Origin: a virus
Virus record (IMG/VR): IMGVR_UViG_3300042868_006535
Location: 1 to 28,594 of that record
Reading direction: 5' to 3' (one strand)
Length of the DNA stretch: 28,594 nt
Numbering within the stretch: position 1 is the stretch's first letter; each line of letters starts with the position of its first letter. The notes beneath the pieces are model-generated. The model had not been told where the DNA came from and did no database searches. It was given only the letters and a program-made list of their open reading frames with translations. Shown here piece by piece: positions 1-28,594 of the stretch. The position numbers and the translations under genes were made by a program.

Positions 1-15
1 CCCCACCACCCCCCC

Positions 16-297
16 ATGCCACCAACACCATACGACTCACGATGGCGCAAGATACGCGCACAAATACTCGAACGAGACAACCACACCTGCACCATCGGCG
101 CAACCAACTGCACAACCATCGCCACAGAAGTCGATCACATCGTTGCGCTACGAGACGGCGGTCCACGACTCGATCCAACCAACCTGCGCGCATCGTGCAA
201 ACAGTGCAACGTCGCCAGGGCGAACACGCAACGCGCCCGACTCGCCGACCTGGCGCGGCGAGGGCGGGATGCGGCACCCCCCTCGCGGGGGTGGTAG
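16..297 (+). CDS. HNH endonuclease
   Basis: 93-residue HNH nuclease. Visible are an upstream Cys pair (TCTIGATNC), the core EVDHIVALRDGG near residues 39-50 with the metal-binding Asp-His, then NLRASCKQCN with a second CxxC and the final Asn. This is the zinc-bound HNH form seen in small phage proteins next to terminases, where such nucleases assist cos cleavage or packaging by terminase (known for HK97-type phages). The ATG at 16 has no clear Shine-Dalgarno, but only 15 bases of upstream sequence are present. Its composition is C- and A-rich like the primase gene at the other end, and unlike the terminase genes that follow. The stop codon lies inside a terminator stem-loop, so it probably is the last gene of the transcript that includes the primase, if the genome is circular. 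Confidence 0.88.
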   Translation: MPPTPYDSRWRKIRAQILERDNHTCTIGATNCTTIATEVDHIVALRDGGPRLDPTNLRASCKQCNVARANTQRARLADLARRGRDAAPPSRGW

Positions 298-303
298 TTT
301 TTT
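275..303 (+). terminator. Rho-independent terminator at end of HNH gene
   Basis: A 7-bp GC-rich stem CACCCCC (275-281) / GGGGGTG (287-293) with a 5-base loop is followed after GTAG by six T (298-303). It overlaps the HNH stop codon (295-297). It separates the HNH gene from the terminase/late genes starting at 386. Confidence 0.75.
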
Positions 304-308
304 CGTAG

Positions 309-370
309 TCGGGGGTTGTCCCCGAAACCTGTGGAGTTCATTTAGATACGAACCAGAACGGTTCAGGTTC
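309..370 (+). promoter_or_regulatory. Leader of late operon: hairpin and GAAC/GTTC operator-like repeats
   Basis: A second hairpin, TCGGGG (309-314) / CCCCGA (320-325), lies just past the terminator. Further on, GAAC occurs at 350-353 and 356-359 and its complement GTTC at 361-364 and 367-370, giving paired half-sites with 6-base periodicity, just before the small terminase RBS (AAAGG near 376). A TAGATA hexamer at 343-348 could be a -10 box but no good -35 box sits 16-18 bases upstream. This is where a late promoter and operator would be expected; the assignment is inference. Confidence 0.35.
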
Positions 371-385
371 ACTGAAAGGCAAGAC

Positions 386-766
386 ATGAGCAACAGCAGC
401 GCAGCACAAGTGATGATCGGTGCACTGCGTGCATTGGGCCGTGTCGAGCCGGTTGATGAGGCGTTGGTTGAAACGGTTGTGGCGTTGGCGTTGGCCGTTG
501 ACATGGCGCCAGATAATGCGTCACTGTGGCGCGAGTATCGCAGTTCCCTGGTGGAGTTGCGCAATGTTGGAGGAACGAATGAGCAAGGCAACGAAATTGA
601 AAAACTCATCGAGGCGCTCAGAGGCGGCCCCGAAGTACGCGACACCCCGCCGCCCAAACCGCGTAACCCTCGGCCCCGAAGTCGGGCGACTGATGGCGCA
701 GTGCGGAACGCCACCGATGCCGTGGCAACAGATGGTGCTCGACGTAGGGCTGGAGGTAAACCCTGA
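386..766 (+). CDS. terS: Terminase small subunit (putative)
   Basis: 126 residues. It would recognise phage DNA and load the large terminase. The helical core VDEALVETVVALALAVD (about 23-39), followed by APDNASLWREYRSSLVELR, resembles the LWREYR-type small terminases of actinophages. The ATG at 386 has an upstream AAAGGCA Shine-Dalgarno (376-382) and follows the terminator. The Pro/Arg-rich C-terminal half (about 77-126) is read in a different frame from the large terminase, which starts inside this gene at 579, so about 188 bases are doubly coding. The first 65 residues are the reliable part; the tail could be low-constraint readthrough to the first available stop. Confidence 0.7.
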   Translation: MSNSSAAQVMIGALRALGRVEPVDEALVETVVALALAVDMAPDNASLWREYRSSLVELRNVGGTNEQGNEIEKLIEALRGGPEVRDTPPPKPRNPRPRSRATDGAVRNATDAVATDGARRRAGGKP

Positions 767-2039
767 GACGGGGTTGCCGGCATACCGTGAGGTGATCTGC
801 ACGCTGATGCGCCAGAACGGGAAGTCGTCGCTGACTGCTGGTGTGATGGCGCATAGGGCGACGTTGTGGCAGCCGCAACCGCAACGCATCGCGTATTCGG
901 CGCAGGATGGCAGTGCGGCCCGAAAGAAATTGATCGAGGATGTGGCCGCTGGTTGGCAGCGGTCGCCGGTGGTCGGCAGGTTGATTGACAAGGTGTTGCG
1001 TGGTGTCGGCTATGAGGGCGTCATTTTTGCGACGGGTTCCCGTATCGATGTGATTGGTTCGTCGGAGTCGGCGGGTCACGGTCGTACTTTGGACCTGGCG
1101 ATCATTGATGAGAGTTTCGCTGATTCGGATTTTCGTCGTGAGTCGGCAATTTCGCCTGCGATGGCGACGCGTCGTGATGCGCAGGTTTGGAATGTGTCAA
1201 CGGCGGGCACTGATGCGTCGGTGTTTCTGCGTCGCAAGATTGATGCGGGGCGTAGTGCGGTGATGGCTGACACGGGTGGTGGTGTCGCATTTTTTGAGTG
1301 GGCCGTCGGGCCTGATGATGATATTTCTGATCCTGAGGTGTGGTGGGCCAACATGCCCGCCCTCGGTTTCACAATCGGCGAGGACACGGTGCGTCATGCT
1401 AAGGCGTCGATGTCTGATGGTGAGTTCCGGCGTGGGTTCTGTAACCAGTGGACTGTGGCGAGTGAGCGTGTGATTCCTGCGGGGGTTTGGGATGTGGCGA
1501 ACCGTGTTGATGTGGCACCGTCTGGTTCAATGTTTTTCGGTTTGGATGTGAACCCTGAGAGGTCGGCGGCGTGCCTGGCGGTGTGTGGTGATGGGGCGCC
1601 GACGACTGCTGAGGTGATTGAGCATCGCCCTAGTGTGGGGTGGGTTGTTGATCGTGTCGCTGATGTGTTGTCGAGGTGGCCTGGTTGTTCGGTTGTTGTT
1701 GATGCTCGTGGCCCTGCTGGTTCTCTGGTTCCTGATTTGAAACGTGCTGGTGTTCGTGTTGTTGAGTTGCCACCGACTGAGGTGCAGCACGCGTGCGCAT
1801 CATTTTTTGATGATCTCGCTGATGGTCGTTTGAGTATTCGCCGCCATGCGGGGTTGGATGTGGCAACATTGGCAGCGACTAGGCAAACTGTCGGTGATTC
1901 GTGGCGTTGGGCGCGTCGTGATGGTTCCGACATCACACCTTTGATGGCAGTAACGTTGGCCACATGGTCGGCAACTCGCCGTCAGAATGTGGCACCGTTG
2001 CCTCGTATTGTTGACCCGTGGAGTACAGAATATGCGTGA
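579..2039 (+). CDS. terL: Terminase large subunit
   Basis: 486-residue packaging ATPase and nuclease. The conserved start region TLGPEVGRLMAQCGTPPMPW lies near residue 29-48. The Walker A-like motif RQNGKS is residues 78-83 and the Walker B LAIIDES has Asp177-Glu178. The nuclease domain begins near FFGLDVNPE with Asp323, continues with VVVDARG (Asp375), and ends with the DITPLMAVTLATWSA segment. The ATG at 579 has a strong GGAGGA Shine-Dalgarno at 569-574; the next ATG (693) would cut the conserved N-terminal segment, so this start is favoured. It overlaps the small subunit gene by 188 bases out of frame. It uses G- and T-rich codons unlike the HNH gene just upstream. The stop overlaps the next start by 8 bases. 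Confidence 0.95.
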   Translation: MSKATKLKNSSRRSEAAPKYATPRRPNRVTLGPEVGRLMAQCGTPPMPWQQMVLDVGLEVNPETGLPAYREVICTLMRQNGKSSLTAGVMAHRATLWQPQPQRIAYSAQDGSAARKKLIEDVAAGWQRSPVVGRLIDKVLRGVGYEGVIFATGSRIDVIGSSESAGHGRTLDLAIIDESFADSDFRRESAISPAMATRRDAQVWNVSTAGTDASVFLRRKIDAGRSAVMADTGGGVAFFEWAVGPDDDISDPEVWWANMPALGFTIGEDTVRHAKASMSDGEFRRGFCNQWTVASERVIPAGVWDVANRVDVAPSGSMFFGLDVNPERSAACLAVCGDGAPTTAEVIEHRPSVGWVVDRVADVLSRWPGCSVVVDARGPAGSLVPDLKRAGVRVVELPPTEVQHACASFFDDLADGRLSIRRHAGLDVATLAATRQTVGDSWRWARRDGSDITPLMAVTLATWSATRRQNVAPLPRIVDPWSTEYA

Positions 2040-2172
2040 GATGTTGACAACTGCGATGGAGATTTGTGGTGGCGTTTTGGTTTGTATAGGTATCGGTTTG
2101 GTGTTTGTTCCTGCTGGCATCGTTGTTGCTGGTGTTGGTCTGATTTTGACAGGATGGCTGGTTTCTAGATGA
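2032..2172 (+). CDS. Small two-pass membrane protein
   Basis: 46 residues, mostly hydrophobic, with two predicted membrane segments (about 12-26 and 28-42) separated by a Pro-Ala-Gly turn. It sits between terminase and portal, overlapping TerL by 8 bases and the portal start by 4 (ATGA), which supports real translation by coupling. Small membrane proteins at this place occur in actinophage genomes, but their role is unknown; superinfection exclusion or an early holin-like role are possibilities without direct support here. Confidence 0.7.
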   Translation: MREMLTTAMEICGGVLVCIGIGLVFVPAGIVVAGVGLILTGWLVSR

Positions 2173-3341
2173 GCATTATTTCGAGGCGTGAACGGCGCGA
2201 GTTCTACCCATTGCAAAATACTGGATTCGGTTCGGTCACGAACTGGTCAGGTGAACCTGTCAATGAGTCAACTGCGTTGCAGGTCTCGGCAGTGATGGCT
2301 TGTGTTGGTTTGATTGCTGACAGTGTTGCGTCGTTGCCGTTGCGTTCTACTCGTCGAATCGGTGATCGCAATGTGCCGATGGATGTGCCAGCGTTGTTCC
2401 TTGATCCGTCGTCGACTGTGACATCGTACGAGTTGATCCATCAGACGATCACGAGTTTGGCGTTGCATGGGAATTCGTACATTTATGTTGACCGCAGTGC
2501 GAACGGCACCCCGATTGCGTTGACACCGTTGGCACCCACGAATGTGAACGTGGTGTCGTTGAACATGCAGACTCGCAATTACACCGTCGCTGGTGAACCT
2601 GTTCCGGCTGACAATATGTTGCATATTCGCTGGTGGGCGCCACCGCAGGCCGTGGTCGGTTTGTCTCCTATTGAGGAACAGAAAACGACAATCGGTTTGG
2701 CGTTGGCTATGGAACGCCATATGGCACAGTTCTATGCTGACGGCGGTACGCCATCGAGTGTTATAGAAACCGATAACGAGATGACAGCGCAGCAGGCGAA
2801 GGTTTTGCGTGAGACCTGGTTTGACCAGCACAACCGTCGCCGCCGACCTGCCGTTCTCACTGGTGGCATGAAGTGGCGGCCAGTCACCGCTAGTGCTGCC
2901 GACATGGAATTGAACGCGTCTCGTGAGCAGCAGGTTTTGCAGATCGCCCGCATTTTCCGTGTGCCGTCATACTTGATCGGCGCTAAGGGCGACTCACAAA
3001 CATACGCCAATGCTGAGATGGCTGGCCAGCATTTCGTGACATATACGTTGATGCCGTGGTTGCGTCGCCTTGAGGATGCGTTCTCTAGTTTGTTAGCACC
3101 ACCAGATTTTGTGCGTTTTGATGTTGATGCGTTCCTACGTGCCGACACACTCAGCCGTTTGAAGGCGTACCAGTTGGCCGTTATGACTGGTATTAGAACG
3201 CCGAACGAATGTCGTGCCAGTGAGGACCTCGAACCATATGAAGGCGGCGACGAATTTGTGATGGCGTTGCCTGGTGCACCTATGGCTGGTCCTGGTGATA
3301 ACCCGCCCCCGATGGGCATTGACACAGAGCCGCCGTTGTAA
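2169..3341 (+). CDS. Portal protein (HK97 family)
   Basis: 390 residues. The portal forms the dodecameric ring through which DNA enters and leaves the head. Family features are the opening VSAVMACVGLIADSVASLPL (about 39-58), LALHGNSYIYVDR, the NMLHIRWWAPPQAVVGLSPIE segment, and the later FRVPSYLIGAKGDSQTYAN (about 264-282) followed by the helical stem ending TLMPWLRRLEDAFSSLL. Length is normal for the HK97/phi-C31 type. The C-terminus is Pro/Gly-rich. The start overlaps the preceding stop (ATGA) and the stop overlaps the protease start (TAATG), so head genes are translationally coupled. Confidence 0.95.
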   Translation: MSIISRRERREFYPLQNTGFGSVTNWSGEPVNESTALQVSAVMACVGLIADSVASLPLRSTRRIGDRNVPMDVPALFLDPSSTVTSYELIHQTITSLALHGNSYIYVDRSANGTPIALTPLAPTNVNVVSLNMQTRNYTVAGEPVPADNMLHIRWWAPPQAVVGLSPIEEQKTTIGLALAMERHMAQFYADGGTPSSVIETDNEMTAQQAKVLRETWFDQHNRRRRPAVLTGGMKWRPVTASAADMELNASREQQVLQIARIFRVPSYLIGAKGDSQTYANAEMAGQHFVTYTLMPWLRRLEDAFSSLLAPPDFVRFDVDAFLRADTLSRLKAYQLAVMTGIRTPNECRASEDLEPYEGGDEFVMALPGAPMAGPGDNPPPMGIDTEPPL

Positions 3342-4828
3342 TGCCGTGGCATATTGAGAACAACAATGCTGACTGCGATGGATATGCCGTGGTCAAGGAT
3401 GGTGGTGACGTTGTTGGATGCCACAAAACGAGGTCAGCGGCACTGCGTCAGTTGGCAGCGTTGAATATCGCTGAACCTGAATACAGTGAACAGTCGCGTG
3501 ACATTCGTGCTGATTCTTATACGCCGACAGCAGCGATGCGCAGTGAGGCACGACAAGGTTTGGAATGGCGCGAGGAATTCGGGCGTGGTGGTACGGCGGT
3601 CGGTGTTGCTCGTGCCAGGGACATCATCAATGGCGATCTGTCATTCGACACTGTGAAACGGATGTCATCGTATTTTGCACGACATCTGGTTGATAAGGAT
3701 GCCGAAGGTTTCCGTGCCGGCGAGGAAGGTTTCCCATCTGCGGGCCGTATCGCATGGGCGTTGTGGGGCGGCGACGCAGGGCGCGCATGGTCGCTAGCAA
3801 TTATTTCAGAAAACAAAACATCCGAAAAGGAAACAAACAATATGGACCTCAACGAATTAGAAACCCGTGATGGTGAACTAGGCGACCTCGGTTTCACACC
3901 ACGCCAGGTGATGCAATACAAGAACGACGAAAAAGTAGTGGACCTGTTCGGTTACTACACACAGGATTCAAGTGCTGACGGTGCGCACTACATGGCAGAG
4001 TCGCCGTTCGTCGCTGAAGGTTTGGTGTGCAGTTCGTGTGTGTTCTACAACGGGGCACGCGCCTGCGAAATCGTTGAGGGTGACATTGCACCCGAAGGTA
4101 TCTGCAAAAAGTGGATTATTCCCGACCGACTCATAGTCGGTGATACCGTTGAAACTGAAATGGAAATGAACGAAACATATGAACCTGCCGTGCGATATGA
4201 CGCGCTAGAAATCCAGCACCGCAAGGTTCAGGGCCGTGACGTCGAATTCCGTACCGTTTCGTTTGGAAACATTGAGGTGCGTTCCGACATGGAAGGGCAG
4301 CCAATGCGGTTCCGTGGATATGCCGCCGTGTTCAACTCCCCATCAGAACCGTTGCCGTTCACTGAAACAATTCGCCCTGGCGCATTCAAACGATCACTGA
4401 ACGCAGGTCGTGAGGTTCGCATGTTTGTGAATCACAACACCGATCTCGTTCTCGGTTCAACCCGATCTGGCACCATCACTGTCACTGAGGACAGCCGTGG
4501 CCTACTTGTCGAGGGTGAACTGCCAGACACCACGTATGCTCGTGATCTGTCAGCGTTGATGCAACGCGGTGACGTTCACGGCATGTCGTTCGGTTTCAGT
4601 GTTCCTCGTGGCGGTGACATCTGGTCAGAGAATGGTGCACAACGAATGCTGACTGAGGTTATATTGCACGAGGTTTCTGTTGTGACTGGTTTCCCCGCAT
4701 ACCCTGAAACATCTGGTGCAACTGTTCGCAACACAGAAACCGAAACACATATCGACGAAACATCTGCGAGCACTGTGCCCGTTGCGGTGGCTCGTCGAAT
4801 GATTGATCTTTACGCCAAAAAAGCGTGA
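3341..4828 (+). CDS. Multidomain prohead maturation protease
   Basis: 495 residues, about twice the usual length. Four parts: (a) residues 1-45, a small Cys-containing domain (HIENNNADCDGYAVV...VVGCHKTR); (b) about 63-158, a domain with GLEWREEFGRGG, ARARDI and ASYFARH-like motifs ending GRIAWALWGGDAGRAW; (c) about 215-265, a four-Cys module Cys230, Cys233, Cys242, Cys255 resembling HiPIP-type iron-sulfur sites; (d) about 295-475, the S78-type prohead protease with likely catalytic His365 (FVNHN), Ser416 (GMSFGF) and Glu444 (LHEVSVV). It trims the capsid delta domain and scaffold. An in-frame ATG at 3842 (residue 168) has its own AAGGAAA about 10 bases upstream, so a 328-residue form lacking (a) and (b) is likely too. 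Parts (a) and (b) are known as protease- or capsid-linked modules in actinophages, without assigned function. Confidence 0.92.
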   Translation: MPWHIENNNADCDGYAVVKDGGDVVGCHKTRSAALRQLAALNIAEPEYSEQSRDIRADSYTPTAAMRSEARQGLEWREEFGRGGTAVGVARARDIINGDLSFDTVKRMSSYFARHLVDKDAEGFRAGEEGFPSAGRIAWALWGGDAGRAWSLAIISENKTSEKETNNMDLNELETRDGELGDLGFTPRQVMQYKNDEKVVDLFGYYTQDSSADGAHYMAESPFVAEGLVCSSCVFYNGARACEIVEGDIAPEGICKKWIIPDRLIVGDTVETEMEMNETYEPAVRYDALEIQHRKVQGRDVEFRTVSFGNIEVRSDMEGQPMRFRGYAAVFNSPSEPLPFTETIRPGAFKRSLNAGREVRMFVNHNTDLVLGSTRSGTITVTEDSRGLLVEGELPDTTYARDLSALMQRGDVHGMSFGFSVPRGGDIWSENGAQRMLTEVILHEVSVVTGFPAYPETSGATVRNTETETHIDETSASTVPVAVARRMIDLYAKKA

Positions 4829-4941
4829 ACACCTCAGATCGGAACATCAAGATCGGACCAGCATGACTGGCACCACCTCAGAATGTCACCACCTGAACCC
4901 CCAAAAACATCAACCCCCCAAACAGAAATGGAACAAAAACC
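4829..4941 (+). promoter_or_regulatory. Capsid leader with paired direct repeats
   Basis: 113 non-coding bases before the major capsid gene. AGATCGGA occurs at 4836-4843 and 4850-4857, and CACCACCT at 4871-4878 and 4887-4894, with spacings of 14 and 16 bases. No convincing -35/-10 pair is visible. The capsid RBS is weak (ATGGA at about 4928-4932). A protein- or RNA-level control of capsid output is possible but not shown. Confidence 0.3.
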
Positions 4942-6132
4942 ATGAGCGAATACATCGCAAATTTATCTGACGAGCGGGCTAAGGCATGGGAACAGGCCAA
5001 AGCACTTCTCGATGTGGCAACCGCTGAAAAGCGTGATCTGTCCGCTGAGGAAAACCAAACGTTTGAACGCATCAACGCAGACCTCGACATCAAAGATGCT
5101 CGAATCAAGTCAATCATCGACGCCGAAACACGCGACCGTGACATCCAGGAAAGCCGTGCACGCTTAGGCGTTCCCGCAAACCTCGGTGGCGCTGCCGCTG
5201 AAGTTGACCAGGATGATGCAACGGTTCGCCGTTTGTTGGCTGGTGAACAGCGCACTGCAAAGTTCGAGAAGCGTGCGATCACTAAGTCAAGCGCCACAAT
5301 GGTTCCGTCGTCAGTGTACGACCGCATCGTTGAGCATCTCGTGCAGGCCAACGTTGTTCGCCAGTACGCAACCGTTTTGACCACCGCATCTGGTGAGTCG
5401 TTAGCGATTCCGAAGTCAACCGCATTCAGCACCGCCAGCATCGTTGGCGAGGCTGCACAAGCGAGCGCATCGGACCCGACTCTCGGCACCGCTACCCTCG
5501 GCGCATACAAGTATGTCGTGCTCGTTCAAATGTCGAACGAACTCGCACAAGATGCCACCGTTGATGTCGCAGGTTTCCTGGCTCGCCAGGCAGGTTTGGC
5601 CATCGGTGTCGCAACTCGTGGACATATGACCACGGGCGACGGATCGAGCAAGCCTTACGGTATCGTCACCAACGCCACCACCGGCGTCACTGGTGCCGCA
5701 GCCGTTTCGGGTGTGTTCACCGCCGACAACCTCATTGACCTGAACTACTCGGTGTCAAGCACCTACAAGGCGCAACCAGGCGTGGCATGGATGATGAACT
5801 CATCCTCAATGGCCGCCGCACGCAAATTGAAGGACACCACCAACCAGTACCTGTTCGCACCAGGTCTCAATGGTGTTGCTGACACGTTGCTCGGTTTCCC
5901 CGTTCACATCAACGACTCGATGGCCTCCACTGCGGTCGCCGCTAAGTCAGTCCTATTCGGTCACTTGCCGTCGTACTTCATTCGTGAAGTCAACGGCATT
6001 GAAGTTGCCGTGTCAGACGACTTTGCGTTCGACTACTCGGTGCGCACGTTCCGTGTGAGCCTCCGCACTGACGGTGTTCTGGTCGATCAGACTGGTGCCG
6101 TGAAGTGTTTCGTCGGTGGCGCTGTCTCCTGA
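4942..6132 (+). CDS. Major capsid protein (HK97 fold)
   Basis: 396 residues. Residues 1 to about 100 are charged and helical (KALLDVATAEKRDLSAEE, then alternating acidic and basic residues), the typical delta/scaffold domain removed by the protease encoded just upstream. The mature part starts near 110 and contains MVPSSVYDRIVEHLVQANVV, LAIPKSTAFSTASIVGEAAQ, the E-loop-like and spine-helix region, VQMSNELAQD, TTGDGSSKPYGIV and the C-terminal strand VSDDFAFDYSVRTFRVSLR. These features and the gene order (portal-protease-capsid) identify an HK97-type capsid. Size is typical for a small T=7-class head. It is followed by a strong hairpin at 6150-6184. Confidence 0.96.
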   Translation: MSEYIANLSDERAKAWEQAKALLDVATAEKRDLSAEENQTFERINADLDIKDARIKSIIDAETRDRDIQESRARLGVPANLGGAAAEVDQDDATVRRLLAGEQRTAKFEKRAITKSSATMVPSSVYDRIVEHLVQANVVRQYATVLTTASGESLAIPKSTAFSTASIVGEAAQASASDPTLGTATLGAYKYVVLVQMSNELAQDATVDVAGFLARQAGLAIGVATRGHMTTGDGSSKPYGIVTNATTGVTGAAAVSGVFTADNLIDLNYSVSSTYKAQPGVAWMMNSSSMAAARKLKDTTNQYLFAPGLNGVADTLLGFPVHINDSMASTAVAAKSVLFGHLPSYFIREVNGIEVAVSDDFAFDYSVRTFRVSLRTDGVLVDQTGAVKCFVGGAVS

Positions 6133-6149
6133 TAGCCCTGCCATGATGG

Positions 6150-6184
6150 TCACCGTCACCGTGTCTCTGATGCGGTGACGGTGA
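6150..6184 (+). terminator. Hairpin after the capsid gene
   Basis: A perfect 12-bp inverted repeat, TCACCGTCACCG (6150-6161) and CGGTGACGGTGA (6173-6184), with an 11-base loop. There is no T-run after it, so it may be a partial terminator, an attenuator or a 3' mRNA-stabilising stem that sets capsid transcript above the downstream joining genes, rather than a classical intrinsic terminator. Confidence 0.5.
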
Positions 6185-6227
6185 ACCACCACCCCATATC
6201 CGAACATTTTCTCTCAAAGGTCGCAGC

Positions 6228-6437
6228 ATGAAAATCAAAATGCTCACAGCAATATCAGGAACCATTGATGGTCAAGAATGGCCCGCCATTGGTGGTGTCA
6301 TTGAAGTCGCCGACCATGTGGCCGCTGACATGATTGCCAACAGGTTCGCCGAAGCCGACGAAACAGTCGAAACTGCCGCAGTGAACCCTGTGAAAGAAAC
6401 CGCAGCCAAACCAGCCGCCAAAACTCGCAAGGCATAA
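6228..6437 (+). CDS. Small head-region protein with Ala/Lys-rich tail
   Basis: 69 residues. The first part (LTAISGTIDGQEWPAIGGVI, then a VADHVAADMIANRFAE segment) has the form of small proteins found just after the capsid in many actinophages, which combine an SGTxDGxxWP stretch with a short helical segment. The C-terminus (about 50-69) is Ala/Lys/Thr-rich. RBS AAAGGTCGCAGC precedes the ATG. Function is unknown; a head or capsid-accessory role is inferred from position only. Confidence 0.75.
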   Translation: MKIKMLTAISGTIDGQEWPAIGGVIEVADHVAADMIANRFAEADETVETAAVNPVKETAAKPAAKTRKA

Positions 6438-6440
6438 ATC

Positions 6441-6704
6441 GTGCCAATCACAACCGCGCAGGTGACAGTCGGAACGTCTCGCATACTTTTGCATCAGACT
6501 GATGCCGATGGGTGCACGATCTCACTTCATATGAGTGCGGGTTCAGGTCAACACATCCACATTGGTGACGCCACAGTCACCACTGCGAACGGTCTAGAAA
6601 TTGATGCCCACCAGGTTATCCAATTCACCCTGCCACCCACGTCAGCACTTTACGGTGTGAAAGACAGTGGCACCGCAGAGGTCTCAATCATGGCGGTGAA
6701 CTGA
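6441..6704 (+). CDS. Small beta-rich head protein (decoration-like)
   Basis: 87 residues starting at GTG 6441, three bases after the previous stop. It shows alternating hydrophobic/polar strands, with IHIGDATVTTANGLEIDA (about 34-51) and an ending TAEVSIMAVN. This pattern (a strand, an IGxxxVTTxNG turn, then a final strand) occurs in short beta-sandwich proteins coded between capsid and head-tail connector in phages, several of which decorate virions. Specific function is not shown by sequence. The reading is supported by tight spacing on both sides. Confidence 0.7.
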   Translation: MPITTAQVTVGTSRILLHQTDADGCTISLHMSAGSGQHIHIGDATVTTANGLEIDAHQVIQFTLPPTSALYGVKDSGTAEVSIMAVN

Positions 6705-6705
6705 T

Positions 6706-7308
6706 ATGGCAATCACGAACGGGTACTGCACACTGGCCGAATTGAAAGCCGCCGCACGCATCACCGACAACGTTGACGACTCACTCCTAGAACGAGCAGT
6801 CGAAGCAGCCTCACGACGAATTGATGGCGAATGTTCACGCCGTTTCTACGTTGACGCAACAACCAGCGCCCGCACCTATGCAGCGAACCGCAACGCCTTT
6901 CTGTTCGTTGACGACATCTCAACCACCACAGGTTTGATCGTCAAAGTTGACGACCAGATGTCAGGCTCATTCAGCACCACCCTCACGGTCGGTGTTGATT
7001 ACCAGACAGAACCCTCGAATGCTGCTGCGCAAGGCGAACCGATCACACTGCTGCGTGCACTAGATATTGATTTCCCTGTCGCAGAAAACAATCGTACCCT
7101 CATTCAAGTGACCGCCAAATGGGGATGGCCGTCAGTGCCACATGCCATTCGTGAGGCGACCGTGTTGCTAGCATCACGCCAGTTCAAACGCCTTGATTCA
7201 CCATTGGGTGTTGCAGGATTCGGAGACCTCGGCGCCATCGTTGTCCGGCGCATTGATCCTGATGTTGCCGCAATGGTGGCACCGTACAAAACTTTCGTGG
7301 TGGCCTGA
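6706..7308 (+). CDS. Head-tail connector (gp6/gp15-like adaptor)
   Basis: 200 residues. The N-terminal YCTLAELKAAARITDNVDDSLLERAVEAASRRIDGECSR helical pattern is characteristic of adaptor proteins that sit under the portal (HK97 gp6/SPP1 gp15 type). The middle (about 60-110) is beta-rich with an RTYAANRNAFLFVDDIS stretch, and WGWPSVPHAIREATVLLASRQFKRLDSPLGVAGF (about 139-172) is the second helical signature. It starts one base after the previous stop and its own stop shares a base with the next start (TGATG). Confidence 0.88.
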   Translation: MAITNGYCTLAELKAAARITDNVDDSLLERAVEAASRRIDGECSRRFYVDATTSARTYAANRNAFLFVDDISTTTGLIVKVDDQMSGSFSTTLTVGVDYQTEPSNAAAQGEPITLLRALDIDFPVAENNRTLIQVTAKWGWPSVPHAIREATVLLASRQFKRLDSPLGVAGFGDLGAIVVRRIDPDVAAMVAPYKTFVVA

Positions 7309-7718
7309 TGCCCGCAGCGATCTCTAGCCTCAGGGCAGGGCTGGCCGCAAACCTGGCAACGATCAGTGGTTTGCGTGTTTACACAGTTCTCACTGATAAC
7401 CCGCAGTTTCCTGCGGCCTTGATTTCGTTGGATCGTGTCGAATTTGACTCGACGATGGCGAGAGGTTGCGACAGTATTGAATTCACTGTCACTCTGGTTG
7501 TCGCACGAGCAGACGACCGCAGCGCCCAAAACAAACTAGAAACCTATTTGGCAGGCACAGGTGCCACATCGGTCAAAACTGCTGTCGAGAGTGACGTCAC
7601 ATTGGGCGGCGCTGCATTTGATGCACGCGTCACCGCAGCCGAACAGATTGGTACAGTGAACTCACCTGATGGCTCGACCTACCTATTCGTAGATTTCGCC
7701 GTCACCGTCACCGCATAA
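7308..7718 (+). CDS. Tail terminator / head-tail joining protein (putative)
   Basis: 136 residues. LRAGLAANLATISGLRVYTVLTDNPQFPAALISL (about 7-40) followed by a beta-rich segment IEFTVTLVVARADDRSAQNKLETYLAG resembles the small alpha/beta tail terminator (tail completion) proteins that cap the tail tube and dock to the connector. Position between connector and tail tube agrees. Translationally coupled to the connector. The exact assignment (tail terminator versus head-closure protein) is inferred from order. Confidence 0.75.
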   Translation: MPAAISSLRAGLAANLATISGLRVYTVLTDNPQFPAALISLDRVEFDSTMARGCDSIEFTVTLVVARADDRSAQNKLETYLAGTGATSVKTAVESDVTLGGAAFDARVTAAEQIGTVNSPDGSTYLFVDFAVTVTA

Positions 7719-7730
7719 AGGAACGACCAG

Positions 7731-8453
7731 ATGCCTTTTATTTCATCAAACCAAACCAGAGTGATCTACGGAACGAACCCTCTAGCGGCGATCCTGCGCA
7801 CTGTCTCACCATCGGTGAATTTTGACATGCTTGAGACAACGACGCTGGCCGACACTGCCAAAACATTCCAGCCAGGGTTGGAGGATATCACCCTCAATCT
7901 TGACGGATTGTTTGACAGCACCAACGGTGCAGGCACCGCATTCGACAACATCATTGCCGCTATCACGGGCGAGTCAACGGTGGCCACATCGGTCGCACCT
8001 AGCGGTTTCGCAGTGACGAACCCTGTGTGGTTGCTAGGCACCAAAACGATCTCGTATGAGGTTTCCAGTTCGGTCGCCGATCTCGTGTCATTCAGCATGG
8101 CATTCGGTTCAGGTTCGGCACCAGGTTTGGGTGTCAGTCTCGCCGACCTCGCCGCCATTACTGCCACAGGCAACGGCACAAGCGTTGACAACGCTGCTGG
8201 CACCACCAATGGTGGAATCGCCCATCTGCATGTCACCGATGTCAGTGGCACCACCCCAACCCTCGCCGTAGTGATTCAACATTCAACGAACAACAGCACG
8301 TGGTCAACACTTGCGTCGTTCACCTCGGCGACAGCAGCCACCAGCGAGGCGATTGCGTTCACGGGTACAGTCAACCGTTACGTGCGCGCGTCATATACTG
8401 CGGGCGGCACCACTCCATCATTCACATGCCAGGTCAGCCTGGCCCGTAACTAA
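7731..8453 (+). CDS. Major tail tube protein with C-terminal Ig-like domain
   Basis: 240 residues. Residues 1 to about 130 are a tail tube domain (SPSVNFDMLETTTLADTAK, then a SYEVSSSVADLVSFSMAF closing strand). Residues about 150-240 form a separate beta-sandwich domain (HLHVTDVSGTTPTLAVVIQH, then a SWSTLASFT-like strand and VNRYVRASYT), of the type displayed on siphophage tails as an adhesion or decoration module. The tube domain is a paralogue of the next gene. RBS AAAGGAACGACC. Two tube genes in tandem, one with and one without a surface domain, suggest mixed or alternating tail tube subunits. Confidence 0.85.
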   Translation: MPFISSNQTRVIYGTNPLAAILRTVSPSVNFDMLETTTLADTAKTFQPGLEDITLNLDGLFDSTNGAGTAFDNIIAAITGESTVATSVAPSGFAVTNPVWLLGTKTISYEVSSSVADLVSFSMAFGSGSAPGLGVSLADLAAITATGNGTSVDNAAGTTNGGIAHLHVTDVSGTTPTLAVVIQHSTNNSTWSTLASFTSATAATSEAIAFTGTVNRYVRASYTAGGTTPSFTCQVSLARN

Positions 8454-8465
8454 GGAAAAAACATC

Positions 8466-8882
8466 ATGGCATTTGTAGCCGCTAGGTCAACATCGTTCAA
8501 ACTTGATAACGCTGCCGGAACACTGACCGACATTTCGTCGTATGTGGATTCTGTCAGTGGTATCGCCAACACAACCGACATGGCCGAAACCACCACATTC
8601 GGTTCGACGTCAAAGACTTTCCAGGGCACCCTGCGAAATGGTGACTCGATCAGTATTTCGGGCAAATGGGATGCAACACTGAACACGCATATCACTGCGC
8701 TGCTCGGTCTCGCTACCTCGTCATCGTTTGACTACTCGCCCGCAGGTACCGCCGCTAGCACGCCAAAGTGCACTGGCGAATGTTTCGTGTCGTCATATGA
8801 GGTTTCAAGTTCGGTCGCCGACCTTGTGACATTCTCGTTGTCGTTGCAGATCACAGGCGCCGTCACGTGGGGCACGAACTAA
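8466..8882 (+). CDS. Second tail tube protein (paralogue without Ig-like domain)
   Basis: 138 residues. Shares the fold and signature strands of the preceding gene: ETTTFGSTSKTFQGTLRNGD corresponds to ETTTLADTAKTFQPGLEDIT, and SSYEVSSSVADLVTFSLSLQ corresponds to ISYEVSSSVADLVSFSMAFG. The DNA coding for the last motif is also nearly identical in the two genes (around 8054-8100 and 8797-8843), arguing for a local duplication. It lacks the C-terminal domain. RBS TAAGGAAAAAACATC before the ATG. It could be the main tube subunit, with the longer protein as minor one, or the reverse. Confidence 0.85.
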   Translation: MAFVAARSTSFKLDNAAGTLTDISSYVDSVSGIANTTDMAETTTFGSTSKTFQGTLRNGDSISISGKWDATLNTHITALLGLATSSSFDYSPAGTAASTPKCTGECFVSSYEVSSSVADLVTFSLSLQITGAVTWGTN

Positions 8883-8883
8883 A

Positions 8884-9156
8884 ATGCTGACATGGCAGTT
8901 GTCAGTAACAAAAAACGACGGAACCTCACACAACTACCGAATCGGCGCACCACACATTGTGGCATTTGAGCGCGAATTCGGTATGGGTTTGGGGCGTGCG
9001 TTCTCTGAGGATCAGAAAATGGAACACATTCTCTGGTTGGCATGGACCGCCGACAAACGACAGAACCAGACATCACAAACATTTGACGACTATCTCGACA
9101 CGGTTGCAGATGTTGACCTTGATGCCAACGTAAACCCTACCGACGGGACTCCCTGA
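8884..9156 (+). CDS. Tail assembly chaperone, short (unshifted) form
   Basis: 90 residues. Begins two bases after the tail tube stop. YRIGAPHIVAFEREFGMGLG (about 19-38) and HILWLAWTADKR (about 48-59) are typical of the G-type tail assembly chaperone that binds the tape measure during tail assembly. It ends at TGA 9154-9156. A slippery heptamer lies 16 bases before this stop, so most ribosomes make this form and a fraction makes the longer fusion (separate entry). Confidence 0.88.
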   Translation: MLTWQLSVTKNDGTSHNYRIGAPHIVAFEREFGMGLGRAFSEDQKMEHILWLAWTADKRQNQTSQTFDDYLDTVADVDLDANVNPTDGTP

Positions 9157-9296
9157 CCTATTTGGTGGCACAGGTAGCGGTCGAGACAGGGATCGCACCA
9201 CAGGACCTCCTAGACGCCCCTGAGGGCATCTTTGAGGCGATGGTGGATGTGTTGCAAATGAAAGCGGATGAGTCCCGCAAACAGAACAGAAGGTGA
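8884..9296 (+). CDS. Tail assembly chaperone, -1 frameshift fusion (G-T form)
   Basis: Predicted product of a -1 shift at AAACCCT (9132-9138): 85 residues in the first frame, then 52 in the -1 frame starting YRRDSLTYLVAQVAVETGIA and ending at TGA 9294-9296, 137 residues total. The extension (RRDSLTYLVAQ, GIAPQDLLDAPEGIFEAM) has the conserved look of actinophage frameshift extensions, has no start codon or RBS of its own in a suitable place, and a stop at 9120-9122 in the -1 frame means the shift must happen after 9122. The T-domain recruits tail tube subunits onto the tape measure. Confidence 0.85.
9132..9138 (+). other. Programmed -1 ribosomal frameshift site
   Basis: Heptamer A AAC CCT matches X XXY YYZ in the zero frame (codons GTA AAC CCT). 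Slipping back one base re-pairs AAA and CCC in both sites. It is the only perfect heptamer I found between the last -1 frame stop (9120) and the zero-frame stop (9154). No clear strong downstream pseudoknot was seen by eye. Confidence 0.82.
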
Positions 9297-9299
9297 ATC

Positions 9300-9941
9300 G
9301 TGGCCGTAATACGCAGCGCAGACAGTGTGAATGTCACAGGTCTCGCTGAACTACGCCGTGAAATCAAAAAAGCGCAGCAGGCTGGCGGCCCTGACGGTAC
9401 GCAACAACTCAAAGACCTGAACTATCAGGTGTCAGAGTTTGTCATCGGTAAAGCCAAAACGAAAGCCAGCAGTGTTTCAAGTATGGCGAGCAAGGCGGCG
9501 CAGTCAATGGATGCGTCGAAATCTGGTGTCGCTGCCAGGGTGAATGCTGGTGGTGCACGGTACCCGTATTTCGGTGGTGCCGAATTCGGTGCACATAGGA
9601 ACCGCAAACGGTTGATCAAAAACACGGGCGGGCGTGCGACGATTGTGCGACAGAACGAATCCACGTCAAAGGTGCGCAAAAAGGTTGAATCGCAAACGCT
9701 GGCATATGACAAATATGGTGGCAGTAGCACGGTTCGCAAACGGGCACGCCAGGACTACGGCGCAACCGCAGTGAAAGTGGTTGGTGTGCGTATCGGTTGG
9801 AATCAGTTCAAAGATTGGCGAGGCAACAAAACTGGTGCGGGGTACTTCCTGTTTCCTACAGTACGGGCCAACATTGATGAGATAATAGAAATCTACGGCG
9901 ACGGAATGAAAAAAATCCTCGACGATGTTTTCCCTGATTAG
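9300..9941 (+). CDS. HK97 gp10-like / minor tail-joining protein
   Basis: 213 residues from GTG 9300, three bases after the frameshift product ends. Lys/Arg-rich. GLAELRREIKKAQQAGGP (about 14-31) and a GGARYPYFGGAEFGAHRNRK stretch, then NQFKDWRGNKTGAGYFLFPT (about 174-193), form the pattern of gp10-like proteins of actinophages that act at the head-tail joint or tail. This gene normally precedes the tail tube; here it sits between the chaperone and the tape measure. Function by family resemblance only. Confidence 0.7.
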   Translation: MAVIRSADSVNVTGLAELRREIKKAQQAGGPDGTQQLKDLNYQVSEFVIGKAKTKASSVSSMASKAAQSMDASKSGVAARVNAGGARYPYFGGAEFGAHRNRKRLIKNTGGRATIVRQNESTSKVRKKVESQTLAYDKYGGSSTVRKRARQDYGATAVKVVGVRIGWNQFKDWRGNKTGAGYFLFPTVRANIDEIIEIYGDGMKKILDDVFPD

Positions 9942-9950
9942 GAGTAAAAA

Positions 9951-11837
9951 ATGGCGGGCACCCGCAAACTGAGTATCGAGATTCTAGGAAACGCCAAAGG
10001 TGCTCTCGGCGCGCTCGACGACGTGGGAAGTAAGGCGGGCGACCTCGGTGGCAAACTCGTTGACTTCGGAAAAAAAGCGGCACTCGGTATTGCTGCCGCA
10101 ACTGCTGGCGCTGCCGTCATCGCCAAAGGTCTCATCGATAGCGCCTCTGATCTTGAGGAAGTCGCATCGAAAACCTCAGTGATATTTGGTGATGCCAATG
10201 ATCAGGTCACCAAATTTGCTGAAGGTGCCGCCAAAACTCTCGGCCAGTCAAAGACCGCAGCACTGACCGCCGCCTCGACGTTTGGTGTGTTCGGTAAGGC
10301 GGCAGGGCTAACGGGCAATGATCTCGGCGCGTTCTCCACCGACCTTGTGGCGTTGGCGTCAGACATGGCGTCATTCGCTAACACAACACCGGAGGAGGCT
10401 GCTGAGGCGTTGGGTGCGGCGTTGCGTGGCGAATCGGAACCGATCCGCAAATACGGTGTCATGCTCGATGATGCGGCGTTGAAAGCCGAAGCACTTGCGA
10501 TGGGTATCTACAGTGGCAAAGGTCCTCTCACAACGCAGCAGAAGGTGTTGGCGGCAAACGCAGCCATATTGAAGCAGACAGGCGACGCACAGGGTGACTT
10601 TGCTCGAACGTCTGACGGTGTGGCAAACCAGCAGCGCATCCTGGCCGCAGAGTTTGAGAATGTGAAAGCCTCACTCGGTAAGGCGTTGATCCCTGCGTTT
10701 GGGGCGGCGTTGGGTTTCATCACGAACAAAGTGATACCGATTTTTTCAAGCCTGGCGAGCATTTTTGAAAAGGATGGCATCGCAGGTGTCATTGAGAAGG
10801 TGAAAGAAAAACTCCCTGAACTGCGTGATGCGTTCATCGGATATGCGTCGGCTGCATACGAGTGGATCAAAGACGCGTACCCGCCAGCGTTGAAAGCGAT
10901 CCTCGGTTTTGTTTATGACATAGGGCAGTGGTTCCTGAAAACTGGTCTGCCTTTCATCGCTGACAAAATCAGTGAAGGTGCGAAAGCGTTGTGGGAATGG
11001 ATTCAGAAGGCGGCACCGCCAGCGTTGCAGCGCCTCGGTGAACTGATCGGTGATCTAGCGAACTGGTTGCTCGATGAAGGTCTGCCGATGATGGTTGACA
11101 AACTCATCGAACTCGGCGATGCGTTGGTGGCATGGATCAAACCGCAGATCGTGCCGGCATTGAAAGCATTGGGCGACCTGTTGCTCGCCATTCTTGATTG
11201 GGTTGTCACTGAGGCAGTACCAAAACTAGGTGCGCAGGCGGTCAAACTGGTTGGTGCGTTGTTGAGTTGGACCGCACAACTATTGCCCGAAGCGGTGAAA
11301 GGTTTGGGCGGTTTCGTTGTTGATCTAGTTAAAGCGTTACCTGGACTATTCGTCACCTTAGTTGCAAAGTTGGGAAGTATCGGCGGTGAGTTGGGTGGCT
11401 CGTTGGTAGATGGACTTGTTGAAGCCTTGAAAGGTTTGGCTAAAGGCGGTTTGAACATTGGTAAAGATTTTGCTAACGGCATTATCGGATTCATTAATAC
11501 GGAAGTTATTCAAAAACTGAACGCCCTACTTAGTTTTCAGATTGGGCTACCTTTTGGGAAAAAATTTGATGTCAACCCGCCTGACCTGCCGGATATACCG
11601 GAACTAGCCTCAGGCGGTATCGTCACCAGGGGACCCACTCTCGCCCTCATTGGCGAGGCAGGACCAGAGGCCGTGATCCCGTTGTCACGTGGCGCTCAGT
11701 ACGGTCTCGGCGCTGGTGGTGGAATGAACATCGTTGTGAATGTTGCTGGTTCTGTAACCACTGAACGTCAACTGGTTGAACAGATTCGTGTCGGGTTGTT
11801 GAAATCTCAGAAATCTGGAAGGGCAATGGTGTTATGA
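9951..11837 (+). CDS. Tape measure protein
   Basis: 628 residues. It sets tail length and is ejected with DNA. N-terminal Gly/Ala-rich segment GAAGxxIAKG-like (about 40-65) followed by ASDLEEVASKTSVIFGDAND and a LASDMASFANTTPEEAAEAL region with GESEPIRKYGVMLDD, the classic TP901-like tape measure domain. Residues about 300-475 hold four imperfect repeats of about 45 residues (WIK/Q..PPAL..LG....WL..GLP...DK), rich in Trp. The C-terminus has the tape measure signature ALIGEAGPEAVIPLSRG. It is short, so the tail should be short, roughly 90-100 nm by the usual 1.5 angstrom per residue (inference). RBS AGGAGTAAAA; stop overlaps the next start. Confidence 0.93.
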   Translation: MAGTRKLSIEILGNAKGALGALDDVGSKAGDLGGKLVDFGKKAALGIAAATAGAAVIAKGLIDSASDLEEVASKTSVIFGDANDQVTKFAEGAAKTLGQSKTAALTAASTFGVFGKAAGLTGNDLGAFSTDLVALASDMASFANTTPEEAAEALGAALRGESEPIRKYGVMLDDAALKAEALAMGIYSGKGPLTTQQKVLAANAAILKQTGDAQGDFARTSDGVANQQRILAAEFENVKASLGKALIPAFGAALGFITNKVIPIFSSLASIFEKDGIAGVIEKVKEKLPELRDAFIGYASAAYEWIKDAYPPALKAILGFVYDIGQWFLKTGLPFIADKISEGAKALWEWIQKAAPPALQRLGELIGDLANWLLDEGLPMMVDKLIELGDALVAWIKPQIVPALKALGDLLLAILDWVVTEAVPKLGAQAVKLVGALLSWTAQLLPEAVKGLGGFVVDLVKALPGLFVTLVAKLGSIGGELGGSLVDGLVEALKGLAKGGLNIGKDFANGIIGFINTEVIQKLNALLSFQIGLPFGKKFDVNPPDLPDIPELASGGIVTRGPTLALIGEAGPEAVIPLSRGAQYGLGAGGGMNIVVNVAGSVTTERQLVEQIRVGLLKSQKSGRAMVL

Positions 11838-13072
11838 GCCTGCCCAACATCACTGTTTCGATTAGGCCAGATACATCCTTTATTGCAAGCGGTAACGCCG
11901 TTTTGGGTACAAGTTTGTTGGGCACTATGGTGCTCGGTCCAACTGCAAACGCGATGGTTGATCTAACAGGAACGGTCACTGATGTGAGCATTAAGCGTGG
12001 CAGAACTCGTGTCACAGACTCTTTTGATACAGGCACAGCATCGGTCACTGTGATTGACACCACAGGACAATTCAACCCTGATAACACTTCGTCAAACCTG
12101 TATCCGTATGTTTTGCCGTTGCGTCAGTTCCGTATCTCAACGGTTATTGATGGCAACCTCGTGCAGTTATTCAATGGCTACGTCAGTAGGTTCACATATA
12201 ATTATCAAGTTGGTACAAACATCACGTATGTCACGATTGACGCTGAGGATGGTTTTCGCCTCCTCGGTCTAGCCAATGTTGAAACTATTGCTGGCGCAAC
12301 TTTGGGTGAAGGCACAGGCAGTCGAATTGGCCGAGTCTTGACTGCTCTCGCTGTTCCGAACACTCTGCGCACAATTTCTACAGGTGAATCAGTTTTGTGG
12401 TATGACCCTGAGACTGTGCGGTCCGGTCTCGAAGCAATCCAACAGATTGAAGCAACAGAATTAGGTGCTTTCTTTATTGACACAGATGGCAAATATACTT
12501 TTAAGAGTCGTCACGAGATACAACAACTAGCATCGGGATTAGTAAACACTCCACTGGTTTTTGACGAAACAACTGGATTGCGTTATCGACAGGTGCAGGT
12601 TGGTTTCGATGATCAAGCCATCTACAACAGCGTGACCGTTCAAGGTGACGGCATCACTGATACTTCAGTATCTGATGCAACCAGTATCGCTGACTACTTC
12701 ACCAGAAGTTATGTGCGTAGCGGTTCTCTGATAACAACTGATGATGAAGCATTATCACAGGCAACATTGTTGCTGAACTCTAGAAAAGACCCGTCACTGA
12801 CATTGGACTCAATTCAATGCCAACCTTTAACAATGACACCTGCACAAGCGTATTCTGTGATAAACGCTGAACTCCTCGACCCTGTGACACTCACCAAAAA
12901 CTATGCTTCAGGCTCAATAACACGAACATTGACCATTCAGGGCATCAGCAACGACATTGGGCCTGATACCTGGAATGTTACATTTGAACTGGCTGAACCT
13001 ATTGGTGGCGATGCTTTCGTTCTCGACTCAACTACTGCGGCAATACTCGACACAAATGTGCTCTCTTACTAA
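11834..13072 (+). CDS. Minor tail protein (distal tail / hub-like)
   Basis: 412 residues, start overlapping the tape measure stop (ATGAG). Beta-rich. DVSIKRGRTRVTDSFDTGTA (about 49-68), a VTVIDTTGQFNPDN segment, RQFRISTVIDGNLVQLFNGY and a later ALSQATLLLNSRKDPSL segment fit minor tail proteins that follow the tape measure in actinophages and form the tail tip hub. It is the only protein between tape measure and fibres, so it may combine distal-tail and hub roles. From here to about 17 kb codon choice looks more mixed, with fewer G/C-ending codons, than in the head genes. Confidence 0.8.
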   Translation: MSLPNITVSIRPDTSFIASGNAVLGTSLLGTMVLGPTANAMVDLTGTVTDVSIKRGRTRVTDSFDTGTASVTVIDTTGQFNPDNTSSNLYPYVLPLRQFRISTVIDGNLVQLFNGYVSRFTYNYQVGTNITYVTIDAEDGFRLLGLANVETIAGATLGEGTGSRIGRVLTALAVPNTLRTISTGESVLWYDPETVRSGLEAIQQIEATELGAFFIDTDGKYTFKSRHEIQQLASGLVNTPLVFDETTGLRYRQVQVGFDDQAIYNSVTVQGDGITDTSVSDATSIADYFTRSYVRSGSLITTDDEALSQATLLLNSRKDPSLTLDSIQCQPLTMTPAQAYSVINAELLDPVTLTKNYASGSITRTLTIQGISNDIGPDTWNVTFELAEPIGGDAFVLDSTTAAILDTNVLSY

Positions 13073-13081
13073 GGAAAAAAC

Positions 13082-14185
13082 ATGGCTTACACAACACTGA
13101 GCGTTGCATATATCGACGGGGATGTTTTCTCTGCTGGCGACATCAACAATACAAACACCGTCGCTAATGCTTTAAGCAACGGCACAAACCAGGCGCTCAT
13201 CACAACTCAGGGTGACATCCTGACAGGTGGCGCAACAGCAAACGCCTTAGTGAAAACTGCTGTCGGTTCCAATAACACAGTTTTTTATGCAAACAGTGCG
13301 GCCTCTGGTGGCGTTTCATGGGGTTTGATAACGTCAGCAATGATCACTGATGCCACGATTACTGGCACAGACATTGCTTCAGGCACAATCACATCGACAA
13401 ACATTCTTGATGCCACAATCACTGGCACAGACATTGCGTCTGGCACAATCACATCGACAAACATTGCAAATGACACAATCGTTAATGCTGACATTAACTC
13501 TGCCGCAGGCATTGTTGATACAAAACTGGCGACCATCTCAACAGCAGGCAAAGTATCCAACAGCGCAACAACAGCAACAGCGAGTGATACGGCTTCAGCC
13601 ATTGTCGCCAGAGATGGAAGCAATTCATTCTACGCACGCACAGGATATTTTGAAGGTGGTTATCTCGGCGGTCTTGACTACACAAACGCAGTAAGTGCTG
13701 GCAATTCTGGTTCCCTGACAACTAATGGTGATGGAGTTATTCGTGTTGGCAAATTCTCAGCAAATGTAACTGGTATCACGATCAACCAACAGGGTGGGAG
13801 TAGTCCTGGATATCACATTTCTTTCTATCGCAGCGGTACGAATGTCGGCTCAATATCTGAGAACGGCTCGACTACTTCCTATAACACAACATCTGACTAC
13901 CGCCTCAAAGAGAATGTCAAAGACCTACAGGGTGCGCTTGCCACGATTGAGGCCTTGCAACCTAAGACGTACAACTTCATTGCAACGCCAGAAATAACCC
14001 AAGATGGATTCTTTGCACATGAACTTCAGTCGGTTGTTCCATATGCAGTCATTGGTGAAAAAGATGCACTAGATCAAGATGGCAACATCCAGCCACAGCA
14101 AGTCGATTACTCAAAACTCACTGGCTTACTTGTTGGTGCAGTCCAAGAGTTGTCTGCCCGTGTCAAAGAATTGGAGAAGAACTGA
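13082..14185 (+). CDS. Tail fibre/spike with C-terminal S74 intramolecular chaperone
   Basis: 367 residues. N-terminal adaptor DGDVFSAGDINNTNTVANAL (about 12-31), then a beta-repeat shaft with repeated TGTDIASGTITSTNI units (about 90-140), then a globular region. The C-terminal 97 residues are a peptidase S74 domain: SDYRLKENV with the predicted dyad Ser271/Lys276 (five residues apart as in endosialidase chaperones), IEALQPKTYNF, DGFFAHELQSVVPYAV, YSKLTGLLVGAVQELSARVKELE. In the family this domain trimerises the fibre and then cleaves itself off just before the Ser. RBS TAAGGAAAAAAC. Likely receptor-binding. Confidence 0.9.
   Translation: MAYTTLSVAYIDGDVFSAGDINNTNTVANALSNGTNQALITTQGDILTGGATANALVKTAVGSNNTVFYANSAASGGVSWGLITSAMITDATITGTDIASGTITSTNILDATITGTDIASGTITSTNIANDTIVNADINSAAGIVDTKLATISTAGKVSNSATTATASDTASAIVARDGSNSFYARTGYFEGGYLGGLDYTNAVSAGNSGSLTTNGDGVIRVGKFSANVTGITINQQGGSSPGYHISFYRSGTNVGSISENGSTTSYNTTSDYRLKENVKDLQGALATIEALQPKTYNFIATPEITQDGFFAHELQSVVPYAVIGEKDALDQDGNIQPQQVDYSKLTGLLVGAVQELSARVKELEKN
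13349..13468 (+). repeat. 60-bp tandem direct repeat in fibre gene
   Basis: Two adjacent 60-base units (13349-13408 and 13409-13468) differ at only a few positions and encode DATITGTDIASGTITSTNI(L/A) repeats of the fibre shaft. A degenerate third unit follows. Copy number could change by slippage or recombination and alter fibre length. Confidence 0.85.
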
Positions 14186-14640
14186 TGCCGATTTCACCGA
14201 ACGTAGATTTCTCTGCTGGCGCAGTATTGACCAGTGCGCAGCAGAACCGTTTCCCTCGTGGGGTGATGGCGTTTACGACTGTCACGGCAACTGACTCAAC
14301 GATTACAAGTGAAGAAGTACAAATCACAGGTGCATCGTTCACTGCTGTTGCGAACCGTTACTACAAGATCACTTATTTCGAGCCGGGTATGTCTGCTACC
14401 AACACTTCAGGAAATGCTCGTATCAGATTGACGAACCTTGCTGGTGCTGTTCAGCAACTGCAAGTCTTCGCCGTTCCGTCAACGGGCGGTGGCTTTGTGC
14501 ATATGGTCGCAGTCACAACATTGACAGCAGGCACCACAAACTTTGTTGCCACCCTGTCATCAGACTCAGGCACGATCACTGCTTCGAGATCAGCAACACG
14601 CTTTGCGTTTCTCTTAGTTGAGGACATCGGACCGGCATGA
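14185..14640 (+). CDS. Small tail fibre-associated structural protein
   Basis: 151 residues; start shares a base with the S74 fibre stop (TGATG). The N-terminus NVDFSAGAVLTSAQQNRFPRG (about 6-26) is the short attachment motif found in small tail/fibre proteins of actinophages. The rest is a single beta-sandwich (ITSEEVQITGASFTAVANRYYKITYFEP; later AGTTNFVATLSSDSGTITASR). It probably is a minor virion protein on the tail tip or a fibre adaptor. No enzymatic motif. Confidence 0.7.
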   Translation: MPISPNVDFSAGAVLTSAQQNRFPRGVMAFTTVTATDSTITSEEVQITGASFTAVANRYYKITYFEPGMSATNTSGNARIRLTNLAGAVQQLQVFAVPSTGGGFVHMVAVTTLTAGTTNFVATLSSDSGTITASRSATRFAFLLVEDIGPA

Positions 14641-15455
14641 CAGCAAACACAGCGTTCGGTATTAGCACGCCTGTCAATTCACGATCACTGAACAATGCTT
14701 TTGCTGATCTTCAAGCACAGATCACGGCCGCTAGTGGTGGGCCAATAGGTTCGATTATGATGTGGGCTGGTACTACTGCCAACATTCCTGCAGGGTACGC
14801 AGTGTGTAACGGTGCGTCATTATCAACCACAGGAACGTACGCACCACTGCACGCGTTGATTGGTTATCGCTACGGTGGAAGCGGTGCGAACTTCAATCTG
14901 CCTGACTTCACAAGTCGTGTGCCTGAAGGTATTACTGGAGTACCAACTGTTCCGACAACAGTTACAACTTCAGCATCGTCAGCGGTTGATGCTCACGTGC
15001 ATACAGTGAACAGTTCTTTGACTGCTGGTAACGCCGCATCGCACGTTCACTCAGACAGTTTCAGTGCTGGTTCTGTGAACAGTTCATTTACCGCTGGTAA
15101 CGCTAACAACCACACTCATGGAGTAAATGGCAATACTGGCAACGCCTCAGCAAACCATACTCACGTTTATTTCAAGCCGAACTCAGGTGCGAACAACAAC
15201 ACAGGTGGAGATGGCGCAGGTCATACTCACGGGTTCAACGTAACGTCGTCAGGCTCGAACACGACTATCGGTGTGAACAGTTCGTTCACTGCTGGCAATA
15301 CGAACACGTCATTCACCTCAGGTGGTGTGAACACAGCAATCGGCGTGAACACGTCTCTCACTGCTGGCAACGCAAGCACGATCAACAGTTCAACACCAGC
15401 GCACACGCATACAGTCAACATCACTCAAGTGATCTTCATAATCAAGGTGGTCTAA
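14637..15455 (+). CDS. Collar-domain tail fibre with HxH repeats
   Basis: 272 residues. N-terminal linker, then a phage tail collar domain at about 36-100 (PIGSIMMWAGTTANIPAGYAVCNG, then a YGGSGANFNLPDFTSRVPEG end). The remainder is a low-complexity shaft with at least four VN(S/T)S(F/L)TAGN-type repeats and six HxH motifs (HVH, HVH, HTH, HTH, HTH, HTH), ending with the short hydrophobic strand NITQVIFIIKVV. HxH motifs in collar/T4 gp37-like fibre tips coordinate iron ions in trimeric needles, so an iron-bearing trimeric fibre tip is the likely fold. Repeats are also visible in the DNA (GTGAACAGTTC near 15006, 15076 and 15272). Overlaps the previous gene by 4 bases. Confidence 0.85.
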   Translation: MTANTAFGISTPVNSRSLNNAFADLQAQITAASGGPIGSIMMWAGTTANIPAGYAVCNGASLSTTGTYAPLHALIGYRYGGSGANFNLPDFTSRVPEGITGVPTVPTTVTTSASSAVDAHVHTVNSSLTAGNAASHVHSDSFSAGSVNSSFTAGNANNHTHGVNGNTGNASANHTHVYFKPNSGANNNTGGDGAGHTHGFNVTSSGSNTTIGVNSSFTAGNTNTSFTSGGVNTAIGVNTSLTAGNASTINSSTPAHTHTVNITQVIFIIKVV

Positions 15456-15457
15456 CT

Positions 15458-16135
15458 ATGAGCATCGGCAACGCTTTCGGAACCCATGAAGGATACTTGA
15501 AAGTCATTGGCAACACCGACAACAAAGGTCTGTTCGCCTTTGCAAAACTAGACGACCCTAGAAACTTTATGGCCGATACTGATGTCACTCGACGATGCGA
15601 CTTTGACCAACCGTTAGCACTCAGAGGCTTTCATCGTTGGGAGAACGATTCTTGCAACTGTGGTCTCACAACTGTTCCGTCCACAGTAAGCGGTGCTCAC
15701 TTTGATCTTGAAGTATTGACCGCTTTGTTCGTTGTCGTCGATGCCACACCGGCAGGGTTGATCTGCTACTTTGAGTTCGCTGACGACGAAGACTTCTATC
15801 TCACTCAACGGGGCAACACCTTTACAAGAACTCTTCAAGAGCAGTTCCGTTCTCTCATTGAATGGAAGTACGCACACGAACATCTTGACAACAACGAAGA
15901 GATCGCTATCGCGGCGACAGCGATGCTAAATATCTTAGACGTACCGCAATCTATTCAAGAGTGGATTCTGTCTGACGTACCGAATGAGAAAGTAAACAGG
16001 TATCTTGAAGGCAGGACAGACGCACTGCAAAGAACAGACGACCCGATTCCCGACCTGACTGATGAGTTTAAGGAATGGTTACTCGATAGATTCAAGGTTG
16101 CAAAGAACTTTGGCGAACATCGACAGGAGGATTGA
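15458..16135 (+). CDS. Unknown protein between tail fibre and oxygenase
   Basis: 225 residues, not recognised. It starts two bases after the fibre stop and its stop is adjacent to the oxygenase start, so it belongs to the same transcript. Acidic overall. Features: a Cys-rich spot WENDSCNCGL at about 61-70, a beta-rich first half with LEVLTALFVVVDATPAGLICYFEF (about 84-107), and a helical C-terminal half (EEIAIAATAMLNILDVPQSI...). It could be a fibre assembly chaperone, a host-factor or a partner of the neighbouring oxygenase; nothing in the sequence decides. Confidence 0.7.
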   Translation: MSIGNAFGTHEGYLKVIGNTDNKGLFAFAKLDDPRNFMADTDVTRRCDFDQPLALRGFHRWENDSCNCGLTTVPSTVSGAHFDLEVLTALFVVVDATPAGLICYFEFADDEDFYLTQRGNTFTRTLQEQFRSLIEWKYAHEHLDNNEEIAIAATAMLNILDVPQSIQEWILSDVPNEKVNRYLEGRTDALQRTDDPIPDLTDEFKEWLLDRFKVAKNFGEHRQED

Positions 16136-16888
16136 ATGATGATAAGCGTTACATATCCCGCTGGTATATCAGGCTTGATTCAAGTTGTTGACGGTCTGCT
16201 TGACGACGAAGTATGTAGCAATTTCTTGACACGTATGGCTCAACTCTGGTCAAAGTCATTTGCTGGCCAAACTTTGGGTGGTGTTGACCCTAAAACGAAG
16301 TTGAGCGAAGACTTGCACTACAGCGAGAGCGTGCTTGAAAGCACTTGGAATGACGTTGACAAGCAACTCGATCAGCGTATTTGTCAAGCAATAACATCTG
16401 CGATCGCAATCTACAAACAGCAGTACCGTCATCTTGACAACTGGATTGAGGTTTCGGATTGCGGCTTTCAAGTACAGAGATACCCGAAGTCTTTTGGGTA
16501 TTACAGACCACACGTAGATTCATTCCCATCGCCGTTCTCGACTATCAGTGACAGAGTGCTCGCAATGGTGATCTATCTGAACGATGTTGACTATGGCGGC
16601 GAAACTAATTTTCCGCTACATGAAGTCGCAGTGACCCCAAAAGCAGGGCGTATCGTGTTCTTCCCTGCGACGTGGACTCACCCTCACGAATCACGAGTAC
16701 CGATATCGAGCGACAAGTGGATCATCTCTTCTTTCATCAACAACGTGCAACCAATGAACGTTGAGTCACGTGAACCGATTGAGAGCACGCATCAAGAGCA
16801 CGATGATCACACGCATCACGAGCACGAGCATCACGAGCCACCGCTCATCCTCGGAGTGACTGAAGAGTTTGTTTTGGAGACATTATGA
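16136..16888 (+). CDS. 2-oxoglutarate/Fe(II)-dependent oxygenase (prolyl 4-hydroxylase-like) with His-rich tail
   Basis: 250 residues. Double-stranded beta-helix oxygenase: the facial triad is His126-Asp128 (YYRPHVDSF) and His184 (THPHESRV), with Lys194 ten residues on (SSDKWIIS) to bind 2-oxoglutarate, the spacing of prolyl 4-hydroxylases. VIYLNDVDYGGETNFP and KAGRIVFFPATWTHPHES are family signatures. Residues about 219-236 are a His/Glu/Asp cluster (HQEHDDHTHHEHEHHE), probably metal-binding. RBS AGGAGG is at 16125-16130; a second ATG follows at once. In phages such enzymes hydroxylate proteins or act on nucleotides or metabolites; target unknown. It lies directly after a collar fibre with HxH metal motifs. 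Confidence 0.9.
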   Translation: MMISVTYPAGISGLIQVVDGLLDDEVCSNFLTRMAQLWSKSFAGQTLGGVDPKTKLSEDLHYSESVLESTWNDVDKQLDQRICQAITSAIAIYKQQYRHLDNWIEVSDCGFQVQRYPKSFGYYRPHVDSFPSPFSTISDRVLAMVIYLNDVDYGGETNFPLHEVAVTPKAGRIVFFPATWTHPHESRVPISSDKWIISSFINNVQPMNVESREPIESTHQEHDDHTHHEHEHHEPPLILGVTEEFVLETL

Positions 16889-17028
16889 ATGAACCACAGG
16901 TAGATGCAAATGAAGTCATCGAGGAGTTGCTCAATCAACTGAAGCAAGCAAACCTGCAACTAGCAATCGCTCGATCACTTATCAACAAATTGAATGCAGC
17001 GACTTCACAAGGGGACACAGAACAATGA
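16885..17028 (+). CDS. Short coiled-coil protein upstream of endolysin
   Basis: 47 residues (MNEPQVDANEVIEELL...), starting in the oxygenase stop (ATGA) and ending in the endolysin start (ATGA). It is one amphipathic helix (about 8-40, with NQLKQANLQLAIARSLINKL) and no hydrophobic membrane segment. Both overlaps argue that it is translated. Short coiled-coil proteins often occur near tail fibre/lysis boundaries, as fibre chaperones or spanin-like parts, but no function can be assigned. Confidence 0.65.
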   Translation: MNEPQVDANEVIEELLNQLKQANLQLAIARSLINKLNAATSQGDTEQ

Positions 17029-17606
17029 CCACATACCCTGTATTACCGATCATCATGCCCTCCGATTTGGTTGGCACGACAAACGGCAAACTGCCTGAAA
17101 ACCTGTTGCGAAACATCAAGGCACCGAATGGGAAACTGCACAGCCTGGCCGCTACCGCATGGAATGCCATGCAACTCGCCGCCTACTTCGACGGTATTGA
17201 ATTAAAGCATGTTGGCGCATATCGCCCGTTTGAACAGCAAATCAAACTGTTCCGTGAACGGTACACAGGCTCACCTACAGGTCGCACACCGCAAGTGACC
17301 CGCACATATCAGGGTGCCACGTGGTACCTGAAAAAAGGCATGGCACCAGCAGGCACCCCTGGCACCTCGAATCATGGCATCGGACTCGCCATCGATATTG
17401 CCTCAGCATCAGGCAAACGCCTTGAATGGTTGCTCGGTGACGGGTTCTCAACCAGTAACGCCCTCAAATTCGGGTTCTCATGGGAAGTCGCCGACTCTAA
17501 AAACCCGAACAGCGAGGCATGGCACATTCGGTATGTGTGCGGCGACAGACTGCCACAGGCCGTACTCGACGCCATTCAAGCGTTCCCCACACTCGACGTG
17601 CGGTGA
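17025..17606 (+). CDS. Endolysin, M15-type peptidase (D-Ala-D-Ala carboxypeptidase / L-Ala-D-Glu peptidase-like)
   Basis: 193 residues. Zinc peptidase of the VanY/M15 family: SNHGIGLAIDIA with His117 and Asp124, and EAWHIRY with Glu164 and His167, are the metal ligands and catalytic base. The segment AYRPFEQQIKLFRERYTG (about 65-82) is the usual substrate groove helix. It cuts peptide bonds of peptidoglycan stems at lysis. There is no added cell wall-binding domain and no signal peptide, so release depends on the holin genes downstream. Overlaps the preceding small gene by 4 bases. Confidence 0.92.
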   Translation: MTTYPVLPIIMPSDLVGTTNGKLPENLLRNIKAPNGKLHSLAATAWNAMQLAAYFDGIELKHVGAYRPFEQQIKLFRERYTGSPTGRTPQVTRTYQGATWYLKKGMAPAGTPGTSNHGIGLAIDIASASGKRLEWLLGDGFSTSNALKFGFSWEVADSKNPNSEAWHIRYVCGDRLPQAVLDAIQAFPTLDVR

Positions 17607-17609
17607 ACA

Positions 17610-17912
17610 GTGGCACCTAACGGTTCCATCATTGACACCAACCCGCATCGCATAGCATACGAGAACGCCATCTCATGGCAGAAATTACAACCAACCGAAC
17701 AGGCAGCGGCAAAGGTCAACTATGAAAACGATTGCACTGCGAATTGTGGCCACATTCATCTACTCAGCGATGGGCATTGTGGGTGGCGCATCCGTATTGG
17801 GTGGCATCCCCGTCTGGAAGGCTGCGGTGCTCGCCGGTATCGCCGCTGCATCACAAGTGCTCGAACGGTTAGCGCGTGCCTACGCCGACGATGGCAAAAT
17901 CACACGCAGTGA
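17610..17912 (+). CDS. Possible small lysis-cassette ORF overlapping the holin
   Basis: Open from GTG 17610, three bases after the endolysin stop and in the same frame as the endolysin. The first about 40 residues (MAPNGSIIDTNPHRIAYENA, then SWQKLQPTEQAAAKVNYE) look like real protein, while the rest, read across the holin gene in another frame, has the Arg/Cys-rich look of a shadow. A short gene ahead of the holin is plausible, but its 3' part is doubtful. No strong RBS. It fills the otherwise empty 115 bases between endolysin and holin. Confidence 0.35.
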   Translation: MAPNGSIIDTNPHRIAYENAISWQKLQPTEQAAAKVNYENDCTANCGHIHLLSDGHCGWRIRIGWHPRLEGCGARRYRRCITSARTVSACLRRRWQNHTQ

Positions 17913-17943
17913 AATTGATGATGCGTTCGGAACGAGTGAGTGA
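17722..17943 (+). CDS. Holin
   Basis: 73 residues. Two hydrophobic segments (about 3-28 and 32-48) separated by a short Gly/Pro turn (GGIPVWKAA), then a charged C-terminus RLARAYADDGKITRSEIDDAF. This organisation, including WKAAVLAGI and the DDGKIT..EI acidic tail, is that of actinophage holins, coded right after the endolysin. RBS AAAGG six bases before the ATG. It would make membrane holes to let the endolysin reach the wall. Confidence 0.82.
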   Translation: MKTIALRIVATFIYSAMGIVGGASVLGGIPVWKAAVLAGIAAASQVLERLARAYADDGKITRSEIDDAFGTSE

Positions 17944-18146
17944 TGTCCACGTGGATTCCTGTGGTTGTTGCAATCATCGGTGGTGGTGGCCCTATTGTGG
18001 CGCTGATCGCACGTTTGGATCGTAAGAATGACAAGCAGCATGGCGACAATGCCGAAATGCTGGCTCGTATTGAAAACAAAGTGGACAATGTTGGTGAACG
18101 GATAGCAGGCCATCTCGAATGGCACCTGAAAGATTTTGACGAATAA
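17943..18146 (+). CDS. Single-pass membrane protein, second holin/antiholin-like
   Basis: 67 residues from ATG 17943 (a GTG at 17940 would add one residue). One N-terminal membrane segment (WIPVVVAIIGGGGPIVALIA) followed by a charged coiled coil (RKNDKQHGDNAEMLARIENKVDNVGERI). It shares a base with the holin stop (TGATG). Membrane-helix-plus-coiled-coil proteins of this type are typical second members of actinophage lysis cassettes and may modulate the holin. Confidence 0.78.
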   Translation: MSTWIPVVVAIIGGGGPIVALIARLDRKNDKQHGDNAEMLARIENKVDNVGERIAGHLEWHLKDFDE

Positions 18147-18173
18147 ACAACCGAACAAAAAAGGCGGCAACCT

Positions 18174-18428
18174 GTGAACGAACCGAAACGGTTACTCAAC
18201 GAAATCCACGCCCATGTCAACAGTTCCAATGGTCCTGTGTGCACGGTCAAAATGTTGCAGGAGGCATTCACCCCCGATGACTATGCCGACCTACTGGCAG
18301 CGTTCTCTGAACCGTTGGTGCCAACGGCGGCCATCTGGCGTGCCCTTGACCAGCGGGGAATCAACGTGTCGCAGGGTGCGTTGCAACGCCACCGCAGAGG
18401 GGAGTGCCGTTGTGGGCGCCCTGAGTGA
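18174..18428 (+). CDS. Small HTH-like DNA-binding protein (RHRRGECRC type)
   Basis: 84 residues from GTG 18174 (RBS AAGGCGG). An N-terminal helix, then PTAAIWRALDQRGINVSQGALQRHRRGECRCGR (about 50-82), a helix-turn-helix-like layout with a basic Cys-containing tail, as in many actinophages where it is paired with a calcineurin-like phosphoesterase. Those pairs occur near replication or terminase genes; the role is unknown. The next gene starts inside its 3' end at 18412. Confidence 0.75.
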   Translation: MNEPKRLLNEIHAHVNSSNGPVCTVKMLQEAFTPDDYADLLAAFSEPLVPTAAIWRALDQRGINVSQGALQRHRRGECRCGRPE

Positions 18429-19572
18429 CGACATAGCGCGTGCGGTCGAACCGTCTGGTGCGAGGCGTGCAGCATTGGGGCGTATCGCTGAACTGCTTGA
18501 ACGCAACGGCATTGATGTTGATGAGGTTGGTTCTGTTCGGCGTGTGTCGTTGTACCAGCAGGTCACAAAGGACCCTGAGACTGGTGAACCGACGGTGCAT
18601 GACCTGACAGCGGTGCAACTGTCGCCTCATTGGGCCGACGGTCCCGAATGGCCTGTGGTGCAACCTGGTCCTGCCGTGAAACTGCCACCTCGTAAAACCT
18701 CACAGGTGCCCGCTGACGGTTCCGTTTGCGTTGTACTTCCCGACATGCAGATCGGGTATTACAAGGGCGCAGACGGCGTTCTGGTGCCCACACATGACGA
18801 GTCAGCGTTAGCGGCTGCGTTAGCAGTCACCGCCGCAGCGAAACCCGACCTCGTGGTACTCGTCGGCGACAACCTTGACCTGCCAGAGATGAGCAAATAC
18901 CGACTCACCGCCCCATACCAGAACACGACACAGGCGACCATTGACCGTGCCGCCATCCTGTGCGCTGAAGTGCGACATGCCGCACCCGACGCACGCATCG
19001 TGTGGATCGCAGGAAACCACGAGGAACGCCTCCCCCGTTACCTCATCGACAACGCTGGTGCAGCGTTCGGGTTGCGTCGAGGGAACATCCCTGACGCCTG
19101 GCCCGTGATGTCAGTGCCATATCTGTGCCGCCTTGACGACTACGGCATCGAGTATCTGTCTGGATACCCGACGGGATGCGTGTGGATCACACCCAAACTG
19201 CGAGTCATCCACGGCGACCGTGTTGCCTCCGGCGGTAGCACCGCCCACAAGTATCTCGCCACCGAGAAAGTCAGTGTGATCTACGGGCACATCCACCGCA
19301 TAGAAACCGCATACCGCACGCGTGAGGATTTTGATGGTCCGTCAACGGTGATGGCGGCGTCGCCTGGTTGTTTGGCTCGCATTGACGGTGTGGTGCCCTC
19401 AACCCGTGGTGGCACCGATTTGGATGGGAGACCGTTGACTCGTCACGAGGATTGGCAGCAAGGTTTGGCCGTTGTTCCCTATGACTCGAATTCGGGGCGG
19501 TTCACGTATGAGCACGTGCCGATATTTGACGGTCAAGCGTTCTGGCGTGGGAAGGTGTACGGCGGTGAGTGA
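18412..19572 (+). CDS. Calcineurin-like metallophosphoesterase (Mre11/SbcD-like)
   Basis: 386 residues from GTG 18412 with GGGGAG at 18399-18404 as RBS; longer starts would read through the previous gene. Metal and catalytic motifs in order: LPDMQIG (Asp111), VGDNLD (Asp153, Asn154), AGNHEER (Asn202, His203), IHGDR (His267), YGHIHR (His293, His295). All five calcineurin-like motifs are intact. Residues 1-100 form a separate basic helical domain (DIARAVEPSGARRAALGRI) that probably binds DNA. Likely a DNA exo/endonuclease or phosphatase acting in phage DNA processing; substrate not shown. Overlaps its neighbours on both sides. Confidence 0.88.
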   Translation: MGALSDDIARAVEPSGARRAALGRIAELLERNGIDVDEVGSVRRVSLYQQVTKDPETGEPTVHDLTAVQLSPHWADGPEWPVVQPGPAVKLPPRKTSQVPADGSVCVVLPDMQIGYYKGADGVLVPTHDESALAAALAVTAAAKPDLVVLVGDNLDLPEMSKYRLTAPYQNTTQATIDRAAILCAEVRHAAPDARIVWIAGNHEERLPRYLIDNAGAAFGLRRGNIPDAWPVMSVPYLCRLDDYGIEYLSGYPTGCVWITPKLRVIHGDRVASGGSTAHKYLATEKVSVIYGHIHRIETAYRTREDFDGPSTVMAASPGCLARIDGVVPSTRGGTDLDGRPLTRHEDWQQGLAVVPYDSNSGRFTYEHVPIFDGQAFWRGKVYGGE

Positions 19573-19843
19573 CTACATGTTCGTTGAGGTTGTGTGGCAT
19601 GACGCTCACGCAGTTTCTGACACCTGGTCAAGTGTTGACGACATTGATCACGAACCGTGTGTGGTGCGTTCGGTCGGTGTGTTACTTCCACACACCAAAC
19701 CAGGGCACCTAGTGTTGGCGCAGTCCATAATTGAACGCGATGAGATGCTTGATCATGTTGTTGCGATTCCGTTGGGAATGGTTCGTCGGGTGCACCGTCT
19801 GAGTGTTGGTGTTCTGTTGCCGATTGAACCTGAAGTCGAGTGA
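19565..19843 (+). CDS. Small acidic unknown protein
   Basis: 92 residues from GTG 19565, overlapping the phosphoesterase stop by 8 bases. Acidic N-terminal half (FVEVVWHDAHAVSDTWSSVDDID) and a beta-rich C-terminal half (SVGVLLPHTKPGHLVLAQSI, VHRLSVGVLLPIE). Similar small genes with WxDAHS-like openings occur downstream of phosphoesterases in actinophages; no function is known. It is the last gene before the terminator at 19902. Confidence 0.72.
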   Translation: MSDYMFVEVVWHDAHAVSDTWSSVDDIDHEPCVVRSVGVLLPHTKPGHLVLAQSIIERDEMLDHVVAIPLGMVRRVHRLSVGVLLPIEPEVE

Positions 19844-19901
19844 CATCCAGGCGCAGTGGGTGTTGCCATAGTGTGCGCGTCTGCTGCCCGTGCACCGTCA
19901 A

Positions 19902-19936
19902 GCCTCGTGCCGTTCCCTCCTCGGTGCGAGGCTTTT
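19902..19936 (+). terminator. Strong Rho-independent terminator ending the late transcript
   Basis: An 11-bp stem GCCTCGTGCCG (19902-19912) / CGGTGCGAGGC (19922-19932) with two G-U wobbles in RNA, a 9-base loop, AA before and TTTT directly after. It closes the transcript that starts in the packaging genes and lies just before the early promoters. Confidence 0.85.
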
Positions 19937-19949
19937 GACGTTTTGGAAC

Positions 19950-20000
19950 CTGACAAAACCCCTGCTCACAGATATATTTTGAAAATTTCTCAGAAATTTT
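19950..20000 (+). promoter_or_regulatory. Early promoter P1 with palindromic operator
   Basis: -35 box CTGACA (19950-19955), 17-base spacer, -10 box TATATT (19973-19978); each box differs from the sigma-70 consensus at one position. Immediately downstream, covering the expected start of transcription, is a perfect inverted repeat AAAATTTC (19982-19989), TCA, GAAATTTT (19993-20000). The position is classic for a repressor operator. Likely controls the early operon that runs rightward. Confidence 0.65.
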
Positions 20001-20013
20001 GCAGCATGACACG

Positions 20014-20048
20014 TTGTGAGGTTCGGGTTTGTGTATATACTCAAAGTA
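20014..20048 (+). promoter_or_regulatory. Early promoter P2, possibly leaderless
   Basis: TTGTGA (20014-20019), 16-base spacer, TATACT (20036-20041). The expected +1 is about 7 bases on, at the A of an ATG (20048-20050), which opens a frame that continues into the first early gene. Leaderless mRNAs are common in actinobacteria. Confidence 0.5.
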
Positions 20049-20062
20049 TGACAACAATGAAC

Positions 20063-20091
20063 AACCCAACCCAACCCAACCCAACCCAACC
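20063..20091 (+). repeat. AACCC pentamer array ahead of first early gene
   Basis: Nearly six consecutive copies of AACCC, ending 19 bases before ATG 20111. Shorter versions of the same repeat precede the RBS of three other early genes (20369-20377, 21722-21734, 23361-23373). Confidence 0.85.
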
Positions 20092-20110
20092 AGAAAAGGA
20101 AACAACCAAA

Positions 20111-20335
20111 ATGAATGACAAAAAGAACCTTCTCAACCTCATCACAGATTTTGGCCTTATAAATGGCACCCTCTACTACACCAACAAAAATGGCGACGTT
20201 TGTTCAAAAATCGGCTCGTTTTACCGTTCATATACGGATAACGATCTGATCGTTGGCCGTGAATTGTCAAACCAGCGCATCGCCCTGGTGACAAACGTTC
20301 AGAACGCAATTCGACTAGAACTCACAACAAAATGA
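20111..20335 (+). CDS. First early protein, unknown
   Basis: 74 residues (MNDKKNLLNLITDFGLINGT...), ATG 20111 with AAAAGGA at 20094-20100 as RBS. The frame is also open from ATG 20048, which would add 21 residues rich in Asn, Pro, Gln and Thr from the AACCC array, possibly as a leaderless start. One small alpha/beta domain: LITDFGLINGTLYYTNKNGDVCSKIGSF and a C-terminal ALVTNVQNAIRLEL strand. Being first behind two promoters and an operator, it should be made early and in quantity; a host takeover or regulatory role is only inference. Confidence 0.72.
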   Translation: MNDKKNLLNLITDFGLINGTLYYTNKNGDVCSKIGSFYRSYTDNDLIVGRELSNQRIALVTNVQNAIRLELTTK

Positions 20336-20342
20336 CATCCAC

Positions 20343-20368
20343 GGTGGCGGCCAACACTGGCCGCCACC
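20343..20368 (+). other. Perfect intergenic hairpin
   Basis: An 11-bp perfect stem GGTGGCGGCCA (20343-20353) / TGGCCGCCACC (20358-20368) with the 4-base loop ACAC, between the first two early genes. No T-run follows; the repeat motif AACCCAACC comes next. It may attenuate transcription or protect or process mRNA after the first gene. Confidence 0.7.
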
Positions 20369-20393
20369 AACCCAACCGAACAGGAGAACAGAA

Positions 20394-20570
20394 ATGAAAC
20401 CGCACTGGACAGTCAAAACAACCACCCGACAACTCGGCATCAAATGCGACAGCGTTGACGACGCACGCGCTATTGCCAAATCAATATCAGACGAAAACCC
20501 TGTGATCGAGTATGTGCGCAAAATCGGCGGCATCACTGTCATCACACCAGTAGAGATTGAGACCAAATGA
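20394..20570 (+). CDS. Small early protein, unknown
   Basis: 58 residues (MKPHWTVKTTTRQLGIKCDS...), ATG 20394 with AGGAGA at 20382-20387. The N-terminal strand HWTVKTTT, helix DSVDDARAIAKSIS, and C-terminal strands EYVRKIGGITVITPVEIE suggest a compact beta-alpha-beta fold. The stop overlaps the next start (ATGA). The function is not recognised. Confidence 0.72.
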   Translation: MKPHWTVKTTTRQLGIKCDSVDDARAIAKSISDENPVIEYVRKIGGITVITPVEIETK

Positions 20571-20749
20571 AAACCGTGATCCGTTACGCAGTACGCGCCG
20601 CCGCCCTATTCGCCGCACTGTTCATTGTCCTGTCACTGCTTGACTACATCGGCACCACGTTCGGTGCGTTCTGGTGTTGGGTTCTCATCATTGGTGCAGG
20701 CGCCGGACTCACCGCCTACGCCGAACATCATGAACGGAAACACAAATGA
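20567..20749 (+). CDS. Small two-pass membrane protein
   Basis: 60 residues: basic start, membrane segments at about 9-28 (VRAAALFAALFIVLSLL) and 34-50 (FWCWVLIIGAGAGLTAY), then a charged tail AEHHERKHK. Overlaps both neighbours by 4 bases. An early membrane protein; superinfection exclusion or host membrane effects are possible but not shown. Confidence 0.72.
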   Translation: MKTVIRYAVRAAALFAALFIVLSLLDYIGTTFGAFWCWVLIIGAGAGLTAYAEHHERKHK

Positions 20750-20952
20750 GCAGCGCCGAATATCAACGCGCCTGGCGTGCACGTCACGGCGCCAACACAG
20801 GCAAACCAGGGCGACCCGCAACACGACCGTGCGGCACCCTCGCCGCCTACGCACGCCATAAACGTCACGAGGAGGCACCCTGTGGCCCTTGCGCCGCAGC
20901 ATGGGCCGCCTATTGGCGTGAGTACAGGCAACGACGGGGTGACTTGACATGA
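20746..20952 (+). CDS. Small basic Cys/His protein (actinophage CGTLAAYxRH type)
   Basis: 68 residues. PCGTLAAYARHKRHEEAPCG, PCAAAWAAYWREYRQRRG (about 28-65) gives a C-x16-CxxC arrangement with nearby His, repeatedly seen as small proteins in actinophages; it probably binds zinc and nucleic acid through its basic helices (inference). Translationally coupled to the genes either side (4-base overlaps). Confidence 0.72.
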   Translation: MSSAEYQRAWRARHGANTGKPGRPATRPCGTLAAYARHKRHEEAPCGPCAAAWAAYWREYRQRRGDLT

Positions 20953-21161
20953 GCATCACGAACTGGTCAGATGGACAGAACCCAAAAACGGGCAAACCAT
21001 CCCCCGTGCGCTGCGTCGCCTGTGATCTCTCATTCATTACCGTGCAGCACTACCTGCACCCGACGCACCATTGCGTAGTCAACCGCCACCCATCCAGTCG
21101 AACAAAGGAAAACACCATGAACAACACAAACACCGACACGCAACCAAAGGCAGGCGCATGA
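20949..21161 (+). CDS. Small zinc-finger-like protein
   Basis: 70 residues. VRCVACDLSFITVQHYLHPTHH (about 20-41) has CxxC followed by HxxxH/HH spacing like a C2H2 finger. The C-terminal 14 residues could also be made from an internal ATG at 21118, which has its own AAAGGAA. Overlaps the preceding gene and the following lipoprotein gene (ATGA). The function is unknown. Confidence 0.65.
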   Translation: MSITNWSDGQNPKTGKPSPVRCVACDLSFITVQHYLHPTHHCVVNRHPSSRTKENTMNNTNTDTQPKAGA

Positions 21162-21691
21162 GGATCGCAGCGGCACTGTGTGCCGCCGTACTCACCGCCT
21201 GCGCAACCGCAGCCAACGGTGCACCAGTCTCAGCACCAACCCAACCCAACCCGACCATCACACTCGAACCTGTAACAACCACAATGCCGCCAACCACATT
21301 GCCGCCAACAACAACCAGCACCACCACCACAACTGTCGCACCCGTGCTCGTACCGCCAGACACACCATGTGTCGAATGGTTACCGCTGGCCGTGCAGGTC
21401 GGCTGGCCCAACGACACCGACATCTTGCAGACGCTAGGTCAAATCATGTGGCGTGAATCAAGATGCCAACCCGACGCCTGCTCAAACTCTGACAGTGACC
21501 GACCCTGCCGTGACTACGGTTTGACACAGGGCAACTGGAAAGCGCACCACGAATGGTGGGCAGACCTCGGCATCACACCTGACGAAATGTTTGACCCTGC
21601 GACCAACCTGCGGTGGGCATACCTGCTATATTCCGGTAGGGAAGCCAGAGGGCAGTGCGGGTGGAAACCGTGGTCGAAGCCTTGCAACTAA
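21158..21691 (+). CDS. Secreted lipoprotein with lysozyme/transglycosylase-like domain
   Basis: 177 residues from ATG 21158. Signal sequence with lipobox (MRIAAALCAAVLTAC, Cys15 as lipidation site). Residues about 28-65 are a Thr/Pro-rich wall-spanning linker (TTTMPPTTLPPTTTSTTTTT). The C-terminal about 105 residues resemble goose-type/SLT lysozymes: IMWRESRCQP with a candidate catalytic Glu, DYGLTQGNWKAHHEWW, NLRWAYLLYS and the GQCGWKPWSKPC end with several Cys. Encoded with early genes, not with the lysis cassette. A role in superinfection exclusion or early wall remodelling is possible. The AACCC repeat also occurs inside this gene (21238-21252). Confidence 0.8.
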   Translation: MRIAAALCAAVLTACATAANGAPVSAPTQPNPTITLEPVTTTMPPTTLPPTTTSTTTTTVAPVLVPPDTPCVEWLPLAVQVGWPNDTDILQTLGQIMWRESRCQPDACSNSDSDRPCRDYGLTQGNWKAHHEWWADLGITPDEMFDPATNLRWAYLLYSGREARGQCGWKPWSKPCN

Positions 21692-21721
21692 CTCTGACAC
21701 ACCCCCTAGACACAATTACCT

Positions 21722-21734
21722 AACCCAACCCAAC
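21722..21734 (+). repeat. AACCC repeat upstream of exonuclease gene
   Basis: AACCCAACCCAAC, 20 bases before ATG 21755, in the 63-base gap after the lipoprotein gene. Same motif and similar place as at 20063, 20369 and 23361. Confidence 0.8.
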
Positions 21735-21754
21735 AACAGAAAGCAGCAACCAAA

Positions 21755-23395
21755 ATGCAGCAAGATTTCACACGCGACCGATATGGCCGCCCAATGGTCA
21801 CATCACCGACCGATGGCACACCAACGCCATACACCAGGTTCAGCAGTCACGGCTCATGCCTTGAGGATCGTTTCGGATTAGAACGCTGGAAAATCCGAAC
21901 TGCTGGCAAGGGCTTATCGTCACGGGCCGACCTGTTCGCACAAATGGCAGCAACACCAGCCGACGACACAAAACGACTCGACGCCCTCATGGATCAAGCG
22001 TTAGAGGCAGGCGGTGGCGGTTACGGTGCAGGACTCGGCACCGCACTGCACGAATTCGCAGAGAACGTTGACAACGGATTGATGACCGTCGCCGACATCC
22101 CGTCACCGTGGGATGCCGACATCGCCGCCTATCAACGAACACTCGCAGATGCAGGGCTGACCATTGAACCTGGTCTCGTTGAGGTGACATTGGTGCATGA
22201 CGGGTTGATGTTGGCAGGTACTGCTGACCGTTTCCTGCGTCGTGCCGATGGGCGACTGGTATGCGCCGACCTCAAAACAGGCAAGGCCATCGGACCAAAC
22301 CCACTGGCGTACGCCGTTCAACTCGCCGCCTACGCAACATCACAGGGATACGAAATTGAGACAGGGAAACGGTACGAGATCGGTGATGTTGACCATGAGG
22401 TCGGGTTGTTGATTCATGTGCCCGCAGGCCGTGGTGAATGCCATCTCATCGAAGTGGATTTGACACTCGGTTTGGAGGCCGCACACCTAGCGACTCTGGT
22501 GAAGCAATGGCAGAAACGCAAGGATGTCGTGCGCAAGGTTTCGGTGCCGTCACGCGGCAATGTGGGCACCGATAGCGGTGCAGGAGTCACGGTTGAGCAC
22601 CCCCCTGTTCCCGTGACACCTGCACCCACCCTCGTTGAAACTGCCATCGCCAATGTCAGCGCAGCGTTCCCGTACACCGAACAGGTCGCCAGTGCTGAAC
22701 ATCGGGCATGGCTTGAAAAGCGCGTACGACGCCTGGTTGCGTTCGGTGACGATGTGAAACGTGAACTCGCCGCCAGATGGCCCGCCCATGTCCCCAAATT
22801 GCGTGACCATGCGTTGCACACCACCCGTGAAATTGAACTGATCAGTGACGCGTGCTATCAGGTTGAAGCAGAGCACGGTTTCCAGTTCCCTGATCGGAAC
22901 CCCACCGACCTCATTATCACGCCGCCTAACGCACCGAAAGTGCGACCTGCCCGTGACGCCCCCGATGAAGGCGGGAACGCACCACAGGAACAAATCGATG
23001 CGCTACGAGACATCATCGGTGCGCTACCAGATCGTCAGCGGGCATTCATCGCAGAGTTCACCAAACAAGCGACCGCAGCGAAACGTGGCATCAGCATTCG
23101 ACAGAACCCGACAGTCAGGCGTTGTGCCATCGCGTCAATGATGGTGGCGCTAACACGACTCGACGACACCGAACTGATGCAGGCCGTACTGGTTGCAGGT
23201 AACCCGTTCACAGAAGTTGACAGGACACTCGGCGCACAAATCGGTGCACTATCCACCGACGACGCCCACAGAATCACTACATTAGCGAACGCCGCATACG
23301 ACGGCACCGTCACTTTCAAAGTCTCCGACGATGGCCTCATGGTCATCGACGCAGAAAAACAACCCAACCCAACAACAAAAGGAAAAACAAAATGA
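21755..23395 (+). CDS. PD-(D/E)XK exonuclease (Cas4/RecB-like)
   Basis: 546 residues. Nuclease domain in the first about 260: LGTALHEF (His99), AGTADRFLRR (Asp158), VCADLKTGK (Asp172, Lys174) and the QxxxY motif Gln189-Tyr193. These are the catalytic set of RecB/Cas4-type 5'-3' or end-processing exonucleases. No four-Cys iron-sulfur cluster is evident, unlike true Cas4. Residues about 300-530 are an added helical region (AAFPYTEQVASAEHRAWLEK, ALPDRQRAFIAEFT) of unknown function. The next gene is an OB-like protein, giving a recombination or replication pair. The 3' end contains an AACCC repeat. Confidence 0.88.
   Translation: MQQDFTRDRYGRPMVTSPTDGTPTPYTRFSSHGSCLEDRFGLERWKIRTAGKGLSSRADLFAQMAATPADDTKRLDALMDQALEAGGGGYGAGLGTALHEFAENVDNGLMTVADIPSPWDADIAAYQRTLADAGLTIEPGLVEVTLVHDGLMLAGTADRFLRRADGRLVCADLKTGKAIGPNPLAYAVQLAAYATSQGYEIETGKRYEIGDVDHEVGLLIHVPAGRGECHLIEVDLTLGLEAAHLATLVKQWQKRKDVVRKVSVPSRGNVGTDSGAGVTVEHPPVPVTPAPTLVETAIANVSAAFPYTEQVASAEHRAWLEKRVRRLVAFGDDVKRELAARWPAHVPKLRDHALHTTREIELISDACYQVEAEHGFQFPDRNPTDLIITPPNAPKVRPARDAPDEGGNAPQEQIDALRDIIGALPDRQRAFIAEFTKQATAAKRGISIRQNPTVRRCAIASMMVALTRLDDTELMQAVLVAGNPFTEVDRTLGAQIGALSTDDAHRITTLANAAYDGTVTFKVSDDGLMVIDAEKQPNPTTKGKTK
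23361..23373 (+). repeat. AACCC repeat upstream of the OB-like gene
   Basis: AACCCAACCCAAC inside the 3' end of the exonuclease gene, 18 bases before ATG 23392 and just ahead of its RBS AAAAGGAAA. It forces the exonuclease tail to read QPNPTT. Confidence 0.8.
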
Positions 23396-23733
23396 GCAGC
23401 ATATGGGACGATCCCGCAGTAAAACCGTCAAGCGATTTCGTGAAATTTGAAACCGTAGGCGACTCAGTTTCAGGCACCGTTCTCGATGTATCGATTCACA
23501 CATTCGAGGATGGAAAGCGTGCAGCAAAACTGATCATCAGAACAGCAGAAGGTGACCGCACCCTCACCGCCGGACAGATGCAACTCGGCGCCAAACTCGC
23601 CGAAGCACGACCCGCCGTCGGCGACACACTCAGCATCAATTTCGTTGGTGTTGAAAAGCGTGCAGGTGGCAAAACACTCAAGCAGTTCACCGTCGCAGTC
23701 GTGCGTGGAACAGGCGACGACGACCTCATCTGA
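23392..23733 (+). CDS. ssDNA-binding-like OB-fold protein
   Basis: 113 residues. Opening IWDDPAVKPSSDFVKFETVG and the strands VSGTVLDVSI, KRAAKLIIRTAEGDRTLTAG, VGDTLSINFVGVEKRAGGKTLKQFTVAV form the five-strand pattern of an OB fold, a very common small gene beside exonuclease or primase genes in actinophages, often regarded as a phage ssDNA-binding protein. Acidic C-terminus GDDDLI, as in SSB proteins, where the acidic tip recruits partners. The start overlaps the exonuclease stop (ATGA). Confidence 0.8.
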   Translation: MSSIWDDPAVKPSSDFVKFETVGDSVSGTVLDVSIHTFEDGKRAAKLIIRTAEGDRTLTAGQMQLGAKLAEARPAVGDTLSINFVGVEKRAGGKTLKQFTVAVVRGTGDDDLI

Positions 23734-23749
23734 GATCGTCAAACCTGGC

Positions 23750-23824
23750 GGCCACATCAACTGGTTGAGATATGAGAATCCACCCCTGTTCACATGTTCG
23801 GCGGTTCGACACCGCCTGTGGCTA
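23750..23824 (+). other. tRNA-like element (intact T-arm and acceptor, degenerate rest)
   Basis: A 75-base stretch. GGCCACA (23750-23756) pairs with TGTGGCT (23817-23823) as a 7-bp acceptor stem with one G-U. GGCGG (23800-23804) / CCGCC (23812-23816) with loop TTCGACA is a standard T-arm; A23824 sits as discriminator base. A D-loop-like CAACTGGTTG is present. No standard 4-bp D-stem or 5-bp/7-base anticodon arm forms, so it is unlikely to be a working tRNA. It occupies the 93-base gap between two genes. Confidence 0.35.
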
Positions 23825-23826
23825 CT

Positions 23827-23985
23827 ATGAAAAAATCGGACATTCAATCGTTGCGGGATGTGTTGCGACATGTCTCAACATCACGACAAGACATTCAAAA
23901 TGAAGTGTTACGCCTTGACGACATGTTGAGGCGGTTACTGAACCCAAAAACACAAGGAGGAAACAATGACAAACCTGAACCATGA
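23827..23985 (+). CDS. Small coiled-coil protein
   Basis: 52 residues from ATG 23827 (MKKSDIQSLRDVLRHVSTSR...); an upstream in-frame ATG at 23794 would add 11 residues but would overlap the tRNA-like element. No Shine-Dalgarno before either, possibly a leaderless or coupled start. Single long amphipathic helix (about 3-40, VLRLDDMLRRLL) and a polar tail. Overlaps the next gene by 20 bases. The function is unknown. Confidence 0.55.
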   Translation: MKKSDIQSLRDVLRHVSTSRQDIQNEVLRLDDMLRRLLNPKTQGGNNDKPEP

Positions 23986-24238
23986 GGCGCAGTACTACCA
24001 GGCGGTCGTCACCGATCTGACGTCAGCCAACGAACGCCTCACCGAACAAACCAACCTGCGTGCCGCAGAACTAGAACGCCTGAGAATCGAATGTCAAGAA
24101 TTACGCACCATCATCTCAGTGTGCAACCTGTACCTAGCAGCCGTTGAAGGTCGTGGGATGCTAGACGAAAACGACCTACTGCTCGACCTGACGAAGCGCC
24201 TAAACGCCTATCTGGAAACAAAAAAGGTGAACAAATGA
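23966..24238 (+). CDS. Coiled-coil early protein
   Basis: 90 residues, ATG 23966 with a very good RBS (AGGAGG at 23957-23962). Helical heptad-like sequence through about residue 65 (NERLTEQTNLRAAELERLRIECQELRTII), then EGRGMLDENDLLLDLTKRLNAYL. The stop overlaps the next start (ATGA). Unknown role, possibly DNA- or protein-scaffold binding. Confidence 0.72.
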   Translation: MTNLNHEAQYYQAVVTDLTSANERLTEQTNLRAAELERLRIECQELRTIISVCNLYLAAVEGRGMLDENDLLLDLTKRLNAYLETKKVNK

Positions 24239-24414
24239 CCACCACCGTTCTACTCATCTCAGCCCTCACCAATGTGGCCGTCACCGTGCACCTGCTACAG
24301 ACACGCCGACGGTTGAACAAGGTACAGCGCATGTTCAAACTGTATGTGCGCAACCACCCGTCACCTCGACGCACCGTCATCGCACGCAACCCTGCACCGT
24401 GGGAGGTCCGCTGA
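24235..24414 (+). CDS. Small membrane-anchored basic protein
   Basis: 59 residues. N-terminal hydrophobic segment MTTTVLLISALTNVAVTVHL, then a basic tail (TRRRLNKVQRMFKLYVRN, SPRRTVIAR). Coupled to neighbours by ATGA at the 5' end and TGATG at the 3' end. Single-pass membrane protein with basic cytosolic side; unknown role. Confidence 0.65.
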   Translation: MTTTVLLISALTNVAVTVHLLQTRRRLNKVQRMFKLYVRNHPSPRRTVIARNPAPWEVR

Positions 24415-24509
24415 TGCTCACATTCATCATGTTCTGGTGCGGGATGTCCTCAGGATTTTTCATTGGTTGCCTCGCCATGACAATCTCACAAAACAAACAC
24501 AAACAATGA
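24414..24509 (+). CDS. 31-residue membrane miniprotein
   Basis: MLTFIMFWCGMSSGFFIGCL and a short polar end (AMTISQNKHKQ). One hydrophobic helix of about 20 residues with Cys and Gly small-residue spacing. It shares a base with the preceding stop (TGATG) and overlaps the WhiB start (ATGA), which supports translation in spite of its size. Confidence 0.6.
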   Translation: MLTFIMFWCGMSSGFFIGCLAMTISQNKHKQ

Positions 24510-25012
24510 CCGTGACAACCACAAAAGGTTGGGCAGAACACGCCTCATGTCGTGGCCTTGACGCCGAAATCTTTATGGCGACCCGTGGCGACCTGCTCAA
24601 AATACGTGAAGCCAAAAAAATATGTGAACAATGCCCTGTGATGATGCAGTGCCGTGAATACTCACTGCACCTAGCACAGAACTATGACACCTATGGTGTT
24701 TTCGGTGGCTGGTCACGAAACGAACGAATCAACCATCTGCGCATGGTCGGTTTGCATGTCCGACGATGGGGTGGCACTGAACCATCGACTAACATCGGCA
24801 GTGGCAACCGTGGAGGCGCACACGGCACAGCGACAGCAGTGCGACGCCACCGCAGCCTCGACGAAACGTTGTGTGATGAATGTGAAGCAGGCGACCAGCG
24901 CAGGAAAATGAAAGTGGCACTCGCACGCCGACGACAAGCAGTGAAAAAACGAATGGAGGAAAACGATGGATCAGCAGTTGGCATATCCGAAAACTTTGCT
25001 GGTGATGCTTGA
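24506..25012 (+). CDS. WhiB-family transcription factor
   Basis: 168 residues from ATG 24506. Four conserved Cys of the iron-sulfur cluster: Cys15 (ASCRGLD), Cys40 and Cys43 (CEQC), Cys49, followed by the WhiB turn GVFGGWS at 64-70. The FMATRGDLLKIREAKKICEQCP segment is typical. A C-terminal extension of about 85 residues is basic and carries a second CxxC (CDEC near 137-140) and an RRKMKVALARRRQ helix. WhiB proteins are confined to actinobacteria and their phages and bind the primary sigma factor; phage versions (such as that of mycobacteriophage TM4) alter host septation and block superinfection. This indicates the host phylum. Confidence 0.93.
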   Translation: MTVTTTKGWAEHASCRGLDAEIFMATRGDLLKIREAKKICEQCPVMMQCREYSLHLAQNYDTYGVFGGWSRNERINHLRMVGLHVRRWGGTEPSTNIGSGNRGGAHGTATAVRRHRSLDETLCDECEAGDQRRKMKVALARRRQAVKKRMEENDGSAVGISENFAGDA

Positions 25013-25238
25013 ACAAGCACAGGCCGAAAACGCCAGAATCACCGCAGAACTAGAAACCATGACAGCAGACCGTGACAAATGGCAGAACGCCGCAAAAGGC
25101 TGGTACGAAAACAGTGGCCAGTGGTTGAAACGTTGGCGTCACGAACGAGAAAAAAATGCCTGGCAACAACGAAAGATCGACAAGATCATGGGCTGGAATC
25201 TGACAGGCGACGAGACAGACGACGAGGGCGACGAATGA
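24966..25238 (+). CDS. Coiled-coil protein with acidic tail
   Basis: 90 residues, ATG 24966 with GGAGGA at 24955-24960. Coiled coil from about 14 to 70 (VMLEQAQAENARITAELETM, WLKRWRHEREKNAWQQRKI), ending in TGDETDDEGDE. It overlaps the WhiB gene by 47 bases out of frame. Possibly a DNA-mimic-like acidic tail or a partner of WhiB; unknown. Confidence 0.68.
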   Translation: MDQQLAYPKTLLVMLEQAQAENARITAELETMTADRDKWQNAAKGWYENSGQWLKRWRHEREKNAWQQRKIDKIMGWNLTGDETDDEGDE

Positions 25239-25510
25239 CAACGAAACGCAAACGACCTAGTACCCGCAAACCTTGTTTCAGTTGGTCTAACCTCGCCGAC
25301 ACACAATTCGCACCCATACTCGACACAGAGAACTATGCCCTACCAACCATCTCAGATTGGGCGAGATTCTTTGACGTGCACACCACGCAGATATACCGCT
25401 GGCGAGAAAAAGGGATACCCGAAAAACAAGCAGACAGGATCGCCGTCAAATATCTACGCACCCATCCAGCCCTCATCTGGCCTGAATGGTTCGACACGGC
25501 ACCCAAATGA
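25235..25510 (+). CDS. Helix-turn-helix DNA-binding protein
   Basis: 91 residues from ATG 25235 (ATGA overlap). TISDWARFFDVHTTQIYRWR, EKGIPEKQADRIAVKYLRTHPALIWPEWFD (about 37-85) is a helix-turn-helix with recognition helix TTQIYRWREK, followed by the LGLHPxxxWPEW-type tail known from small actinophage HTH proteins. The N-terminus is basic (MTTKRKRPSTRKP). Candidate binder of the palindromic operator at 19982-20000 or of the repeats at 28296-28515. Confidence 0.82.
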   Translation: MTTKRKRPSTRKPCFSWSNLADTQFAPILDTENYALPTISDWARFFDVHTTQIYRWREKGIPEKQADRIAVKYLRTHPALIWPEWFDTAPK

Positions 25511-25839
25511 CGAACCCGCAGAAACGCAAAGGCGACGCCGCCGAACGAGAACTCGCCAAACAACTCGAAGCCCTCCTCGGTTTCAAAGTAAGACGCAAAC
25601 TCGGCGCCGGCAGACAAGACGACACAGGCGACATCGACGGACTGCCCGACTGCACCGCACAAGCAAAAAACTATGCAGACATCCTCAGAGCAATCAACCA
25701 GGGACTCAAAGACACCGCCACCCAACAACAAAACGCAGACACCACCCACGCAGTACTATTCGTCAGGCGACGAGGCGGGCAATGGATCGCCATACAAACA
25801 CTGGAACAGTGGACAATCACCTACCGTGAAACCCTCTAA
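25507..25839 (+). CDS. Holliday junction resolvase-like PD-(D/E)XK nuclease
   Basis: 110 residues from ATG 25507 (ATGA overlap). KRKGDAAERELAKQLEALLG (first catalytic Glu), GRQDDTGDIDGLP (Asp), then CTAQAKNY, the usual (D/E)xK strand with Gln in place of Glu. This is the arrangement of archaeal Hjc/VRR-type phage resolvases. Likely resolves branched DNA before packaging. The Gln may weaken activity or be the normal variant of this subfamily. The next gene, the primase, starts 20 bases on. Confidence 0.78.
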   Translation: MTNPQKRKGDAAERELAKQLEALLGFKVRRKLGAGRQDDTGDIDGLPDCTAQAKNYADILRAINQGLKDTATQQQNADTTHAVLFVRRRGGQWIAIQTLEQWTITYRETL

Positions 25840-25859
25840 ACAAAAGAAACGGCAGCACC

Positions 25860-28571
25860 GTGACCAACCAACCGACAACCCAACCAACGCCCAACATCCT
25901 CATTAGCGCCCTCAACCTCGCCCAACATGACCTCCCCGTCATACCAATCCGACCCAAACAAAAACACCCACCAATGGCCGCCTGGCAACACGCCGCCACC
26001 ACCAACGCCGAAACCATCACCAACTGGTACACAGGTCTCTACCGTGGCCACGGCATCGGTGTCGCCACAGGACACCCACACAAACAACCCGACCGCTACC
26101 TGTTCGTCATAGACATCGATGAACACAACCCCGAAACATCAGGCAGCGACACCCTCCACGAACTATGCCAAACCTACGGGCAACTCCCTACCACCGTTGA
26201 AGCACACACAGGCAGCGGAGGGCGTCACCTCTACTTCACGTCACCAGAACCCGTACGGAACGACGCAGGGAAAAAACTAGGTGCAGGCATCGACATCCGT
26301 GGAGAAGGCGGCCAGGTCCTCGCACCACCAACCCTGCACCCCAACGGCAACCCGTACACGTGGGATACAGAAAACCACCCTGACACCACACCCATCGCCC
26401 ACGCACCCGACTGGCTCATCGCACTCCTCACACCTAGAAACACAACACCCTCACACCTAGAAACAACCACACCCAAACACACGCCGAACATCTGGCACCA
26501 AATAGACGACGGACCAGCCGCCACCTACAACAACCAAACAACATGGCAACAACTACTCGAAACCGATGGATGGACCTTGCACCACACCGACACCAACGGC
26601 GAACAACACTGGACCAGACCAGGCAAAACCACACGAGAAGGCACCAGCGCCACCGTCGGATACAAAAATACTGACGCCCTCAAAGTATTCACATCAACGA
26701 TCACATGGCTACCAGAGGGCGCATACTCCCGTTTCGGGTACTACGCCTGCCGACACCACAACGGCGACCGGTCAGCAGCCGCCAGAGAACTACGCCAAAC
26801 CCAACAACCCGTCACAACCAGCACCATCATCGGCGACACCACCACACCAGATGAACCGTGGCCCACACCCATCCCACTGCACGACACCAACACACCACCA
26901 GAGTTCCCGTTGCACACATTTCCCGAATGGATACGCAACCAGATTGAACAAACCTCCACCGACCTACAAGTAGCACCCGACCTCCCCGCCACCCTCGCAC
27001 TCGGCGCCCTATCCGTCGCAGCCCTCGGCAAAACACGAGTCACATACCCACGTCAACGGTGGACACAACCACTGAACCTCTACACCGCCGTCGCACTCCC
27101 ACCATCAGCAGGCAAATCACCAGCCAAAAATGCGATGTTCGCACCCCTAGAAACACTCGAACAACAACGCCTCAAAGACGCCGCCACAACCAAAATGCGT
27201 GCAGAAACAGAACGCTCGATCTTAGAAAAAAGACGCAAACAACTTGAGGACAAGGCCGCCAAAAACGGTGACGACGCCGCCGCCGCAATGTACGACCTGC
27301 ACAACCTCAACGACCAACTGGCACAACTGCAACACCCACCATCAGGTCGCCTCCTAGCAGACGACGCCACCACCGAAGCCCTCGGTGTCGCACTCGCCGA
27401 AGCAGGCGGCCACATCGCCGTCGTCAGCGCCGAAGGCGGACTATTCGACCGCATCGCCGGAATGTACACAGACGGACCAGCAAACCTCGACCTATACCTA
27501 GAAGGCTGGTCGGGTGGCCGATACGTCGTGGACAGAATCAAACGAGAACCAATCAACATCCCCGCAGCCAACCTGGTCGTCGTCACCACAGTCCAACCCA
27601 CAGTGCTCGACGCAATCGGCAACAGTAAAAACCTCACAGGCCGTGGACTCGTCGCCAGGTTCCTACTCTCACAACCCACCAACAACGTCGGCACCCGTGA
27701 CCGCCTACGCCACACCACAGGCGACGAACACACCACCCGCAATTACGAACTACACCTCACAGAAATCGCCCAACACCTACACAACAACCCCACCACCACC
27801 ACCATCACCGACCAGACCAGCGACATGTTCGCCCAATGGGACCAACAACTAGAAAACCGTGGCGCACCAGGCGCAGACCTAGAACACCTCAACGAATGGA
27901 CCGGCAAACTACGCGCCTCAGTCATCCGCATCGCCGCCCTACTCCACCACGCCAACCACAACCACACCACCCTCATCGACACAACCACAATGAACAACGC
28001 CATCCAAATCGGCAACTACTACCTAGAACACGCCAGACACATCGCCGACCGATGGGGAACCGACGACAACATCAAACAAGCCCGCCGCATCCTCGAATGG
28101 TTCACCCGCCTAGACGACACCACATTCACCGTCAGAGACCTCTACAGCGCCAACAGGCGCCTGTTCCCCACCGCCGACGACACACGCCAACCCCTAGAAC
28201 TACTCCACGAACGAGGATGGATCAGACCACTATTCGACGGGCCACTGATCATCGGGCGACGTGGGAAAGAATCACCACGGTTCGCAATCCACCCTAGTTG
28301 CGCGCCATGCGCGCCATGCGCGCACCCAAACCCACAAAACGACACCGACAACACCCAACCAGTTGCGCGCCATGCGCGCCATGCGCGCACCCCCCCTAGG
28401 GGTGAGGAGGGTGCCATGAGTGGCATGCCTAGACAGGAGATTGAAACCCACATACATACATATGATTCTCTCTCTAACCCCCCCACCCCCTGCGCGCATG
28501 ACGCGCATGGCGCGCATGACACCAACAATCCACCCACCCCATCAGACAACGACGACCTCGGACTGTTCTGA
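25860..28571 (+). CDS. Primase-polymerase / DUF3987 helicase-like fusion
   Basis: 903 residues from GTG 25860. N-terminal PrimPol domain: VIDIDEH (Asp85, Asp87), TGSGGRHLYF (His123), GIDIRGEGGQVLAPPTLHPN (about 143-162). A zinc/linker region follows (about 180-330). The DUF3987 domain from about 360 has a Walker A-like PPSAGKS (about 413-420), VVSAEGGLFDRIAG and GLVARFLLSQP. It likely both primes and unwinds at the phage origin; no separate polymerase gene is present. The C-terminus after about 810 is low complexity (CAPCAPCA, RHARHAR), dictated by DNA repeats. Very C/A-rich coding strand. Confidence 0.92.
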   Translation: MTNQPTTQPTPNILISALNLAQHDLPVIPIRPKQKHPPMAAWQHAATTNAETITNWYTGLYRGHGIGVATGHPHKQPDRYLFVIDIDEHNPETSGSDTLHELCQTYGQLPTTVEAHTGSGGRHLYFTSPEPVRNDAGKKLGAGIDIRGEGGQVLAPPTLHPNGNPYTWDTENHPDTTPIAHAPDWLIALLTPRNTTPSHLETTTPKHTPNIWHQIDDGPAATYNNQTTWQQLLETDGWTLHHTDTNGEQHWTRPGKTTREGTSATVGYKNTDALKVFTSTITWLPEGAYSRFGYYACRHHNGDRSAAARELRQTQQPVTTSTIIGDTTTPDEPWPTPIPLHDTNTPPEFPLHTFPEWIRNQIEQTSTDLQVAPDLPATLALGALSVAALGKTRVTYPRQRWTQPLNLYTAVALPPSAGKSPAKNAMFAPLETLEQQRLKDAATTKMRAETERSILEKRRKQLEDKAAKNGDDAAAAMYDLHNLNDQLAQLQHPPSGRLLADDATTEALGVALAEAGGHIAVVSAEGGLFDRIAGMYTDGPANLDLYLEGWSGGRYVVDRIKREPINIPAANLVVVTTVQPTVLDAIGNSKNLTGRGLVARFLLSQPTNNVGTRDRLRHTTGDEHTTRNYELHLTEIAQHLHNNPTTTTITDQTSDMFAQWDQQLENRGAPGADLEHLNEWTGKLRASVIRIAALLHHANHNHTTLIDTTTMNNAIQIGNYYLEHARHIADRWGTDDNIKQARRILEWFTRLDDTTFTVRDLYSANRRLFPTADDTRQPLELLHERGWIRPLFDGPLIIGRRGKESPRFAIHPSCAPCAPCAHPNPQNDTDNTQPVARHARHARTPPRGEEGAMSGMPRQEIETHIHTYDSLSNPPTPCAHDAHGAHDTNNPPTPSDNDDLGLF
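28296..28515 (+). repeat. GCGCGC/CAT repeat cluster, two direct copies and one inverted
   Basis: A 32-base sequence with three GCGCGC blocks joined by CAT is perfectly repeated at 28296-28327 and 28361-28392 (65 bases apart). The reverse complement of 28491-28515 matches 24 of 25 bases of its core (28300-28324). It lies in the low-complexity 3' end of the primase gene, at the point before strand composition flips. Iteron-like and potentially an origin or a regulator-binding cluster; function inferred only. Confidence 0.8.
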
Positions 28572-28594
28572 AACAACCCCCCTAACAAAAAAAA

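Follow-up and report, generated by a model that had tools for sequence, protein, structure and literature searches.

The stretch of DNA investigated in this study (the window) is a virus record of 28,594 bases, which encodes a portal protein and long open reading frames of structural type and whose carrier is thus a tailed phage. Its last gene codes for a protein of 903 amino acids and terminates with a stop codon at position 28571. In Pfam, the product matches PrimPol at its N-terminus (PF09250, 3.8e-42, amino acids 17-185) and DUF3987 further along (PF13148, 2.9e-85, amino acids 370-729; 287 bits at a cut-off of 27), and its PHROG labels are DNA primase and DNA helicase. In the relatives L067 and L077, the primase gene leads straight into an HNH gene resembling the one located at the start of the window, which makes it probable that the window's two ends adjoin each other in a genome that is circular or permuted. 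Two other repeats were observed elsewhere in the window. A 60-bp tandem repeat of about two copies resides at 13348-13480 within the open reading frame 13082-14185, and ACCCAACCCAAC is found in 11 matches with at most one mismatch (0.74 expected), all on the plus strand and nearly all within 20.0-23.4 kb (20064-20090, 20370, 21239-21255, 21718-21734 and 23362), which are possibly regulatory sites of early genes. The features of the primase-helicase gene and its 3' end are:

25860..28571, plus strand: proposed initiator gene, comprising PrimPol, DUF3987 helicase, winged helix and a low-complexity tail that would encode the origin (Pfam, PHROG, AlphaFold)
28047..28295, plus strand: coding sequence of the C-terminal winged helix (amino acids about 730-812), the proposed iteron reader (models; tracking of the unit type)
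28299..28323, plus strand: iteron block 1, TGCGCGCCATGCGCGCCATGCGCGC, 2.8 direct copies of the unit TGCGCGCCA, frame TGC-GCG-CCA
28364..28388, plus strand: iteron block 2, 25 nt identical to block 1 in a shifted frame
28389..28407, plus strand: C/G tract ACCCCCCCTAGGGGTGAGG adjoining block 2 (CCTAAGGGGGGA in relatives)
28438..28477, plus strand: putative DNA unwinding element, 40 nt with the highest AT content in the kilobase around it (68% compared to a mean of 41%)
28478..28490, plus strand: C tract CCCCCCCACCCCC abutting the inverted iterons
28491..28518, minus strand: iteron block 3, TGCGCGCATGACGCGCATGGCGCGCATG, with three inverted units CATGCGCGC, CATGCGCGT and CATGCGCGC

All three blocks are contained within the last 276 nt of the PrimPol-DUF3987 gene, upstream of its stop codon. 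The full identity shared by blocks 1 and 2 extends over 32 nt (28296-28327 and 28361-28392), and block 3 is complementary to them at 25 of 26 positions. Allowing for up to three mismatches, CATGCGCGCCATGCGCGC matches the window six times, each time in the array region, compared to a mean of 0.05 and a maximum of 1 in 100 shuffles, and the five exact copies of the 9-mer TGCGCGCCA are confined to the same region. The two direct and one inverted repeat described in the original prediction at the end of this gene are thus real and far above the level of shuffled sequences; the span assigned to them, 28296-28515, covers the array region but stops 3 nt before the end of block 3. Equally borne out is the claim that DNA is conserved while the peptide varies between copies, as near-identical DNA is translated into CAPCAPCAH in block 1, VARHARHAR in block 2 and CAHDAHGAHD in block 3.

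The same relationship is found in other members of the phage clade. In the relative L002/L067 (84% identical), block 2 and the first units of block 3 are composed of the unit TGCGTACCA and block 1 of TGCGTGCCATGCGTAC. Relatives with DUF3987 at 41-62% identity contain arrays of ATGTCGCGC, TGTCGGTCA, GCGTGTCGC or TCATGCGCG at the same place in varying frames, and CGTGTCGTC arrays are located at the equivalent spot in further DUF3987 relatives. Between relatives, the unit sequence shifts coherently (TGCGTACCA, ATGTCGCGC, TGTCGGTCA, TCATGCGCG) while the place of the array is maintained. A scan of 2.9 million viral contigs with the 25-mer, based on DNA only, retrieved four contigs, and in all four the match lies within the 3' end of a primase-DUF3987 gene. 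Among them is L007/L063, a relative of about 45% identity with block 1 in another frame, which is translated there as ARHARHAR rather than CAPCAPCAH. In both L074 and L071, one 23-nt array is found in two frames of a single gene. Repeats that persist in homologues with changed frames, as had been suggested for a check, were therefore encountered in L007/L063, L074 and L071, and in many distant relatives the array is located past the stop codon. As judged from these sequences, the pattern is best explained by selection that would act on the DNA of the arrays and not on the encoded peptide. A close relative of the gene and array of phage L064 is also present in L078 (CAIXIJ010000087.1), which is a contig from the genome of an uncultured member of the Acidimicrobiaceae, hinting at Acidimicrobiia as hosts of the L064 phage group.

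The surroundings of the arrays show further properties of a replication origin. The AT-rich stretch at 28438-28477, located between blocks 2 and 3, contains an element with a period of 4 nt (ACATACATACATAT...CTCTCTCT). Across the remaining loci of this analysis, the AT maximum likewise falls between the direct and the inverted arrays or immediately adjacent to them; it departs from this in L068, where it precedes the array by a short distance, and in the truncated locus L070. At the position of the C/G tract, the 9-mers AAGGGGGGA and CCCCCCTTA are found in six of 11 clade genomes and are absent elsewhere in 348 kb, and the core of the C tract, CCCCACCCC, is present at the locus in nine of the 11 genomes with no occurrence in the remaining 348 kb. 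Both tracts flank the AT-rich stretch and pair as the neck of a predicted stem-loop in most of the relatives that were folded.

Perfect DnaA boxes (TTATCCACA) cluster at the same location in relatives: in 15 contigs, the 10.8 kb that surround the gene end contain 13 copies, compared to four in the remaining 364 kb (Fisher p 2e-17, related genomes counted separately). They reside beside the arrays in eight clade relatives, fall in more than one frame and once extend across the stop codon. An unbiased search for 9-mers identified GTGGATAAC, which seven of 11 genomes contain at the locus, with no further occurrence in 348 kb. No DnaA box is present in the window or in its closest relatives; such boxes are common but not universal near iterons and are thus not defining for an iteron origin.

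In nine of 11 genomes, the gene end lies no more than 1 kb from the minimum of the cumulative GC skew. The other two, G812 and G813, contain arrays with no turn of the skew and have hardly any skew. In the window, the GC skew at third codon positions is -0.69 in the primase gene and, on the far side of the junction, +0.44 in the terminase gene, and since both genes are encoded on the plus strand, the turn is also found at silent sites. In most genomes, the skew maximum is found 61-75% of the way around the circle instead of at 50%, and codon usage or transcription may account for part of the skew. Since related genomes were counted separately, the odds in the tests of DnaA boxes and skew are overstated, although their direction is clear; the relatedness of clade members makes several of the p-values given here overstate independence. 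As a separate observation, the third-position skew is very strong in 25000-28594 and 1-2000 of the window, where it flips at the putative origin and fades within a few kb on the right, which may reflect strand exposure during replication start.

A candidate for the protein part that reads the iterons is encoded directly upstream of the arrays. The stretch coding for the C-terminal winged helix ends 3 nt before the first repeat, and the modelled stretch likewise stops one codon short of this repeat. AlphaFold models (mean pLDDT 88.6 for the DUF3987 part with the C-terminus, and 88.0) predict it as a helix-strand-helix-helix-strand-strand arrangement, corresponding to residues 383-457 of the model of DUF3987 and C-terminus. 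The helicase core is predicted by the same approach to have an MCM fold: its model superimposes on the MCM structure 6mii with a VIA Z of 19.1 and an rmsd of 3.5 over 267 residues, and the Foldseek matches listed are MCM. At the level of sequence, a search of the PDB with the helicase profile gave matches at chance level only and none to MCM. The model of the winged helix shows a similar degree of resemblance to Z-DNA-binding Z-alpha domains (Z 8.5) and to the winged helices of MCM (Z 9.6), and the window unit CATGCGCGC alternates between purine and pyrimidine, which is probably a coincidence; reading of Z-DNA is not favoured, since units of the TGTC-type lack this alternation throughout.

The assignment of the reader was approached by a comparison of domains. 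L063 and L064, which share the CATGCGCG-type unit of the window, are 37-40% identical to the window group in the core and 53-62% in the winged helix, whereas phages with TGTC-type units are 57-71% identical to it in the core and 39-51% in the winged helix. When labels were permuted, the association of unit type and winged helix was found in 4/924 cases, and in 4/70 with fewer, more distinct phages. From this comparison, the unit type appears to track the winged helix and not the helicase core, and the likely reader of the iterons would be the winged helix at the C-terminus of the DUF3987 part (amino acids about 730-812) and not the PrimPol domain. As the winged helix adjoins the arrays, recombination that transfers both as one segment could explain their joint variation instead of co-evolution, but either of them makes winged helix and arrays one functional unit. 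A role of the PrimPol domain as reader was rejected, because L022-L048, which contain the same PrimPol combined with a different helicase domain, lack any 9-bp-period run of at least 12, and because in the Streptomyces plasmid L094, where PrimPol and DUF3987 are encoded by separate genes, the iterons follow the DUF3987 gene. The small HTH protein at 25235-25510 was likewise discarded, as it has no domain match in Pfam or PHROG and is not needed, since plasmids and phages in which DUF3987 genes have different neighbours also show arrays behind these genes. Hence, from the original proposal of either the PrimPol/helicase or the HTH protein as reader, the gene's own product stands as best explanation, whereas its PrimPol domain and the HTH protein are not favoured.

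To place the window into the context of the family, DUF3987 loci were gathered by protein or family search irrespective of repeats, resulting in 71 loci in 56 clusters at 70% identity, and the region from the domain end to 400 nt past the stop codon was analysed, with significance defined by dinucleotide shuffles. A period of 9 is significant at 22 of 55 of these 3' regions, compared to 0 to 7 for other periods between 5 and 24, the highest being 18, a multiple of 9, and compared to five of 56 control regions inside the domain and one of 47 further downstream. The period leads still (12 of 54) if only the 400 nt past the stop are counted, and since arrays in this region keep their 9-bp period, it is not an effect of codons. 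Most of the period-9 clusters (17 of 22) are found outside the phage clade of the window across phyla, one of which (L124) is doubtful, as its control region has an equal score. An inverted copy is significant in the majority of period-9 clusters. Examples of the units are:

TGACAAAAC with inverted GTTTTGTCA: Acinetobacter plasmid (L141)
TGACAGAAC: Streptomyces plasmid (L094)
GGGACAGAA: Tsukamurella (L095)
GTGACAAAA around a long AT-rich stretch: gut phage (L096)
GGTTTTGAA: Bartonella plasmid (L098)
ACGAATTAT: actinobacterial genome (L128)

The rule is not universal, since arrays are absent from the T1-like phages L134-L137 and from the E. coli and Citrobacter plasmid loci L140 and L143. Some DUF3987 genes show other unit lengths at the same place (a period of 11 in L118, of 8 in L119 and L120 and of 11 in L139 with CCTCTACCTTT), and a spacing of 21 nt is also in excess (six clusters).

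Together, the locus displays several direct repeats near an initiator gene and an AT-rich element next to the iterons, as found in iteron origins. We thus consider it very probable from the analysed sequences that 28296-28518 constitutes an iteron replication origin inside the 3' end of the initiator gene, which would be read by the winged helix of its own protein. The proposal of an origin bound by the product of the gene hence provides the best explanation of the data, with which the AT-rich stretch, the DnaA boxes of relatives, the turn of the skew and the link to the winged helix agree. Based on related systems, we infer a process where the winged helix would bind the 9-bp iterons of blocks 1 and 2 as well as, on the far side, the oppositely oriented iterons of block 3. 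Such binding would load MCM-like DUF3987 hexamers facing each other across the AT-rich stretch at 28438-28477, melt this stretch and allow the fused PrimPol to prime; initiation would be bidirectional.

Among the rival explanations, the one that survives best is an origin of the pRN1-type, in which the inverted arms form a hairpin or cruciform with an AT/CT-rich loop and the protein would recognise this structure instead of double-stranded iterons. In pRN1, a 100-nt stem-loop located just downstream of the gene for a PrimPol-helicase-winged-helix protein is needed for replication (PMC4234260), and all 10 clade sequences that were folded as single-stranded DNA form stable stem-loops (z -4.4 to -10.1) composed of iteron arms, usually a neck of G/C tracts, and a loop. 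However, direct arrays located outside of the stem (block 1, and several arrays of L074 and L070) follow the changes of the unit despite needing no partner, the pairing of arms is imperfect in L074 and L071 with each unit retaining its TGTC core, and in L095, L132 and L138 there are direct arrays with no detectable inverted arm. We thus regard recognition of the structure as unlikely, although it is not exclusive of iteron binding, and the strong stem-loop potential in the clade suggests that hairpin formation may take part in the process.

The arrays could alternatively serve in regulation or copy control only, as a locus of autoregulation or handcuffing similar to crr of phage P4, with the origin residing elsewhere. 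Their location at the end of a replication gene would suit such a role, and iterons of plasmids often regulate copy number too, but it appears improbable in light of the AT-rich stretch between the arrays, the DnaA boxes of relatives and the turn of the skew, which coincide at the locus. Even less probable is an RNA element (an attenuator, terminator or riboswitch) at the transcript end: although the RNA of 28290-28530 folds with a z of -7.5, there is no match in Rfam, the inverted arrays in the DNA account for the fold, and the unpaired array, the DnaA boxes and the turn of the skew would be left unexplained. A tail selected as protein, for instance for Cys/His motifs, or generated by slippage in a disordered segment would be in line with its low complexity and with 9 bp equalling three codons, but it is contradicted by single arrays read in two frames (L074, L071), by inverted copies encoding different peptides and by the 9-bp period kept past the stop codon, and we have rejected it as scarcely credible.

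The proposed iteron origin shares features with several known systems. In SaPI and PICI elements, the origin directly follows rep, two sets of iterons flank an AT-rich region and the C-terminal domain of Rep reads the iterons (PMC7581432, PMC6092414). The window resembles this rep-ori module in the two iteron sets flanking an AT-rich region at the 3' end of a gene for an initiator-helicase. In contrast, its putative origin is located inside the coding sequence, its MCM-like DUF3987 helicase is fused to PrimPol and its carrier is a tailed phage encoding a portal protein, unlike the phage-inducible satellites, which are without structural genes of their own. The DUF3987 loci of our survey look like further cases beside the SaPI/PICI module. 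In phage lambda, iterons and an AT-rich stretch are located inside the initiator gene O (PMC7466680), as are the three blocks of the window, which precede the stop codon of the coding sequence. However, in lambda the origin is found in the middle of O, which is no helicase, whereas in the window it would reside in the 3' tail of a gene encoding a primase-helicase, with 9-bp units in both orientations. An O-like initiator recruiting a separate helicase does not describe the window, where the protein itself contains PrimPol and DUF3987. The putative origin of the window is best explained as a SaPI/PICI-like rep-ori layout that would have been relocated into the gene, with lambda O as a parallel.

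The alpha protein of phage P4 was compared by description only; it contains a Toprim-type primase, in which it differs from the window protein. Common to both is that a primase-helicase initiator binds repeats, which in P4 are ori and crr (named in PMC6092414 and PMC4234260) and which in the window would be the iterons. In SCCmec, the C-terminal domain of Cch2, the helicase of a mobile element, binds direct repeats of a putative origin that closely follows the gene for Cch2 (PMC7581432), but Cch2 belongs to a different helicase family by description, its iteron AAGTG has 5 nt and the primase is a separate polymerase pair. ORF904 of pRN1 similarly combines PrimPol, helicase and a C-terminal winged helix in one protein and is accompanied by a stem-loop of similar size (PMC4234260). 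Yet, in pRN1 the origin directly follows the gene, is devoid of iterons and is served by an SF3 helicase, whereas in the window the stem-loop is within the gene, iterons are present and the helicase is an MCM-like DUF3987. For DUF3987 itself, PMC5862659 predicts a helicase and suggests that winged helices of PrimPol proteins recognise origins; a keyword look at part of the open literature naming DUF3987 found no report linking it to iterons or an origin.

Collectively, our results lead us to favour, with less confidence than for the origin in the window, a general role of DUF3987 (YfjI-type) proteins as widespread MCM-like, self-loading initiator helicases, which in phages, plasmids and islands of several phyla would carry their own origin at the 3' end of their gene or within this end, with opposed arrays of 9-bp iterons enclosing an AT-rich stretch. 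The origin of the clade would add a conserved stem-loop, thus linking the SaPI-type and the pRN1-type. If this is true, a family that is still annotated as of unknown function would gain a job as initiator helicase, and 9-bp repeats at the gene end would provide a rule for finding origins in phages, plasmids and islands containing DUF3987. The family would also offer a large set of naturally paired winged helices and units from which changes of specificity could be learned, and in the phage described here, one stretch of DNA would both encode the tail of a protein and be read by that same protein.
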